From contig NZ_CP014159.1 of NCBI RefSeq assembly GCF_001543105.1, forward strand, positions 434,001 through 498,000: DNA of 64,000 bases, given 5' to 3'. A model generated the notes under the pieces. The model was not told the DNA's origin. It did no database searches and saw only the letters and a program-made list of their open reading frames with translations. The translations under genes and the position numbers were made by a program. This stretch comes from Aerococcus christensenii. Lineage in GTDB: Bacteria > Bacillota > Bacilli > Lactobacillales > Aerococcaceae. The number at the start of each line of letters is the position of its first letter. The first letter of the stretch is position 1. Of the stretch, positions 1 through 64,000 are shown in pieces.

Positions 1-1
1 A

Positions 2-271
2 GATGGCGTAGAAAACGAACTTCATGTTCCTACTCCAACAGATCGTAACATTTACTCCATGACTCCTTATGAACTCAAAGAAGCACATATCGATCAATTA
101 CCAGCTACCTTAAAAGAAGCTATCCAAGCCCTTGAAGACGATCCAATTATTTTAGATGCTCTAGGCAAACATATTGCTAATAACTTTATTACTGCCAAAA
201 GTATTGAATACAACGAATATGAAACGCAAGTAACGGCCTGGGAAATCGAACGTTACCTCAAAGTCTTCTAA
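2..271 (+). CDS. glnA: Glutamine synthetase, C-terminal fragment (cut by window edge)
   Basis: The reading frame is open from the left edge and continues upstream of the window, so only about the last 89 residues are seen. They match the end of bacterial glutamine synthetase: a VPTPTDRNIYSM stretch, then the helical tail with AKSIEYNEYETQVTAWE and a terminal YLKVF. The enzyme makes glutamine from glutamate, ammonia and ATP in the cytoplasm. The gene is convergent with the protease gene to its right, with a shared terminator between them. A GlnR-type repressor, the usual regulator of glnA in Firmicutes, lies at the far right edge of the window on the other strand. Confidence 0.93.
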   Translation, partial: DGVENELHVPTPTDRNIYSMTPYELKEAHIDQLPATLKEAIQALEDDPIILDALGKHIANNFITAKSIEYNEYETQVTAWEIERYLKVF

Positions 272-292
272 TAGACCTAAATAAACAGAATT

Positions 293-325
293 AAAAATCC
301 TCTGACTAATCATCAGAGGATTTTT
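293..325. terminator. Bidirectional terminator between glnA and the zinc protease gene
   Basis: A perfect 13-bp inverted repeat (293-305 with 313-325) with a 7-nt loop. It is flanked by an A-run on one side and a T-run on the other, so it can serve both convergent genes. Confidence 0.9.
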
Positions 326-335
326 AATTTATTAT

Positions 336-1037
336 CTAGTCTCTATCATTTCCTGTAAAAATAATAATAATTCGTAATAAGGAAATCAAGCTCGCTAAAG
401 TTCCCGCTACATAGGTTAAAGCTGCCGCTTGTAAAGTCTTTTTAGCATAAGGTAATTCCTGAGTTTCTAAAAGGTTTAAATTTTCCAAAGCTTGTATAGC
501 CCGATAGGAAGCATTAAATTCAACAGGAAGCGTTGCTAGCTGAAAAATCAAAGCAAAAGAAAATAAGAAAATTCCAATATGAATAAGGGTTGCATTCATT
601 CCTAACAGAAGCCCAAACAAGAGTATCGGCATCGACATATTGGATCCAATATTAACTATCGGAACTAAATGTTCTCTTATTCGCATAAAAGCATAATCAT
701 TAGCATCCTGTAAAGCGTGCCCACATTCATGAGCCGCCACTCCAATAGCTGAAATCGATTGAGCATCCGCTACCCGATCAGACAAGCGCAATTCCTTATG
801 GACCGGATCATAATAATCCGTTAATTTTCCGCTGACTCGAGTAACTTTCACATTTCTAATTCCATAAGACGCTAACATGCGCTCAGCTACTTCTGTTCCT
901 GTTAACCCTAAACGATTATCATAGCGACTATATTTATCAAAAGTTTGATTCACATTCCAAGAAGCCAAACTTGCAATTAATCCCCCAATCACTAAAAGAA
1001 TCATTGTAGGATCAAAAAAAAGAGAAAATCCTATCAT
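336..1037 (-). CDS. Membrane neutral zinc metallopeptidase (YugP family)
   Basis: A 233-residue membrane protein of the Zn_peptidase_2 family. An N-terminal membrane helix is followed by a cytosolic or peripheral catalytic part with the zinc motif VAAHECGHALQ, in which two His residues bind zinc and Glu is catalytic. Three or more hydrophobic segments follow. The LPVEFNAS stretch after the third hydrophobic block is typical of the family. The physiological substrate of these proteases is not established. The gene is monocistronic or the last of a short minus-strand unit, with the glnA terminator just downstream. Confidence 0.85.
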   Translation of the reverse strand: MIGFSLFFDPTMILLVIGGLIASLASWNVNQTFDKYSRYDNRLGLTGTEVAERMLASYGIRNVKVTRVSGKLTDYYDPVHKELRLSDRVADAQSISAIGVAAHECGHALQDANDYAFMRIREHLVPIVNIGSNMSMPILLFGLLLGMNATLIHIGIFLFSFALIFQLATLPVEFNASYRAIQALENLNLLETQELPYAKKTLQAAALTYVAGTLASLISLLRIIIIFTGNDRD

Positions 1038-1090
1038 TTGTATTCATCCTTTCTTCCCTGTTTATTATAAACCCAACCCTCCTTTACTGC

Positions 1091-2086
1091 TTAAAATACA
1101 ATAGGAGATTGTATAATCTTAGCTACTAAATTTTGAGCTTCTTTCGCTTCTAGAAGATGCAACAAATGAAAATCGTGAGGCATGGAATCAAAACTATAAA
1201 AAGCGGTCTGCGGATCTACTGCCTTCATTCGCTGATAAAAATTCTTCACTTGTTCATAGTGACGATCATATGTCCCTACAATAAACCGTAAACAGGGTGA
1301 CCCTTCTGTTTCGATCCCCGAGAGATCAACCGATTCATCAACTTTCTCCCATAAGGTACGAATAGCAATTTCTTTAGCCAAATCTATCCCATAATCATGA
1401 TCTTCTTGAACAGCTTTATCAAGCCCTTCATTCGAGCTAGTAAGCCAAGGACTCATAACAATTAATTCTTCAATCAACACATCTTTTCTAAGATCTCTAG
1501 CCACTTGTAAAGCAAACATCGCACCCGTATCTGAAGAAAGGAAATGAATTTCCTCATCGCAGTAAGCCAAACTCAATTCATTCACTAAGGCTGCCAAACG
1601 CGCACTTTCTTCTCTGAAACGCCGTTTTCCATTTAATGGCTCCGCATAAGGAATAATTATCCTTGCCTGTACAGCTTCTGATAACCGACTTATAAATCTC
1701 CACTCTCCTTCTCCCAAAGGATGTACACGATGCCCTCCAGAAAAATAAATAATCAAACGATTGGATAAATTTTCCTCAGGCGTGTAGGTCCAAACCTTTC
1801 CGTTAAAATATTCTTTAAGTTGGAGGCTTTCAAGTAAACGGTGATCCCTAGGAGGCGTTAAATCTTGTGCGTTATTTATTCCTTCTTCTAAAACTTTATT
1901 ATAATCACTTGGGGAATGGAAAGAGAGGATTATTCTTTCTTTCAGAGTATGTCTATCCTCCATCAAACGACTGCGTACACTTCGCTCTTCTCTATATAAT
2001 AAATGATAAACATACCCCAATAGTGGAGCCACTAGCCCAACTAAGTATTTCCATTTGAAATCCTTTATTCGTTTGAATTTTCCCAT
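1091..2086 (-). CDS. Membrane-anchored alpha/beta hydrolase, HSL-like, with altered active site
   Basis: A 331-residue protein with an N-terminal membrane helix (about residues 14-30) and an alpha/beta-hydrolase fold of the hormone-sensitive-lipase/acetyl-esterase type. The core is recognisable: an oxyanion-loop position (IIYFSGGH, 113-119), the nucleophile-elbow position (LSSDTGAMFAL, 183-193), an MSPWL strand, an acid-residue position (VGTYD, Asp274) and a histidine position (MPHDFH, His304). The family's HGGG motif is SGGH here. In an ungapped alignment the GDSAGG nucleophile Ser is Asp186, although Ser184 or Ser185 could serve if the alignment shifts. It may be inactive or have changed chemistry. 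The substrate is unknown. It stands alone between the protease and aminotransferase genes. Confidence 0.7.
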   Translation of the reverse strand: MGKFKRIKDFKWKYLVGLVAPLLGYVYHLLYREERSVRSRLMEDRHTLKERIILSFHSPSDYNKVLEEGINNAQDLTPPRDHRLLESLQLKEYFNGKVWTYTPEENLSNRLIIYFSGGHRVHPLGEGEWRFISRLSEAVQARIIIPYAEPLNGKRRFREESARLAALVNELSLAYCDEEIHFLSSDTGAMFALQVARDLRKDVLIEELIVMSPWLTSSNEGLDKAVQEDHDYGIDLAKEIAIRTLWEKVDESVDLSGIETEGSPCLRFIVGTYDRHYEQVKNFYQRMKAVDPQTAFYSFDSMPHDFHLLHLLEAKEAQNLVAKIIQSPIVF

Positions 2087-2259
2087 TTTTTCACTTCCAT
2101 CCCATAAAGTTCTTGGTACTTCTTCATTATAAAATCAAAATTTTAGGGAAAGGACTGTTCTCTCAAAATAACATGTAATTGTAAAACTTTAACCTTTTTG
2201 TAACTTTTATCCAATAAAAAAATTCCTCTCTCTGCTTTGAGAAAAGAATTTTTCTATCA

Positions 2260-3426
2260 TTACACACGTAAGCGCGAAACAAAAGCCGAAAGTTTTTCCA
2301 CAGCTTGTTCCAATTCTTGAATAGAGTAGGCATAAGAAATTCGAATAAATCCTTCGCCTCCTTGGCCAAAAGCCGTTCCTGGTACAACTGCTAATTTCTC
2401 TTCATCTAACAAACGTAAAGCAAATGCCTCACTCGTCATTTGAAATTCTCGAATATCTGGGAAGCAATAAAAGGCACCTTCTGGTTTAAAACAAGGGAGT
2501 CCTATTTTTTGAAAACACGTTAGTAAGTAATCTCTTCTTTGACGATAAGCTTGTTTCATCTCTAAAACTTCTTCTTCACATTCTGTTAAGGCCGTAATTG
2601 CAGCATACTGAGAAGTAGTCCCCGCAGCCATAATTGCATACTGATGAATTTTTAGCATCTGCTCAGAAATTTCAGGCGGAGCGCAAACATAACCTAACCG
2701 CCAACCTGTCATCGCAAAAGCTTTTGCAAATCCATTAATATAAATTGTCCGTTCCTTCATTCCTTCAAAAGAAGCAATCGAAGTAACAGGTTCAGACCTG
2801 TAATTGAGTTCTGAATAAATTTCATCACTAATCACATAAAGATCATGCTTAAGAATAACATCCACTATATCTTTCAATTGCTCTTTCGTCATTTGAGCTC
2901 CTGTGGGATTATTAGGGAAATTAATCAATAAAGCCTTCGTTTTTTCAGTGATCGCTGCTTCTAGAGTTTCCGGATCTAAAATAAAATCTTCATCTGGATT
3001 CAAAGCCACCGGAATAGCTTTCCCATCTGCCATGGTAATCGAAGGGGCATAAGATACATATCCAGGGTCTGCACATAATACTTCATCTCCAGGATTAATC
3101 AAAGCTCGACAAGCTATATCAATAGCTTCACTGGCCCCTACAGTAACAAGCGTTTCTGTTTTTGGATCGTAGGTCAATTGATACTTTTTCTGTAAGGACT
3201 GACAAATTGCTTGTCTTAATTCCATCAAACCTGCATTAGCAGTATAATGCGTTTTACCTTCTTTCATGGATTGAATACCATCTTGGCAAACCTTCCAAGG
3301 GGTTTTAAAATCCGGTTCCCCTACTCCTAAAGAAATCACATCTGGAATTTCACTTGCTACTTCAAAAAATCTACGAATTCCAGATGGAGGCAGCTCTATA
3401 ATTTTTCGACTTAAAGACTTCGTCAT
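2260..3426 (-). CDS. PLP-dependent aminotransferase, class I/II
   Basis: A 388-residue fold-type I aminotransferase of the aspartate/aromatic group. Visible landmarks are NNPTGA (about 172-177), SDEIYSEL (200-207) and NGFAKAFAMTGWRLGY, in which Lys235 should form the Schiff base with PLP. The length is normal for the family. It overlaps the upstream Lrp-type regulator gene by 4 bases, so the two are co-transcribed and translationally coupled. That arrangement resembles the B. subtilis patA-type aromatic aminotransferase genes, but the amino-acid substrate cannot be read from sequence. It may act in the last step of aromatic or branched amino-acid synthesis or degradation. Confidence 0.88.
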   Translation of the reverse strand: MTKSLSRKIIELPPSGIRRFFEVASEIPDVISLGVGEPDFKTPWKVCQDGIQSMKEGKTHYTANAGLMELRQAICQSLQKKYQLTYDPKTETLVTVGASEAIDIACRALINPGDEVLCADPGYVSYAPSITMADGKAIPVALNPDEDFILDPETLEAAITEKTKALLINFPNNPTGAQMTKEQLKDIVDVILKHDLYVISDEIYSELNYRSEPVTSIASFEGMKERTIYINGFAKAFAMTGWRLGYVCAPPEISEQMLKIHQYAIMAAGTTSQYAAITALTECEEEVLEMKQAYRQRRDYLLTCFQKIGLPCFKPEGAFYCFPDIREFQMTSEAFALRLLDEEKLAVVPGTAFGQGGEGFIRISYAYSIQELEQAVEKLSAFVSRLRV

Positions 3427-3911
3427 CGGGAAATCACCAACCTATCATCTGTGGGTGCTTTAAAAATCGTTCCATGATCTTTATAACGTTGCATCACGAT
3501 ATGCGTAGAAGTCCCACTCACTTCATCTAAAGTAGCCAACTTATTAATAAAACGAGAAATGGCATGCATAGGTAGCCTTTTCGTAATAAGTAAATAATCA
3601 TACGCTCCGCTCATTAAATACATCGCTTCAACTTCTTCAAATCTATAAATAGACTCTGCAACTCTTTGATAAGTAACTTCCTTATGCAAATTTACAGATA
3701 CTTCTACAACAGCAGACACCTGCTCATTATCTGTTGCATCCCAATTCACCATTGCTTGTGTTCCAGAAAGAATACCTTCTTGGTGAAGGTGCTCCAATTC
3801 TTCTTCAATTGTTCGAGGCGCTTCTTGCATTAACGCTGCTAAAGTCTCCACCTTAATACTGGCATCTTCTTCAAGTAGTCGTAATAATTCATATCTTTTC
3901 TCATTATCCAT
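3423..3911 (-). CDS. Lrp/AsnC-family transcriptional regulator
   Basis: A 162-residue protein with an N-terminal winged helix-turn-helix (about residues 4-55, YELLRLLEEDASIKVETLA) followed by an Lrp-type ligand-binding RAM domain (about 65-140, VSAVVEVSVNL and LMSGAYDYLLI). Members bind an amino acid and form octamers. Its stop codon overlaps the start of the aminotransferase gene, so it most likely controls that gene and itself. The ligand is unknown. Confidence 0.87.
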   Translation of the reverse strand: MDNEKRYELLRLLEEDASIKVETLAALMQEAPRTIEEELEHLHQEGILSGTQAMVNWDATDNEQVSAVVEVSVNLHKEVTYQRVAESIYRFEEVEAMYLMSGAYDYLLITKRLPMHAISRFINKLATLDEVSGTSTHIVMQRYKDHGTIFKAPTDDRLVISR

Positions 3912-4078
3912 ATCTATCGCCTCTTTCTATTTTTTTGGCTTTTATAAAGGAATATATTCTTATTTTATCAGAGTTTCTCCTAAATATCTGCTTCTAATTG
4001 CTAAGAATCTCTTAAAGTTGAAAAAATGCATAAGCTTTTATTAACGCTTTCCTAAAATTTAGGCCGACTCTTCAATGG

Positions 4079-4084
4079 TATAAT
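4079..4084 (+). promoter_or_regulatory. Probable -10 box of the DUF1002 gene
   Basis: A perfect TATAAT lies 35 bp before the start codon. A strong RBS (AAGGAGG, about 4106-4112) follows. No good -35 box is seen at the right distance, so only the -10 is claimed. Confidence 0.55.
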
Positions 4085-4118
4085 AAATTCATAGAAACAA
4101 TTCCTAAGGAGGTTCACA

Positions 4119-5069
4119 ATGAATATACTCAAAAAAAAAGCCACACAACTTCTTCTAAGCTTAGCTCTTATTCCCTTACTATTACCCAGTTACACCGCCA
4201 AAGCAGCCAACCAAGAGACTATTTTTACCTACGGAGAATCTCTAACCCAACCTCAGTTAAAAGAAACTGAGAGACTTCTCAACGTTCCAGAGAAAGCAAA
4301 AGCTCTTCCTGTTTACATTAAAGAACTCAATGGTTTACTTCAAGATACCTATCCTTATAGCCAAGTCTATTCTTCTACCTTAATCACACCGACTTCCAAT
4401 AAAGGGAAGGTTACCGTTGAGATCCTAACCCCTAAAACGATTACCGCTATTACCCCTCTTCAATATGAAAATGCTGCACTTACAGCAGGGGCTACCAACG
4501 TTAATATCAAAGTTGCTTCTGCAGTAGAAGTCGATGGGTCAGGCGCACTTGCTGGCGTATACAAAGCCTTCCAAGATAGTGGAAAAGCTCTTAACAAAGA
4601 GGCTGTCATCGTTGCTCAAGACGAACTTCGAACCGCTTCTAATATTACCAAAGATAATAAGAATAAACCCGGTTATTCCGATGAAGCTTTGAATGCTGCT
4701 ATTGCGGATATGAAAACCCAAATTCAACAAACCAAAGCTAAAAACGGAGGCTCTATTGACGGGAATACCATCCAATTAATTGTTAATAACGTCATCAATA
4801 ACTACCACTTAGATCAACAACTTAGTCCAGAAAATATCCAACAACTCCAAAACCTCATGCATCGTTTTAGTCAAATAGAACTCACAGAAGAACAAAAAAA
4901 GGCGATCTCTCATTTTGGAAAGACACTCGCCGATAAAAGTGGGAAGCTCGTAGATTCCGCAAAATCTGCTTGGAATAATATGGATGCTAAAGATAAAGAA
5001 GGCATTATGAACTTCTTTAGAGAGTTGTGGGTAAGTTTCAAAAATCTTATCAACAGTTTCTTAAAATAG
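4119..5069 (+). CDS. Secreted DUF1002 domain protein
   Basis: A 316-residue protein with a signal peptide (about residues 1-30, hydrophobic run then TAKAA) and a DUF1002 domain, recognisable from TYGESLTQPQLKETERLL near the N-terminus and LQYENAALTAGATNV in the middle. The C-terminal third is helical and charged (TEEQKKAISHFGKTL) and may pack as a helical bundle. DUF1002 proteins are secreted by many Firmicutes, and their role is unknown to me. It is one of few plus-strand genes here and is monocistronic, with its own -10 box, a good RBS and a terminator. Confidence 0.8.
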   Translation: MNILKKKATQLLLSLALIPLLLPSYTAKAANQETIFTYGESLTQPQLKETERLLNVPEKAKALPVYIKELNGLLQDTYPYSQVYSSTLITPTSNKGKVTVEILTPKTITAITPLQYENAALTAGATNVNIKVASAVEVDGSGALAGVYKAFQDSGKALNKEAVIVAQDELRTASNITKDNKNKPGYSDEALNAAIADMKTQIQQTKAKNGGSIDGNTIQLIVNNVINNYHLDQQLSPENIQQLQNLMHRFSQIELTEEQKKAISHFGKTLADKSGKLVDSAKSAWNNMDAKDKEGIMNFFRELWVSFKNLINSFLK

Positions 5070-5079
5070 ACAATCGCTT

Positions 5080-5113
5080 AAAAAGCAGGCCAACAGTAAC
5101 GGTCTGCTTTTTT
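5080..5113. terminator. Terminator between the DUF1002 gene and rlmH
   Basis: A 12-bp stem (5080-5091 with 5101-5112, one G-T pair) with a 9-nt loop and flanking A and T runs. It serves the convergent DUF1002 gene and rlmH. Confidence 0.85.
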
Positions 5114-5121
5114 GTTCTCTC

Positions 5122-5601
5122 TTATTTATGATAAGGTTCATTATGAATAATGCGAAAGCTCCTATAAATCTGCTCTGTTAGAACCAATCTCATCAATTGA
5201 TGCGGTAAAGTCATCTTTCCAAAAGATAGTAATCGATCGGCCCGCTGATTAATGGCCTGGCTAGTTCCCAAAGACCCTCCAATCACAAAGGTCAATGAAG
5301 ATCTTCCATAGGTCATGCAGCGTTCAATTTCAGAAGCCAGCTCTTCTGAACTCACAAGATCTCCCTTAATCGCTAATACAAAAACATAATCTTCCAGACG
5401 AATATGGGCTAAAAGACGTTGCCCCTCTTTTTCTAATACTTGGCGAATTTCTTCATCACTGGCATTTTCCTTGGTGGCTTCATCCTTTACCTCTACCATT
5501 TCTAACTTAGTATAAGCGCCCAAACGTTTTGCGTACTCTTGAATGCCTTGTTTTAGATATTTTTCTTTAAGTTTTCCTACTGAAAGTATCCTAATTTGCA
5601 T
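5122..5601 (-). CDS. rlmH: 23S rRNA (pseudouridine1915-N3)-methyltransferase RlmH
   Basis: A 159-residue SPOUT-type methyltransferase of normal length. It starts MQIRILSVGKLKEKYL and carries the knot-region motif FVIGGSLGTSQAI near residues 104-116, followed by the LPHQLMRLVLTEQIYR tail that ends in the conserved NEPYHK. It methylates pseudouridine 1915 in helix 69 of 23S rRNA. In many Lactobacillales rlmH sits beside htrA and the WalRK operon, close to the replication origin, as it does here. Confidence 0.96.
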   Translation of the reverse strand: MQIRILSVGKLKEKYLKQGIQEYAKRLGAYTKLEMVEVKDEATKENASDEEIRQVLEKEGQRLLAHIRLEDYVFVLAIKGDLVSSEELASEIERCMTYGRSSLTFVIGGSLGTSQAINQRADRLLSFGKMTLPHQLMRLVLTEQIYRSFRIIHNEPYHK

Positions 5602-5957
5602 AACCGTCTCCTTTTTTCTTTTATTTTATCATATTTCTCACTTTCACAAGCATTTATCCACAATTTTATCAACAAATCCACAGCCTGTGCCTTTTATTTC
5701 CTATATTACCGCCCTTTCTCTTTTTAAAATTTCTAATTTTAAACATATCCACCTTTTTATCACACCATTTCCCACATACTCCTTCTTAAGTTTCTGCTTA
5801 TCAGGAGATTTTTCCACATTTTCACAAACTTTTTCCCTGTTTTATCCACATTTTTCTTTGTATAAGTCCCTTTTTCTTTTTGTATATGTGGATATCTCTA
5901 TCCACTCTCTAAAAAAGACTTGCAATCACTCGGATTACAAGTCTTTTAGTCTTTTGA
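5602..5957. other. Gene-free stretch with a DnaA-box cluster
   Basis: About 350 bp between rlmH and htrA without a credible gene. The plus strand is strongly pyrimidine-rich. It holds two perfect TTATCCACA boxes (5654-5662 and 5842-5850). Near matches are AAATCCACA (5674-5682), TTTTCCACA (5810-5818) and, on the other strand, TGTGGATAT (5887-5895). This is the layout of a DnaA-binding region. Whether it is part of oriC or a DnaA titration or regulatory site cannot be told, because dnaA and dnaN are not in the window. Confidence 0.55.
5911..5947 (-). terminator. Terminator after htrA
   Basis: Two arms (5913-5926 with 5934-5947) form a long stem with one mismatch and a 7-nt loop. In minus orientation it is followed by a T-run. 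It ends the walRK-htrA cluster. Confidence 0.75.
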
Positions 5958-7211
5958 TTAAGATTCTTCTTGAGCGTGAAGTTTCACTTGCAAGGTTTGA
6001 CTCTTTCCATGTCGATAAATTGTGACTTCCACTTCATCATCTGGTCCGCAAGCATACAAGGCCTGACGTAATTCATTTGCATTAGTTACCTTTCGTCCTG
6101 CGAATTGTGTAATAACATCATACACTTTTAATCCTGCTTGATCTGCAGGGCCTCCCTTGAGAATATCCATCAAAACGGCCCCATCTTTTACTTCCTTAGG
6201 TAAATGTAATTTCTTCTTCTGATGCTCCAATGGGAATTGATACAAACTAGCCATACGGACGCCTAAATTTGGACGAATGACCTTGCCATCCTTCTCCAAT
6301 TGGCTAATAATTTTTTGAACTTCATTACTTGGAATGGCAAATCCCATCCCCTCTACCTTAGCTGAAGAAATTTTCATCGAATTAATCCCTATCAACTGTC
6401 CAGCAGCATTAACCAAAGCACCTCCTGAATTTCCTGGATTAATCGCTGCATCTGTTTGAATAGCACTGACCGTAGTATCTGGATGCCCATCTTCATCCAC
6501 ATCCATTGGGACTTGACGATTTAAACCGGACACAATCCCAGCCGTCACAGAAGAAGCAAAATCCGATCCTAGAGGCGAACCAATAGCTATAGCAGTTTGT
6601 CCTACCTTCACTTTGGAAGAGTCTCCAAACTCAATCACTCGATTCACGTATTTAGATGGCATCGCTAAAACAGCCAAATCTGTCCATGGATCTGCTCCCA
6701 CTAATTCCACAGGCACTTGCTTGCCATCATTTAAGATAATTTCTAAAGCATCGCTCCCTCTAATCACATGATTGTTGGTTACAATATATGCTTTATCTCC
6801 TAAAACCTTGTAAATAACACCAGACCCTTCTGAAGCTGTTTTATACTTTTTATCACTGTTTTCCGTTTTACTAAATCCAAAAATATCATTCACTCTGTCT
6901 TCTGTCCGCTCTAAATTAACGACAGAAACAACGGCATCATGGACCTTCTCTGCAATATCCGAAACATCCGATTTAATATTGACTTCCGAACTTTTTGCTT
7001 TGCCATCCTCTCCGATATTTTGTTTACTACGATTTAATTTAGCATCAATCATTCGGTCAATTTCACTTTCAGAAAGATTCGTGGTATCTTGATAGAATTT
7101 CCCGTCTACTCCAGCCACAATAGCGGCGCCTACGAGTCCACTCACCAAAGCAATTCCCCACTTGGAATGCACAAGTTTTTCTTTGATTTTTTTAGGGTTT
7201 ACTTCTTTCAT
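5958..7211 (-). CDS. htrA: HtrA/DegP-like membrane-anchored serine protease
   Basis: A 417-residue S1C protease that degrades or refolds misfolded proteins at the outer face of the membrane. One N-terminal membrane anchor (about residues 17-35) precedes a trypsin-like domain with the full triad: His148 (NNHVIRG), Asp178 (TDLAVLA) and Ser262 (NPGNSGGAL). A C-terminal PDZ domain follows (about 320-410, GGPADQAGLKVYDVI). The length is normal. It lies 72 bp downstream of yycJ in the same direction, a common position for htrA at the end of WalRK operons. An ATTATA (TATAAT on the minus strand, 7241-7246) in the gap suggests it may also have its own promoter. Confidence 0.95.
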   Translation of the reverse strand: MKEVNPKKIKEKLVHSKWGIALVSGLVGAAIVAGVDGKFYQDTTNLSESEIDRMIDAKLNRSKQNIGEDGKAKSSEVNIKSDVSDIAEKVHDAVVSVVNLERTEDRVNDIFGFSKTENSDKKYKTASEGSGVIYKVLGDKAYIVTNNHVIRGSDALEIILNDGKQVPVELVGADPWTDLAVLAMPSKYVNRVIEFGDSSKVKVGQTAIAIGSPLGSDFASSVTAGIVSGLNRQVPMDVDEDGHPDTTVSAIQTDAAINPGNSGGALVNAAGQLIGINSMKISSAKVEGMGFAIPSNEVQKIISQLEKDGKVIRPNLGVRMASLYQFPLEHQKKKLHLPKEVKDGAVLMDILKGGPADQAGLKVYDVITQFAGRKVTNANELRQALYACGPDDEVEVTIYRHGKSQTLQVKLHAQEES

Positions 7212-7283
7212 CTTCTCATCCTCCTAACAGCTTTTATTTTATTATAAACTGGATTTATGAAGAAATTGTGAATAAAGCCTCAC

Positions 7284-8111
7284 TTAAAGTGTAAAAAGTT
7301 CAGTAGGTTTCAGATGATTCGTTTCATACAAATGAAAATCATGATTGACTGCAAACCCATTCTCCTTCAAAATCAGTTCATTGGTTTGTAGAGCCAGAGC
7401 TTTTAAATTATTGTGTTGAGAAATATGTCCAAGATAAATCCGCTTCGTCCTATCTCCAATCATTTTCGTCAAAGCTTCCCCTGTCTCTTCATTGGATAAA
7501 TGTCCTCTATCAGAAAATATTCGTTGCTTCAAAGCCCAAGGATATTTTCCCATTCGAAGCATATCATTATCATAATTACTTTCAATCATAAAGGCATCTG
7601 AATTATACACTAATTTAGCTAATCGATCGCTAACATAGCCTAAATCTGTCATCATCGCATACTGCTTATTATCTTTTTGGAAAGCATAGAATTGTGCATT
7701 AACAGAATCATGACTCACTGGAAAAGAAAGAATATCCATATCTCCAAAAGTCATTCTTTCCCCTGGTTCCATAATTTGCTTGAGCCCAGAAGGAATCTTT
7801 CCACATTTCTTCTCCATTTCTTGCCAGGTTTCTGTATTCGCATAGACCGGTATTTCATATCGTCTGGCCATCACGCCAACTCCTCTCGCATGGTCCGAAT
7901 GCTCATGGGAGATCAAGATGGCGTCCAAATTATCAGCCTTTCGTCCAATACTTTCCAAAAGATTTTCGATCTGTCGGCCACTTAGTCCAGCATCTACTAA
8001 TAAAGAACGCTTGGGAGATTCAATATAAGTCACATTACCTGTCGATCCCGAGGAAAGAATGGAAATATGTAATGTAAAATCTTCTGATTCCTGTTCCAAA
8101 ATAACACTCAC
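7284..8111 (-). CDS. yycJ: YycJ/WalJ metallo-beta-lactamase-fold protein
   Basis: A 275-residue MBL-fold hydrolase. The core begins LHISILSSGSTGNVTYIES and has the dinuclear metal motif ILISHEHSDHARG (about residues 67-79), then a later His/Asp set (YLGHISQHNN). YycJ homologues have been described as 5'-exonuclease-type enzymes tied to DNA repair and cell-wall coordination in the WalRK operon. The start is uncertain. The frame opens with GTG 12 nt after the DUF2207 stop behind a weak RBS, giving a 14-residue extension before the conserved His-Ile-Ser. A TTG (codon 5) is a possible alternative. Confidence 0.9.
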   Translation of the reverse strand: MSVILEQESEDFTLHISILSSGSTGNVTYIESPKRSLLVDAGLSGRQIENLLESIGRKADNLDAILISHEHSDHARGVGVMARRYEIPVYANTETWQEMEKKCGKIPSGLKQIMEPGERMTFGDMDILSFPVSHDSVNAQFYAFQKDNKQYAMMTDLGYVSDRLAKLVYNSDAFMIESNYDNDMLRMGKYPWALKQRIFSDRGHLSNEETGEALTKMIGDRTKRIYLGHISQHNNLKALALQTNELILKENGFAVNHDFHLYETNHLKPTELFTL

Positions 8112-8123
8112 ACTTTCTAATTC

Positions 8124-9764
8124 TTACTTCATTTTTCTAAAGTCCCTACCTTCAATTCCACTGAGGGCTTGATATAAAGGGCCATAGCTTCCTCCTTGAT
8201 TAGTCATTGCCTGATAGCAGGCATGGCTTCTGTTTGAAATAAAACTGTATAAAAGATCGCGATCTGTTTTCGATGCTTTTTTCTTCATTGTTCTGAAATA
8301 TTTCTTATACTTTGCTTGGGTTTTTCTTCCCGTTGCATTGTACACAGGGAAAGAATACCTTCCAATCACTATCTCTAATCCCAATAAAATCAATAAGACG
8401 CCCATCCAGACATAGCCACCGTGCAATTGAAAACTTAGTCTTAAGCTATACAAGAAACTACAGAGTGTGATTAAAATATTTACTAACCAGAAAGTCGAAA
8501 AACTAATCGTTCCTCTCATATCTTCCAATTGCCAAGCTTTCATTTGTTGTTTAATTGCTTGGCGAATATCTTTTAACAAAGTCTTATAAGCAAGCGTCTG
8601 TTTATGAGAGTGAACACTTTGTTCTCCTGTTTTGAAAATCAAATAATCAAACCATTGCCCTTTCGAAACTTTTTGAAAACAAACTAAAACGATAGATTCT
8701 ACAGGATTATCTGTCACAGTCGATTTCACGCGAATAATTGGTCGAAAATGTCCTTTTGACTCTTGAAATTCTAAACTCAAAAGATTTTTATGCACCAATT
8801 CATAAATAATTAGCCATAAATAGTCTTCCGATGCTTTTCTTATTTTGAGAACTTTTGCGACTTCTATCGGCCGTAAAGCAGGGGCATAGACGTTTGACTC
8901 ATCTTCTAAAGGTAACTTCTTATATTTCAAGAAGCTTACAGTATAAGCGCCTACAAGAAGCACTACAAATATAACCAGCCCTCTTAATTGCCACCAGAGT
9001 TTTCTATGGGCTTGTTCTTTTTCCTGGGTTTTCTTATCAAGTTCTTGAATAATCTGTTCTCCTTTTGATTTTGGACCTTCTCCTGAAGTATGAGGCATAT
9101 ATTCTGCAGGTAAAACCATAGTAACGTGAAGAGGCGCATGCGCTGAACGATCTGTCATTTTCACAACGTAAGTCTGGTCATCTTTAAAGTAGCTCGTATA
9201 AGAAGCTTTACTCTCCAACCACACTTTAAACTGGCTTTTATCCACACTTTTTGGGAATTTAAAAGTTAGGGTAACTTGATCCACATCAAACGGGGCTAAA
9301 GCAAACTCTTTTTGTAAAATAACGGACTGATCATATCTCATCCAAGCTTCGGAAATGACTGACTGATAATGCGTGACTTCATCATCCCCAGACATCGTAT
9401 TATAAAGAGAAACTTTTGTATTTTTTCCATCTTTTGATAAAGAAAAAGTCCCCACCGTATGCGAACTACTTTCTACAAAAGGGAAAGGCTGATCTGCTGA
9501 ATCGGTTTTCATATCAACTGCTAGGTGGGATAATTTGCCACCTTCCCCTAAACCAATGTAGTGACTGATTTGGTCCACTTGTTTTTGAAAACGATATCGT
9601 ATTATTTCTTCTTCAGTGATTTGTCCTTGATCATCATTTGTTACAACAATCTCATAATTCTTAATCTGAACGCCCTTATTTTGTTCATCCGCTTTGACTT
9701 CTCCACTATTGATAAAGAAAAGTCCAATCAGGGCGATCACCCCTAAATATTTTTTTAAATCCAT
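8124..9764 (-). CDS. DUF2207 membrane protein inserted in the WalRK operon
   Basis: A 546-residue protein with a signal peptide (about 1-25), an extracellular DUF2207-type beta domain (about 30-220, KNYEIVVTNDDQGQITEEEII), a membrane helix near 262-280 and two more hydrophobic segments near 423-463. The C-terminal part is cytoplasmic and basic. It lacks the glycine-rich tail found in many DUF2207 proteins. Its function is unknown. It lies between yycI and yycJ, 14 bp after yycI and 12 bp before yycJ, so it must be transcribed with walRK. That place is usually empty in WalRK operons. Confidence 0.8.
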   Translation of the reverse strand: MDLKKYLGVIALIGLFFINSGEVKADEQNKGVQIKNYEIVVTNDDQGQITEEEIIRYRFQKQVDQISHYIGLGEGGKLSHLAVDMKTDSADQPFPFVESSSHTVGTFSLSKDGKNTKVSLYNTMSGDDEVTHYQSVISEAWMRYDQSVILQKEFALAPFDVDQVTLTFKFPKSVDKSQFKVWLESKASYTSYFKDDQTYVVKMTDRSAHAPLHVTMVLPAEYMPHTSGEGPKSKGEQIIQELDKKTQEKEQAHRKLWWQLRGLVIFVVLLVGAYTVSFLKYKKLPLEDESNVYAPALRPIEVAKVLKIRKASEDYLWLIIYELVHKNLLSLEFQESKGHFRPIIRVKSTVTDNPVESIVLVCFQKVSKGQWFDYLIFKTGEQSVHSHKQTLAYKTLLKDIRQAIKQQMKAWQLEDMRGTISFSTFWLVNILITLCSFLYSLRLSFQLHGGYVWMGVLLILLGLEIVIGRYSFPVYNATGRKTQAKYKKYFRTMKKKASKTDRDLLYSFISNRSHACYQAMTNQGGSYGPLYQALSGIEGRDFRKMK

Positions 9765-9778
9765 GGCTTCTTCCTTTC

Positions 9779-10651
9779 TTAATCGTGCCTATTGTCTCCT
9801 CCTTGACCTTTTGGCAATAAATCAGAAGGGTTTTGAATAATTGTGCCGTTTATTCCATCGACATAAACAGTCTTCAAAGAATGAGCATCTAATCGAATGA
9901 CAATCGCCCATACAGGCTTATAGACAATAATATCTTCTACTCTAAGAGTCTGTTGATAGCTAAGTTGGGCCGAAACCACACTTGACTTTGAAGGGATCTC
10001 ATTATAGAGATATAAATTTTCTACAGCTTTTTTAGAAGAGATAAGAGACCTTACCTGACCTTGGGGCTGAACCTTTTGAATGTGGCTCATTTCATAAGAA
10101 ACAATTTCATTTTGATCATTCAAATGAAAAATGAGTCGTGCGGTAGAATCAGTAATCAAGCGATCGTCATATCCTACTTGCCCATAATAAATCATTTTAC
10201 GTTGTCGATTATACACCAAAAAGCGATAAGACTCCCCTTCTTCAATACTTCCCTCTGTCAAAAGTTTATTAATAGGAGAAAGTACTTCATTAGGTAAACG
10301 AGTAGGGTCATCACTTACTTGCTTCAATCCTTTTAAAGCAATCGGATGAGCAAATTCTCCATAAAGTTGCCCAGTATCCTTATCCCATTTTAAACGCTGA
10401 GCTTGTGGTCGATTCTCTCCTTCTGTCGAGAGTTTCTGTTGCTTCCCAGCGATAAAAGGCTCTTTGCCTTCTTCACTGGATAAATCAAAAGTCAAATTAA
10501 TTTCATTTGCTTTTAATTCTTGTTCAATATTAATATTGTCCTGACTTAGAGAAGTCATCAACATATTTTTCCCAAATAAGGTGTAGGCGAGAAAGGTGTT
10601 GAGCAAAAAGAAAGCAATAATTAAAATATTCTCTATCCTTCTAAAATCCAC
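9779..10651 (-). CDS. yycI: WalRK operon membrane protein YycI/WalI
   Basis: A 290-residue bitopic protein: a short cytoplasmic start, one membrane helix (about residues 7-26, RIENILIIAFFLLNTFLAYTL) and an extracytoplasmic YycI domain with a YycH/YycI-type C-terminal repeat (KPVWAIVIRLDAHSLKTVYVDGINGTI). In B. subtilis YycI and YycH form a complex with WalK that tunes its activity. The start is a GTG behind a strong RBS (AAGGAGG) that overlaps the yycH stop region. Confidence 0.93.
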   Translation of the reverse strand: MDFRRIENILIIAFFLLNTFLAYTLFGKNMLMTSLSQDNINIEQELKANEINLTFDLSSEEGKEPFIAGKQQKLSTEGENRPQAQRLKWDKDTGQLYGEFAHPIALKGLKQVSDDPTRLPNEVLSPINKLLTEGSIEEGESYRFLVYNRQRKMIYYGQVGYDDRLITDSTARLIFHLNDQNEIVSYEMSHIQKVQPQGQVRSLISSKKAVENLYLYNEIPSKSSVVSAQLSYQQTLRVEDIIVYKPVWAIVIRLDAHSLKTVYVDGINGTIIQNPSDLLPKGQGGDNRHD

Positions 10652-10665
10652 AAGTATCCGCCTCC

Positions 10666-12150
10666 TTATCTCTTCACTTTCCGGCTATTAGGAAAATATC
10701 TTTCCTCTTCCTTAGCATCTATTTCTGCAGGTTGGACAGTATCTCCCTGTTTTTTAAATTCGATATAAATAGGAGCTTTTGTGTTCTCATCTCGGGTCAC
10801 ACAATCTTCATGTTTATGCATATCCACTAATTCATCTAATACATAATAATGGCCTTCTTTTTCTATCATCCAACACGGCAAAAGACTGACCAAGCGATTC
10901 GATTTAGGACTTGGCACCCAATAATATCCCAATTTTAAAGAATCAATATCTTCCGAAGAAATTCCATTTGCTTCTAAAAGGTGGAGAATTTTACTTGCTG
11001 GTTGCAATTCAAAGTGCTCGGTCAAATCCGTAATAGGGGTTTGAATCGCTAAAACAGAAAACTTGCTATCTATCTCATTTTCTTTCGTTGTCTCTATCTT
11101 CAAACGCGAAACATAATTGGACCCATAGATAGGAATTCCGTTCACATTTTTTCTAAAAATCACTTGCTTAGTATCCGAATCATAATGAGCAAATGACCAA
11201 TCTTCCTTGGTAATCCATAATTTTTCTAAACCTTGAAAAGCCTGAATTACTGCTTCTAACTGATCTTTTGCTTTTTTCTCAACATTCGTATGCGTATAAT
11301 GCACTTCAAAATTCTTATTATTAACAATTAATCCTTTATTCTCCGTATAATATCTAGCACTCTCAACATCCGAATAATCGTTAACCTGATCTGGTAAGTC
11401 AAACAAAAGCTGCAAAAAAGTGTCGTTAGGTTGTCGATCTACTATATAAGAAAAAGTAGGCACCGAAATTTTTTCATCGAACAAGTAATCATGGCCTTGC
11501 TTCAAATGAACTAATTTACTTTGTTTGAATTTCTTTTTATTCGCTTCTACTTCATTTTCAACGACTTGATAATCTATTTTTTGCTTCAAAGGAAGTTTAT
11601 AAGCTAGATTTTTACAATCATCCAATACATAAAGAGCTTGATCCCCTTTAACATATGCAATTCCTGTTGCTGAAAAATTTCGCCAAGCATCAGGCAAGGC
11701 CTCCTTATTTAAACCAAACAAATGGACCGGTAAGTTATCAGAATATTGAAGCTCAAAATACGACTTTCCTAACGCATACTGTTCAAATTGATCCATCGGC
11801 TGACTCTCTAGATGATCGGGTAAGTTATTGCCTAAAGAAAATTGAAAAAAATTCTCATTAAATTCTCTCATCAAATCCTTGTCTAAGGTTTTTAAATATT
11901 TTTTTCCGTCAGAATAAATAAAAGCTCCCGGTGAAAAAGCCTTCAACAAAGGAACTTCTTCCCCCTGACTAACCATTTGAGTAGGGGTAACGATCAATGA
12001 CTGTCCTTCAGGAGCCTTTTTTCTTTGTATTCGACTCGATAAATTAGAAAAAGGCCCCATAATATTCAAAGAGAAAAATACACTCATTAACACCAATACC
12101 GCTAATAGTAAATGGGGGATTCCTGCCCAAAATTTATGCATTAACTCCAC
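10666..12150 (-). CDS. yycH: WalRK operon regulatory protein YycH/WalH
   Basis: A 494-residue bitopic protein with one membrane helix (about 13-31) and a long extracellular YycH domain. It is divergent in sequence but recognised from size, topology and position between walK and yycI. The C-terminal lobe (about 355-460) repeats the YycI-type fold, with a WMIEKEGHYYVLDE stretch. It is expected to bind YycI and the WalK sensor and so modulate kinase output. Its start overlaps the end of walK by 10 bases. Confidence 0.9.
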   Translation of the reverse strand: MELMHKFWAGIPHLLLAVLVLMSVFFSLNIMGPFSNLSSRIQRKKAPEGQSLIVTPTQMVSQGEEVPLLKAFSPGAFIYSDGKKYLKTLDKDLMREFNENFFQFSLGNNLPDHLESQPMDQFEQYALGKSYFELQYSDNLPVHLFGLNKEALPDAWRNFSATGIAYVKGDQALYVLDDCKNLAYKLPLKQKIDYQVVENEVEANKKKFKQSKLVHLKQGHDYLFDEKISVPTFSYIVDRQPNDTFLQLLFDLPDQVNDYSDVESARYYTENKGLIVNNKNFEVHYTHTNVEKKAKDQLEAVIQAFQGLEKLWITKEDWSFAHYDSDTKQVIFRKNVNGIPIYGSNYVSRLKIETTKENEIDSKFSVLAIQTPITDLTEHFELQPASKILHLLEANGISSEDIDSLKLGYYWVPSPKSNRLVSLLPCWMIEKEGHYYVLDELVDMHKHEDCVTRDENTKAPIYIEFKKQGDTVQPAEIDAKEEERYFPNSRKVKR

Positions 12151-14003
12151 TCATCCTCTCCGATTGTTGGGTCATAAGGTAAGGAAATATAGAAACTTGA
12201 TCCCTTGTTTTCAATACTGTTCACCCAAATTCGTCCATTCAATCTTTCTACGACTTCCTTGGCAATAGCCAAGCCTAAGCCTGTTCCTCCTTGTTCCCTG
12301 GACCTTGCCTTATCTACACGATAAAAACGTTCAAAAATATGCGGGATAGCCTTTTGCGGGATTCCTAGTCCTTGATCCTGAATACTTAACAAAGCCTCAT
12401 TATGGGTGGTCATTAAACGTACCGTAATATTTCCCCCATCTGGTGAGTACTTAATCGCATTATTTAAAATATTATCAATAATTTGTGTTAAGCGATCTTG
12501 ATCCGCTTCAACCCATATTGGCTTATCAGAAAGTTCTCTTAAAATCTTATAATCCTTATTCGCATATTCTTCACTACTGAGCATCATATCAAAGCGATCC
12601 AAAATATGATCGACTAAACGTGACAAGTCAATTAATTCTAAATTCATTTCTTGGCGATTAGAGTCCATTCGAGACAAGTTCAGCAAATCAGAGATCATCC
12701 GAATCATCCGATCCGTTTCTCTTTGAATCACATCTAAGAATTCTCTCGCTAATTTTGGATCTTCCAAAGCGCCATCTGACAAAGCCTCGCTGTATGAACG
12801 AACAGACGTTAAAGGTGTACGTAATTCATGAGAAACATTGGATACAAATTGACGACGATCCCGTTCAATCTTTTCACGCTCTGTGACATCTGTTAATACC
12901 CAAATCAACCCAGAAACATACCGTGATTCCCGTTGAATAACTGAAATTTCTCCCTTTATAATCGATTCTTGTCCATCTTCATTCACAAAAGGGATCAAAA
13001 TATCGTGATCCATATTTAATAATTCTCTAAAGGTATACTTATCCCTTAGATTTAAGACTTCCATAATAGAATGCCCAATCACTTCTTCTTCGGTTTTTCC
13101 AATAAAATCCAGTGCCCGATTATTAGTAATCATCACTCTACTCCGACGATCTGTTGCAATCACGCCGTCAGTCATGTGTTTGAGCACGGAATCGAGTCGT
13201 TGACGTTCAGCCTCTGTGGTCTCCTGAGCTTCCTTCACGCGCACAGAAAGGTAATTAATAGAACGTGCTAAAATTCCCATCTCATCTTTGGAATAAATTT
13301 TGACTTGATCATTATAATTTCCATCTGCTATCTTCTCAATTTGATCCGTCATAGCCTGAATAGGACGAGTAATTCCCTTCGATACCAAAAATGCTAACAA
13401 AATAGAAAAAACTAAGGCGATAACAGAAGAAGTGATAAAGATTAACCCAATGTTTTGCACTTGATTGTATACTGTTTCAATATTGACTGTGACACATAAA
13501 ACGCCAAGTAATAGCCCTGCATTTTCAGAAGAGAAGATAGGGACTACAAACTTTTTGATTCGAATATTTTCATTACTATCAAAATATTCTTTGTTCAAAC
13601 TCATATTGTTATAAAGAACTGAACGAATAGTGGTATCTGTCGTCTGTTGCCCAACATTGCCTTGATTAGAAGGATTAGAAGACGCCAAAATCTGGCCATT
13701 TGCATTCACAACTACCGTATCGAGAACGTTGCTCACATTAAAACGACGCAACGAATTAATCAATTGCGCCTTTTTGTCTGCTTCATTTCCTTCTTTTTCT
13801 TGAATAACAGGCCGCACACTATCTTCCAAAAAGCCAATCTGAACACTCATTTGATCATCAAAGGTTCTCAACATTTCTTTTTCAAGATTTCGGATAAAAT
13901 AAGCCCCTACAAGTTGCAAGCCTAATAATAGAACCAGAATAATAACTAAAGGAATTTTAAAATGAATAGAAGAGAGGAAGCCTAATTTTCTTTTTCTAGA
14001 CAT
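12141..14003 (-). CDS. walK: Sensor histidine kinase WalK (VicK)
   Basis: A 620-residue kinase with two membrane helices (about 17-37 and 186-208) around an extracellular Cache/PAS-like sensor of about 145 residues. This is the long two-helix form, not the single-helix streptococcal VicK. HAMP (208-260), cytosolic PAS (about 265-375), HisKA with phospho-acceptor His392 (SNVSHELRTPLTS) and HATPase_c (N box DNILNNAIKYSPDGG, then DQGLGIP and GGTGLGLAIAKEVV) follow. It controls cell-wall hydrolase genes through WalR and is usually essential. It is 4 bp downstream of walR. Confidence 0.97.
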   Translation of the reverse strand: MSRKRKLGFLSSIHFKIPLVIILVLLLGLQLVGAYFIRNLEKEMLRTFDDQMSVQIGFLEDSVRPVIQEKEGNEADKKAQLINSLRRFNVSNVLDTVVVNANGQILASSNPSNQGNVGQQTTDTTIRSVLYNNMSLNKEYFDSNENIRIKKFVVPIFSSENAGLLLGVLCVTVNIETVYNQVQNIGLIFITSSVIALVFSILLAFLVSKGITRPIQAMTDQIEKIADGNYNDQVKIYSKDEMGILARSINYLSVRVKEAQETTEAERQRLDSVLKHMTDGVIATDRRSRVMITNNRALDFIGKTEEEVIGHSIMEVLNLRDKYTFRELLNMDHDILIPFVNEDGQESIIKGEISVIQRESRYVSGLIWVLTDVTEREKIERDRRQFVSNVSHELRTPLTSVRSYSEALSDGALEDPKLAREFLDVIQRETDRMIRMISDLLNLSRMDSNRQEMNLELIDLSRLVDHILDRFDMMLSSEEYANKDYKILRELSDKPIWVEADQDRLTQIIDNILNNAIKYSPDGGNITVRLMTTHNEALLSIQDQGLGIPQKAIPHIFERFYRVDKARSREQGGTGLGLAIAKEVVERLNGRIWVNSIENKGSSFYISLPYDPTIGEDEWS

Positions 14004-14007
14004 ACCT

Positions 14008-14724
14008 CTACTCCTGACTTGCTTCTTGAAGGAAATAACCTACACCACGTCTTGTCATTAAATACTTGGGTTGAGAAGGTAAGTCTTCGATTTTCTCACG
14101 TAAACGTCGAACAGTGACGTCTACTGTTCGAACATCTCCAAAATAATCATAGCCCCATACCGTCTGAAGAAGATTTTCTCTCGTCATCACTTGCCCTAAA
14201 TGCTTAGCTAAATAATGAAGAAGTTCAAACTCCCGGTGGGTTAGCTCAATTTCATTTCCATTTTTTGAAACATAGTAGGCATCCTCATGAATAATCAAAT
14301 TCCCTACTACAATTTCATTCAATCCACTATCATCTTCCGTTTGTTCTTCTTGCTTAGATACATCCGAACGCCGAATATTGGCCTTGATCCGAGCAGAAAG
14401 TTCTCGATTAGAGAAAGGCTTGGTCACATAATCATCTGCGCCCATTTCAAGACCTAGCACTTTATCAATTTCTTCTCCCTTAGCTGTCAACATAATAATA
14501 GGGACATTTGAAGATTTACGAATTTCTCGACAAACTTCTAACCCATCTTTTTTGGGAAGCATTAAATCTAGAAGAACAAGATCTGGTTGATAGTCCTCGA
14601 AGATTTCTAAAGCTTCTTCTCCATCAAAAGCGGCTTTTGCTTCATAACCCTCTTTTTTCAGATTAAAAGTAATAATATCAGAGATAGCTTTTTCGTCATC
14701 CACCACTAATATCTTTTTCATCAC
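14008..14724 (-). CDS. walR: Response regulator WalR (VicR)
   Basis: A 238-residue OmpR/PhoB-type regulator. The receiver domain has the acidic pair VVDDE, phospho-acceptor Asp53 (LLDLMLP) and Lys in MLTAKGEE. The winged-helix DNA-binding domain (about 135-235) has [16 protein letters not shown] as recognition region. It is the first gene of the wal operon, and its sequence [19 protein letters not shown] is close to textbook WalR. The start may be either of the two adjacent Met codons. Confidence 0.97.
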
Positions 14725-14767
14725 TACACATCCTCTCTTCCCATCAATAATCCTTTGAATTTAATAT

Positions 14768-14796
14768 ATTATACCGTGAAAACTGTAAAAAACCAA
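14768..14796 (-). promoter_or_regulatory. Promoter of the walRK operon
   Basis: On the minus strand TTGGTT (14791-14796) and TATAAT (14768-14773) are separated by exactly 17 bp, 44 bp upstream of walR. The spacing is ideal and the -10 is perfect, so this is probably a sigma-A promoter. Confidence 0.75.
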
Positions 14797-14822
14797 CGTG
14801 TCCTCTTCTTCCTTCATTCCTC

Positions 14823-14853
14823 ATAAAAAAAAGCACTCTTAAAAGTGCTTTCC
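14823..14853 (-). terminator. Terminator after the LysM/CHAP hydrolase gene
   Basis: A stem AAGCACT/AGTGCTT (14831-14837 with 14844-14850), followed in minus orientation by a run of eight or more T. It separates the hydrolase gene from the walRK promoter. Confidence 0.85.
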
Positions 14854-14905
14854 AAATTTGAACAAAAGAAAAACGAGAGGGGGAGTCTCGCTTTTTCTAT
14901 TATTC

Positions 14906-16258
14906 TTAAAAGTTAATGAATTGACAAGATGATGCAACCGCAGCTGGAATGGTACGATAGTTGACACCTGATACTCCAGCATAGTTCATTTCAGAAATTT
15001 GGAAAGAGCCATCTGGATAAACAGCTTCAACAAAACCAACGTGACCATAACTAGAAGCACCCGCTACTCCAGCTGGGAAGCTAACAGCGGTTCCTACTTG
15101 TGGGTGGTTCGAAACAGCTAATCCATACTGAGCAGCATAAGCTCCCCATTCATTAGCATTTCCCATCATTCCAGGCACTGGACGTCCTAATCCATACAAA
15201 CGATTAATTACATAAGCTGTACATTGTCCTGCAGGCGCAAGATTACGTGGATCCACTGAACCATTATAAGGTCCGTGTTGTGCAATCTTAGCAGTTGGTT
15301 GTGCGACAGCTTCTTTCTTTTGAGCTTCACGAGCTTGACGTGCAGCTTCTTTTTGACGTGCTTCTTCGCGAAGTTGAGCTTCTTGAGCTGCTTTCTCTTG
15401 GGCTGCCTGAGCTTGACGTTCTTGTTCAGCTTTTTCTTGGGCCGCCTGAGCTTGACGCTCTTGTTCAGCTTTTTCTTGGGCCGCCTGAGCTTGACGTTCT
15501 TGTTCAGCTTTTTCTTGAGATTTCTGAGCTTGAGAAACAGCTTGTGGACTTACAGCTAAAACTTGACCAGCATAAATAAAATCACTGTCTAAACCGTTAG
15601 CTAATTGTAATTCTTCAACATTTAACCCGTAAGCTTCAGCAATTTTAGCAAGTGTATCTCCTGGAACGACTGTGTATTCACTCGTTGCAGCTTGCTCTGT
15701 AGAAGGTGCATCTTTCGCATATTCTTCAACAATAACTTCATCGTCTTGATCGTCAGATACCTTAGCTGTTGAAACAAGTCCTACCTTAACTTGTAAAGGT
15801 TGACCTACAAAAATTAAGTCTCCTTGAATTCCATTAAGGTCACGAATTGCTTGAGCAGTCGTCCCAAACTCTTCAGCAATACGATTCAAGGTATCCCCTG
15901 CAAGGACAGTATAAACACCATTTTGAAGAGCAGAATGAGTGTCCTTTTGTACTTCTTCATGATGTTCCACTGCAGCGGTTTCCTTAACTTCTTGTGTTTG
16001 AACAGGATGTTGTGGAGCAGCTTCCTTAGTTGCTGTAGGAATTTCAAAAGTTTCCCCAGCAAAAATCTTATTGATGTCTTGAATATTATTAGCATCGCGA
16101 ATTTCTTCGATAGTCGTATTAAATTGTAAAGCTAACTCTGATAAAGTATCTCCAAATTTAACAGTATAAGATTCCGCATTGACTTGTGGCGCAGTAACTG
16201 CTGCAATAGCCGCTGTCGCCGCTAAAGATGTCCCTACTACTAATTTCTTGTGCTTCAT
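14906..16258 (-). CDS. Secreted peptidoglycan hydrolase with three LysM and a CHAP domain
   Basis: A 450-residue secreted protein: a signal peptide (about 1-28, VTAPQVNAES), LysM domains at about 31-73, 116-158 and 195-237 (each beginning YTV..GDTL), a Gln/Ala/Glu/Lys-rich linker with three tandem 13-residue repeats (about 250-290), and a C-terminal CHAP domain (about 335-450). The CHAP catalytic residues are seen: Cys in GQCTAYV and His in YGHVGFVE. CHAP amidase/endopeptidases cut stem peptides, and LysM binds glycan. It is the type of gene WalR activates, and two WalR boxes lie upstream. Monocistronic. Confidence 0.9.
   Translation of the reverse strand: MKHKKLVVGTSLAATAAIAAVTAPQVNAESYTVKFGDTLSELALQFNTTIEEIRDANNIQDINKIFAGETFEIPTATKEAAPQHPVQTQEVKETAAVEHHEEVQKDTHSALQNGVYTVLAGDTLNRIAEEFGTTAQAIRDLNGIQGDLIFVGQPLQVKVGLVSTAKVSDDQDDEVIVEEYAKDAPSTEQAATSEYTVVPGDTLAKIAEAYGLNVEELQLANGLDSDFIYAGQVLAVSPQAVSQAQKSQEKAEQERQAQAAQEKAEQERQAQAAQEKAEQERQAQAAQEKAAQEAQLREEARQKEAARQAREAQKKEAVAQPTAKIAQHGPYNGSVDPRNLAPAGQCTAYVINRLYGLGRPVPGMMGNANEWGAYAAQYGLAVSNHPQVGTAVSFPAGVAGASSYGHVGFVEAVYPDGSFQISEMNYAGVSGVNYRTIPAAVASSCQFINF
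15392..15508 (-). repeat. Three tandem 39-bp units inside the LysM/CHAP gene
   Basis: Units at 15392-15430, 15431-15469 and 15470-15508 differ at only a few bases and encode three copies of AEQERQAQAAQEK in the linker. Near-identity at DNA level suggests copy number can vary between strains, changing linker length only. Confidence 0.85.
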
Positions 16259-16321
16259 ATATTTTGTCCCCCAAAATTAATATCTGTATTTTTGTTAACA
16301 CTCGTTTAATTTACAAGTATT

Positions 16322-16366
16322 ATTATACGCTGTCTCTCAAAAGAATTGGTTAACAGTTCTATTACA
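16322..16366 (-). promoter_or_regulatory. Promoter with adjoining WalR box before the LysM/CHAP gene
   Basis: On the minus strand TATAAT (16322-16327) is the -10. Where the -35 should be (16345-16350) the sequence is a poor ACCAAT, but a full WalR box TGTAAT-N5-TGTTAA (16350-16366) abuts it. A weak -35 with an adjoining activator box is the usual form of a WalR-activated promoter. Confidence 0.65.
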
Positions 16367-16500
16367 AAATAATCTCTTCTAGAGTCCTTCTGTTTTCTCT
16401 TTTCTCCCTTTAAACATTTCTTAAAAATCAAAGAGACTCAATACTCTTTTAACTTTCTTTACTTTTTATTTGTCTTTTTTAAATATCTTGATTTCCTATT

Positions 16501-16517
16501 TGTAACAAAGCTGTAAT
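16501..16517 (+). promoter_or_regulatory. Second WalR-type box
   Basis: TGTAAC-N5-TGTAAT matches the WalR consensus TGTWAH-N5-TGTWAH exactly, on the plus strand, about 240 bp upstream of the LysM/CHAP gene. The position is far for direct activation, so it may be an auxiliary site or chance. Confidence 0.4.
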
Positions 16518-16586
16518 ATTGGTGTCATTCACTGACTCTTTTTAAGCCTTCTATTTCTTACCATTGAAATTTTTTTGCATAAATAA

Positions 16587-16622
16587 AAAGAAGCTATTCT
16601 TTCTTCAAAGATAAGCTTCTTT
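16587..16622 (-). terminator. Terminator after the EamA gene
   Basis: A stem AAAGAAGCT/AGCTTCTTT with an inner TCTT/AAGA pairing. In minus orientation it is followed by a T-rich tail. Confidence 0.7.
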
Positions 16623-16634
16623 AAACTTATAGCT

Positions 16635-17522
16635 TTATTTATCATGAACCGTTAACAAAACAGTGGCTAAAATAAATCCCATTCCTAAGTAATCCAATAG
16701 CACAAAAGATGTTTTCAGTAAAAATACAGTTAGCAAAGTTGAAGCCACAGGTTCTACCGTTCCAATCAAACTCACAGGGAGCGGGCCGAGGTATTGAATC
16801 CCCTTTAAATACAAAACATAAGGTGTTAAAGTCCCCACAATCACAGTAAGCACTAACCACAATATAAAATGTCCATTCATTAAATCCAAATGATTCCACG
16901 GATGAATAAAAAGAGATAAGCAAAGACCGCCGATAGCCATTCCTATTCCTGTAGTAGCTAATGGACCATAGCGTTTAATTAAAGGGAGAGGCAACATATG
17001 ATAAAATACCATTCCTACAGCGCTCAACATTCCCCATACTAGTCCCTCCTTAGAAAGGACCAATTGTCCCACTTTTCCATGCGTGGTAATTAAAAGAATG
17101 CCCACAATCGTAAAGAGAATAGCAAAAATTTCCTTACGTTTTGGCCACCTTTTTCCAACTAAGCAATAATAAATCAATAAAAGAATAGGTGCTACATATT
17201 GAAGAATGGTGGCTGTTCCAGGATTCGTTAACGTAATCGTTTTTAAATAAGAAAATTGATTAAACACTAATCCTGCAATAGCAAAAGCAACAAATCTTTT
17301 CCAAATCGATGAATTTTCAAAGAATTCCTTTCCAGGCAATTTTTTTCGAAGCGTTAAATAAATCAAAACTCCTCCACCCGTAATGCTCATTCTAAGCATT
17401 GTTAACTCTTGGGGTAAAACATGAAAAGTCTGCATCACATGTTGACTCAACACGCCTCCTAATCCCCAAAACATACACGCAATAATTGTTAGAATGACCG
17501 CCATGATTTTTTTTGTGCCCAT
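16635..17522 (-). CDS. EamA/DMT-family transporter
   Basis: A 295-residue integral membrane protein with about ten predicted helices in two EamA repeats. The first half opens with IIACMFWGLGGVLSQ and the second with GLVWGMLSAVGMVFYHM. The KTITLTNPGTATILQYVAPI and LGPLPVSLIGTVEPVAS stretches are the typical end-of-repeat signatures. It is a drug/metabolite exporter or permease of unknown substrate. Monocistronic, with its own terminator. Confidence 0.88.
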   Translation of the reverse strand: MGTKKIMAVILTIIACMFWGLGGVLSQHVMQTFHVLPQELTMLRMSITGGGVLIYLTLRKKLPGKEFFENSSIWKRFVAFAIAGLVFNQFSYLKTITLTNPGTATILQYVAPILLLIYYCLVGKRWPKRKEIFAILFTIVGILLITTHGKVGQLVLSKEGLVWGMLSAVGMVFYHMLPLPLIKRYGPLATTGIGMAIGGLCLSLFIHPWNHLDLMNGHFILWLVLTVIVGTLTPYVLYLKGIQYLGPLPVSLIGTVEPVASTLLTVFLLKTSFVLLDYLGMGFILATVLLTVHDK

Positions 17523-17733
17523 ATGAATTCCCCTTTTTTCATTCTTGGCTTTTATTATAACGTTTTCCTTTCTAAAGAAAAGACCTTTTCCTCAAATCTT
17601 TTGTTACAAAAACACCTTTTCTTTAGAAAGCCACAGCAAATGCATCTCGCATCAAAGAAATTATTTCTAACTAATTTTCTCCTTATTAAATAGGAAAATA
17701 AACAACTACATGAGGGGTCAAAATAGGATCCGG

Positions 17734-17762
17734 TTGGCGACTTTATTTTCTTGTGGTATGAT
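17734..17762 (+). promoter_or_regulatory. Promoter of the RsmF-type methyltransferase gene
   Basis: TTGGCG (17734-17739), 17 bp, TATGAT (17757-17762). The -10 falls inside the longest possible reading frame, which confirms that translation starts downstream at 17796. Confidence 0.7.
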
Positions 17763-17795
17763 GCTAGGGATTATAGTCATAGAAAGGATAAAGCC

Positions 17796-19196
17796 ATGCA
17801 ACTTCCTAGTGCCTTTATAAAAAAATACCAGCGTTTACTCTCCTCCACCGACTCTCCACCTTTCTTGCACGAACTTGAAGAAGGAACCGTAAAAAAAGGA
17901 TTTCGGATCAATTCACTGAAAGAAAACGCCTTAAAGATTTGTCAAGAAGAATTGCCCTTTGACTTAGATCCTGCTCCCTATGCACCGCTTAGCTTCTACG
18001 GTGAAATAGACGGTAAGTCTCCTCTCCACCAAGCAGGATTGGTATATAGTCAAGAGCCCTCCGCTATGAGTGTGGCTACCGTTGTAGATCCCCAGCCCGG
18101 GAAATGTATCCTTGATCTCTGTGCCGCTCCTGGTGGCAAGTCTACCCAACTTGCTGCCGCTCTCAAAGGGAAGGGCCTTCTTGTGGCAAATGAAATTATC
18201 CCTAAGCGTGCCAAAATTTTAGCTGAAAATATCGAACGTTTAGGCATCACTAACGCTATCGTAACTAACCACTCGCCAAATCAGCTGGCTCAACATTTAC
18301 CTGGCTACTTTGATAAAGTGTTAGTCGACGCCCCTTGTTCTGGAGAAGGCATGTTTAGAAAAGATAATCCCGCAATCAGTGAATGGACACCTCAAACGCC
18401 TCTAACCTGTCAAGCTCGTCAAAAAGAAATTCTTCCTGAAGCTCTTCGCTTACTCAAACCAGGTGGACAACTTATCTATTCTACCTGCACCTTTGCCCCC
18501 GAAGAAAATGAAGAAATTATCGCTTGGCTGGTAGACCATTTCCCGTTGCATGTTGACCCTATCGAAAATTTTTCTACTAATATTGTCTCTTCAGGGCTAA
18601 TGATCTGGGGACAAGGAAACCCAGACTTGGAAGGAACTCGGCGAATCTGGCCACACCTCCATCCTGGGGAAGGTCACTTTGTCGCTCGCCTCACCTATCA
18701 AGGTCCTACTCAATCTTCTCCTTCTCAATTCACTTCTCGCTCCAAAAAGAAATCTGAAAAATCTTCTTCCCGCTCCTTGTCTAGAGAAGAAAAGCTCTAC
18801 TTTGAAGAATTTGCTGACCGCTTTAACCTTCAATCTATTTCTGCGCCTTCACTCCAAGTTTTTGGACAAGAACTCTGGCTACTGCCTACCCCTTGTCCTA
18901 ATCTCTCCGGCCTACGCTGCTTAAGGCAAGGGCTTCACTTGGGGAGTTTCCTCAAGAAAAGATTTCATCCCAGTTTTGCTTTAGCCATGTCTCTTTCCCC
19001 AAGTGCAAGTATTCCAAAACTTGATCTCTCCTATGAAGAATGGAGCCATTATATCCAAGGAGAAACTTTTCAAAAACCAGGGAACCAAGGTTGGTGCTTG
19101 CTTTGCTACCATCATATGAGCATAGGATTTGGTAAACAAGTTCAAGGAACCGTCAAGAATTTCTATCCCAAAGGTCTACGATTTATCCCTCATTAA
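17796..19196 (+). CDS. RsmF/YebU-type rRNA (cytosine-C5-)-methyltransferase
   Basis: A 466-residue NOL1/NOP2/Sun-family enzyme. An N-terminal RNA-binding part (KKGFRINSLK) precedes a Rossmann SAM domain with LDLCAAPGGKSTQLAA, DAPCSGEGMFRK and YSTCTFAPEENE. The two Cys in the latter motifs are the catalytic pair of m5C methyltransferases. The C-terminal part (about 290-466) is the RsmF-specific extension with a PUA-like end (KNFYPKGLRFIPH). The ATG at 17796 is chosen because AGAAAGGA precedes it correctly and the promoter -10 lies in the longer frame. It probably modifies 16S rRNA. Confidence 0.9.
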   Translation: MQLPSAFIKKYQRLLSSTDSPPFLHELEEGTVKKGFRINSLKENALKICQEELPFDLDPAPYAPLSFYGEIDGKSPLHQAGLVYSQEPSAMSVATVVDPQPGKCILDLCAAPGGKSTQLAAALKGKGLLVANEIIPKRAKILAENIERLGITNAIVTNHSPNQLAQHLPGYFDKVLVDAPCSGEGMFRKDNPAISEWTPQTPLTCQARQKEILPEALRLLKPGGQLIYSTCTFAPEENEEIIAWLVDHFPLHVDPIENFSTNIVSSGLMIWGQGNPDLEGTRRIWPHLHPGEGHFVARLTYQGPTQSSPSQFTSRSKKKSEKSSSRSLSREEKLYFEEFADRFNLQSISAPSLQVFGQELWLLPTPCPNLSGLRCLRQGLHLGSFLKKRFHPSFALAMSLSPSASIPKLDLSYEEWSHYIQGETFQKPGNQGWCLLCYHHMSIGFGKQVQGTVKNFYPKGLRFIPH

Positions 19197-19250
19197 AAGT
19201 GGTATAATGAATATTGAATTTATGATCGTTTTAGAAGAGGAGAACTTGTT

Positions 19251-20090
19251 ATGATACGCTTATTTGCCACAGATATGGACAGCACTTTTTTGAACAAAGA
19301 TCGTCTAATTTCTAACCGTAACGCTGCTGCCGTTCATGCCTTGCAAGATGCTGGTGTCGAATTCTTAATTGCAACCGGCAGAGGCTATCCTATGGCTAAG
19401 CCCCTTTTGGACCTTGCTTCTATTTCCTGTTCTATGATCAATCTCAATGGGGCTATTTTTACAGATGATAACGGAAAATTCTTACATCCCTATTCTCTTC
19501 CTTTTCACTTAGTTCAAAATATTATTGCTTATTGTAAACATCGGCAGATTAATTACGCCTTAATGAGTGCAAAGAGATACTATGTTGAAAATCCAAAAAC
19601 TTACCTACAACATGTGTTAAGCGATTCCTCCCCTCATGCAGATTATCTAGCCGATCGCTTTAAAGAGGAAGGCTTACGTTCTCTTCGTGATTTCTCTATC
19701 CAAGAAAATAATCTTCCACTCAAAATAATGATCTTTGCTAAGGAACCTTCTGAAACAGAAAGTGTTCGCGCAGCTTTTCAAAAGGAAAAAGATCTAAGCA
19801 TCACCTCTTCCCATCTCCTTAATTTGGAAATTACGCGCTATCAAGCGACAAAAGGGGCTGCTCTCAAAACTTATATAGCAGAAAAAGGCTATCAAGCAGA
19901 TGAAGTCATCACAATTGGAGACTCTCTCAACGATCTCTCTATGCTAAAAGATTTTCCTCATGCTTATGCCATGGCTAACGCTCACCCTGAATGTATAAAA
20001 GCCGCCCCACATCTTGCTCCTAGCAACCTTTGTGATGGTGTAGGCCAAGTGATTGAGCAATTACTAGCCAACCACCTTCATTGCCAATAA
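19251..20090 (+). CDS. Cof-type HAD-IIB phosphatase
   Basis: A 279-residue haloacid-dehalogenase hydrolase. Motif I is FATDMDSTFL (the usual Gly is Ser), motif II IATGRGYPMA, and motif IV ITIGDSLNDLSML. The C2 cap lies between about 80 and 185. These enzymes dephosphorylate sugar phosphates or FMN-type molecules, and the substrate cannot be inferred. It has a good RBS (AGAGGAG) and follows the methyltransferase gene by 54 bp, perhaps in one transcript, ending at a strong terminator. Confidence 0.88.
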   Translation: MIRLFATDMDSTFLNKDRLISNRNAAAVHALQDAGVEFLIATGRGYPMAKPLLDLASISCSMINLNGAIFTDDNGKFLHPYSLPFHLVQNIIAYCKHRQINYALMSAKRYYVENPKTYLQHVLSDSSPHADYLADRFKEEGLRSLRDFSIQENNLPLKIMIFAKEPSETESVRAAFQKEKDLSITSSHLLNLEITRYQATKGAALKTYIAEKGYQADEVITIGDSLNDLSMLKDFPHAYAMANAHPECIKAAPHLAPSNLCDGVGQVIEQLLANHLHCQ

Positions 20091-20134
20091 CTTCTTCCTT
20101 TTCAAAGAAATTTTTCAACTTACATCTTAAATAA

Positions 20135-20167
20135 AAAAAGAGGACTGATAGCTATCAGTCCTCTTTT
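20135..20167. terminator. Bidirectional terminator, perfect palindrome
   Basis: A 16-bp inverted repeat with almost no loop, centred near 20151 and bounded by A and T runs. It separates the plus-strand HAD gene from the minus-strand PTS operon. Confidence 0.9.
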
Positions 20168-20190
20168 TAGCAAAATCGCTGCTAGTGCAA

Positions 20191-20475
20191 TTAGAGGTTC
20201 AAAACTTTTTCTAATTTTTCGAAAACTTTTTCTTTCCCCATACCTGTCAAAATTGGGATCCCCATAATCACTTTATCTTTAATGTTGTCTGGCACAGCTG
20301 TTGTTGAAACAACGGCATCATAATCATCAATATGGTTCACTTCTGAAGCCACCTTCGATTGAATAATTGTTACTTCTTTGTCCCAACCTTTTTCAGCTAA
20401 CCAAGTTCTCACAGCTCCTGTTACAACTGTAGAGGTTGCAATACCTGAACCGCACATAATCAATAGCTTCTTCAT
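20191..20475 (-). CDS. PTS EIIB, galactitol type
   Basis: A 94-residue single-domain EIIB. The phospho-cysteine loop is LLIMCGSGIATSTVV at residues 4-18 (Cys8), as in GatB/SgcB. It takes phosphate from the EIIA at 21835-22305 and passes it to sugar carried by the EIIC next to it. It is the last gene of the operon, 17 bp after the EIIC gene. Confidence 0.92.
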   Translation of the reverse strand: MKKLLIMCGSGIATSTVVTGAVRTWLAEKGWDKEVTIIQSKVASEVNHIDDYDAVVSTTAVPDNIKDKVIMGIPILTGMGKEKVFEKLEKVLNL

Positions 20476-20492
20476 ATTCGCTCTCCTTCTTT

Positions 20493-21824
20493 TTAAATGT
20501 CAGTAGTCTTCTTTTTATTAATGTAATACAAACTTCCTAAACAAACAAGGAAAATCACGCCAATAATTATCCATGGGAGTGTCTTAGCAGCGAAGACAAA
20601 TAACCACGTTGGCCATAATCCCCCTTCAAGCAAGGCCGTGATAGAATGATTGCCGCCTAAGTCAAAGTTAGCAGCTTGAGCAGCACTAGTTACGAGAGGT
20701 GCTGCCCAAGAAGTAATGTAGAAAATCGAAGAAATGTAAGCCATACCTGCTACAACAGTCCGCACGATATTTCCTTTGAAGACAGCTGCCATTAAGCAAA
20801 CAGCAAATGGGATCGTAGCTAAATCACCAAATGGCAAAGTCTTGTTGCCTGGTAAAATAAAGGCTAAAGCGATTGTAATGGGCACAAGAATTAAAGAACT
20901 GGATAAAACAGCTGGGTGACCAACAGAAAGTGCAGAGTCCATCCCAATATTTAATTCACGTCCTGGGAATCGTTTTTGAACAAACGCATTAGCTGCTTCA
21001 GAAATAGGAGTTAATCCTTCCATTAATAAGGCAACCATACGTGGCAAGAGAACCATAACACCAGCAAGAACAACTCCTAATTGAAGAGTCTTACCAATTG
21101 GGAAGCCAGCAAGTAATCCTAAAACGATCCCGATAATTAAGCCCATCACAGTGGTTTCACCAAAAATACCGAATTTTTCTTGAATCGTTTCTGGTTTGGC
21201 GTCGATTTTGTTAAAGCCTGGGATACGATCAAATAACCAATTCAAAGGAATAGCAATCAAGAAACCAGGCGCTGAGGTTCCGTGTGGAAAGGTGATATTA
21301 GGAAATCCATAGAAGTCCCCAATCGTTGGAGCAATAATATCCCCTAAAAGATACATTAACAAGAGATACGTAATCATTGCAAATAAACTAAGCGGATATT
21401 GTTGGGTCACTGCAAAAACTAATGAAGCCACAAAAGCCGCATGCCAAAAGTTCCAAATGTCCACCATCAAGGTTTTCGTCCAGCCTAGGAATAATAATAC
21501 GAGGTTCACAGCAATCCCAACAGGAATGGCTAAACTTCCTAGCAAGGTTCCATAAGAAATAGCAGAAGCTGCTGGCCAGCCAACATCAATAGTATTCAAA
21601 TTAAGGCCAAAACGTTTAACCATTTCTTGAGCGGCTGGCCCGATGTTACTTCCTAAGAGGCCAATTACTAAATTCAAGCCAATAAACCCAATACCAACGG
21701 TTAAGCCTGCATTAAAAGCTTTTCTTGGTTTAGTACCTAAGGCTAAACCAAAGATAAAAATTAAAATAGGGAGAACAATCGTTGGTCCTAACGCAACAAA
21801 TTTTTGTAATATATCTATCATCAA
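20493..21824 (-). CDS. PTS EIIC, galactitol type
   Basis: A 443-residue membrane permease of the EIIC-GAT family. About ten to twelve hydrophobic segments are seen. Family landmarks include FGLALGTKPRKAFNAGLTVG, RFGLNLNTIDVGWPAAS and GRELNIGMDSALSVGHPAVL. The domain stands alone, with EIIA and EIIB on separate proteins, as in galactitol and related systems. Transport specificity cannot be read from sequence. The accompanying aldolase and TIM-like genes suggest a sugar or sugar alcohol that ends as triose phosphates. Confidence 0.92.
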   Translation of the reverse strand: MMIDILQKFVALGPTIVLPILIFIFGLALGTKPRKAFNAGLTVGIGFIGLNLVIGLLGSNIGPAAQEMVKRFGLNLNTIDVGWPAASAISYGTLLGSLAIPVGIAVNLVLLFLGWTKTLMVDIWNFWHAAFVASLVFAVTQQYPLSLFAMITYLLLMYLLGDIIAPTIGDFYGFPNITFPHGTSAPGFLIAIPLNWLFDRIPGFNKIDAKPETIQEKFGIFGETTVMGLIIGIVLGLLAGFPIGKTLQLGVVLAGVMVLLPRMVALLMEGLTPISEAANAFVQKRFPGRELNIGMDSALSVGHPAVLSSSLILVPITIALAFILPGNKTLPFGDLATIPFAVCLMAAVFKGNIVRTVVAGMAYISSIFYITSWAAPLVTSAAQAANFDLGGNHSITALLEGGLWPTWLFVFAAKTLPWIIIGVIFLVCLGSLYYINKKKTTDI

Positions 21825-21834
21825 AATCCCCTCC

Positions 21835-22305
21835 TTAGATTATAATTTGATGTTCTTGTAATAACTGTGCTGCTGCAGCGTGTCCTTCATCGCTATCTTC
21901 TAGATCCAATAACGCTTTAAGAGCTTCCTGATCTTGGAAGAAGGTCATTAATTTTTGAAGCATATCCAAATGTCCATGCGCATCTTTAAGGGCTAACATG
22001 AAAATCATACTTACAGATACGGTTTCAGTGGTAGATCCCATTTGATAAAATTCAACAGGTTCTTGTAGGGTCATCACAGCAATTTTTGAATGATTGACAT
22101 GAATATTATCTGTATGAGGAATTGCAACTCCTAATTGATTTAAGGCTAAGCCTGTCGCAAAATGATTTTCTCTATCAATAATTGCTTCTTTAAAACTTCC
22201 TTTAACGTCACCATTTGTATATAAGCGATCGGCTAAGTAAGTTAACGCTTCTTCTCTACTATTGATATCTTTCTTTTGTAGATCTGTTAAATACATGTTT
22301 TCCAT
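21835..22305 (-). CDS. PTS EIIA, fructose/galactitol type
   Basis: A single-domain EIIA of the PTS_EIIA_2 family of about 157 residues. The phospho-histidine is in GVAIPHTDNIHV, and the domain ends in the typical LQKLMTFFQDQEAL helix. The start is set at an ATG 7 nt after AGGAGG, and the preceding ATG at 22308 is equally in frame. It should phosphorylate the EIIB encoded two genes further on. It differs from the second EIIA-like protein of this operon at 24467-24901. Confidence 0.9.
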   Translation of the reverse strand: MENMYLTDLQKKDINSREEALTYLADRLYTNGDVKGSFKEAIIDRENHFATGLALNQLGVAIPHTDNIHVNHSKIAVMTLQEPVEFYQMGSTTETVSVSMIFMLALKDAHGHLDMLQKLMTFFQDQEALKALLDLEDSDEGHAAAAQLLQEHQIII

Positions 22306-22365
22306 CATCTCCCCTCCTTTCAAATAAGATGACTACTCACTCATTATTAAGTTTTGTAGATATCG

Positions 22366-23046
22366 TTAATTCTTTAAAGCTCGAATCATCGATCTGAGAA
22401 CGGAAGCAGGATCTTCTGCTTGGGTAATCCCACTAGTACATCCTGTCCCATCCGCACCTAAGGCTATGACCCGACGGACATCTTCAGCTGACCGAATGCC
22501 TGCCGCTTCCATAACCGCAATCTCCGAATCAATTGTATGAATGGCTTCGATGGTGGAATGAACATAAGATGTATCACTCACTTGTCCTGTCCCAATCTGC
22601 GCCGTTTCTTCGCACAGTAAAATATCTGGACGAAGGGTAGCAATGGCCCGCGCTTCCTCCACAGAGTCCGCGCACACAATAGAGAGTATTCCCAGTTCTT
22701 TTGTTTTTTGGATACTTTTGACTAATTGGGTCAATGTTAAAGGATGTTCGGCATGGTTTAAAAAAGTTGCTCTGGCCCCAGCTTGATAAATAGATTCTCC
22801 TAAAACTGCACCCATTCCTCTCCCAGGCTCTAATCCATCTAAGTGTTGAGCCGTTACAATAATATGAGAAGTCTTGTGTGCTAAACGTTCAATATCCGCA
22901 TAGGGAGCAGTCACAAAGACTTGAACACCCATTTTTTCTGCCATTTGATCTGCTTCAAGTGCTAATTCTTCCAAAGGCTGTCCATACAAATAAGATTTTG
23001 GATTAAAAATAAAGAAGGGGGCTTTCACTTCTAATAGATTCTTCAA
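22366..23046 (-). CDS. Triose-phosphate isomerase-like protein (archaeal-sized TIM)
   Basis: A protein of about 226 residues with TIM-barrel signatures. A lysine sits near the start (FFIFNPKSY, equivalent to the catalytic Lys), a histidine in FLNHAEHPL (GHSERR position) and a glutamate in LLCEETAQIGTG (YEP..IGTG position), with a phosphate-binding AGIRSAEDV...GADGTGCTSGI end. The short length resembles archaeal TIM. Because it sits in a PTS/aldolase operon it may isomerise a particular triose or tetrose phosphate rather than being the housekeeping enzyme. A TTG 7 nt after AGGAGG is preferred as start. The ATG at 23070, overlapping the aldolase stop, is the alternative. Confidence 0.8.
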   Translation of the reverse strand: MKNLLEVKAPFFIFNPKSYLYGQPLEELALEADQMAEKMGVQVFVTAPYADIERLAHKTSHIIVTAQHLDGLEPGRGMGAVLGESIYQAGARATFLNHAEHPLTLTQLVKSIQKTKELGILSIVCADSVEEARAIATLRPDILLCEETAQIGTGQVSDTSYVHSTIEAIHTIDSEIAVMEAAGIRSAEDVRRVIALGADGTGCTSGITQAEDPASVLRSMIRALKN

Positions 23047-23069
23047 AAAATTTCCTCCTCTCTCACTCA

Positions 23070-23915
23070 TTATCTTCTTGGATATTTTGGTGTACCAAAG
23101 ACAGCGTAATAATGAGATAAAACAGCTTCCATTGCTGATTGTCCTTTCTTTTTGACTTCAATCCAATCTTTAAAGGCAGGCCATTCCTTCAAAGCTTGGA
23201 AAGCAGCATCCACAAAATCTGTATAAATATTAATCTTAGCAATGCCCCCTTCTGCACATCGCTTGAGATTCTCATCCCCACTTGAAGAGCCTCCATGAAG
23301 AACCAAGGGAAGATCTGTCACTTGGCAAATCTGACTTAAAGCTTCAAAGCTAATATGAGGACTTCCCTTATAAAGGCCATGAGCAGTTCCAATCGATACC
23401 GCTAAAGAGTCAACCTTTGTCTGGGCGATAAAAACTGTCACACTCTCTGGATCCGTATAAATAGAACCCGTATGTCCTAAATCTTTCACTAAGTCATTGG
23501 CACCAACATGGCCTAATTCTGCTTCGACAGGGATATCAAAAGCATGCGAAAGAGCGACCACTTCCCTGGTGAGACGAATATTTTCTTCAAAACTTTCACT
23601 AGAAGCATCTATCATGACAGAATTAAACCCTAATTGAATGGCCTTAGCAATAAAGTCAATATCTTCTCCATGATCAAGATGTAAAACGACTGGAACTGTG
23701 GCTTTTTTTGCAAAATAATTGCCAATAGATGCCGCTTCTTCTAAAGATAAAATGCCTTGATGTTTTTGGGCATAAGCAAGAATTAGCGGACGATTTTCTT
23801 TTTCTGCTACTTTTAGAAAAGCACGAGCAGAATCACTGTCTATATAATTACAAGCTGGAATTGCATAATGATTGGCTTTGGCTTCTTGAAGCATTTTTTT
23901 ACCATTTACTAACAT
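23070..23915 (-). CDS. Class II ketose-bisphosphate aldolase (GatY/KbaY/FbaA family)
   Basis: A 281-residue zinc-dependent aldolase. The metal and substrate motifs are seen: VPVVLHLDHGEDIDFIAKAI, MIDASSESFEENI, VEAELGHVG, SIGTAHGLY, LVLHGGSSSGDENLKRC and INIYTDF. The His of LDHG and the His residues of GTAHG and LHGGS bind zinc. It cleaves a ketose 1,6-bisphosphate or ketose 1-phosphate into DHAP and an aldehyde. Tagatose, fructose and other ketoses are all possible. It lies 11 bp downstream of the YjbQ gene and next to the TIM-like gene. Confidence 0.9.
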   Translation of the reverse strand: MLVNGKKMLQEAKANHYAIPACNYIDSDSARAFLKVAEKENRPLILAYAQKHQGILSLEEAASIGNYFAKKATVPVVLHLDHGEDIDFIAKAIQLGFNSVMIDASSESFEENIRLTREVVALSHAFDIPVEAELGHVGANDLVKDLGHTGSIYTDPESVTVFIAQTKVDSLAVSIGTAHGLYKGSPHISFEALSQICQVTDLPLVLHGGSSSGDENLKRCAEGGIAKINIYTDFVDAAFQALKEWPAFKDWIEVKKKGQSAMEAVLSHYYAVFGTPKYPRR

Positions 23916-23926
23916 TTGTCTTCTCC

Positions 23927-24451
23927 TTATCGATTGCCTATGATCGTTACTTGATAGGTGCGTTTCCTTTCACGCGTTTGATCAAAATCTACAAAATAAA
24001 CGTAGCCTGTTTTCCCTAACCCAAGTTCTCCATTACTTAAATCGATCGCTACATGATTTCCAATCAGGCTGGCTCTCAAATGACCATCTCCATTAAACAA
24101 ATCTTCTATTGAATCATGAGGTAAATAATCCTGAGGATTCGACCACGATCGGACAGTCTCCAAATGTTTAGGCCCTGGGTACTGATATTGATAAGACGCC
24201 TTATGCGGAGGAATAATATGATCAAGCACCCGATTCAAATCTGCTTGAAGGAAATCTTCACCTTCTTCATTCTTATCATGCACATACTCTTCCAAAAAGA
24301 TAGAACACGTCGTGTGAGCCGTTAAGACGGTAATCAAGCCCTCTCTTATCTCACTTTCAGACACGGCCTGTCGAATTTGAGCGGTTATATCATGATAACT
24401 GACTTGAGAGGCTAAGGTTTCAACTTCAAATTTTTGTTTATAAAGTTCCAC
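23927..24451 (-). CDS. YjbQ/UPF0047 family protein, long variant
   Basis: A 174-residue protein. The UPF0047 core is clear: LITVLTAHTTCSIFLEE, a GDGHLRASLIGN stretch, and GELGLGKTGYVYFVDFDQTRER at the end. It is about 35 residues longer than typical YjbQ (near 135-140) because of an insertion at roughly 92-118 (PGPKHLETVRSW). YjbQ of E. coli has weak thiamine-phosphate-synthase activity, and its true role is unclear. Here it sits in a sugar-catabolic PTS operon between an EIIA-like gene and the aldolase, so a function on a sugar phosphate is possible. Confidence 0.82.
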   Translation of the reverse strand: MELYKQKFEVETLASQVSYHDITAQIRQAVSESEIREGLITVLTAHTTCSIFLEEYVHDKNEEGEDFLQADLNRVLDHIIPPHKASYQYQYPGPKHLETVRSWSNPQDYLPHDSIEDLFNGDGHLRASLIGNHVAIDLSNGELGLGKTGYVYFVDFDQTRERKRTYQVTIIGNR

Positions 24452-24466
24452 ATCTTTTCCTTCTTT

Positions 24467-24901
24467 CTAGTTTGTCAATAAGTTAAAAACTTCATGATTA
24501 TCTTTACTATTTAAAAGTTTCTGTTCAATATGAGGTTCAGCAAAGTGCCGAATAACTTGTCGGATTTTTTCCTTGTGGCTGTCTTTTTTGGGGCAAATAA
24601 AGAGCGTTAAGATGATCCGAATCTGACTTGCCTGATCATTCCAATAAAAAGGTTTCTCTAATAAGAAAAGATAAATCTTAGAAGAAGGAATTTCTTCTGC
24701 TTCCATATGAGGCATCACTGTATAAGAGCCTATCTGAACGCTTCCCAGTTCCTCGCGTTCTCTCATAAAGTCTTCTAACTGTAGATGGGACATTTCTTCC
24801 TTAAAATCTGTTGTTAATTGCTTCATTAACTGGGAATAATAAGCTGAGCGGTCCGCAAACTGAGTAAAGCGCTGAACTTTCAAATAATCCTCATAACACA
24901 T
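24467..24901 (-). CDS. Stand-alone EIIA-like domain, probably the split-off end of the regulator
   Basis: A 144-residue protein that resembles the PTS_EIIA_2 domain: the REELGSVQIGSYTVMPHMEAE segment aligns with the phospho-His region of fructose/mannitol EIIA (His in MPH). Regulators of the BglG/MtlR type normally end in such a domain after their EIIB-like domain. The regulator encoded 15 bp upstream stops right after EIIB, so this protein looks like its detached last domain. It could act as a phosphorylation-controlled partner of the regulator or as a second EIIA for the transporter. Confidence 0.72.
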   Translation of the reverse strand: MCYEDYLKVQRFTQFADRSAYYSQLMKQLTTDFKEEMSHLQLEDFMREREELGSVQIGSYTVMPHMEAEEIPSSKIYLFLLEKPFYWNDQASQIRIILTLFICPKKDSHKEKIRQVIRHFAEPHIEQKLLNSKDNHEVFNLLTN

Positions 24902-24915
24902 ACCGACTTCTCCTT

Positions 24916-26382
24916 TTACTTATTTCCAGTTATTTGTTCGATCATTCCTTGAATGCGTTCACAATCTTTAACAGTTAGCATGGCTGAAATTAATAAAGTC
25001 GAGATCGGAAGTTTAGGGGTATAATCAATAGTCGTTAAAATTAACTGAACGTTATCTACGTCTCTAAGGGCTTGATCAATTTCTAAACGAGAAACAACCT
25101 GCATCACTTCCAATTGTGGAAATTTATTTTTCACTTTCACGCGAATGAGCTCTGAAGTACCTACCCCTGTCGTACACATTATAATCGTTTTAATAGGACC
25201 TGAACTATTCTCCATTACCCGAGCAAAGTAAACCGTTAAAAAGCCTATTTCGTCCGCACTGATCTTACCGTACTGACTCTCTATTCCTTCTACACATTCT
25301 GTTAACGCTTTAAAAATTTCTGGATAAGCCGCTTGAATCTGTCCAAGGAGTGGATTATGGATGTAAATATTATTCTCCAAGCGATTAATCAGAGGCTTCA
25401 TATGCTGAACCAGATCATTGATTAACTTGGCTTCATGGAAATTCCGATTGAGCTTTCTTTCCACTTCATCAATCAAATCTTCTGTTAAATCTTTCAATGC
25501 ATGGGAATAAATCATCTGCTTTTCTGAACGATGAGTGAGCCGACACGAAATTAAGTATTGATAGAGATAGAAAACTTCTTTTCGATTCAAGGCACGATGC
25601 AAATAATTCTCAGTGGTTTCAATAATCGATGAAGCAATTTGACGATATTCGTCATTTCCTCTCATAGCCTCTTCTTCCTCTTCAGAAAGAGCTTGGTTCA
25701 TGTCTTCTGAATATCCCTTTCGACTTCTTGCAATCAAAATGTATAAATGAGAGAAAATATTAATATTATAAGGATAAGGGATATGGGACCCTATACTCTT
25801 TTCAATTTCAGAGAGTTGGACCGACACAAACAAAGAATCATACTTATTAAAATGATTCGACAGACAAAACTTCTCCATATCTGTCACTTCAAGCGGTTGA
25901 AAAAGTTCTACCAAAGCTTTTCTTATATGAATTTCTGAACCCACAATCGATAGCCTCTTATTTTGACGCACTAGTCGTAAATGAAAGGGCTCCAGCAATT
26001 CAATCATCATTTTTTCATCTAAAGCAATTGTTGAATCACTGATATAATCATTCATATAGAGTTCTTCTACCTTCATGGGATGAGGCGAGCACAACAATAA
26101 AGTTTCAATGACTCTATTCTGCCGGCTCCTCGGATTGATCTCCCTCCTCTGCAGACTGTTCCCTTGTGAGATATACCGATCATAATCCAGCTTATAGCCT
26201 TTTCCTCGTTCAGATATAATCAAAGGGAACTCTTCTTGTCTCTCATTGATCGCCTTTATTTCTCGATAAATACTCTTCTTGGAAAGATTTAACAGTTTAC
26301 TTAGCGTATCAGCTGTCACAAAATCCCTTTGTTCATATAAAATCAAGAGTAATTTTGTCATCCGCTTATTCAGGTGATCCAT
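24916..26382 (-). CDS. BglG/MtlR-type PRD-containing transcriptional activator
   Basis: A 488-residue regulator with two N-terminal helix-turn-helix segments (about 5-60 and 80-135, LSKLLNLSKKSIYREI), two PTS regulation domains (about 175-280 with SHLYILIARSRKG, and 285-390 with LVQHMKPLINRL) and a GatB-like EIIB domain (about 400-485, IIMCTTGVGTSEL with a Cys). The EIIA domain normally found at the end is absent and encoded separately downstream. Such proteins activate their own PTS operon, controlled by phosphorylation of PRD His and EIIB Cys. It is the first gene of the eight-gene operon. Confidence 0.88.
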   Translation of the reverse strand: MDHLNKRMTKLLLILYEQRDFVTADTLSKLLNLSKKSIYREIKAINERQEEFPLIISERGKGYKLDYDRYISQGNSLQRREINPRSRQNRVIETLLLCSPHPMKVEELYMNDYISDSTIALDEKMMIELLEPFHLRLVRQNKRLSIVGSEIHIRKALVELFQPLEVTDMEKFCLSNHFNKYDSLFVSVQLSEIEKSIGSHIPYPYNINIFSHLYILIARSRKGYSEDMNQALSEEEEEAMRGNDEYRQIASSIIETTENYLHRALNRKEVFYLYQYLISCRLTHRSEKQMIYSHALKDLTEDLIDEVERKLNRNFHEAKLINDLVQHMKPLINRLENNIYIHNPLLGQIQAAYPEIFKALTECVEGIESQYGKISADEIGFLTVYFARVMENSSGPIKTIIMCTTGVGTSELIRVKVKNKFPQLEVMQVVSRLEIDQALRDVDNVQLILTTIDYTPKLPISTLLISAMLTVKDCERIQGMIEQITGNK

Positions 26383-26437
26383 CTCCTCTCCCTCCTCACG
26401 TATCTATTGTACAGTAAATAATAATAAAGCAGCTATC

Positions 26438-26467
26438 AAACAATGTCCATTGCAACGGCCATTGTTT
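26438..26467 (-). promoter_or_regulatory. Candidate operator of the galactitol-type PTS operon
   Basis: An inverted repeat with arms 26438-26448 and 26457-26467 (AAACAATG/CATTGTTT plus two further pairs, one mismatch) and an 8-nt spacer. A -10-like TACAAT (minus, 26406-26411) lies just downstream with no good -35. A dyad placed directly upstream of a poor -35 fits an activator site for the regulator encoded next. Confidence 0.5.
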
Positions 26468-26474
26468 CTTGCAT

Positions 26475-26508
26475 AAATAGGCTATTGAAAAAATTAAATA
26501 GCCTATTT
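26475..26508. repeat. Perfect 12-bp inverted repeat between divergent regulators
   Basis: Arms 26475-26486 and 26497-26508 (AAATAGGCTATT and its complement) enclose 10 nt. No T-run follows in either direction that would make it an ordinary terminator, and no gene ends here. It may be an operator for one of the divergent regulator genes. Confidence 0.65.
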
Positions 26509-26561
26509 GTATATAAAGATTTCCCTTATTTTAATTCATTTATAGATCCCTCGTACGCCAA

Positions 26562-26590
26562 TTGAAGAGCTTTTTTGTTCATGTTATAAT
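26562..26590 (+). promoter_or_regulatory. Promoter of the RpiR-type regulator gene
   Basis: TTGAAG (26562-26567), 17 bp, TATAAT (26585-26590). It is a near-consensus sigma-A promoter 36 bp before the start codon. Confidence 0.8.
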
Positions 26591-26626
26591 GATGAAAATA
26601 TATTTAATAATGAAAGGGAGATTAAG

Positions 26627-27376
26627 TTGGGATCGGTTTATACGAGTATTCAAAATTTCTACGAAAATTTAACGGCTACCGAACAGCTCGCTATTGACTA
26701 CATCTTAAAATATCCAGATCTTACAAATTTGAAACTAAAAGTCATCGAGCAAGAACTTCATCTCTCTGCACCCACGATCGTTCGCGGAATCAAAAAATTG
26801 CACTACCATTCGTTTACAGAATTTAAGTATGCGGTCGTTCACGAGCAAGAAGGGCAAAAAATTTCTAACAAGAAAAGTAGTTCATTGGATCAAGAGGTTA
26901 AAAAGTGCCGCAATGATATTCTTCAAACCATTGCTATGTTAGACCAAGACAAACTTCTTGAAATTGGACATATTCTCAAGAAGGCTCACCACATTTTTTG
27001 CGTAGGTGTCGGTTCTTCTGCTTATGTAGCCTCTAATTTTAATCATCGGCTTAAAAGCATTGGGTTGTGGTCAAATGATTATACTGAATTTTTTCAAATT
27101 AGAGATATGCCAGAAATCGTTAAAAGTGAAGACTGCCTCTTAGTCTTTTCTCTCAACGGCTCAAAAAATAACGTCCTTGAAAGCATTTCCGCTTGCAAAG
27201 TAAAAGGTTGCCAAATCATAGCCATTACAGGCTTCTCCACGAATCCCCTCACTGAATTAGCAAGCATAAGCGTCAGAACTCACCCTTCAAAATCCAATCG
27301 CGAAAAAATGAAATCTCGATTGATGCTTTATGTAGCCAGCGATCTCTTATTTGAGGCTATCTATTCTATCCTTTAA
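26627..27376 (+). CDS. MurR/RpiR-family transcriptional regulator
   Basis: A 249-residue protein with an N-terminal HTH_6 domain (about 1-75, LTATEQLAIDYILKYPD, LHLSAPTIVRGIKKLHY) and a C-terminal SIS sugar-phosphate-binding domain (about 115-240, IFCVGVGSSAYVASNFNHRL). The start is TTG behind AAAGGGAG, with no better ATG. It converges on the HAD/PTS gene pair to its right and is the obvious candidate to control the EIICB transporter in response to a sugar phosphate. Confidence 0.9.
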   Translation: MGSVYTSIQNFYENLTATEQLAIDYILKYPDLTNLKLKVIEQELHLSAPTIVRGIKKLHYHSFTEFKYAVVHEQEGQKISNKKSSSLDQEVKKCRNDILQTIAMLDQDKLLEIGHILKKAHHIFCVGVGSSAYVASNFNHRLKSIGLWSNDYTEFFQIRDMPEIVKSEDCLLVFSLNGSKNNVLESISACKVKGCQIIAITGFSTNPLTELASISVRTHPSKSNREKMKSRLMLYVASDLLFEAIYSIL

Positions 27377-27398
27377 GTCTTCCAGTTCTTTTATATAC

Positions 27399-27438
27399 AA
27401 AAAACAAGACGAAGTCATTCACTTCGTCTTGTTTTTTT
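27399..27438. terminator. Bidirectional terminator
   Basis: A 17-bp perfect stem (27399-27415 with 27421-27437), 5-nt loop and T-tract. It lies between the convergent RpiR and HAD genes. Confidence 0.92.
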
Positions 27439-27440
27439 CT

Positions 27441-28226
27441 TTATTTTCCTGATAATAAATGTTCTCCCAATTCACTAAATGTTTGAATAACAGTTGTTAC
27501 TTTACCTAGAACTGCCGGAGCTGCATGTGCTAAACAGAAAGACTGGTCTGCTTCCTCAAACATGGAGCTATCATTTTCTGAATCTCCCACACAAATGAAA
27601 TGCAAATGGCAATGCTCTGCCAACATTCTAAGCGCTTCACCCTTGCTAATTTCTTTTGGCGTAATTTCAATACGTGCATTTCCGCTCTTACAAATCGTCA
27701 ACTGTGGGAAGTGCGCCCGTAACGTTGCCAACATTTCATCAGCTTCGTCGCTCTTAGGCCGTAAGTTAATTTTATAGATTTTTTTCTCTTTGAGTGTTTG
27801 ATAGAGATTTGGAACAGTCATCAAGCGCATATTCCATAGTTTCTTCAAATTCGTTGTTGTATAAGTTCCAATTCGATCCACATTATCCAAAGCATCAAAA
27901 ATAATCTGATGTTCTTCAATATAATCCATTAACTCAGCGAGGTCATTTTGTGGCAAGGCACAATCCTTTAACCGCTGACCTTTATAGTCAATAATCCCGC
28001 CATTAAAAGCAATCTTAATGTCACAAATCAGTCCACACTGCTCTTCAATATAGTGGATCTCCTTCATTGAACGTCCTGTCGCAATTCCAATATACATCTT
28101 TTCAGACAGTTGATGGAGAAGTGCCTTATCTTCTTCAGCCACTTGCGTCGAATCCGCAACCAATGTGCCATCTAAATCTGTAATAAAAGCAACAGCATCG
28201 TTTAAAGCTTGTTGTTCTTCTATCAT
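27441..28226 (-). CDS. HAD-IIB phosphatase linked to a PTS transporter
   Basis: A protein of about 261 residues with HAD motifs AFITDLDGTLVADS, YIGIATGRSM and CVGDSENDSSMFEEA, and a C2 cap between. The ATG at 28226 is 4 nt after the EIICB stop and is taken as start. A TTG at 28247 would overlap that gene. Its place directly behind EIICB suggests it removes phosphate from the imported sugar or from a toxic sugar-phosphate side product. Confidence 0.86.
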   Translation of the reverse strand: MIEEQQALNDAVAFITDLDGTLVADSTQVAEEDKALLHQLSEKMYIGIATGRSMKEIHYIEEQCGLICDIKIAFNGGIIDYKGQRLKDCALPQNDLAELMDYIEEHQIIFDALDNVDRIGTYTTTNLKKLWNMRLMTVPNLYQTLKEKKIYKINLRPKSDEADEMLATLRAHFPQLTICKSGNARIEITPKEISKGEALRMLAEHCHLHFICVGDSENDSSMFEEADQSFCLAHAAPAVLGKVTTVIQTFSELGEHLLSGK

Positions 28227-28230
28227 AACC

Positions 28231-29904
28231 TTATTCCACCATTCCAAGAATTTCTCGAATTTCGACTTTCAATTGGTTGGCTCTTCCTCCATAAATAGAT
28301 TGCATTTGCATACCTGATTTAGCAAATCCCATGGCTTTTAATTCGTTAACGATGAGATCTTTATCCACCAAAGATTCATCTTTCACATTAATTCTTAGTC
28401 GTGTGATGCAGGCGTTAACGTTCGTGATATTGTCAGGGCCCCCATGCGCATCAATAAGAGCAAGTGCTTGACCATGGAGTGTTAATTCTTTATTTGAAGA
28501 GCCTTCCATTTCATCCTTAATGGATTTAACTCCTAATTTTTGACGGGTTTCCTTCTTTCCGTGAAGAGCAATTGTCGAAGGATCCTCCTCTCTCCCTGGT
28601 GTCTTAAAGTCGAACTTCTTAATAGCAAAAGTGAAGACAGCAAAGTAAGCGAAGAAGCAAATAACCCCAATAATTGGTAATAACCACCAATGGGTCCGTG
28701 TGCCTTGAAGCACCCCATAAATAATATAGTTAATAAGCCCATGTCCAGTTGGTGTCAAGAAAGCTGCCCCACAAAGATTAGTTGCGAGTAAGGTGAAGCC
28801 AGCTAAAACAGCATGGATAACATAAAGAGCCGGTGCTACAAACAAGAAAGTAAATTCAATAGGTTCCGTAATCCCGGTTAAGAAAGCTGTTAAAGCAGCA
28901 GCAAGAAGTAAAGATCCTACCGTTTTCTTATTTTGAGGTTTGGCGCAAGTATACATGGCTAAAGCAGCCCCTGGTAAACCGAACATATTGTAAATAAATT
29001 TACCAGATGAGAAACGCGTAATCATTGGATCAATCGCACCGTTAGTCCCGAGGGAAGCCATATAAGCAGAAATTGTACCTGCGTATTGTTTGCCTCCAAT
29101 GGTAAATATTCCCCCTAATTCTGTCGTACGAATTGGCCAATTCAAGCCATGGTGTAAACCAAATGGCAAAAGCAAACGTTCAACAATTCCATAACCAAGT
29201 GTTCCAAAATAGCCAGAACGAAGAATAGCTACAGAAAGTTCATTAATCCCTTGTTGAATAATTGGCCAAATAGCAAAGAAGACGAGTGCAACAACGGCCA
29301 TCACAGGAATCGTTAAAATAGGAACTAACCGAGGGCCACTAAAGAAGCCGAGCACTTGCGGCACTTTCATTTTAATAGCTTTCTTATGAACGAGGTAAAC
29401 AATCACCCCAGTAATAATCCCACCAAAGACATTCAAATCCATGGTTTGAATACCTAACACCGTAGTTTGCATGTGTTGAGCAAGTAGAGCGCCTGTTGGA
29501 TCCTTAGCCATATTCACTAAAGTGCCACTTACCTTCAACAAGTAATTCAAAGTGTTATGCAAAACCAAAAAGCCAAGTAAGCCAGATAAGGCCGCAGATC
29601 CTTTCTCTTGCTTCGCTAATCCTACTGCAATCCCTACAGCAAAAATAACTGGCAAATTCTTGAAAGCGACGCCTCCCAACATGCTAATAAATCCCATAAT
29701 CAATTGCAAAGTCTTATCTGCCATCCAAGGATGCATAGCTATGGTTCCTTTATTAGTAAAGGCTGAACCGATTCCTTTAAGAATACCAGCAGCAGGTAAA
29801 ACCGAAACAGGGAGCAGGAAGGAACGACCAAAAGTTTCAAAGGTACGCATACATTTTTCTTTAAAACTTCGTTTCTCCACTTGAGGAGCAACAGTTGTAT
29901 TCAT
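28231..29904 (-). CDS. PTS EIICB, glucose/maltose type
   Basis: A 557-residue transporter. The EIIC-Glc domain (about 15-430) begins FGRSFLLPVSVLPAAGILKG and contains GITEPIEFTFLFVAPAL. After a charged linker the EIIB domain (about 470-557) carries the phospho-cysteine in NACITRLRINVKDE. No EIIA domain is present, so a soluble glucose-type EIIA from elsewhere is needed. The EIIC-EIIB order and the RpiR plus HAD neighbours resemble alpha-glucoside/maltose systems, but the sugar is not proven. A TATAAT on the minus strand (29940-29945) may be its -10. Confidence 0.9.
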   Translation of the reverse strand: MNTTVAPQVEKRSFKEKCMRTFETFGRSFLLPVSVLPAAGILKGIGSAFTNKGTIAMHPWMADKTLQLIMGFISMLGGVAFKNLPVIFAVGIAVGLAKQEKGSAALSGLLGFLVLHNTLNYLLKVSGTLVNMAKDPTGALLAQHMQTTVLGIQTMDLNVFGGIITGVIVYLVHKKAIKMKVPQVLGFFSGPRLVPILTIPVMAVVALVFFAIWPIIQQGINELSVAILRSGYFGTLGYGIVERLLLPFGLHHGLNWPIRTTELGGIFTIGGKQYAGTISAYMASLGTNGAIDPMITRFSSGKFIYNMFGLPGAALAMYTCAKPQNKKTVGSLLLAAALTAFLTGITEPIEFTFLFVAPALYVIHAVLAGFTLLATNLCGAAFLTPTGHGLINYIIYGVLQGTRTHWWLLPIIGVICFFAYFAVFTFAIKKFDFKTPGREEDPSTIALHGKKETRQKLGVKSIKDEMEGSSNKELTLHGQALALIDAHGGPDNITNVNACITRLRINVKDESLVDKDLIVNELKAMGFAKSGMQMQSIYGGRANQLKVEIREILGMVE

Positions 29905-29995
29905 TATTAATAACCCTTTCTATTGATAAATTTGTTCTTATTATAGCTTGTTAGCGCCTTCAATATACGAAATCGTTGCACAAAACATCCAAAAG

Positions 29996-30037
29996 AAAAA
30001 AACTAGCTTTTGAGTAAAATTTTACTTTGCTAGTTTT
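29996..30037 (-). terminator. Terminator after the YeiH gene
   Basis: A stem AAACTAGC/GCTAGTTT with a further inner pairing AGTAAA/TTTACT. In minus orientation it is followed by a T-rich stretch. Confidence 0.75.
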
Positions 30038-30094
30038 CCTTAAAAGATTATATTCAATTTCAAATAAAAACTTTCTCCGGCGCTTTGTCTTGCC

Positions 30095-31105
30095 CTAAAT
30101 ACCTAAGATATATATCAAAAGTAAGGCAAAACACACTTGACATAGTCCAACGCCTATCCCATAAAGCAGGAAGCGAGGGCCTTCTGCCATGAATTTTTTA
30201 AAATCTAGTCGCAACCCAATAGCCGCTAAAGCGATTGTTTCGAACCATGAAGAAACAAAATGGGCGCTTTCTGCTAACCAATGAGGAAGCGGTAAGAAGC
30301 TATTGATCACGCAGACCAAGATAAAACCAGTCACATACCACGGTAATTTCTGTTGAGAGCGTTCCATGTGTCCCTCAAAATCCACATGGTCCTTCTTATC
30401 CTTAGACTTAATAAAACGTTGGAAAGACAAAACCACAAAAACTAAGCACAAAATACGCATAATTTTGAAAAGCATTGCATAAGTCACCACTTGACTATCT
30501 AGCATAGAAGCCGCGGCAACTACTTGTCCCACCGATTGTAAGATTCCACCAATCAAAGCACTTTTTTCAATGAGATTATCTCCAAATAAAGCGAGGCCTA
30601 AAAAAGGGACTGTCAACATCATCACAGTTCCGAGTAAGTTTACGAGGGTTATCATTTGTCCTTTTTCTTGATCTTTGGCTCCAATAGCTGGTGCAATAGA
30701 TCCAATCGCTGAAGAACCACATACCGCATTTCCTCCAGCCATAAGAAGAGAAGTCGTCGGTTGAAAGCCTAAGCGACGTCCAATCTGATAAGCAGCAATA
30801 ATCGTTAATGTCATCAAAATTCCTACATAAAAGATACTCTTCAGTCCTAATTGACTAATCGTTTGAAAAGTCACCGTTGCTCCTAATAAAACCACCGAAT
30901 ACTCTAACAAACGTCCTTCTGAAAATTTAGTCCCAGCCTCTAAATACGGCTGCTTAAAATAAACATTTCCTAAAAGAATACCTAATAAAATCGATAAAGT
31001 CGCTCCACCCAATTGGGGAAGAAACAGACCTAATCCCTTTCCTAAAATTGCTACCATTATAGAGAGCAATAATCCTGGTAAAATTTTCTTACTCTTTGCC
31101 TGCAT
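30095..31105 (-). CDS. YeiH-family membrane protein (UPF0324)
   Basis: A 336-residue protein with about ten hydrophobic segments. It matches the YeiH family of putative sulfate exporters by its N-terminal LLGILLGN, the central LLMAGGNAVCGSSAIGSIAPA and the GGILQSVGQVVAAASM region. The transported substrate is not established. It is a single gene with a terminator and no functional link to its neighbours. Confidence 0.88.
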   Translation of the reverse strand: MQAKSKKILPGLLLSIMVAILGKGLGLFLPQLGGATLSILLGILLGNVYFKQPYLEAGTKFSEGRLLEYSVVLLGATVTFQTISQLGLKSIFYVGILMTLTIIAAYQIGRRLGFQPTTSLLMAGGNAVCGSSAIGSIAPAIGAKDQEKGQMITLVNLLGTVMMLTVPFLGLALFGDNLIEKSALIGGILQSVGQVVAAASMLDSQVVTYAMLFKIMRILCLVFVVLSFQRFIKSKDKKDHVDFEGHMERSQQKLPWYVTGFILVCVINSFLPLPHWLAESAHFVSSWFETIALAAIGLRLDFKKFMAEGPRFLLYGIGVGLCQVCFALLLIYILGI

Positions 31106-31229
31106 GTTCTCGCCTTCTTTCTATACTTAGGCATTATAACAAAGATTTATGAAATTCTTCCATAACATTTTGGAAACTAATTCTATCAAAAAAGAATAGC
31201 TCCCCACAGCAGAAACCCTTCCTCATAAA

Positions 31230-31265
31230 AATAGGCGAGTGACCATATTCAGTCACTCGTCTATT
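31230..31265 (-). terminator. Terminator after pepA
   Basis: A 14-bp stem (31230-31243 with 31252-31265, one G-T pair), 8-nt loop and a short T-run in minus orientation. Confidence 0.8.
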
Positions 31266-31287
31266 CTTTAATTATTCATGACTTATT

Positions 31288-32718
31288 CTATTTTATACGA
31301 TTTTTTACAAACCGATAAAGGGTTTTGACAGGGACACCCGTTGCTCCTTGTGGGAGGTAACGATAAGACTTTTCACCAAAAGCTGGGCCTGCAATATCTA
31401 AGTGAGCCCATGGTTTTCCTTCTACAAAGTGTTCTAAAAAGACACCTGCGGTAATGGTGCCCCCAAAACGTCCGGCACTATTCAACAGATCGCCATTCGT
31501 TCCTTTTACTTTTTGACGAAGGTCTTCTGTCATTGGCAATTCCCAAATAGGCTCTCCCGAGTCACTAGCCGCTTGATTTAATTCCACTAATAAGTCACGG
31601 TTATTCGTCATGATAGCAGAAGTTCTCTCACCTAAAGCGACTAAACAAGCTCCCGTTAAGGTAGCCAAATCCACCACACATTCACTATTCACACGTGTAG
31701 CGGCATAATACAAGGAATCTGCTAAAGTCACTCGGCCTTCTGCATCGGTATTCACTACTTCAATAGTTGTTCCCTTCATGGAACCAATAATATCCCCATT
31801 TTTGTAGGAGGTAGCAGACACAAGATTTTCTGTTAAGCCAGCAATACCCACCACATTTTTACATACCTTATTCTTTGCTAAAGCATATAAGGTACCTACC
31901 ACTGCAGCAGCTGCCGCCATATCATCCTTCATATCCAGCATAGAGTCAGCCGGTTTAAGAGCATAGCCACCTGAATCGTAAGTAATTCCCTTACCGACAA
32001 GAGCGATGGCTTTCTGGTCTTCTCCTTCAGGGAGGTATTTCATCACTAAGAAACGAGGTTCGTTAACAGATCCCGCATTAACAGCGAGTAAAGCCTTCAT
32101 CCCCATTGCTTCAATTCGAGCTTTGTCATAAACTTCGACCTCTACGCCTACTTCTTCCAATAGCTTCTTCACTTGATCTGCCATTTGAGCTGGGCTTTGG
32201 TCATTCGATGGCGTATTCACCAAATCACGTGTATGATTAATCCCTTCTACTAAAACCTCGACTTCTGCTACTAATTGATCCAAGTTAGCGACTTTTTCAG
32301 GGACATTGATCACTTTCAAGCTAGCACTCGATTTATCCGTTAGATAGCGATCAAATCGATACTCTGCTTGTAAAAAGCCTTCCATCACTGCTTGAAGAGC
32401 TTGACCATTATTTACCTGCCCTTTAACCTCTAGATGAATATTTGCTGACTCTATATGCACTCCATTTAAAGCCTTGGCTGCTTGATAAGCGGCATAAACG
32501 TAATCATCTGCTGTAAGATGACTTTCTTCGCCTAATCCGACTAAAAGGATTTGGCTGCCTTTAGGGCCAAAGTTTTGATAGATCTGTCCCTTTTTGCCCT
32601 CAAAGGATAAGACACCTCTGACATACTCTTCTTCTTCTTGATCAAGCATGGTAAGTTCTTGCCCTTGACTAACAAAATAGACTTGTGTTTTAAAAGATTC
32701 ATGGGCTGTAAATTTCAT
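31288..32718 (-). CDS. pepA: Leucyl aminopeptidase (M17)
   Basis: A 476-residue cytosolic exopeptidase. An N-terminal macrodomain-like part (about 1-150) precedes the catalytic domain with VGKGITYDSGGYALKPADSM, the metal ligands in MLDMKDDMAAAAAV and NTDAEGRVTLAD, and the C-terminal LDIAGPAFGEKSYRYLPQGA. Two metal ions are bound by Lys, three Asp and Glu. The ATG at 32718 is preferred because AGAGAGG is about 10 nt upstream. The GTG at 32724 is only 4 nt from it. Confidence 0.93.
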   Translation of the reverse strand: MKFTAHESFKTQVYFVSQGQELTMLDQEEEEYVRGVLSFEGKKGQIYQNFGPKGSQILLVGLGEESHLTADDYVYAAYQAAKALNGVHIESANIHLEVKGQVNNGQALQAVMEGFLQAEYRFDRYLTDKSSASLKVINVPEKVANLDQLVAEVEVLVEGINHTRDLVNTPSNDQSPAQMADQVKKLLEEVGVEVEVYDKARIEAMGMKALLAVNAGSVNEPRFLVMKYLPEGEDQKAIALVGKGITYDSGGYALKPADSMLDMKDDMAAAAAVVGTLYALAKNKVCKNVVGIAGLTENLVSATSYKNGDIIGSMKGTTIEVVNTDAEGRVTLADSLYYAATRVNSECVVDLATLTGACLVALGERTSAIMTNNRDLLVELNQAASDSGEPIWELPMTEDLRQKVKGTNGDLLNSAGRFGGTITAGVFLEHFVEGKPWAHLDIAGPAFGEKSYRYLPQGATGVPVKTLYRFVKNRIK

Positions 32719-32818
32719 ACACACATTGCCTCTCTTTCTTGTTTAGCATTAGATTGACAGATAAACTCTACTTATCTTCTATTATAGCAAGACTTCCCCA
32801 TTTCGCCAATCTAGGCTC

Positions 32819-35008
32819 TTAAATCATGCAAGCTTGACATTCACTGTCTCCTGAACAAGTGAAGTTACTTTTGGTCGATGCAATGACTTGGTCTTCTGCA
32901 TAATGCTCACTACCATCTAAAACGTCTTGACGGATGCGCACATAGTAGATCGAGTCGCAGCCTTTGCTAAAGGCATAGATATAAGCACGGTTTAAATCAC
33001 GAGTTGTCGCTTCAGAAGTCATAAATAAGGTTAAGGAAATGGCTTGATCGACGTGTTTTTGTGCAGCTGCCACAATATCAATAATGGCATTAGGCCCCAC
33101 TTCATAGGCTCCTTTTTGATAATAGGCATAATTTTCATCATCAATTCGGAAAGCTGGAACATACACTCTTCCTAATTTACCTTCTTTACGAACTTCTACC
33201 GGGGACACCACAGGCTGCAAACTTGGCGTACAGGAAGATAAATAAGAAATAGATCCCGTTGGAGCCACAGCTAATAGGTGAGCATTCGCCATCCCAGTCT
33301 TTTGAATCCGTTCACTCAGTTTCCGCCAATCTTCCGCTGTTGGAACTTCTAGTCCGTACTGTTCAACTAATTCTTTGACGCGAGAAGTTTGTGGCTGTTT
33401 ATCTTCTGTTAGATATTTTTCGAAGTAAGTACCATCCGCATATTCTGATTGCTCAAAGTTTTCAAAATTCCCATATTGTTCGGCTAACCGGTTAGACGCC
33501 TTGAAAGCATGATAAGCCACACAATAAAAGAAAATATCTGTAAAGTCAACAGCTTCTGGCGAATCATAGTAAATATGGTTGGTCGCTAAAAAGCCGTGTA
33601 GGTTCATTGCCCCTAGACCAACGGCATGGTTTTTCCGGTTGCCTTGTTCAATAGATGGCGCACAACCTAAATCAGCAGAACGTGACACATGGTCTAAAGC
33701 CCGGATGGCATCTTCCACCAATTCTCCAAAATGAGGCGCTTCTTCCATTACTTTCGCTATATTCAAAGAACCTAAATTACAGCAAATATCATCTCCAACC
33801 GTTTCAAAGGATAAATCTTCTTGATAAGTACTTGGAGTAGATACTTGAGCAATTTCTGAACAAAGATTAGACATAACAATTCGTCCAACCTTCTTGTGAG
33901 GATTGCGACGGTTTACAGTATCTTCAAATAAAATATAAGGATAACCTGATTCGAAGTGAAGCTCTGCAATCGTTTGGAATAATTTCCTAGCAGAAGTATA
34001 GGTCTTTTTAATCCGTGGATTAGCCACTAAACGATCATACTCTTCAGTAATCGAAATATCCGTCATCGGTTTTCCATATTCCCTCATAATATCATAAGGA
34101 GAAAAGAGAGCCATATCCTTATTGTCTTTTGCTAATTGGAAGGTAATATCAGGTACAACAACACCCAAAGATAAAGACTTAATCCGAACTTTCTCATCTG
34201 CATTTTCTCGTTTCGTATCTAAGAAACTCAAAATATCCGGATGGTGTACATTCAAATAGACTGCCCCAGCTCCTTGACGTTGTCCTAACTGGTTAGCATA
34301 GGAGAAGGAGTCTTCTAATAATTTCATTACTGGAACAACACCAGAAGCTTGGTGAACAATTCCTTTAATAGGTGCTCCAGCTTCACGTAAATTCGTTAAG
34401 CATAAAGCGACGCCTCCGCCACGTTTTGATAATTGTAAACTCGTAGAAATGGATCGCCCAATAGATTCCATTGAATCTTCTACACGGAGCAAGTAACATG
34501 ACACATATTCGCCCCGACGTAATTTTCCTGCATTAAGGAAGGTAGGCGTAGCTGGTTGAAAACGATTATGGATAATATCTAAAACTAACTTCTTAGCTAA
34601 ATTCTCGTCTCCATTAGCTAAGAATAAAGCGTTCATCACTGCTCGATCTTCAAAATCTTCTAAATAGCTTTTTTTATCATCTGTCATCAAGGCATAAGCT
34701 TGATAAAACTTCATAGCCCCCATCAAACTTGGAAATTTAAAACCTTGAGCATAGGCAAGATCAAAAATTTCTGCAATAAAATGGAAATCATAGGAAGCAA
34801 GAACAGCCGGATCATAATACTTTTCTTGTACTAAATAATCTAATCTTTCCTGAAGGCTGTTAAAATTTATCCGACGAGGAGCAATAACCTCTTCCATATA
34901 AGAAGCCACTGCTTCTTTGTCTGATTCAAAATGATAGTGTCCTTTTTCATCTCTAAATTGCGTCAAAGCATTTAAAGAAATATAACTTTCTTCTTTGATT
35001 CCTGTCAT
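32819..35008 (-). CDS. nrdE: Class I ribonucleotide reductase alpha subunit NrdE
   Basis: A 729-residue catalytic subunit of the NrdE group. Visible active-site parts are [11 protein letters not shown] (first redox Cys), VMSNLCSEI (thiyl-radical Cys), [10 protein letters not shown] (second redox Cys) and the C-terminal [12 protein letters not shown] tail that re-reduces the site through NrdH or thioredoxin. There is no extended ATP-cone at the N-terminus, as usual for NrdE. The gene overlaps nrdI by 4 bases and is the last of the nrdF-nrdI-nrdE operon. No nrdH is seen here. Confidence 0.96.
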
Positions 35009-35439
35009 TCTTTCTCTCCTTCATTAAGCGTCTCTTGAACCAATTTCTTCACACGCTCAACATCTTCTATCGTTCCTAACAATTCGAATTGATAAAGGAG
35101 AGGGACCTGTAACTTATTAGATAATACGGGTCCTGCAATCGCATAACTATCTCCAAAATTTGTGTTTCCAGATGAAATGACTGCTTTACAGTGTGACCGA
35201 TTCTCTTCATGATTTAAAAAATGAATAACGGGGTTAGGAACTGCGCCTTTGACAGACACTTCCCCATTTTCTTTTTTGACTCCACCTGCATAGGTAGGAA
35301 CAATTAAAACATAATCCCTATCTACAAACAATTCTCCTTCTCCATCCATAGGAATGCGTTCGTTTTCATAGCCTAATTTTTGAACAAAACGATGCGTGTT
35401 ATTAGATTTCGTTGAATAATAAACAATTAACTCTTTCAT
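35005..35439 (-). CDS. nrdI: Flavodoxin-like activase NrdI
   Basis: A 144-residue flavodoxin-like protein. It starts [16 protein letters not shown], the FMN-phosphate loop, and has the VPTYAGG loop and [15 protein letters not shown]. In class Ib systems NrdI makes the superoxide that builds the Mn cofactor in NrdF. In the class Ie systems it is needed to oxidise the NrdF tyrosine to the DOPA radical. Its position between nrdF (1-bp overlap) and nrdE (4-bp overlap) makes co-expression certain. Confidence 0.95.
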
Positions 35440-36452
35440 TAGAATTCCCAGTCCTCATCTGTTGTTTCTTCTGTTGTTCCGATAATATAAGATGATCCAC
35501 TTCCAGAGAAGAAATCGTGATTCTCGTCTGCTCGAGCAGATAATTGAGCAAAAACTTCTGGCGAAATATGTGTTTCTTCTTCAGTAAATGGGGAATCATA
35601 TCCTAAGTTTTGTAAAAATTTTCCTGCATTATATAAGCTGAACCGAATAGCATCCTCTGCAATATCAAAACCTTGATACAAGTCTCTTAAGTAAGCTTTT
35701 TCTAAGTCAATCAAGTGATACATTAAATCAAAAACAAATTTCTTCATTTCTGCTTGTCTTTCTTCACTTAATTTAGCGACCTTCATCTGATACTTGTAAC
35801 CACTATAGAAATTATGAATTACCTTATCTCTTAAAATAAGACGGATAATATCCGAAGTATTCGGTAACTTCCCACGTGCAGAAAGATAGAACGGTAAATA
35901 AAACCCTCCATATAATAAGAAACCAGGCATCAAAGCAGCGGCTACCTTTGATTTCAAAGGATCGTCTTGCGTATAGAAAGGAATCAAAGCTTTTGCGCGC
36001 GCTTGCAGTAATTCATTGTCCACTACCCATTCATGTGCTTCCTCAATTTGTTCACTAGAACAAAGTGTCGAAAAAATCGTTCCATAAGAACGCGCATGAA
36101 CGGCCACCATAAAAGCAAAGTTGGCGTATACAGCTCCTTCAATATCGGTTAGAGAATGACGAATTTGAGCGATGTCCCCGACAGAAGCTTGGATAGTATC
36201 CAACAAAGTAAGCCCTGTAAAAGTTCTTGTAATTAATTGCTGCCAAGCCTCACTCAACTCATGCCAAGAAGGGAGATCATTAGAAACTGGAATATTTTCT
36301 GGAAGCCAGAAATTTTGAGTCACTCGATTCCAAACTTCCAAATCTTTTTCATCAACAATTTTATTCCAATTTATCGCATGCATGTTGCACCCTTTGTCAT
36401 TAAATGCGTAGTCTACCGGCGCTTGTGATCGTTCAAAATAAGTTTCACTCAT
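35439..36452 (-). CDS. nrdF: Ribonucleotide reductase beta subunit NrdF, class Ie (VPK) variant
   Basis: A 337-residue ferritin-like radical subunit. Aligned by eye with ordinary NrdF, the first ligand Asp85 (LLDTIQ) and the two His (His119 in VAVHARSY, His213 in RDKVIH) are kept. The three other carboxylates are lost: the Glu before HARSY is Val116, the Glu before FLLYGGFY is Pro176, and the Glu of DESIH is Lys210. The radical Tyr position is Tyr123. Val-Pro-Lys is the signature of metal-free class Ie proteins, in which this Tyr becomes a DOPA radical that pairs with the Lys. The C-terminus keeps the acidic subunit-binding tail (DEDWEF). Confidence 0.93.
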
Positions 36453-36524
36453 TTTTTAACTCCTTATTTTCTAATTTTCCTTTTTGAATAAGAACTCTTC
36501 TTTTTCAAAACCTTTATCAGACTA

Positions 36525-36572
36525 CCACAATATATTGTGTTCCTCAAGTGAATTCTCATCATTATATTGTGT
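36525..36572 (-). promoter_or_regulatory. Two NrdR boxes upstream of nrdF
   Basis: Box 1 (36525-36540) matches the 16-bp NrdR palindrome ACACAATATATTGTGT except at its first base. Box 2 (36557-36572) keeps the TATTGTGT half fully and the other half partly. Their centres are 32 bp apart, about three helical turns, the usual NrdR arrangement. Box 2 covers a TATAAT -10 (minus, 36561-36566), so binding should repress. Confidence 0.8.
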
Positions 36573-36752
36573 TATACAAAATAAGTGCCTCCCTAAAAAG
36601 CTTGTCACTCTCTTCTTGTCGTTTTTAATATTCCTTTAGCCATCGCCTTTTCGAGTTTTATTATTTTGTTGCCTTTATATACAAAAAGTGTTCTTTTTAA
36701 AGTGGATAGTATTTATTTTTAACTTTATTTTTCTCGATTCCAAACAAAAAAC

Positions 36753-36783
36753 GTCAAACAAATTAGCAAAAGTTTTGTTTGAC
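36753..36783. terminator. Terminator after the cobalamin adenosyltransferase pseudogene
   Basis: A perfect 10-bp stem (36753-36762 with 36774-36783), 11-nt loop and T-runs on both sides. Confidence 0.75.
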
Positions 36784-36823
36784 ATTTTTTCCTTATTCAG
36801 ATTATATCAGGAGATCTCCTCCT

Positions 36824-37406
36824 CTAATCTGCAATATCTTCTTTACTAATATCATTATGAAATACTGCTTGTCCATTATGATAAATCGTTTCTGGATAAT
36901 TTTCTTTAGCATTCAGCAAACGTGCAAGGGCAAAAAAATAATCAGATAGTCGGTTAACAAATTTTATAGCGACCTGATTGGTAGGCATCGTCCACTAAAA
37001 AGTAATCATTTCTCGTTCTGCTCGACGTGCAACGGTTCTCACCAAGTGTGCCATACTTGCCGCCAAGCATCCCCCAGGTAATACAAAGGTACTGACTTCT
37101 GGCGGGATTTGAGCGTACACATCGATTCTTTCCTCAAGCCAATCCAACACTTTCCTGTTTTAACCGATAAACTGACGGGCCCTCTGGTGTCGCAATATCA
37201 TTCCACAATCAAACAACAACTGTTGAATCTGTTCAAGTTCTTGTTTTAAGGCTTTGTCTTCTATCAAAGCTCCCAATACGCCTAAAGCGCTATTCAGTTC
37301 ATCAATCGTTCCATATGCTTTTACACGATCATCATCTTTAGGCACACGTTGTCCCCCCCACTAAGCTAGTAAATCCCTTATCACCTGTTCTCGTATAAAT
37401 TTGCAT
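36824..37406 (-). pseudogene. Decayed cob(I)alamin adenosyltransferase (PduO type)
   Basis: The frames joined together give a PduO-type ATR, which transfers adenosyl from ATP to cobalamin. The start is MQIYTRTGDKGFTSL, then VPKDDDRVKAYGTIDELNSA, then STFVLPGGCLAASMAHL with VARRAERE, and the end FVNRLSDYFFALARLLNAKE. At least four lesions are seen: an extra G in a seven-G tract (minus strand, near 37352-37358), a lost base after the DCG codons (near 37200), a two-base loss near 37150, and an in-frame TAG near 37004. The original RBS (AGGAGG) before the start at 37406 is still present. The number of lesions makes sequencing error an unlikely explanation. Confidence 0.85.
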
Positions 37407-37593
37407 ACTTCAACCTCCTATAAATTCCTACTAAGCTAGATTCATAACGATTACCCTAATTCCTCAGGCCTGTCTAAATTTTCTAACTTAAGATGTTCTT
37501 CTCTGTCATCATAACACGCTTCCTTCGTAAAAATCCTCAAAAGACATCGATTAGAAGTGGAAACCATTTTCCACTTGATCGCTTTCATTCCTT

Positions 37594-37627
37594 AAAAAAC
37601 ATCGTATTCCGAGCAGATGCGATGTTT
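37594..37627 (-). terminator. Terminator after the nucleoside hydrolase gene
   Basis: A stem AAACATCG/CGATGTTT (37597-37604 with 37620-37627) followed in minus orientation by a T-run. A second hairpin (37555-37576, 9-bp stem, 4-nt loop) lies just beyond. Confidence 0.7.
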
Positions 37628-37665
37628 GCTGACTATAATCCTGTAAAATTTTCGACTTTTCAAAC

Positions 37666-38586
37666 CTATTTGCAATTAATAATTCTTTCCCGAATCCATT
37701 GCTTGAATCCTTGACGATCAATCGTCACTGGAACAACACAATTGGCTGGGCGATCTGTCTTATGTTTAAGGTCTACCACCGTTTGCCCATAGGTTAATGG
37801 AGATACTAATTCAACTTCTACATTACATTCTTTTTCTTCAAATAGTTCTGGTGCTAAAAGATAGCATACAGCCGTTGGGTCATACATTTCCCATTCACCA
37901 TCTTGAAGAGAAGAACGATAGTGCTTTAGCATAGCATTAAGCATCTTACCGGTTTCACTATGTTGTGCCCAATCTTCTGCTTCTGCTGGACTCACTGTTG
38001 CGATGTTGCCAATATCCAAACCTACCATTACCGTAGTTAGAGAGGATCGGAAAACCATTTGAGCGGCCTCAGGGTCCGTCCCAATGTTAAATTCATCCAT
38101 CACATGTTTATTCCCACGGTTGAAAGATCCGCCCATGATAATAATTTTTTCAATCTTTTCTTTGACTTCTGGGAACATAGTCAATAAAAGTGCAATATTA
38201 GTCTGTGGGCCCACAGCAACAATCGTGATTTTTTCATCACTTTCCATTAACACGCGGCGCATTGCGAGTACCGCATGTTCGTCCAATAATCGTGATAAAT
38301 CAGGAGCAGGGAATTCATAGCCATCCATACCGGATTCACCATGCACATCTGAAGCATCTTCAAACTCTGCCAATAACGGACCATGATTTCCAGCAGCTAC
38401 AGGAACATCTTTCCCGAAAAATTCCACTAATTTCACAGCGTTCGCTGCTGTTTTTTCTAAAGCAACATTTCCACCAATTGTTGTAATTAACTTAAGGTCC
38501 ACTTCTTCTGCATTCAAGAGAATAGATAAAGCAATCGCATCATCAATCCCTGGGTCTGTATCAAAAATAACCGGTATCTTTTTCAT
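37666..38586 (-). CDS. Inosine/uridine-preferring nucleoside hydrolase
   Basis: A 306-residue enzyme of the IUNH family that splits ribonucleosides into base and ribose. The calcium-binding N-terminus IFDTDPGIDDAIAL is intact, as are AAGNHGPL, VDVHGESGMDGYEF-like DVHGESG, IIIMGGSFNRGN and the C-terminal YDPTAVCYLL, whose Asp completes the metal site. Ribokinase lies in the same direction 200 bp upstream with a remnant between them, so the unit would salvage nucleosides and phosphorylate the released ribose. Confidence 0.92.
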   Translation of the reverse strand: MKKIPVIFDTDPGIDDAIALSILLNAEEVDLKLITTIGGNVALEKTAANAVKLVEFFGKDVPVAAGNHGPLLAEFEDASDVHGESGMDGYEFPAPDLSRLLDEHAVLAMRRVLMESDEKITIVAVGPQTNIALLLTMFPEVKEKIEKIIIMGGSFNRGNKHVMDEFNIGTDPEAAQMVFRSSLTTVMVGLDIGNIATVSPAEAEDWAQHSETGKMLNAMLKHYRSSLQDGEWEMYDPTAVCYLLAPELFEEKECNVEVELVSPLTYGQTVVDLKHKTDRPANCVVPVTIDRQGFKQWIRERIINCK

Positions 38587-38629
38587 TCGTAATCCTCCTA
38601 AAATCTGACTTCTTTTGATTTAACTTTTC

Positions 38630-38779
38630 CTACACTAAAAATCCAACAATAATTGCTGTTACCATAGAGATTAGATTCGAAATGAAGACAATCTCTAAAG
38701 AGACTTTGGCAATCACTGAGTCTTGGTGGTCATCAACGGCTTTAATGCCTCCGACTTTATCTCAGCTCATATTCTTCAT
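38630..38779 (-). pseudogene. Remnant of a membrane protein gene between ribokinase and nucleoside hydrolase
   Basis: A 49-codon frame starting ATG at 38779 reads MKNMS, then a TGA, then DKVGGIKAVDDHQDSVIAKV and a hydrophobic end (IVFISNLISMVTAIIVGFLV) before a stop at 38630. The hydrophobic tail looks like the last membrane helix of a transporter. Its place between rbsK and the nucleoside hydrolase suggests a lost nucleoside or ribose permease. I cannot identify the family. Confidence 0.45.
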
Positions 38780-38788
38780 GCCAGCTTT

Positions 38789-39721
38789 CTAAGACTTTTC
38801 TTGTGGTGATTCTAACCTTTCTATAATCTGATCCAAACCTGGCATTGCTGCTTGTGGCCCATAACCTTCTGTCGATAGAGAAGCCCCCACAGTTGCGAAA
38901 CGAATAGCTTTCTCCAAGCTCTCTCCTCTAGCAACTAAGCTGGCTAAAATTCCATTGAATGTATCTCCTGCTCCAGTGGTGTCCACAACATCCACGTTAA
39001 TAGCCGGGAACATATGAACCTGACCCTCTATAACCGTCAGTGAGCCTTCACTCCCCTTAGTTAAAATCAATTGTGTATCGTTTTGTTGCACCCAATCCAC
39101 CATCGCTGCTTTGAATTCTTCACGCGTCGTTAATTTTCTACCAATTATATTTTCAAATTCGGTTTCATTAGGCGTCACTATGTCCACATATGGCAATAAA
39201 TCATTAACAATTGGATGATAAGGCGCTGGGTTTAAAATGTTGATTACCTTTAATCCCTTAGCTTTCCGTAAAGCATACTCCAAATCTGAAAAATTCGTTT
39301 CCAATTGCGTTAATAAAACTCTCTTTCCAGGAAGTTTTTTATCAATGGCTTGCCGCGTTTGTTCATTAGCCACCTTATTTGCTCCATTAGCTACAACAAT
39401 AGAGTTATCCCCTTGTATTTTTAAAACTGTAGCCATTCCTGTATGAGCACCTTTTAACATCATAATTGTATCCGTCGGTAGACCTACTTGTCCGAGCTGT
39501 CTAATAGCAGTCTGTCCAAAAGAGTCCTCTCCTACACAGGCAATAAAATCTGTCCCTTGAGAGATCTTATACGCTGCCACAGCTTGATTGGAACCTTTGC
39601 CCCCTAATTGATAATCTACTCCTTCGCTAAGAATAGTTTCTCCAATTCGAGGTAATTGATTGACCTTCAATGAAATGTCCATATTAATACTTCCCAATAC
39701 AAGCACATCGCTTTTGCTCAT
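38789..39721 (-). CDS. rbsK: Ribokinase
   Basis: A 310-residue PfkB-family kinase that makes ribose 5-phosphate from ribose and ATP. Motifs are VLGSINMDISLKVNQLPRIGET, YQLGGKGSNQAVAA (substrate site), NILNPAP, TPNETEFENI and the catalytic DTTGAGDTFNGILAS with the Asp of GAGD as base. The ATG at 39721 is preferred to the GTG at 39730, which sits only 1 nt from the AAGGAG RBS. It is transcribed toward the remnant and the nucleoside hydrolase. Confidence 0.93.
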   Translation of the reverse strand: MSKSDVLVLGSINMDISLKVNQLPRIGETILSEGVDYQLGGKGSNQAVAAYKISQGTDFIACVGEDSFGQTAIRQLGQVGLPTDTIMMLKGAHTGMATVLKIQGDNSIVVANGANKVANEQTRQAIDKKLPGKRVLLTQLETNFSDLEYALRKAKGLKVINILNPAPYHPIVNDLLPYVDIVTPNETEFENIIGRKLTTREEFKAAMVDWVQQNDTQLILTKGSEGSLTVIEGQVHMFPAINVDVVDTTGAGDTFNGILASLVARGESLEKAIRFATVGASLSTEGYGPQAAMPGLDQIIERLESPQEKS

Positions 39722-39900
39722 CTTTTTCACACTCCTTAACCCTCAAAAATTATAATTGATTTTGACTGAAACGTAAACGTCTTTTACTGAAAAGAATCCT
39801 ATTCCTTATTATCCTACAATAAATTTTCACAAAGGAGAAAGCAAAAGTAGTCCCTCCAAAACCACAACAACTGTACCCTAACATTGGCAACTTCTCATAA

Positions 39901-39932
39901 AAATAAAAATCCCCCGCCTTCAGACGAGGGAT
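39901..39932 (-). terminator. Terminator after the lipoate ligase gene
   Basis: On the minus strand ATCCCTCG pairs with CGGGGGAT (one G-T pair) over an 8-nt loop and is followed by a T-rich tail. Confidence 0.75.
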
Positions 39933-39962
39933 ATTATAAATAAGTCACTTTTACTTATACTC

Positions 39963-40976
39963 TTAGGCTTTTTGGAAGACGATATCCACTAATTCTTCAG
40001 GGGTAATGTCACCAAGATATTTCTTAAGATCTACACCTTGAAGAGCTTCTACCATGTCTTTCTTATCATATTTTACACCCACTAATTTTTCTTCAACATC
40101 AGAGATTTCTCCTAAACCAAAGAAGTCCCCGTAAATCTTAGCGGCTGTAATATGACCACCGCTCACATTCAAGCGTAAGTCAACGAAGCCAAATGGGAAT
40201 TTGTGACTGCCCGAAACATCAAAATCAGGAGATTGGCCATAGTTCCAATTCCAATTTCCCATACGTTCAGCATGCAATTTCTTAACACCTTCCCAAATTT
40301 CATCTGTTAGATGGAATTCTGGCACTTCTTCTCTTGAAGAGACACCGAATATCTCAAGTAAAATACGGTCACGAAATTCTTCTGTAGAAAGATTCCGATA
40401 CTCAGGATCAACAAAAGGCTTGATGTTTGTGACACGCGAGCGAACAGACTTAATTCCTTTCGATTCAAATTTTTCCTTACGAGGTTTTAGGGCATTATTA
40501 ACTTCATTGAGGTCTGCATCGAATAAAATCGTTCCGTGTGCAGTCATCCGCCCATTCTTCGCATACATAGCGTTACCTGAGAACTTCTGATCTCCAATCA
40601 CAAGGTCATTTCTCCCTTTGAGCGCAGCCCCTTTCACACCCATTTTATGCAAAGCGTCAATGACAGGTTTAGTAAAACTTTCAAAATCGCGGAAGCTTCC
40701 ATCATCATCTTTAATAAAGCAGAAGGAGAAATTCCCACGATCATGGTAAACAGCTCCCCCGCCAGACATCCGACGCACTACCTTTATGTGATGCTCGTCA
40801 ACGTAAGGTTGATTGATTTCTTCATAAGTGTTTTGATTGCGACCAATAATAATCGACGGATCGTTAATATAGAACAAAAGAATAGGTTCGTCGACTAAAC
40901 GATTTTCAACTAAATAAGTCTCTAAAGCAATATTCATATCTGCATCATAACAATTGCCATTATCTACAAAAATCAT
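39963..40976 (-). CDS. lplA: Lipoate-protein ligase A
   Basis: A 337-residue two-domain ligase. It activates lipoate with ATP and attaches it to lysines of 2-oxoacid dehydrogenase E2 or GcvH. Seen are ALETYLVEN, LFYINDPSIIIGRNQNTYEE, RRMSGGGAVYHDRGNFSFCF (lipoyl-adenylate loop), KFSGNAMYAKNGRMTAHGTILFD split over two strands, and the C-terminal accessory domain. The ATG at 40976 is 7 nt after a GAGG. The ATG at 40988 would place that RBS inside the gene. Confidence 0.93.
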   Translation of the reverse strand: MIFVDNGNCYDADMNIALETYLVENRLVDEPILLFYINDPSIIIGRNQNTYEEINQPYVDEHHIKVVRRMSGGGAVYHDRGNFSFCFIKDDDGSFRDFESFTKPVIDALHKMGVKGAALKGRNDLVIGDQKFSGNAMYAKNGRMTAHGTILFDADLNEVNNALKPRKEKFESKGIKSVRSRVTNIKPFVDPEYRNLSTEEFRDRILLEIFGVSSREEVPEFHLTDEIWEGVKKLHAERMGNWNWNYGQSPDFDVSGSHKFPFGFVDLRLNVSGGHITAAKIYGDFFGLGEISDVEEKLVGVKYDKKDMVEALQGVDLKKYLGDITPEELVDIVFQKA

Positions 40977-41132
40977 AAAAAACCTCATTTCTTTTTTTAC
41001 AACGCAATAAAACTCACCAATTCTTATTATACCATGTTTTTCTGATTATGAATACGCTTTATTTTAGGAATACCTTCTATAGAAAATAGTTTTTTTATCT
41101 TCTTGCTTAATTAAACGCCTCTCTATCAAAAA

Positions 41133-41155
41133 AAGAAACGTCTGTCACGTTTCTT
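41133..41155 (-). terminator. Terminator-like hairpin without an intact gene upstream
   Basis: A 9-bp perfect stem (41133-41141 with 41147-41155), 5-nt loop and seven T in minus orientation. Since pht has its own terminator at 41655, this one would end a transcript that begins inside 41160-41650. Confidence 0.7.
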
Positions 41156-41654
41156 CATGTCAATAAACAATCCCTCTCTTTTTATCAATCAGCTATCCAC
41201 TGAAAAGAGAGGGATGGGTAGATAAGAAAAGAGGGGGGAATTAATCACTAGTCCGTTTGAAACCTATTAAAAATACAAACGATGCATAAGATTTGTCACT
41301 AGTTGGGGAAATTAATTCCTACAGGTAACTGATTCCTTACAGTTTCATCTGCTAATAATCAAAGACATTCTCCAATACCCTGTATCTCCCTTTCTTACCT
41401 TTTGGTGAAACGATTTCTCGCCTAACTACCAGTCTAGCATGTTTTTCCTTTTTGTGGGCTCCCTAATTCAAAAAAATGGCACATTTTTCATTAATTTCCT
41501 TTATTTGAGACAAACTGAACTTGTAGGGGTGTAACCTGCTCTGTTGGTCAGTTCATTCCTCTGAGTCGGCTTTGTACTCTACTTTTATGCTCAACCAGTA
41601 CCACAACTTTAAGTAAAAATGTAAACTATCTTCTCATTAAAAGCCTTCCATCAT

Positions 41655-41687
41655 AAAAAAGCGTTGAATTTATATCAACGCTTTTTT
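41655..41687 (-). terminator. Terminator after the pht gene
   Basis: A 13-bp stem (41655-41667 with 41675-41687), 7-nt loop and T-run. It ends the adcA-pht operon. Confidence 0.9.
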
Positions 41688-41707
41688 ATTTTAAGAGGAA
41701 GCGATCT

Positions 41708-44533
41708 TTATCCTTTAGATTTCTCAATCACTTCTGCTGTGTCCTTTCCTTTATCTGATGAAGGAGAAGGAATTGCTTCTTCTTGAGAAGCGTTGGTTGT
41801 CTGGCTTTTATCCTGAGCTGAATCTTTTTCTGACTCTAGCTTCTCATTAAAAGCCTCCTTAGATTCCTCTTTTGGTTGATCAGATGGCACCCCTTCTGAT
41901 TCTCCCTTTTTCTTCGTCTCTTCCTCTGTCTTTTCTTCAAATCTCAATTCGTAGAACCAAGCCTCCTCCCTTTGGAACACACGATAGCTATTATTCAATC
42001 CTGTAAAGTCTTTCTTTAAAGCTTCTTTAGCCGCTTTTTCTGCATTTTCCTTGCTAATATAACCAAGAGTATCATTATCTTCTGTAACGGTCACTTTTTG
42101 CCCATTCTTACGCATCCATTCTTCGACCTGTCGGAGTTCAAATTGTTCTAATTCTCCCAAGGGAATAAAATGTGTATGGCTGCCCTTATCTGTTACATGA
42201 GTAGCATTTACCCCATCAGATTCAACGCTAATAATTGAGTCTTTGGTGAAGGTATAATTATCGCTAGTGGTGTATGGCTTTCCGTCTAGTCCTTTATTAA
42301 ATTGTTTGATCCTGCGTCCATTGAAGGTTGCATAGCTAGGGACTTTTCCATAATCTTCACCAGGTTCCACTCCAAAGCCATTCTCCGGTGGCAATTTATA
42401 TTCTGGATGTTGAAGTAAATAACGCATAGAGGCTTTTGCCTTTTCGATCTTTTCTTGATCATTATTAAACCAAGTATTCAACAGGGAATCATCAATCGTA
42501 TGCCAATGGTTATAATGATAGACATAAAACTTGCCGTCCTTTTCATGGTGTGGGTAAGCTATTTGAATATTGATTTCTTTGAGTTCTTGAGCAGTGAAAA
42601 GGTTTTTCGGATATTCGGTTTTAGGCTTTGGAGTATCTGATTCCTTTTGATCCTCTTGGGATGGTTTCGACTCTGGACCTTTTTTATCCTCTTGGGATGG
42701 TTTCGACTCTGGACCTTTTTTACCCTCTTCAGACGGTGTCCATTTTTGCATGAGGTAATATTCCGCTAATTCGCGTTCTAATGCTGTTAAGCGTGATTTT
42801 TCAATCACATGATGGTGATCGCCGTGCGGAACGACATAAGCCGTTCTATTATTCGTTTCTTTTTCTACCATTTTCGGATCAAAGATGAGGTCCCCATCTC
42901 TTGTCCGTTGACTTTCAGGAAGACTCTTCAAATACGCATATTTTTCTTCTGGGGTCTTCCTTGAAACAGCAGGGGCATCTTCTTCCTTTGATTGCTCTTC
43001 TTGATCAGTCTCAGATTCCTCTTTATTGGATTCATCCGTCGAAGAAGAAGAGTCATGTTTATGTGCTAAATAAGCTCGAGCTGCCGCTAATTCTTCTTGA
43101 GAAAGATCTGCTTTAGGAACATAGTGTTTGTGATCTTCATGACGACAGATGTAGGCATCCCCCTCATCGGATAGAATACTTTCTGGGGTGAAAATATAAC
43201 CATCATCTGTCGTGTAGCGACCTTCTCTTCTTGCTTGAGTCACGGCATCATCCGTACTTTGAGATTGCCCTGTTCCTTCATCAGATGGTTGTGATGAATT
43301 CTCCTCACTGGTCTCCGTTGGACGGTCTGACGAGTCCTTTTGGTCTTCATCTTCTGTTGAAGTATTAGCATTGTCAGCTCCTTGATACACAAAATCTGGG
43401 CGATTTAAATGCGCTTCTGTTGCTGCAACTTCTAAATCAGACAATTGATCCAACGGAATCACATGGAAATGATCCCCATGAGGATGTACATATCCCATCG
43501 GTGTCCGCTTGGTCACTTTCATCGGATCAAACACTAACCCGTCTGGTTCAACATGGCGTTGATCCATCGGTAAGCTATACAATTGATCAAGCATTTTTTG
43601 AAGAGGATCTTGCACACTGGAAGAAGAGTCCTTTTGATCTTCTTGTTCGTTATTTGCTTGTCTTTCTTCACCATTTTGATCTTCTTGTTCGTTATTTGCT
43701 TGTCCTTCTTCACCATTATTCTCTACGAATTGACCATAACCGCTTTGTGCTAAACGTTGAGCGACATAGTCGTCATCTTGGCTAACAGCGGTCGTTCCTC
43801 CTTCATTTCCTACGCTACGTCCTGCCATATAGGCCTGCGCAGCTGCCAATTCAGCTGGCGAAAGGTCTGCTTTAGGGACATAATGGAAGTGGTCTCCATG
43901 TGAACAAATGTAAGCATCCCCTGCATCTTGAACAATAGAACCTACCGTGAACACATATCCATCATCTGTTGTATAGCGTCCTTGCGCTTTAGCCTGCGTT
44001 ACAGCTTGACTTTGTGCTTCCGACATTGGTTCGTCGCTACCACCGTGCTCTTTGACATTATGAAGTTTACGTTGTTCTTCAATTTGTTCCTTTGTTCGAA
44101 CATTTTTGGCATTCTTAGGATCTTTGAGGTAGAGGTAATATTTACCATTAACTTTAATAATGTAACCGTCTTGAACTTCATTAATAATATCTTCTTGACG
44201 TAATTGGTAATTAGGATCTTTCATCACCAATTCTTCACTAATAATGGCATCAAAAGGCACCTTGCCATTGTAATAGTGGAAGTGATCTCCATGTGAAGTG
44301 ACATAACCTTCATCTGTAATCTTAACAACAATTTGTTCCGCTTCAATCGCATCATCCGCATCCGACAAATTCTTAGCATCTGATTGTCCGGAGCCGTCGC
44401 TATCAATATATTGAACGCTACTTTGATCCGCCTTATTTTGTCCAATAACATAACCAGCATAGCCTGTTCCTCCTAAAAGAACGGCAGCCGCTGATGCCCC
44501 TAAGGCGAGCTGTTTTATTTTTTTAACTGGCAT
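41708..44533 (-). CDS. Histidine-triad surface protein (Pht family)
   Basis: A 941-residue exported protein with an N-terminal signal/anchor (about 1-30). Six HxxHxH motifs bind zinc: His81-86, 212-217, 352-357 and 570-575 of HGDHxH type, HEDHKH (465-470) and HYNHWH (673-678). A partial triad (SHTH) lies near 786. Acidic, Glu/Gln/Ser-rich linkers with short tandem repeats separate the modules, and the C-terminus is acidic. Pneumococcal PhtA/B/D/E proteins store zinc at the surface and hand it to AdcAII. Here the gene follows a zinc-binding lipoprotein gene by 12 bp in one operon under Zur-type boxes. No LPxTG sorting signal is seen. Confidence 0.9.
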   Translation of the reverse strand: MPVKKIKQLALGASAAAVLLGGTGYAGYVIGQNKADQSSVQYIDSDGSGQSDAKNLSDADDAIEAEQIVVKITDEGYVTSHGDHFHYYNGKVPFDAIISEELVMKDPNYQLRQEDIINEVQDGYIIKVNGKYYLYLKDPKNAKNVRTKEQIEEQRKLHNVKEHGGSDEPMSEAQSQAVTQAKAQGRYTTDDGYVFTVGSIVQDAGDAYICSHGDHFHYVPKADLSPAELAAAQAYMAGRSVGNEGGTTAVSQDDDYVAQRLAQSGYGQFVENNGEEGQANNEQEDQNGEERQANNEQEDQKDSSSSVQDPLQKMLDQLYSLPMDQRHVEPDGLVFDPMKVTKRTPMGYVHPHGDHFHVIPLDQLSDLEVAATEAHLNRPDFVYQGADNANTSTEDEDQKDSSDRPTETSEENSSQPSDEGTGQSQSTDDAVTQARREGRYTTDDGYIFTPESILSDEGDAYICRHEDHKHYVPKADLSQEELAAARAYLAHKHDSSSSTDESNKEESETDQEEQSKEEDAPAVSRKTPEEKYAYLKSLPESQRTRDGDLIFDPKMVEKETNNRTAYVVPHGDHHHVIEKSRLTALERELAEYYLMQKWTPSEEGKKGPESKPSQEDKKGPESKPSQEDQKESDTPKPKTEYPKNLFTAQELKEINIQIAYPHHEKDGKFYVYHYNHWHTIDDSLLNTWFNNDQEKIEKAKASMRYLLQHPEYKLPPENGFGVEPGEDYGKVPSYATFNGRRIKQFNKGLDGKPYTTSDNYTFTKDSIISVESDGVNATHVTDKGSHTHFIPLGELEQFELRQVEEWMRKNGQKVTVTEDNDTLGYISKENAEKAAKEALKKDFTGLNNSYRVFQREEAWFYELRFEEKTEEETKKKGESEGVPSDQPKEESKEAFNEKLESEKDSAQDKSQTTNASQEEAIPSPSSDKGKDTAEVIEKSKG
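42650..42721 (-). repeat. Two tandem 36-bp units in pht
   Basis: Units 42650-42685 and 42686-42721 are almost identical and encode two copies of a 12-residue segment with the core GPESKPSQED in a surface linker. Confidence 0.85.
43639..43722 (-). repeat. Two tandem 42-bp units in pht
   Basis: Units 43639-43680 and 43681-43722 differ at a few bases and encode two copies of a 14-residue acidic linker segment with the core QANNEQEDQ. Confidence 0.85.
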
Positions 44534-44545
44534 CTCATATCCTCC

Positions 44546-45481
44546 TTATTTTTCTTGTTTCAAAGCCTTATATAAGGTCTCTAAGTTGTCGTCTAAATTT
44601 TCAATCATATCTTTTTTATTTTTAGGATCGGCTTCTAAGGGACTTAATGTTTCAATCTTTGTTCCCGTTGCTTGAGCAATCACTTCTGCAATTTTTTTGG
44701 AAACCTTTGGTTCTACAAAAATCGTTTTGACTTGGTACTCTTTCACGAAGTCTTGAATTTCAGAAATTTTTTGAGCAGAAGGCTCTTGTTCAGGTGCAAT
44801 CCCCGAAATTCCTAATTGTTTCAAACCAAACCGATTCGCTAAATAGGAAAAAGCTGTATGTTGTGTCACAAAGGTTTTGTGTTCTAGACCTTTGAACTTG
44901 TCTTGATATTTATCCACAAGACCTTGGGCTTCTTTTTGAAATTTATCGGCATTTTTTTTATAGATGTCGGCATGATCTGGATCCATTTCACTTAATTTTT
45001 TGGCAATGGTTTGGGCTTCTTGACCAGCCAAGACTGGGTCTAACCAGGAATGAGGATCATAGAGTTTCTTTTCATCCATTCCTTCTGTTACTTCTACATT
45101 CTCTAAACCAGGCACTCGATCAAGTGTCAGATCTTCTGATCCTTCGATCACTTTCACGGAAGAGCCTTTAAGATTTTCTTTAAGATTTTTTGCCCAAGAT
45201 TCTAAAGTCCTAGAATGATAAACGAATACATCTGCCTTTTCAATATGAGCAATATCGTTAGCAGAGGGTTCAAACGAGTGAATCCCCGCTCCACTTTGAA
45301 TCATTTTAACGGTATTAATATCCCCGCTAACAGCTTTTACCATTTCATACACAGGATAGAAGGATGTGACAATATTTAATCCTTTCTTTTCCTCTTTATT
45401 TGTTGATTTCCCACATGCACTTAAACCGACCACTAACCCTAATAAACTAGCTAGCAGTACTATCTTTTTGAATACTTTCAT
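44546..45481 (-). CDS. Zinc-binding lipoprotein, AdcA/AdcAII (ZnuA) type
   Basis: A 311-residue cluster A-I solute-binding protein. A lipobox (GLSACG, Cys23) anchors it to the membrane. Metal ligands are visible: His near 68 (GAGIHSFEPS), His near 142 (LYDPHSWLDP), His near 206 (TQHTAFSYL) and an acidic residue near 281. The His-rich acidic loop of full-length AdcA and its ZinT domain are absent, so it resembles AdcAII/Lmb. It lies in one operon with the histidine-triad gene. No permease or ATPase of the same system is in the window, so it presumably feeds a transporter encoded elsewhere. Confidence 0.9.
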   Translation of the reverse strand: MKVFKKIVLLASLLGLVVGLSACGKSTNKEEKKGLNIVTSFYPVYEMVKAVSGDINTVKMIQSGAGIHSFEPSANDIAHIEKADVFVYHSRTLESWAKNLKENLKGSSVKVIEGSEDLTLDRVPGLENVEVTEGMDEKKLYDPHSWLDPVLAGQEAQTIAKKLSEMDPDHADIYKKNADKFQKEAQGLVDKYQDKFKGLEHKTFVTQHTAFSYLANRFGLKQLGISGIAPEQEPSAQKISEIQDFVKEYQVKTIFVEPKVSKKIAEVIAQATGTKIETLSPLEADPKNKKDMIENLDDNLETLYKALKQEK

Positions 45482-45499
45482 AATTCCTCCTTCGTTTAT

Positions 45500-45575
45500 A
45501 AACCGTAATGCTTACGATTTATATTAAACAAACTTTACCCCTCTTGTCAACTGTTAATCGGAATTATTTCGATTT
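45500..45575 (-). promoter_or_regulatory. Promoter of the adcA-pht operon flanked by two Zur boxes
   Basis: The promoter on the minus strand is TTGACA (45545-45550), 18 bp, TAATAT (45521-45526). Box A (45500-45520) and box B (45555-45575) each match 18 of 20 defined positions of the Bacillus Zur palindrome AAATCGTAATNATTACGATTT. One lies just downstream of the -10 and one just upstream of the -35. Zinc-loaded Zur should therefore shut the operon. The AdcR motif of streptococci is not found in full. Confidence 0.8.
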
Positions 45576-45628
45576 ATTTTTTATTTTCTTTCCATTGCTA
45601 TTCTTCTTTCTTTTTTAAGCATAAAAAT

Positions 45629-45657
45629 AGCGTAGATGATCACAGATCTTCTACGCT
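45629..45657 (-). terminator. Terminator after ktrA
   Basis: A stem AGCGTAGA/TCTACGCT with an extra inner GATC pairing, followed by T in minus orientation. Confidence 0.75.
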
Positions 45658-45697
45658 TAAACTAAATTTCGAAAGCAATTCCTTCTTCAAAAAGAAA

Positions 45698-46372
45698 CTA
45701 TAATCTCTCTAAATAATCAATCTTATCAAATTTTTCATTGTTCGCAACCGCCACGACAATGTCATCTTTTTCAAATTCGTAATCCGCTCCAAATTGGGTA
45801 TACAGGGGGTCTTTAGAATGTTTACGAATTCCGATAATATTAAGGTCATATTTCTTACGTAAACTTAGCTCATTCAGACCTTGTCCAATCCATACCTCGG
45901 GTGCTCTAAATTCAACAACTGCAGTTTCATCATCCAAATTAATCAAATCTTCAATGGATTGGCGACTAATCACATCCGCCACATGATACCCCGATTCAAC
46001 TTCTGATAAGACCACCCGTGAGACCCCTAATGCGAGGAGAGCTTGTCTGTAGCGCTGATTCTTAGCCTTACAGATAATGCGTTTGATCCCCAGTTCTTGG
46101 CAATTGATCACACCCAATACAGAAGATCCCAAGTCTCCACCTGTTCCAATGACTACGATGTCACAATTAGCAAGTCCTACTTCTTTTAAGAAATCAATAT
46201 CTGTAAAATCTCCAACGCTTCCAATGGTAAGACAATCTTCAAGCTCGGAAACATGTTTTTCTAGCCGGTCACACCCAATCACTTCTATTCCACGTTTTGC
46301 CAAACGTTTAACAATTGCTGAGCCAAATAATCCTAATCCTAAAACGCCAATTACTCGTTTTTTACGTGCCAT
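45698..46372 (-). CDS. ktrA: Potassium uptake regulatory subunit KtrA/TrkA
   Basis: A 224-residue RCK protein. The N-terminal Rossmann domain has GVLGLGLFGSAIVKRL and binds nucleotide. The C-terminal RCK_C domain (about 140-224) probably binds c-di-AMP in Firmicutes. It forms a ring under the membrane channel KtrB and gates it. The gene lies 9 bp after the transporter gene, so the pair forms one operon. Confidence 0.93.
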   Translation of the reverse strand: MARKKRVIGVLGLGLFGSAIVKRLAKRGIEVIGCDRLEKHVSELEDCLTIGSVGDFTDIDFLKEVGLANCDIVVIGTGGDLGSSVLGVINCQELGIKRIICKAKNQRYRQALLALGVSRVVLSEVESGYHVADVISRQSIEDLINLDDETAVVEFRAPEVWIGQGLNELSLRKKYDLNIIGIRKHSKDPLYTQFGADYEFEKDDIVVAVANNEKFDKIDYLERL

Positions 46373-46381
46373 AATAGCCTC

Positions 46382-47758
46382 CTAACCAATAATGATATCT
46401 GTCTCTGAATAACGGACATCGTATATTTTACTTTTCTTACCTAAACTCATAATCATCGTCATGGGTCCAATGCGTCCCATATACATAAGAAGCATTAGTA
46501 TCCAATGACTTGCTGTACTTAAAGTAGGAGTTAGTCCGGCAGATACCCCTACTGTCGCCAAAGCAGAAATAGTTTCAAATAATAATTTTAAATAACCTGC
46601 TTCAGGGTCAAATGTTAAGAGTAATCCCGAACCTATTAATAAAGTTAAAATATACATCAAAGCGATGGTAAAAGCGCTTCGCATAATAGCATCCGGCACC
46701 GTTCGATGAGCAAAATTAACATATTTTGTTTGTCTAACTTCTCGAACAGCTAATAAAATAGTTAAAGCAAAAGTAGTGACCTTCAGTCCACCTGCAGTTC
46801 CTCCAGGACCACCACCAATAAACATAGTGCAAACAAACACCAATAAAGAAACAGGCTTCACCAAGGTATAATCCACAGTTGAGAAACCAGCAGTACGCAT
46901 GGTAATGGTTTGGAAAAAAGCAGTCATAATCTTATTCCCTACCGATAAATTCCCAATAGTAGAAGGATTATTCCATTCCGCCATTAAAAACAAAATCACA
47001 CCACTTAAAATCACTGTTCCTGTCATTATCAAAACCAGTTTCGTATGTGGCATCAAGTGTTGAATATAGAATTTTATATTTCTGCCATTGGTCTTGTTTC
47101 TGAAATGACCCCATTGTTGAGCGACATCAAACCAAACAGAAAACCCAATACCACCTAAGACAATCAGCGCCATGACTGTCCAATTCAAAATAGGAACAGT
47201 TTGATAATCCACAAAACTATTATTACCAATAGCATCAAATCCCGCATTACAAAAAGCAGAAACTGCTGTAAAAATACTATTCCATATTCCCTTTTTAAAC
47301 CCTAATAGAGGCACAAAGAAAAAGGTGAGCAATAACGCTCCGGTTGATTCAATAACCGCTGTATATTTTATAATCCGTGATAGGAAACTACCTAAGTGTG
47401 TTCTTTCTGAACTGTTGATAGCCTCTCCCATAGCTATTTGATTCTTTAAACCAAAAGATTGCCCCATGGAATGATAAATTGATCCAACAATTGTCATGAG
47501 CCCAAGCCCCCCTGTTTGAATCAAGATCACCATAACTATTTGTCCTAAAATATTATACGAATCGTAAATAGACTCTGTCCACAAGCCTGTCACACAGACA
47601 GCAGATACAGAAATAAATAAATTATCCAGATAAGTTACCTGCGAATTTGCGGTTTGACAAATAGGCAAAGTAAGCAACACAGATCCCGTTAAAATCACCA
47701 GAAGAAAACTCAATGCAATTTTCTGAGAAGTACTCAATTTTTGAAATAATTTATCCAT
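46382..47758 (-). CDS. ktrB: Potassium transporter KtrB/TrkH
   Basis: A 458-residue channel-like transporter with four M1-P-M2 repeats. The selectivity-filter loops are visible, for example SVSAVCVTGLW, SAFCNAGFDAIG, TMRTAGFSTVD and SALATVGVSAGL, each with the essential Gly. The PGGTAGGLKV segment after the third pore is typical. It imports potassium with the KtrA ring. The upstream region does not show a recognisable ydaO-type riboswitch. Confidence 0.93.
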   Translation of the reverse strand: MDKLFQKLSTSQKIALSFLLVILTGSVLLTLPICQTANSQVTYLDNLFISVSAVCVTGLWTESIYDSYNILGQIVMVILIQTGGLGLMTIVGSIYHSMGQSFGLKNQIAMGEAINSSERTHLGSFLSRIIKYTAVIESTGALLLTFFFVPLLGFKKGIWNSIFTAVSAFCNAGFDAIGNNSFVDYQTVPILNWTVMALIVLGGIGFSVWFDVAQQWGHFRNKTNGRNIKFYIQHLMPHTKLVLIMTGTVILSGVILFLMAEWNNPSTIGNLSVGNKIMTAFFQTITMRTAGFSTVDYTLVKPVSLLVFVCTMFIGGGPGGTAGGLKVTTFALTILLAVREVRQTKYVNFAHRTVPDAIMRSAFTIALMYILTLLIGSGLLLTFDPEAGYLKLLFETISALATVGVSAGLTPTLSTASHWILMLLMYMGRIGPMTMIMSLGKKSKIYDVRYSETDIIIG

Positions 47759-47928
47759 ACGCCTTCCTTTTTTCTATCGGTCCCTTCTATGAACCAATTT
47801 TATTCTAAAATAAGGGAAATGAGCCCTTATCTACTCTGATTTCCCATAAAAACAACAGATTCAACTCATAAAGTCGAACTTTTATATAGAATAACGCTTT
47901 TAAAAAAGAAGTCAAGCTTTCACTAAAA

Positions 47929-47948
47929 AAAGAGCTCCTTGGAGCTCT
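47929..47948 (-). terminator. Terminator after pstB
   Basis: A stem AGAGCTCC/GGAGCTCT (47931-47938 with 47941-47948) with very short loop and a T-run in minus orientation. It ends the pst operon directly after pstB. Confidence 0.8.
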
Positions 47949-47954
47949 CCTTTA

Positions 47955-48749
47955 TTAACCAAATCGGCCTGCCACATAGTCTGCCGTTTGTTCTTTTTGT
48001 GGATTATTAAAAATTTGTTCTGTTGGCGCATATTCCAGAATTGTCGAATGTCCTCCTCCTAATTCTGGATCTGCATAAAAGAAGGCAGTATAGTCTGAAA
48101 CACGAGCGGCTTGTTGCATATTATGGGTCACAATAGCAATCGTATATTCTTCCTTCAAATCATTAATCAAATCTTCTATTTTCAAAGTAGATATTGGATC
48201 CAAAGCAGAGGTCGGCTCATCCATTAACAAAACTTCTGGTTTCACAGCTAAAGCCCGTGCAATACATACCCGCTGCTGTTGCCCACCAGAAATGGAAAGT
48301 CCGCTTTTCCCTAAATCATCCTTCACTTCATCCCAAATTGCTGCCCCTCTTAGAGATTTTTCAACAATTTCATCCAATGTTGCTTTATCACGAATACCAT
48401 GCGTTCTAGGGCCATACGCTACATTATCATAAATGGACATCGGAAAAGGATTAGGTTGTTGAAAAACCATCCCTACTTCTTTTCTTAAGAGATTGAGATT
48501 GACACTTTTATCGTAAATATCTTTGCCTTCTAAAGTAATATCTCCTTCAATTCGACAGCCTTCTACTAAATCATTCATACGATTTAAACTTTTTAAAAAA
48601 GTTGATTTTCCTGTTCCAGATGGGCCGATAAAAGCAGTTGCTTGATTTTCATAAATATCAATACTAATGTCTTCTAGAGCTTTAAAATTACCATACCATA
48701 AGGACATATTTTTTACACTCATTTTAATTTTTTTATCTTCTGTTGTCAT
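47955..48749 (-). CDS. pstB: Phosphate ABC transporter ATPase PstB
   Basis: A 264-residue ATPase with Walker [17 protein letters not shown], signature [18 protein letters not shown], Walker [13 protein letters not shown] and switch His in [14 protein letters not shown]. The [14 protein letters not shown] region after Walker A is PstB-specific. It powers phosphate import by PstA/PstC. It follows pstA by 5 bp and is the last gene of the operon. The usual downstream phoU is missing. Confidence 0.95.
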
Positions 48750-48754
48750 TTTTA

Positions 48755-49573
48755 TTAATGGCCTCCTTTGGCTCCTACTTTACGAGATAGCCATGTTGAT
48801 ACTGAATTAATCACTAAGACTAAAGCTAATAAAACCACTCCAGTAGCCATGGCTTCATTCCGATGCAAGCCTTCTGTCGATAAAACATACATATGTAAAG
48901 CTAAAGTCCTCCCAGATGAAAAGAGAGAGTGAGGAGAAGAAGTGGACGTCCCCAAAGTATACATTAAAGCCGCCGTTTCTCCAACAATTCGTCCCACAGC
49001 CAAAATAATTCCAGATAAAATTCCAGGCATAGCAACTGGTAAAACAATTTTAAAAATTGTTCGCAATTTTCCTGCACCGAGCCCATAGGAAGCAAAACGT
49101 AAAGAATCTTTTACAAACATAAGACCTTCTTCTGTATTTCGAATAATGACAGGCAAGACCATAATTGCCATCGTTAAAATTCCAGAAATTAAAGAGAATT
49201 GAAATTTAGCATCTAAAACAAAAGCTAACATTCCGAATAGCCCATAAACAATAGAAGGAACTCCAGTTAAAGTATCTGTAGCAATTCGAATAGCTTCGAC
49301 CCACTTATTATTTTTCCCAGCATATTCTACTAAATAAAAGCCTGCAAATACACCGAGAGGAACCGCTAATAAAAGTGACCCCACCACAAGGAAAAGTGTG
49401 GTAAAAATAGCTGGCAGCATGGAAACATTCTGTGTCGTGTATTTCCAAGAGAATAGGCTCAATTTCAAATAAGGAAGGCCATGAATCAACACATAAAGGA
49501 TAATAAAAAATAGCCAAGCGAAGGTAAAAAAGGTAAAGAAATAAGTCAAAAAGCGTAGCGTTTTGTCTTTCAT
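48755..49573 (-). CDS. pstA: Phosphate ABC transporter permease PstA
   Basis: A 272-residue permease with about six membrane helices and an EAA-type loop ([25 protein letters not shown]). The [17 protein letters not shown] segment is characteristic. It forms the channel together with PstC. It overlaps pstC by one base. Confidence 0.94.
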
Positions 49574-50445
49574 TAATGACGCACTCCTTGCCGATTAATA
49601 TAAGCTAAGCTGGCGTTAATAATCAAGATAAACACAAATAACACTGCACCTGTAGCAATTAACGCACTCTGATGGGTCCCAGAGGCATAAGCCATTTCCA
49701 TCATAATATTGGTCGTCATTGTACGCACTCCTTGAAATAGTCCTTTAGGGAAACGTGCTTGATTTCCAGCCACCATAATCACGGCCATTGTTTCTCCAAC
49801 TGCTCGCCCTATTCCTAAAATAATCGCAGATATCACTCCTGACCGCGCAGCTGGAACCATAATTTTATACACCGTTCTATCATGCGTAGCGCCTAGTCCA
49901 ATCGAAGCTCGATAATAGGCCTTAGAAACCGCACGTAAAGAAGATTCAGAAATAGTAATAATGGTAGGCAAAATCATAATACCCAAAACTAGTCCAGCTG
50001 CCAAAAGAGACATTCCTGTCGTTTGAATTCCTACTAATCGGCAAAATCTACGAAGTGCAGGGACTATGACCGTTAGGCCAAAATAGCCATAAACAATCGA
50101 AGGAATTCCAGCCATCAAATTAATAGCCGGTTTTAACCATCTATGTAGTTCCTCTGGACAATAAAAAGCCATAAAAGAAGCTGTAAAAATTCCAGCTGGC
50201 ACGCCAATTACCAAAGCCAATAAGGTTACATAGAGTGATCCCACAAGCATAGGCGCAATTCCAAATTGTCCTACCTTCGGCTTCCAAGTAGCTCCAAATA
50301 AGAAATTCCAGATCCCATACTCTCTAAAAAAAGGCAGGCTTCCCATAAAAATAAAATAGCAAATGGCAAATAGGGCTACAATAGATACCACAGCTGAAAT
50401 ACAGAATACCCATTTCATTAAGCTTTCTAGTGTATTCTTTTGCAT
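49573..50445 (-). CDS. pstC: Phosphate ABC transporter permease PstC
   Basis: A 290-residue permease with about six helices. It has the GIWNFLFGATWKPKVGQFGI periplasmic region of PstC, INLMAGIPSIVYGYFGL and the EAA loop ASIGLGATHDRTVYKIMVPA. It pairs with PstA. It is separated from pstS by 106 bp that contain a hairpin and a possible internal -10. Confidence 0.94.
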   Translation of the reverse strand: MQKNTLESLMKWVFCISAVVSIVALFAICYFIFMGSLPFFREYGIWNFLFGATWKPKVGQFGIAPMLVGSLYVTLLALVIGVPAGIFTASFMAFYCPEELHRWLKPAINLMAGIPSIVYGYFGLTVIVPALRRFCRLVGIQTTGMSLLAAGLVLGIMILPTIITISESSLRAVSKAYYRASIGLGATHDRTVYKIMVPAARSGVISAIILGIGRAVGETMAVIMVAGNQARFPKGLFQGVRTMTTNIMMEMAYASGTHQSALIATGAVLFVFILIINASLAYINRQGVRH

Positions 50446-50508
50446 AGTTTTCTCCCTTTAATAATATATATTAACTCTATTATAATATAAAACATTCCAA
50501 ATAAAACA

Positions 50509-50533
50509 GGCTACTCTCTTCCAAAAAGTAGCC
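50509..50533 (-). terminator. Hairpin between pstS and pstC, possible partial terminator
   Basis: A 6-bp stem GGCTAC/GTAGCC (50509-50514 with 50528-50533) with 13-nt loop and a T-rich tail in minus orientation. It probably lowers transcription of pstCAB relative to pstS. Confidence 0.5.
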
Positions 50534-50551
50534 TTCGTTCTCGCAATTTTC

Positions 50552-51370
50552 TTACTGGATTTCCTTCCAATTTAATAACTTGCCTGAGTAAATATCGCGA
50601 ATTGTCGATAGGCTCACATCATCTAAAGGATTTTCTTTATTCAAAATCACTACAATACCATCTAAGGCCATAACCACTCCTGTGACATCCTTTTCGTTTT
50701 CCGTGAGTTCTCTTGAAGACATCCCGAAGTCATTGGTTCCTTGAGCAGCCCCTGTTATCCCAGCACTCGATCCGTTTTGCGTGATATCAATTTGAGCATT
50801 AGGGTTGAGTTGTTCATAAGCTTCTTTTAATTGTTCCATTAAAGGTCCTACTGAAGTAGATCCAGAAATATTCACAGTTCCACTTATTTCCTTGACATGA
50901 TAAGAAGGAGCGTCCTGTTTCACAGGAACATAGCCCGCTTTTTTAACAAGATCTTGCCCTTCTTTAGAAAAAATAAAGTCATAAAAATCTTGAGCAGCTT
51001 CTTTCAATCCTTCGCGATAAACTAAAACGAACGGTCTAGAAATCTTATAACTGCCATTCATAATCGTCTCTTCACTGGGAGATACTCCATCTACTTTAGC
51101 AGCTTTGACCATATCATTTAAAGAGCCTAGAGAAATATATCCTATTCCATAAGGATCGTCTGCTACATAGCTAATGATTTGGTCTGTTCCATTTTGAATC
51201 AAGGCTTCTTGTACAGGATCTTCCAAATTAACAATTTTTTGAAAGGCTTCTCGCGTTCCGGAACCTTCTTCACGTATAATGACATTGATGGAATCTCCAC
51301 TCTCACTACACGCAGAAAGTGTTACTAACATTCCTAAAGCCACCAAACAATTTCTTACTGTTAGATGCAT
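50552..51370 (-). CDS. pstS: Phosphate-binding lipoprotein PstS, circularly permuted order
   Basis: A 272-residue lipoprotein with a lipobox (TLSACS). The two halves are reversed relative to Bacillus or E. coli PstS. The lobe with VIIREEGSGTREAF and YISLGSL comes first (about 25-155), and the segment ISGSTSVGPLMEQLKEAYE with NGSSAGIT and SSREL, normally N-terminal, comes last. The same order is known to me from pneumococcal PstS. Phosphate-binding parts (GSTS, GSGTR, SSAG, SREL) are all present. The ATG at 51370 is 7 nt after AAAGGA. A TTG 30 nt upstream lacks an RBS. Confidence 0.92.
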   Translation of the reverse strand: MHLTVRNCLVALGMLVTLSACSESGDSINVIIREEGSGTREAFQKIVNLEDPVQEALIQNGTDQIISYVADDPYGIGYISLGSLNDMVKAAKVDGVSPSEETIMNGSYKISRPFVLVYREGLKEAAQDFYDFIFSKEGQDLVKKAGYVPVKQDAPSYHVKEISGTVNISGSTSVGPLMEQLKEAYEQLNPNAQIDITQNGSSAGITGAAQGTNDFGMSSRELTENEKDVTGVVMALDGIVVILNKENPLDDVSLSTIRDIYSGKLLNWKEIQ

Positions 51371-51414
51371 GCCATTTTCCTTTCTACGACTCACTAACAA
51401 TTATTTTCAGACTT

Positions 51415-51485
51415 ATTATACATGGTCAATGTAAAATTAAAGTGAGTTTTTCAAAAAAAATCAAAGGAATGTAAATTTTAAGTGA
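51415..51485 (-). promoter_or_regulatory. pstS promoter with two PhoP-type direct repeats
   Basis: On the minus strand a perfect TATAAT (51415-51420) has no consensus -35. Instead an 18-bp repeat (AATGTAAAATTAAAGTGA on the plus strand, 51428-51445) covers that place. A second copy with two mismatches lies at 51468-51485, 40 bp away. Both contain the TTTACA-like half-site of Bacillus-type Pho boxes. Confidence 0.65.
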
Positions 51486-51519
51486 ATTTTGGAGAGAATT
51501 ATGCCGCTTCATGCTTCTT

Positions 51520-53331
51520 TCAGTCTTCTTCTCCTCTCGGATCACTCGGTAGATAAACAGTAAAACATGTTCCTTCTTGCCATTTACTTTCAACTAAAAT
51601 ATGTCCATCCATAGATTTGACTAAATTTCTAACAATAGATAAGCCTAATCCCGTTCCTCCAGAAGCTTTACTTCTCGCTTTATCCACCCGGTAAAAGCGT
51701 TCAAAAATACGAGGAAGGTCTTTTTTAGGAATGCCGATACCATTGTCCTTAACTTTAATAATAACTAACCCGCTTTTAGGTTGACTATCGATACTAATCC
51801 AAACATCTCCTCCTTGAGGGTGATTATATTCAATCGCATTAATAATCAAATTCAGCATAATCTGCTTAATTCGACTAGGTTCACTAATGAGGTCTATAGA
51901 CTTAGAAAATAAATTTTCAAAATGTAATTGCACTTGACGCTTTTGAGCCTTTTGCCTTAATTGAATCAGAATCTCTTCGATCAGTTCATCTAAACACACA
52001 TTTTCAATTCTGTGTTCGCGCTTATCTTGCTCAATTCGAGCTAAATCTAAAGTATCATTAATTAATTGGCCTAACCGATTACTTTCCTTATCCATGAGTT
52101 CCACAAAATATCTAGCAGACACAGGGTCTTCCAAGGCGCCATCCAGCAGAGTCTCTGTAAATCCTTTAATGACTGTGATCGGCGTCTTTAATTCATGCGA
52201 AGCATTGGCTACAAACTCAGATCTTACTTCTTCTAGGTGACGAATCTCTGTAATATCATAGAGTAACACAATAACCTGCTCTCCGAAACTCAACTCTTCC
52301 CGATTCTGTGGGACATAAAGAACATTGACATCGACAATACGTTTTTTAGTCGAGTGAAAAGTAATTTCTGATTTCGTATTTTTCTTCTTTTTGTAGCCCT
52401 TAGCAATCATTTCTTTTAATTCTTGATCTTTTAGGATCTCTTCATAGGTATGATTGAGAACTTTATCATTTAAATTTAAAATGCGATAGGCAGCACGATT
52501 GACTACTTTAATTTGATGGTCTTTATCCATCATTAAAATTCCTACAACCAGATAATTCATTAAGAGTTTTAGCCGTTCCTCTTGCATAGAAATTTGGCTA
52601 CCTTGTTGAGACAAATTATCTGCTAAGCGATTCACTAGATCTCCTAAAGCATCTAACTCTTCTACTCCTAATTGATCATAACGAAGAGAATAATCATGCT
52701 TATTGAGTTTTCCAACTAATTGAGAAAGAGAATCAATTGGCTGACTTATCTGACGGAAATAAATTCTCAAGGCCACATACAAAAGCACAGTCATCATCAA
52801 AGAACCTAAGATGGAAAAGCGGAACAAACGTAAACGGCTATCGGCTATATCTGTGGCCGGTCTTACAATGCGTATATAAGCTAAAAAATCTCCTTGCTGA
52901 TTCGTCAAATTCCCTGAATATTCATAAAAAGCCTCGTGGTCAGGACGGCCTAATCGTTTAAACTGAAAATCGTTTGACGAATCTGGTGAGGAAGAAACAA
53001 CTCCCGGATTTTCACTCTTTAAGCGATCATTCCCTAAATGACAAATTTCTTTTCCCTCTTTGTTATAAACACTCACTTTTTCTACCGAGTGAGACACTGA
53101 CAACAATTCTTGACGCACAACCCTCCAGTTTTCTGTTTCATTTGTCAAATCCTCTGAGGTTAAATTTTGGCAGGCTTTCTCCAAAGTATGAGCTGTTTCT
53201 TCCATGAATGTTTTTGTTTGATCTTCCATACTTGTTTGAACCAAAGTATTCGCATTTAAGGAAAAAATAAGACTAAAAGTAAGAAAAAGAATAGAAAAAA
53301 TAGCCGTTAAGCCTAAAGTAAGACGTTTCAT
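51520..53331 (-). CDS. phoR: Phosphate sensor histidine kinase PhoR
   Basis: A 603-residue kinase. Two membrane helices (about 7-27 and 172-190) flank an extracellular sensor of about 145 residues. HAMP (190-245), PAS (about 250-360), HisKA with phospho-acceptor His379 (VANASHELKTPIT) and HATPase_c (NLIINAIEYNHPQGG, VKDNGIGIPKKDLP, GGTGLGLSIVRNLV) follow. It overlaps phoP by 4 bases and lies directly upstream of pstS, so it most likely senses phosphate supply with the Pst system. Confidence 0.92.
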   Translation of the reverse strand: MKRLTLGLTAIFSILFLTFSLIFSLNANTLVQTSMEDQTKTFMEETAHTLEKACQNLTSEDLTNETENWRVVRQELLSVSHSVEKVSVYNKEGKEICHLGNDRLKSENPGVVSSSPDSSNDFQFKRLGRPDHEAFYEYSGNLTNQQGDFLAYIRIVRPATDIADSRLRLFRFSILGSLMMTVLLYVALRIYFRQISQPIDSLSQLVGKLNKHDYSLRYDQLGVEELDALGDLVNRLADNLSQQGSQISMQEERLKLLMNYLVVGILMMDKDHQIKVVNRAAYRILNLNDKVLNHTYEEILKDQELKEMIAKGYKKKKNTKSEITFHSTKKRIVDVNVLYVPQNREELSFGEQVIVLLYDITEIRHLEEVRSEFVANASHELKTPITVIKGFTETLLDGALEDPVSARYFVELMDKESNRLGQLINDTLDLARIEQDKREHRIENVCLDELIEEILIQLRQKAQKRQVQLHFENLFSKSIDLISEPSRIKQIMLNLIINAIEYNHPQGGDVWISIDSQPKSGLVIIKVKDNGIGIPKKDLPRIFERFYRVDKARSKASGGTGLGLSIVRNLVKSMDGHILVESKWQEGTCFTVYLPSDPRGEED

Positions 53332-54089
53332 CGGCTATTCACAATGGCTAACATATAGCCAAAGCCTCTCACAGTTAAAATATATTCAGGATGTTTAGGA
53401 TCTTTTTCAATTTTTTCACGAAGGTTGCGTATATGCGCATCAATCATTCGGGACTCGCCTGAATAATCATAATTCCAAATGGCTTTGACCAAGTTTTCAC
53501 GCTTAACTGTTCGAGTTGCCCGCTTAGCTAAATAAGTTAAAAGTTCAAACTCTTTTCGCGTTACACTCACTTCCTGCCCTCTCACTTTCACCCAAGCTTC
53601 TTCAGTGTGAATTTCGACATCCCCACAAATAATGAGTGCCCCTTCTTGAACCATTTTCTGTTTACTTACTGTGTCCTGATCAGATTTCCTATGCGTAGAT
53701 TCTCTCTCTTCATCTTCCTCCATGTAGTCATACCGTCGAAAGATGGCATTGATCCGCGCGAGTAATTCCCTAGGGCTAAAAGGCTTTGTCATATAGTCAT
53801 CTGCCCCTAATTCTAAACCAATAATTTTATCTAACTCTTCATCTTTAGCAGTTAACATCATAATGGGCGTCGTGACATGGGCTTGCCGGAGTTCTTTGCA
53901 TACTTTAGTTCCAGATAGTCCAGGCAACATCAAATCTAAAATAATAAAATCATATTTACCTGTTAAGCCTTTTTCTAAGGCAACTTGGCCATCACCAACG
54001 CCTTCCACAACAAAGCCTTCTTTTTCCAAATTAAAAGTGAGTAAGGTTCGAATCGACTCTTCATCATCCACAACTAATACACGTTTCAT
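53328..54089 (-). CDS. phoP: Response regulator PhoP
   Basis: An OmpR-type regulator of about 253 residues. The receiver has VVDDEESI, phospho-acceptor Asp (ILDLMLPG) and MLTAKDEELDK. The winged-helix domain ends in RMIDAHIRNLREKIE and TVRGFGYML. A charged insert (MEEDEERESTHRKSDQD) joins the two domains. The ATG at 54089 is 9 nt after AAAGGG. The ATG at 54098 directly abuts that RBS. It sits 32 bp after prfB, probably in one transcript, and should bind the repeats before pstS. Confidence 0.9.
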   Translation of the reverse strand: MKRVLVVDDEESIRTLLTFNLEKEGFVVEGVGDGQVALEKGLTGKYDFIILDLMLPGLSGTKVCKELRQAHVTTPIMMLTAKDEELDKIIGLELGADDYMTKPFSPRELLARINAIFRRYDYMEEDEERESTHRKSDQDTVSKQKMVQEGALIICGDVEIHTEEAWVKVRGQEVSVTRKEFELLTYLAKRATRTVKRENLVKAIWNYDYSGESRMIDAHIRNLREKIEKDPKHPEYILTVRGFGYMLAIVNSR

Positions 54090-54121
54090 CGCTTCCATCC
54101 CTTTCCCATAAATTCTTTTCC

Positions 54122-55229
54122 TTATTCTCCGAGTTGATTTTTCAAATAAGCATCAATAAATCCGTCGATTGCTCCATCCATTACCTTATCACTATTTCCT
54201 TCTTCATAATTCGTTCGGTGGTCCTTCACCATTTGATAAGGATGGAAAACATAAGAACGAATCTGAGCCCCCCACGCAATTTCTGATTTTTCACCCCGAA
54301 TTTCATCTAATTCTTTGGCATTCTTTTCCTCTAAAAGGTGGGCTAATTTAGCTTTCAACACTTTCATGGCCGTCTCTCTATTTTGAAATTGAGAACGTTG
54401 ACTTTGTGAAGTTACGACTGTATTTGTTGGCAAGTGAGTAATTCGAACAGCGGAAGACGTTTTATTGATATGCTGTCCTCCTGCTCCACTCGAACGATAC
54501 ACATCAATTCGTAAATCATCCGGATTGATTTCAATTTCTGTTTCTTGTGTAATCTCTGGCATCACTTCTACCGAAGCAAAAGACGTATGTCTCCGTTTAT
54601 TGGCATCAAATGGCGAAATACGGACTAAGCGATGAACGCCATGTTCAGACTTCAAAAAGCCGTAAACATTATAGCCTTTCACTTCCACACTCACGCTTTT
54701 AATTCCTGCTTCATCTCCTGGCTGATAATCCAAAATACTGAATGTAAATCCTTGTTGATCCGCCCATCTCTGATACATTCTCAACAACATAGATGCCCAA
54801 TCTTGAGACTCTGTTCCCCCAGCGCCTGGATGAATTTCCAATAAAGCATCACATGCATCGTGTGGTCCAGAAAGAAGGAGATTACGTTCATAAGTCTTAA
54901 TCTTATGAGAGAAGCTGGTCAAAGCTTCCTCTAACTCTCCCTTGATTTCTTCGCCCTCTTCATCTTCAGCAACGAGCTCATACAAATCTTTTAATTCTTC
55001 ATTTTCTTTTTTTAGATCATGATAATTTTCGTAAATTTTCTTAGCTTGGTTAGAAGCTTCGATGATCTCTTGAGCGTGTTGATTATCCTCCCAAAATCCA
55101 GGCTGCATCATTTCGTCTTGATACTCTGCTAATTGAATTGCTAATTCCTCTAAGTCAAAGAGACCTCCCGAAACTAGCAATTTTTTCTTGATAAGTTTCT
55201 AATTGATGATGAATATCTGATAATTCCAT
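54122..55229 (-). CDS. prfB: Peptide chain release factor 2, with programmed +1 frameshift
   Basis: RF2 releases peptides at UGA and UAA codons. The frame starts with ATG at 55229 behind GAGGA, runs 24 codons to an in-frame TGA (55155-55157) after CTT, and must slip +1 at CTT-TGA-C to continue as DLEELAIQLAEYQ. An RBS-like GGGAGG lies just upstream of the slip site, as in classic prfB. The product is about 368 residues, normal for RF2. The anticodon-like SPF motif (RISPFDANKRRHTS) and the GGQ motif (SSGAGGQHINKTSSAV) are both present. Confidence 0.96.
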
Positions 55230-55294
55230 AAATTTCCTCACATTCTCTTTTAGTTATTATTCCATTTTAACTCTGATAAACGTTTTTAATAAAA

Positions 55295-55338
55295 AAAGTA
55301 AGGGGGCAAAGCGACGAGATCGCTAATTCCCTTACTTT
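55295..55338 (-). terminator. Terminator after secA
   Basis: A 10-bp stem (55295-55304 with 55329-55338) enclosing a second small stem GCGA/TCGC, followed by a T-run in minus orientation. Confidence 0.8.
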
Positions 55339-55347
55339 GCGAGTCAA

Positions 55348-57723
55348 CTAAACTTGTTGTCGTTGGAGATTTTGACGGATTTCTGAATTCATAAAGATTC
55401 GAGTAGCATCATACTCAATCCCTGAAATCATATCATTAAACCGTTCGTAACCTTCTGTTTGATATTCCACTAAAGGATTATTTTGAGCATAAGCTCTTAG
55501 GCCTACTCCTTGTCGTAATTGATCCATGGCATCGATGTGATCTGTCCATCGCGTATCCACTGCACGTAAAATAATGACTTTTTCAAATTCCAAAATCAAA
55601 TCTTTGTTATTAATATTATCTAATTTTTCTTGGAAGCGTGCGTGAGCTTTATCAACGATCAAAGTTTTCAATTCTTCTGGATTTTTTCCATTTAAGTCAC
55701 TTAACGCTAAATCATCAGCGCGAAGAATTTCTGTTGTTAAGACATCGTATAAGCCTTCAATATTCCATTCTTCTCCCTCTTCTTCTGTATATTGATCAAC
55801 CAAACCTTCCATTGCCCGTTTAATCATTCCCCACATAATATCATCTAAAGATTTAGTTTCATTGATGACTTGTTGACGTTGACTATATATAATTTCACGT
55901 TGTTCACGCATAACTTCATCATATTCCAAGACGCTCTTACGGGTGTCATAGTTATTTCCTTCTACCCGTTTTTGAGCAGATTCCACTTGGCGAGTAAGCA
56001 TTGGATTTTCGATGGAAATATCTTCCTCTTCATCCATATTGAGATTTTCCCAAATTTGTTTCACGCGTTCAGAACCAAATCGTTTCATCAAGTCATCTTC
56101 TAAAGAAAGGTAGAAGCGTGAAAAACCTGGGTCTCCTTGACGACCAGACCGGCCACGTAATTGATCATCGATACGACGAGATTCATGACGTTCTGTCCCA
56201 ATAACTGCCAAACCACCGAGTTCTTTCACTCCAGGTCCTAATTTAATATCGGTCCCACGACCAGCCATATTCGTAGCAATCGTAACAGCTCCTGGTTGTC
56301 CAGCCTGTGCCACAATTTCAGCTTCTTTGGCATGGTTTTTCGCATTCAACACATTGTGAGGAATATGACGTTCATTCAACATCTGAGACAATAATTCGGA
56401 GGTTTCAACGGCTACCGTTCCGACAAGGACAGGTTGCCCCTTGCTGTGGCGTTCTTCAATTTCGTTTGCTACCGCTTTGAACTTCGTCTTCAAATTTGGA
56501 TAGATCTTATCGTTGGCGTCCACCCGTTTAACCGGTCGATTGGTAGGAATTTGAATAACATCCATATCATAAATTTCACGGAATTCTTGTTCTTCCGTCT
56601 TCGCTGTCCCGGTCATTCCTGCCAATTTGTTATACATACGGAAGAAATTTTGGAAGGTAATGGTGGCCATTGTCTTGGATTCATTTTGTATAGGAACATT
56701 TTCTTTGGCTTCGATTCCTTGATGGAGACCGTCAGAATAACGACGCCCTTCCATAATACGTCCTGTAAAGCCATCCACAATCTTCACTTCATCTTCTTGA
56801 ACCACATAATCAATATCTTTTAACATAATGTAGTTTGCTCGTAAAGCAATATCAATATGATGAATTAATGGTCCATTTTCAACATCATACATGTTGTCCA
56901 AATGGAAAACTTCTTCTGCCTTATCGACCCCTTGTTCTGTTAAACTAATGGTTTTTGATTCGAGATCGATGACGTAATCTTCTTTTTCTTTTAAGGCCTT
57001 TGCAAAATAATCTGCACGTTTATATAGAGCGGTTGATTGTTCTGCTTGCCCAGAAATAATTAAAGGCGTCCGCGCTTCATCAATTAAAATGGAGTCCACT
57101 TCATCGACAATTGCGTAATTTAAAGGACGTTGTACCATTTGTTCCTTATATACCACCATATTATCCCGCAAATAATCAAAACCTAATTCATTATTCGTAG
57201 AATAAGTAACATCACAATTATAGGCTGCTCGTTTCTCAGCAGCAGACATTTCATTAGTATTCAGCCCAACTGTAAGACCTAAGAAACGATATACTTCCCC
57301 CATGTCCACAGAGTCCCGTTGCGCCAAATACTCATTGACTGTAACCACATGAACCCCTTTACCTTCAAGAGCATTCAAATAAACAGGCATAGTTTCAGTT
57401 AAGGTTTTCCCTTCACCAGTTTTCATTTCCGCAATATTTCCATAGTGAAGAGCTAATCCCCCTACAATTTGAACATGGTAAGGGTACAATCCAAGTACTC
57501 GCTTAGCGGCTTCCCGTACTGTAGCAAACGCCTCTACTAAAATATCCTCCAGCGTTTCTCCGTAAGCTAAACGTTCTCTGAAGGAAGCGGTCTTAGCACG
57601 TAATTGTTCATCTGTATATTTACTATATTGTTCGGATAATGCTTCAACTTTTTTTGCTTGCTTATTAAATTTCTTTAGCACATGTTTATCATTATCAAAC
57701 ATTTTCTTTAAAATGTTAGCCAT
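55348..57723 (-). CDS. secA: Preprotein translocase ATPase SecA
   Basis: A 791-residue motor that drives proteins through SecYEG. Walker A is [15 protein letters not shown], Walker [18 protein letters not shown], and the second RecA-like domain has [16 protein letters not shown] and [20 protein letters not shown]. The C-terminal zinc-binding tail (CxCxSG...) found in most SecA is absent, and the protein ends after the helical scaffold at [13 protein letters not shown]. The ATG at 57723 follows AAAGGAGA at 5 nt. It is monocistronic. Confidence 0.96.
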
Positions 57724-58058
57724 GAAATTCTCCTTTACCGTATATCTAATCAAGCTTCGCCCTATCTGCTAATTGTTGAAAAAATTTAAAGAAGCTCAAC
57801 CGTCTAGTATCTTTTTATTTTAGCATTCCTATCCAAAAGATAAAACTAGAAAATACTGTCTTATTGATTGTAACAAATATTTTGCTTTAATGGTATGAAT
57901 TCGACAAAATTCTTCATGGAAATCCCAAAAAATTTATTCAAAATGCCTTCATCTTTTTGAAGATCTGTATCTTAACTATACCATATTCCGATTGAACGGT
58001 TTTCTCACAAAAAAAGTCGCTTCTCAAGAAGCGACTTTCCTCTGCTCAGTATAAATTT
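57724..58058. other. Intergenic region between secA and hpf
   Basis: About 335 bp without a gene. It contains the hpf terminator and presumably the secA promoter. I see no clear -35/-10 pair, riboswitch or repeat. Confidence 0.5.
58013..58038 (-). terminator. Terminator after hpf
   Basis: A 12-bp perfect stem (58013-58024 with 58027-58038) with minimal loop and T-run in minus orientation. Confidence 0.88.
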
Positions 58059-58619
58059 TTATTCTGCAAACTCTTCTTCAATAGCAATCAAGCCATATTT
58101 ACCATTGCGGCGTTTATAAACTAAAGAAATGGTTTCATCTTCAGAATTCTCAAAGATAAAGAAACTGTGTCCCAACATTTCCATTTGTAAAACAGCCTCT
58201 TCAGCGCTCATTGGTTTTACTGAGATACTCTTGGAACGTACAATAGCAATTTCGTTATCGCTGTCGTTGCTCTCATTTCCCACCTCATGGAAAATAGCTT
58301 CCGGAATCCCTTTTTCACGAGATTTTCGATTAATCCGTGTTTTATATTTCTTCATTTGGCGTTCCAATTTATCAACAACTAAGTCGATGCTTCCATAAAG
58401 ATCTTGGGAAATTTCTTCAGCACGTAAAGTTAACCGTGGCAAAGGTATAGTCACTTCTACTTTTGCATTCCCATCTTGGTAAACTTTTGCATTCACGTGT
58501 ACTGTTGCTTCAGGAGTGTCTTTAAAGTATTTTTCAACCCGAGAGATTTTGTTTTCTGCATATTGACGAATAGCAGGAGTAATCTTAATATTCTCTCCGC
58601 GAACGTTATAAGTAAACAT
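58059..58619 (-). CDS. hpf: Long-form ribosome hibernation promoting factor
   Basis: A 186-residue protein. The N-terminal RaiA/HPF domain (about 1-100, YNVRGENIKITPAIRQYAENKI) binds the small subunit in the mRNA channel. After a linker the C-terminal domain (about 125-186, KPMSAEEAVLQMEMLGHSFFIFEN) dimerises and links two ribosomes into 100S particles. This is the long form typical of Firmicutes. The gene lies behind comFC in the usual comFA-comFC-hpf order. Confidence 0.95.
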   Translation of the reverse strand: MFTYNVRGENIKITPAIRQYAENKISRVEKYFKDTPEATVHVNAKVYQDGNAKVEVTIPLPRLTLRAEEISQDLYGSIDLVVDKLERQMKKYKTRINRKSREKGIPEAIFHEVGNESNDSDNEIAIVRSKSISVKPMSAEEAVLQMEMLGHSFFIFENSEDETISLVYKRRNGKYGLIAIEEEFAE

Positions 58620-58763
58620 AAATACTCATCCTTCCTAAAACCAGCTAACTGGTCGAAGCTTCTACAGCTTCTTTTTTACTACTTTTATTATATTAAATAA
58701 AGCGTTTTTATTCAAGTTATTTCCCTTTTAAAAAGAAGATTTTTGACTAATTTCCTCTTTTCT

Positions 58764-59438
58764 TTAACGGGCTAAGGTTATTCCTTGAATAGAATAAACC
58801 CCCGCTCGTTTTAAAGCCGATGCCATTTGATGCATAGTAGCACCTGTCGTATATACATCATCAAATAAAATCACAGGCTTCGTTAATTTTTCAAGGTGAT
58901 GGATCCAAATCTCTCGCTCGTGATGTAATCGTTCATACCGATTACGATAGGCTTGTTTTTCTCCACTATCCTCAACCTCAAAAACCATTTGATAGGGAAT
59001 TTTCGCTTCCTTCAAAAAGAGAATCGTTTGATGAAAGCCACGTTTCCTCAAATTCTCATTCGAAGAAGGGAGAGGAATCCAAATATAAGAAGAGAAATCA
59101 TGATAAAGCTGTTTTAGGGGGTGACTCAAACAACCAGCTAAACGAATATCCCCTTGCATTTTAACCGCATGTAGCCAAGTTTTAAACGTCGCATTATAGG
59201 CAAATAAGGCGCGATTTCGTAAAATTTCTCCCTCCTTTTTCTTCCACTTTTCACAATCTAAACACAATTTCTTCGTTTTCTCTCGACCACATCCTGGACA
59301 CACAGGAGATTCTAAATATTCAAAGCCAGCTTGACAAGTCGGACAAAGTACATCTTGCTCCTCCTTAAACATCAAAAATTGACGTAAAGTTATCACAGAG
59401 TGGTACCTTTTCTCACATAATAAACACTTAGTCATCAA
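58764..59438 (-). CDS. comFC: Competence-type phosphoribosyltransferase-like protein ComFC
   Basis: A 224-residue protein. The N-terminal zinc ribbon has CLLCEKRYH, CPTCQAGF, CPGCGREK and CLDC. The phosphoribosyltransferase-type fold follows with a PRPP-like loop (PVILFDDVYTTGATMHQMASAL) near the C-terminus. Together with ComFA it takes part in uptake of transforming DNA in competent Firmicutes. Its start overlaps the end of comFA by 11 bases. Confidence 0.92.
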   Translation of the reverse strand: MMTKCLLCEKRYHSVITLRQFLMFKEEQDVLCPTCQAGFEYLESPVCPGCGREKTKKLCLDCEKWKKKEGEILRNRALFAYNATFKTWLHAVKMQGDIRLAGCLSHPLKQLYHDFSSYIWIPLPSSNENLRKRGFHQTILFLKEAKIPYQMVFEVEDSGEKQAYRNRYERLHHEREIWIHHLEKLTKPVILFDDVYTTGATMHQMASALKRAGVYSIQGITLAR

Positions 59439-60765
59439 TCAGCCCCTCTTCCCTCGCTAACACATTCAAAGACTGAATTTGCCGGATCGCTGACTGACTG
59501 GCTTTTGTCTTTCCTTCATGCAAAAACCACACTTTGCCTGTCGGACAATCTGACTTTCTTCCTACTCTCCCTGCGATTTGAACGAGTGCTGAGCGTGTAA
59601 ACACCTCATCTTCGCTCCCCAAAACCATCACATCAATTCCAGGAAAAGTCACCCCTCTTTCCAAAATCGTCGTAGTTAATAAAAAGCCATAAATCTGACG
59701 TCTCATGTTTTCAACTTTTAAAAGACGTTCAGGATCTCTAGAAGACACGGACGTAAATGTCACATTCGAAAATTTTTGATGTAAGAGTTCTTCTAAGCGT
59801 TGCATCAACGCAACATTCGGCATAAAAATCAAAAAATCGCGTCCTTCCTCCAAACATTCCTTCAAGCATTTCAAAAAAGCTTTAGGAACAATCCCTTTTC
59901 TTAATTTTTCTCGCCAGTCTCCTACCCAAACCATCCGAGGAAGTGGAAGAGAGTGACGATGATATCTTGCCGGAAGCATGGAATAAGAGAGTTGATTTTT
60001 TTGGATAGCTTCTTCTTGTCCTCGGGTCGGCGTTGCCGTCAATTCGACGCGAACGCCACTTTTTTTCACCGCTCGAAAACTGGCCACTTCTAAACGTTTA
60101 TTTCCTAGATAAGGAAATGCGTCGACTTCATCCACTACCAATAAATCAAACGCCTCTCTAAACCGAAACAACTGATGAGTCGTTAAAATCGTCAGCGGCG
60201 AGCGAAAATAGGCTTCTTTCAATCGTCCATGCATCAACTTAATCGTCACTTGAGGAAAGGCCGACTGGAATCTCGGAAACAACTCATTACACACATCCAC
60301 TTTAGGGCTTGCAATCGCCACACGATCCCCGCTTCTTAAGGCGTAATCCACTAACGGCAAAATCATCTCCGTTTTCCCCGCACCTGTGACCGCCCAAATC
60401 AAGTGATCTTTGCCTTGTTGATAAGCGTGAAGGACTTCTTTCGCACATTTCTCTTGAGAAGAAGATAACTTTCCTTGCCATTGTAAATAAGTAGCTTCCC
60501 GTTTCCAATCTCCCTTTGTATCTTCCTCTCGATAATACAAACGATCACAGGTTCGTATTTTCCCCATCTTCAAACAAGATAAACAATAATAACACTCTTT
60601 TGCACACAAACATTCATTAGGATAAAAGTCCTGTTGATTGAAACAACGCTGGCAAATCTTTTTCTCTCCTTCTTGAACAATTGCAGGCATCCAAGCTAGC
60701 CCTTCTATCTCCCCATTCAATTCTTTGTCAGTTAATAATCTTCCCTTTATTTGATCTTTGTCCAT
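59428..60765 (-). CDS. comFA: DNA uptake ATPase/helicase ComFA
   Basis: A 445-residue DEAD-like ATPase. A four-cysteine-pair zinc region (CQRC, CLCAKECYYCLSC) precedes Walker A AVTGAGKTEMILPL, Walker B LLVVDEVDAFPY, motif III LTATPT and a helicase C-terminal domain with TTILERGVTFPGIDV and QIAGRVGRK. It drives single-stranded DNA through ComEC during transformation. No complete set of competence genes is in the window, so actual competence cannot be judged. Confidence 0.93.
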   Translation of the reverse strand: MDKDQIKGRLLTDKELNGEIEGLAWMPAIVQEGEKKICQRCFNQQDFYPNECLCAKECYYCLSCLKMGKIRTCDRLYYREEDTKGDWKREATYLQWQGKLSSSQEKCAKEVLHAYQQGKDHLIWAVTGAGKTEMILPLVDYALRSGDRVAIASPKVDVCNELFPRFQSAFPQVTIKLMHGRLKEAYFRSPLTILTTHQLFRFREAFDLLVVDEVDAFPYLGNKRLEVASFRAVKKSGVRVELTATPTRGQEEAIQKNQLSYSMLPARYHRHSLPLPRMVWVGDWREKLRKGIVPKAFLKCLKECLEEGRDFLIFMPNVALMQRLEELLHQKFSNVTFTSVSSRDPERLLKVENMRRQIYGFLLTTTILERGVTFPGIDVMVLGSEDEVFTRSALVQIAGRVGRKSDCPTGKVWFLHEGKTKASQSAIRQIQSLNVLAREEGLIDD

Positions 60766-60887
60766 TTTTCTCCCCCTTTTTATTAATCACCCGTTTAAAA
60801 ATGAAAAACTCACTCTTTCTCCTAGTATTTCCCCTTAAAATTAGCTAAAATGACTTATAACACTTAGGAAGCGTTAAGGAGGATATT

Positions 60888-61523
60888 ATGATTGAATATC
60901 GAACCATACGAACAGCTACTAGTCATGAAATTGTCATCAAAAAATCACGATTCATCTGCAACATAAGCCAAGCTTTCACTAAAGAAGAAGCGGAAGATTT
61001 TATCTCCAAAATTAGTAAGCAGCACTACAAGGCCACTCATAATTGTGTAGCTTATCAAATCGGCAATCATAACGAAGAACAAAAAGCCATAGACAACGGT
61101 GAGCCTTCTGGAACAGCTGGTATTCCCATGTTAGAAGTTCTCAAACAAAACGACCTCAAAAACGTCGTCTGTGTGGTTACGCGCTACTTTGGAGGTATCA
61201 AATTAGGAACAGGGGGGCTCGTCCGCGCTTACAGCCACTCTGTTAGCGAAACAGTCAAATCTATCGGCATCATCGAGCGCTGTCTCCGTATTCCTCTCTC
61301 CCTACAAGTCGACTACACTTTAAGTGGAAAAGTCGACTACTGGATCGCTAACTCTTCCTATTCCCTCACAAACACCAACTATCTTGAAAAAGTAACCTAT
61401 ACTTTAGACATTCCTCCTAAAGAACTCGATCAAGTAAAACTCGACTTAACCAACCTTACAAACGCTCATGTTACTTTCACAATAGGACAAGAGCATTATG
61501 TGGATCTTGCAGTATCCATATAA
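60888..61523 (+). CDS. YigZ/IMPACT-family protein
   Basis: A 211-residue protein. The N-terminal UPF0029/Impact domain (about 1-130) has FICNISQAFTKEEAEDFI, HNCVAYQIG, DNGEPSGTAGIPMLEVL and VTRYFGGIKLGTGGLVRAYS, which are the family hallmark. The C-terminal DUF1949 domain (about 135-205) follows. The bacterial role is unknown, and RNA binding or translation control is suspected by analogy with eukaryotic IMPACT. It is divergent from comFA, the usual arrangement, with a strong AGGAGG RBS. Confidence 0.93.
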   Translation: MIEYRTIRTATSHEIVIKKSRFICNISQAFTKEEAEDFISKISKQHYKATHNCVAYQIGNHNEEQKAIDNGEPSGTAGIPMLEVLKQNDLKNVVCVVTRYFGGIKLGTGGLVRAYSHSVSETVKSIGIIERCLRIPLSLQVDYTLSGKVDYWIANSSYSLTNTNYLEKVTYTLDIPPKELDQVKLDLTNLTNAHVTFTIGQEHYVDLAVSI

Positions 61524-61626
61524 ATACTTACTTTAAGTTTTCTTTTATAAAAGTATCTCCCCCTTAAAGATACAAATAAAAAATCGGCGGATTTTCACTA
61601 GTAAAATTCACCGATTTTATTCTCTT

Positions 61627-63207
61627 CTACTTTTCTAATTTCTGTTTCATCAGCCGCTCATATTCCTTTAAAAGTTGCTGCCTTTCATATTCCGAAGTGA
61701 CCTCTGAAATCCGATTACTAATCGCAATTAATCTGAAATCAAGGGGATTGGACTCAAGAGACTTATTTTTATCCTCATATTGCTTCCAGTTCCCCTTAAA
61801 TTTCAAAATTTTTTGTTCTTCGATAATAAGTAAGGTATCCGCTATCCGATTAACAAATGCGCTATCATGTGTAACAAATAGTAGAGGGCGATCATAGCCT
61901 GTTAGTAAATCTTCCAAAGCTTCAAGTGACCTCATATCCAGCTTGTTTGTGGGTTCATCCATAATTAAATAATTAAAATCACTCGTCAACAGCTTCGCAA
62001 GTTTAACTTTCGCTTTCTCGCATTCACTAAGGATCTCCACCTTCTTAGAAAGATCCTCTGTTTTAAATCCTAATCGTGCCAATACCCGCCTAGTCATCGT
62101 TTGATCATAGATAGAAGTCTCTCGCACATTTGTTAGAATAGTTTGAGCCAAATTTAAGCTTTCGTTTAATTGACTATAGTAGCCTATTTTCAAAAGCGGA
62201 TGTGTCCAAACTTCTTGGTTAAAAATCATTTGAAGTAAAGTTGTTTTTCCGGAGCCGTTCTCGCCTAATAAAGCTACCTTACTGCCATTTTCTATTTCAA
62301 ATTTAGCTTTATTAAAAATCATTTGATTATCAAAGTGTTTACTGAGATCTTCTGCTTTAAGAAGTATCTTAGCATGTATTTTTTTATTTTCCCCCACTGT
62401 TAGCCTAATCAATTTTTCTTCTTGAGGTTTGCACTTTACCTCCAAGCGGTCCAGTCTAGAAGTTACTGCTTTTGCTTGTTTATCCAGTTTTTTCTTATTT
62501 TGTTGTCCTCCCATCTTGTGAAGCCTAGCTTCTGAATTTCCCATACGTTTCGGCGTCGTTTGTATCTTCATTGATTGAACCTTTATCCGCTGCGCAAGAT
62601 TCGTTAACCTTCTTTTTTCAGAAATATAAGTATCATATTCTCTTTGAATAAATTTTTGACGCTTTCTTTTTTCTTCAAGATAGAAAAAATAATCGCCATT
62701 AAAGACTTCCAACTCTCCATGTGACAATTCAAAAATCTTAGTACAGGTTTTGGCAATAAAATTCCGATCGTGAGACGCCAAAAGAAAACCTACGTTCCGT
62801 TTTTTCAATTCCTTCATTAATGTTTCTTTTCGAGGCATATCTAAATAATTGGTAGGTTCATCCATCAAAAGAAACGACTGTCTATCCTTTAAAAGACGAC
62901 TGATTCTCAACCACTGATATTCTCCCGGACTCAATGTATTTCTGACTATTTCATCCTCGTTTGAATAATCTCTGCTCGACGTCCACTCAATATCCGAATT
63001 TCCGAGCCAACAATTAATCTTAATTTTCCTTTGAATATATCCCTCATAATCATTATCTCTACCTGCTAAAATTTTCAAAAAAGTCGTTTTTCCTTCTCCA
63101 TTATTTCCAATGAGACCGATTTTTTCATTAGCATGGATATGAAGTCTATTAATAGTCAACAAATTTCTCGTACCTATTGTCTTTAGTAATGAATCGATAT
63201 GTATCAT
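61627..63207 (-). CDS. ABC-F protein, antibiotic-resistance (Vga/Msr-like) group
   Basis: A 526-residue soluble protein with two ATPase domains and no membrane part. Walker A motifs are GNNGEGKT (34-41) and GENGSGKT (315-322), and Walker B motifs FLLMDEPTN (112-120) and IMDEPTN (415-421). The inter-domain linker (about 170-270) is long and basic, the shape of ribosome-protection ABC-F. The signature motifs are altered: LSPGE (92-96) and LSECE (393-397) instead of LSGGE. Size, linker and C-terminal extension resemble Vga/Msr/Lsa proteins, which displace macrolides, lincosamides, streptogramins or pleuromutilins from the ribosome. A regulatory leader lies directly upstream. Confidence 0.85.
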   Translation of the reverse strand: MIHIDSLLKTIGTRNLLTINRLHIHANEKIGLIGNNGEGKTTFLKILAGRDNDYEGYIQRKIKINCWLGNSDIEWTSSRDYSNEDEIVRNTLSPGEYQWLRISRLLKDRQSFLLMDEPTNYLDMPRKETLMKELKKRNVGFLLASHDRNFIAKTCTKIFELSHGELEVFNGDYFFYLEEKRKRQKFIQREYDTYISEKRRLTNLAQRIKVQSMKIQTTPKRMGNSEARLHKMGGQQNKKKLDKQAKAVTSRLDRLEVKCKPQEEKLIRLTVGENKKIHAKILLKAEDLSKHFDNQMIFNKAKFEIENGSKVALLGENGSGKTTLLQMIFNQEVWTHPLLKIGYYSQLNESLNLAQTILTNVRETSIYDQTMTRRVLARLGFKTEDLSKKVEILSECEKAKVKLAKLLTSDFNYLIMDEPTNKLDMRSLEALEDLLTGYDRPLLFVTHDSAFVNRIADTLLIIEEQKILKFKGNWKQYEDKNKSLESNPLDFRLIAISNRISEVTSEYERQQLLKEYERLMKQKLEK

Positions 63208-63246
63208 AAATCCTCCTTTATCGCATTCGAGAGGATTTACCCTCTC
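63207..63246 (-). promoter_or_regulatory. Alternative hairpins that can hide or free the ABC-F ribosome binding site
   Basis: Pairing A: 63229-63234 with 63241-63246 (6 bp, 6-nt loop) leaves the RBS free. Pairing B: 63207-63215 with 63231-63239 (9 bp, 15-nt loop) ties up GGAGGA and the A of the start codon. The two share 63231-63234 and exclude each other. Confidence 0.7.
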
Positions 63247-63248
63247 TA

Positions 63249-63278
63249 TTAGTTACAATAAAATTTATTGATTACCAT
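63249..63278 (-). CDS. Nine-residue leader peptide upstream of the ABC-F gene
   Basis: ATG at 63278 begins MVINKFYCN followed by TAA. GGAGG (63288-63292) precedes it at 9 nt. It lies inside the transcribed leader between the promoter and the ABC-F gene, just before the alternative hairpins. Such short leaders are the sensors of antibiotic-induced attenuation for erm, msr and vga genes. Confidence 0.65.
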   Translation of the reverse strand: MVINKFYCN

Positions 63279-63315
63279 CTTCCTATACCTCCAATTCTCT
63301 TTAGAAATCAACTTT

Positions 63316-63344
63316 ATTATACTAAAAAAACATTAAACGGTAAA
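63316..63344 (-). promoter_or_regulatory. Promoter of the leader peptide and ABC-F gene
   Basis: On the minus strand TTTACC (63339-63344), 17 bp, TATAAT (63316-63321). The transcript would begin near 63309 and have a leader of about 100 nt before the ABC-F start. Confidence 0.7.
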
Positions 63345-63703
63345 AATTCTACCTAGCACATACTTTTTATCAACAGCTTATAATAACTATACATGACATT
63401 CGCTTTCTTCTTCCACAGAATTCTGTTCCTTCTTAACATATATCCCCATTTTTTTATATAAATTCGGATTTTCTCCAAAAGCACATCCATTTATTCACAT
63501 TTTTTCAACAAACTATTCACACTTTCCACAGGGTTATCCACAAATCCCTTTGTTTTCCTCTTTTTAGACGTGAATAACTTTTACTCAAAATAAAAATTCC
63601 CAAAGTTCTGGCTTCTTCTATGTTTTCTTCCAACCTTTCAGTTGATTCAAACAAAGTTTGAAGAAAATTCCAAAACTTTGGGATTTATTAAAAAGTTTCT
63701 TTT
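63345..63703. other. Gene-free stretch with a second DnaA-box group
   Basis: TTATCCACA at 63534-63542 is a perfect DnaA box. TTATTCACA (63491-63499), CTATTCACA (63513-63521) and CTTTCCACA (63522-63530) lie beside it on the same strand. The rest is AT-rich, and its right end is the long hairpin after glnR. No gene is seen. Confidence 0.5.
63600..63683 (-). terminator. Long imperfect hairpin after glnR
   Basis: Outer arms CCCAAAGTT (63600-63608) and AACTTTGGG (63675-63683) pair exactly, with TGG/CCA pairing inside and a partly paired interior. In minus orientation a T-rich stretch follows. It is probably the glnR terminator, though unusually long. Confidence 0.55.
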
Positions 63704-64000
63704 TTAAAATCGAGGGTATTCTCCTGGGGCACTCTCAAAACCACCAGCAGCCAAAAATTCATTATACAAAATTCTTCGAACATCCTCTTCCGTTAATTGT
63801 TGGGTATCCTGCTTAGTATCCTTGGATCGGTTATAAAAACGATGAATAGCTTGAATACTAAAGCCTTCCGCCAAATAATCCTTAATCTCCAACAGTCGAT
63901 CGACATCGTTTAAAGAATACATTCTTCGATTAGTTTCTGTCCGTTGAGGCGCCACTAATTTTTGTTCCTCATAATAACGGATTTGCCTAGCTGTTAAGTC
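63704..64000 (-). CDS. glnR: GlnR-type MerR-family repressor, C-terminal part (cut by window edge)
   Basis: The frame is open to the right edge, giving the last 98 residues. LTARQIRYYEEQKLVAPQRT, NRRMYSLNDVDRLLEIKDYL and the regulatory tail with EEDVRRILYNEFLAAGGF match GlnR. The N-terminal recognition helix lies beyond the window. GlnR represses nitrogen-assimilation genes, mainly glnA, when feedback-inhibited glutamine synthetase binds its tail. The C-terminal tail motif LLxNExxxAGxF of GlnR is kept. Confidence 0.9.
   Translation of the reverse strand, partial: DLTARQIRYYEEQKLVAPQRTETNRRMYSLNDVDRLLEIKDYLAEGFSIQAIHRFYNRSKDTKQDTQQLTEEDVRRILYNEFLAAGGFESAPGEYPRF

Follow-up and report, generated by a model that had tools for sequence, protein, structure and literature searches.

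The nrdF gene of Aerococcus christensenii raises the question of whether the ribonucleotide reductase (RNR) encoded with it could work without a metal in its R2 subunit, and of whether the cell has another RNR to use in its place. We analyzed a window of 64,000 nucleotides containing this gene (NZ_CP014159.1, positions 434,001 to 498,000) and searched the whole genome, which is a single contig of 1,634,920 bp. Three genes with overlapping ends, all of them open, form an operon in the order nrdF-nrdI-nrdE:

35439..36452, minus strand: nrdF, predicted class Ie VPK R2 subunit of 337 residues, assigned from its residues, PDB matches and place in a tree
35005..35439, minus strand: nrdI, flavodoxin-like activase, overlapping nrdF by 1 base
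32819..35008, minus strand: nrdE, R1 subunit, overlapping nrdI by 4 bases

The nrdF reading frame starts with ATG and is free of internal stops. Genetic code 4 was ruled out for the window, because nrdF, nrdI and nrdE all read cleanly with table 11.

Alignment of NrdF bears out the original prediction that Val116, Pro176 and Lys210 stand where metal-dependent relatives carry three metal-binding glutamates, and that Asp85, His119, Tyr123 and His213 are retained. The top PDB chains among 59 sequences were 7mmr, 7mmp and 6ebo, followed by 6gp2, all of which are class Ie R2 proteins (E-values of 2.8e-194 for 7mmr and 5.1e-181 for Mesoplasma florum 6gp2). The alignments were gapless over 337 residues with 7mmr and 7mmp and over 335 residues with 6ebo, and they did not restore glutamate at the three positions. 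We take 6ebo, 7mmp and 7mmr to be entries for the A. urinae class Ie R2; the NrdF sequence of the A. urinae genome used here (G014) is near-identical to 7mmr. The entry 6gp3 carries the M. florum name and is grouped with 6gp2 under one PDB sequence.

The V/P/K triplet is not a chance pattern. All of the best 120 of 7,994 NrdF homologues passing an E-value of 1e-30 have the residues D-V-H-Y-P-K-H. When 114 aligned stretches from 111 loci were typed at the same positions, 94 read D-E-H-Y-E-E-H, nine read D-Q-H-Y-S-K-H and 11 read D-V-H-Y-P-K-H (the window's own nrdF being counted twice among the 11), and no mixed triplet occurred among the 114. NCBIfam names the protein class 1b, and no class Ie model was seen among the 11 families matched.

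The best PDB match of NrdI is 7mmr_E, the NrdI of the same entry that gave the top R2 match, and a PF07972 search of the genome returned this NrdI only. Cys and Tyr-Tyr motifs were found in NrdE. A survey of class Ie systems reports the order nrdFIE for virtually all VPK genomes and did not find it in QSK genomes (PMC11846895); in A. christensenii, nrdI lies beside nrdF and the order is nrdFIE.

In a tree of 50 hand-selected NrdF rows, the 38 VPK rows, including the window NrdF, lie on one side of a branch with support of 100/100, which places the window protein within the VPK clade. It falls in a supported set of ten (98/93) with Fannyhessea vaginae, Atopobium sp. and other rows, and A. urinae lies outside this set. 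The two aerococcal VPK operons may have separate histories, which would fit their differing neighbours; transfer out of the aerococci is equally possible. VPK NrdF proteins with 80-83% identity to that of the window (P0010, P0016 and P0023) are named by their sources as Fannyhessea vaginae, Streptococcus agalactiae (a third-party assembly) and Dialister micraerophilus. These species belong to three bacterial classes, and the similarity suggests that VPK nrdF has been exchanged among host-associated bacteria. The idea that the two aerococcal operons share an insertion site was rejected: in 19 kb around the A. urinae operon, no gene outside it matched a neighbour of the A. christensenii operon. 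There was also no sign of a phage origin: all 80 related viral contigs typed (80 of 162) have D-E-H-Y-E-E-H, the class Ib pattern.

An NrdF match was present in 68 of the 76 genomes of the family, with 75 matches in total. Two matches, from the window genome and A. urinae, are 84-100% identical to the window NrdF and the rest reach at most 43%; within the genus, other matches show at most 42% identity, compared with 84% for A. urinae. Residue typing of 30 of the 75 matches gave two VPK proteins and 28 with three glutamates, and alignment showed that two further matches, both from G017, keep the three glutamates. The remaining 43, which include those of genus members G005, G008, G010, G011 and G013, were judged by identity alone. 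G017, a putative A. viridans, encodes a divergent NrdF-like paralogue (L123:5051-5869; 27% identity) near another NrdF and NrdI; the paralogue keeps the three glutamates and has Ala at the Asp85 position and Asn at the Asp209 position.

Together, the triplet, the kept Asp, His and Tyr residues, nrdI in the operon, the nrdFIE order, the clade and 84% identity to A. urinae support the class Ie VPK reading of the original prediction, and to judge from its sequence the nrdF product is a class Ie (VPK) R2. We are highly confident in the wider explanation that the operon encodes a class Ie RNR with a metal-free NrdF, that this would be the sole intact RNR working with oxygen, and that NrdD would serve without oxygen. 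Because Val116, Pro176 and Lys210 remove three metal-binding carboxylates, NrdF is predicted to bind no metal, and by analogy with its relatives it would carry an NrdI-dependent DOPA radical derived from Tyr123, with superoxide as the presumed oxidant. Trp49 and the C-terminal Tyr322 are presumably the radical-transfer residues, through which the radical would reach the active-site Cys in NrdE. High dATP would lead NrdR to repress the operon, and NrdD would take over when oxygen is absent. The parts assigned here to superoxide, the radical path and NrdR, and the oxygen ranges of the RNR classes, are drawn from characterised relatives or from general knowledge.

Two candidate binding sites for NrdR lie upstream of nrdF:

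36525..36540, minus strand: NrdR-like box, matching the consensus at 15 of 16 positions
36557..36572, minus strand: second, weaker NrdR-like box, matching the consensus at 12 of 16 positions, 16 bp from the first

Only the stronger box matches the consensus with one mismatch or none anywhere in the window. When three mismatches are allowed, the window contains four matches where 0.90 would be expected; 2 of 100 shuffles gave at least four. NrdR proteins bind pairs of boxes with spacers of 14-17 bp, as described in passages of PMC12051234, and the 16-bp spacer of the nrdF pair is within this range. A. urinae nrdF has a pair (14/16 and 13/16, 15 bp apart) at nearly the same position. NrdR-like boxes also stand ahead of the A. 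christensenii nrdD gene (16/16) and nrdJ remnant (13/16), and the genome contains an NrdR gene. No box of at least 12/16 was found upstream of nrdF in five of the eight other VPK loci (L002 and L005-L008).

A second, ordinary R2 was the finding that the original prediction had set against its physiological claim. We searched for one in the single-contig genome and found none, the only PF00268 match being the window nrdF. The window NrdE accounts for one of four PF02867 matches in the genome; the other three are class II NrdJ fragments, of which one contains an in-frame TAA. These fragments and a second remnant, beside the operon, point to a decayed class II system:

Genome C1:882030-884312 (L118:4031-6313): class II nrdJ pseudogene, recognised by PF02867 and by comparison with A. 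urinae NrdJ
36827..37406, minus strand: remnant of a PduO-type cobalamin adenosyltransferase gene, in two reading frames with in-frame TAG and TAA

Compared with A. urinae NrdJ, the nrdJ remnant consists of six pieces in two frames with four frame changes; residues 88-149 and 786-825 of the A. urinae protein are unmatched, and about 60 codons are missing. It lies behind a long open frame that we took for rpoC by eye. When the best 120 of 7,989 matches to A. urinae NrdJ were ranked by identity times length against the pieces of the remnant, A. urinae came first with an average of 77%, and these 120 held no closer intact nrdJ, in a database that may hold few strains. The pduO remnant is situated between a nucleoside hydrolase gene and nrdF, upstream of the NrdR-like boxes. 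PF01923 matched in three of the 15 genus genomes: the window remnant, and intact genes in A. urinae and G011, which are also the two genus genomes with an intact class II nrdJ. According to the genome report, the sequence of A. christensenii CCUG 28831T (CP014159, from the human vagina) was obtained with 467x PacBio and 290x HiSeq coverage (PMC4841142). At this sequencing depth, the several lesions found in nrdJ and pduO, two genes linked in function, argue for real decay rather than sequencing error.

Other genes near the operon were noted in passing. A leucyl aminopeptidase gene adjoins it, and such a gene is also found near the second pduO of A. urinae, with different intervening genes. At 41708-45481 of the window, a pneumococcal-type histidine triad protein adjoins an ABC lipoprotein of a metal-binding kind, with zinc and manganese binders among its relatives and a score below every curated cut-off.

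Class III RNR needs an iron-sulphur activase. The class III nrdD gene is intact in A. christensenii and is followed by a probable nrdG, named from its CxxxCxxC motif alone. With the B12-dependent class II system decayed, class Ie appears from these genome searches to be the one intact RNR of a class known to function in the presence of oxygen, and we infer a division in which class Ie serves with oxygen and class III without it. The intact nrdD limits the claim of a metal-free RNR to growth with oxygen.

Oxygen could be so rare in the life of the organism that most of the work falls to class III and class Ie plays a marginal part, an account compatible with class Ie chemistry. It gains from the intact nrdD with its 16/16 NrdR-like box and from the lack of a match to Fe/Mn superoxide dismutase in this genome, yet PMC4841142 describes shaken cultures of the type strain in 5% CO2, so that growth with oxygen is expected, and we regard this account as unlikely. 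It is highly improbable that the operon is decaying or a backup while another RNR works with oxygen. Streptococcus pyogenes does have class Ie besides class Ib (PMC8463856), and class II nrdJ sequence exists in the A. christensenii genome, but there is no other R2, the nrdJ remnant has the frame changes, in-frame TAA and missing codons described above, and the three operon genes are open with the compared active-site residues kept. Least credible, and close to negligible, is an ordinary class Ib system whose NrdF would use other residues to bind Mn or Fe, as the NCBIfam label and the sharing of NrdI with class Ib might suggest: class Ib proteins have all metal-ligand glutamates whereas here three are replaced, one by Lys, identity to other genus NrdF matches is at most 42% against 84% to A. 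urinae, the VPK clade is separate, and activated relatives hold less than 0.2 equivalents of metal (PMC8463856).

The class Ie reading of the operon bears on how these bacteria handle oxygen and metals. Fe/Mn superoxide dismutase (PF02777, the family used for all dismutase searches) is present in 69 of the 76 family genomes, and is absent from both VPK genomes and from G010, G011, G012, G020 and G050. For its absence against VPK, the nominal Fisher P is 0.007 across the family (two VPK genomes versus 74 others, with or without NrdF), and it is 0.07 when the comparison is limited to the 14 NrdF-carrying genomes of the genus. The Nramp importer (PF01566) occurs in nine of the 15 genus genomes and is missing from both VPK genomes and from G005, G010, G013 and G016 (nominal P of 0.16 for absence against VPK). 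G005, G013 and G016 are thus without Nramp yet not VPK, and the NrdF proteins of the dismutase-free G010 and G011 are 40% and 39% identical to that of the window.

Outside the family, 17 genomes with class Ie loci (8 VPK and 9 QSK, among 80 of 593 loci, genome completeness not given) were searched for dismutase. With the two aerococci included, it was found in one of 12 genomes where no R2 other than class Ie turned up, in six of seven class Ie genomes with a second R2 (one a short partial match), and in four of five further genomes with class Ib loci; the single R2 of A. urinae rests on a protein search. The difference between class Ie-only and second-R2 genomes has a nominal P of 0.002, or 0.01 without the partial match, and P was 0.05 in a hand-made table that counted each non-Mollicute genus once per group, Bifidobacterium standing in both. 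All P values for dismutase and Nramp are nominal and ignore kinship. The class Ie-only exception is a Spiroplasma of Danaus; Lactobacillus kitasatonis has no dismutase despite a second R2, and neither does Canibacter oris, a class Ib control.

This pattern is a lead with weak statistics, not a result, and an anaerobic habit could explain it. A tentative and unlikely reading is that bacteria relying on class Ie alone gave up Mn-dependent oxygen biology as a package: the class Ib R2 and the Fe/Mn superoxide dismutase would both be gone, and the two VPK aerococci would be without the Nramp importer as well. Being without the dismutase may even help, because superoxide presumably serves both to form the DOPA radical and to restore it. 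The lack of a dismutase match in 11 of 12 class Ie-only genomes would connect the enzyme with its presumed oxidant in a way that can be tested, and if the package reading is true, A. christensenii would be an advanced case in which the B12-dependent RNR has been lost too. Passages of PMC8463856 and PMC9936198 draw no link between class Ie and dismutase absence.

A. christensenii is thus a vaginal species whose DNA synthesis with oxygen appears to rest wholly on a metal-free R2, with the decayed alternative still visible. It would be well suited to the question of whether class Ie answers host iron and manganese withholding, because no class Ib or intact class II enzyme blurs the result.

Class Ie RNRs have been described in M. 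florum, A. urinae, S. pyogenes and Gardnerella vaginalis (passages of PMC11846895 and PMC8463856). For GTDB species, the survey in PMC11846895 counts 128 VPK genomes, of which 24 belong to Lactobacillales; A. christensenii is probably one of the 128. A full-text literature search for A. christensenii with ribonucleotide reductase gave a single paper, on vaginal phages. Class Ib NrdF is homologous and, like class Ie, NrdI-dependent, but it keeps the three glutamates, and the family matches are 36-43% identical to the window NrdF, apart from the one paralogue at 27%. The class Ie QSK proteins of Gardnerella and other Actinomycetota share Lys at the third position but have Gln and Ser where the window NrdF has Val116 and Pro176, at 53-58% identity; passages of PMC11846895 describe DOPA as shown for the Gardnerella enzyme.

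The M. florum class Ie protein (6gp2, 6gp3), from a Mollicute, is 78% identical to the window NrdF and has the same residue at all 12 active-site and gating positions compared. The M. florum spacing given in the original prediction proved correct. Ten active-site residues listed in a passage on the published model (L84, D88, V119, H122, Y126, L183, F187, I209, K213 and W52; PMC8902622) all correspond to window residues numbered three lower, and the gating residues Q91 and Y163, given in a passage of PMC7615503, correspond to Q88 and Y160.

The closest known system is that of A. urinae, with the same triplet, residue numbering (Tyr123), operon order and genus, and an NrdF that is 84% identical. 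A. urinae has an intact nrdJ and two cobalamin adenosyltransferase genes that are likewise intact, and its genome gave no nrdD match, whereas in A. christensenii nrdJ and pduO are broken and nrdD is intact. The second A. urinae pduO lies in a putative cobalamin biosynthesis cluster with hemCD-like genes (L133, A. urinae C1:296000-309000), in which pduO was named by family match and the other genes by eye; this cluster fits with the use of class II by A. urinae. The A. christensenii operon is a known class of RNR in a genome whose other oxygen-tolerant RNR has decayed.
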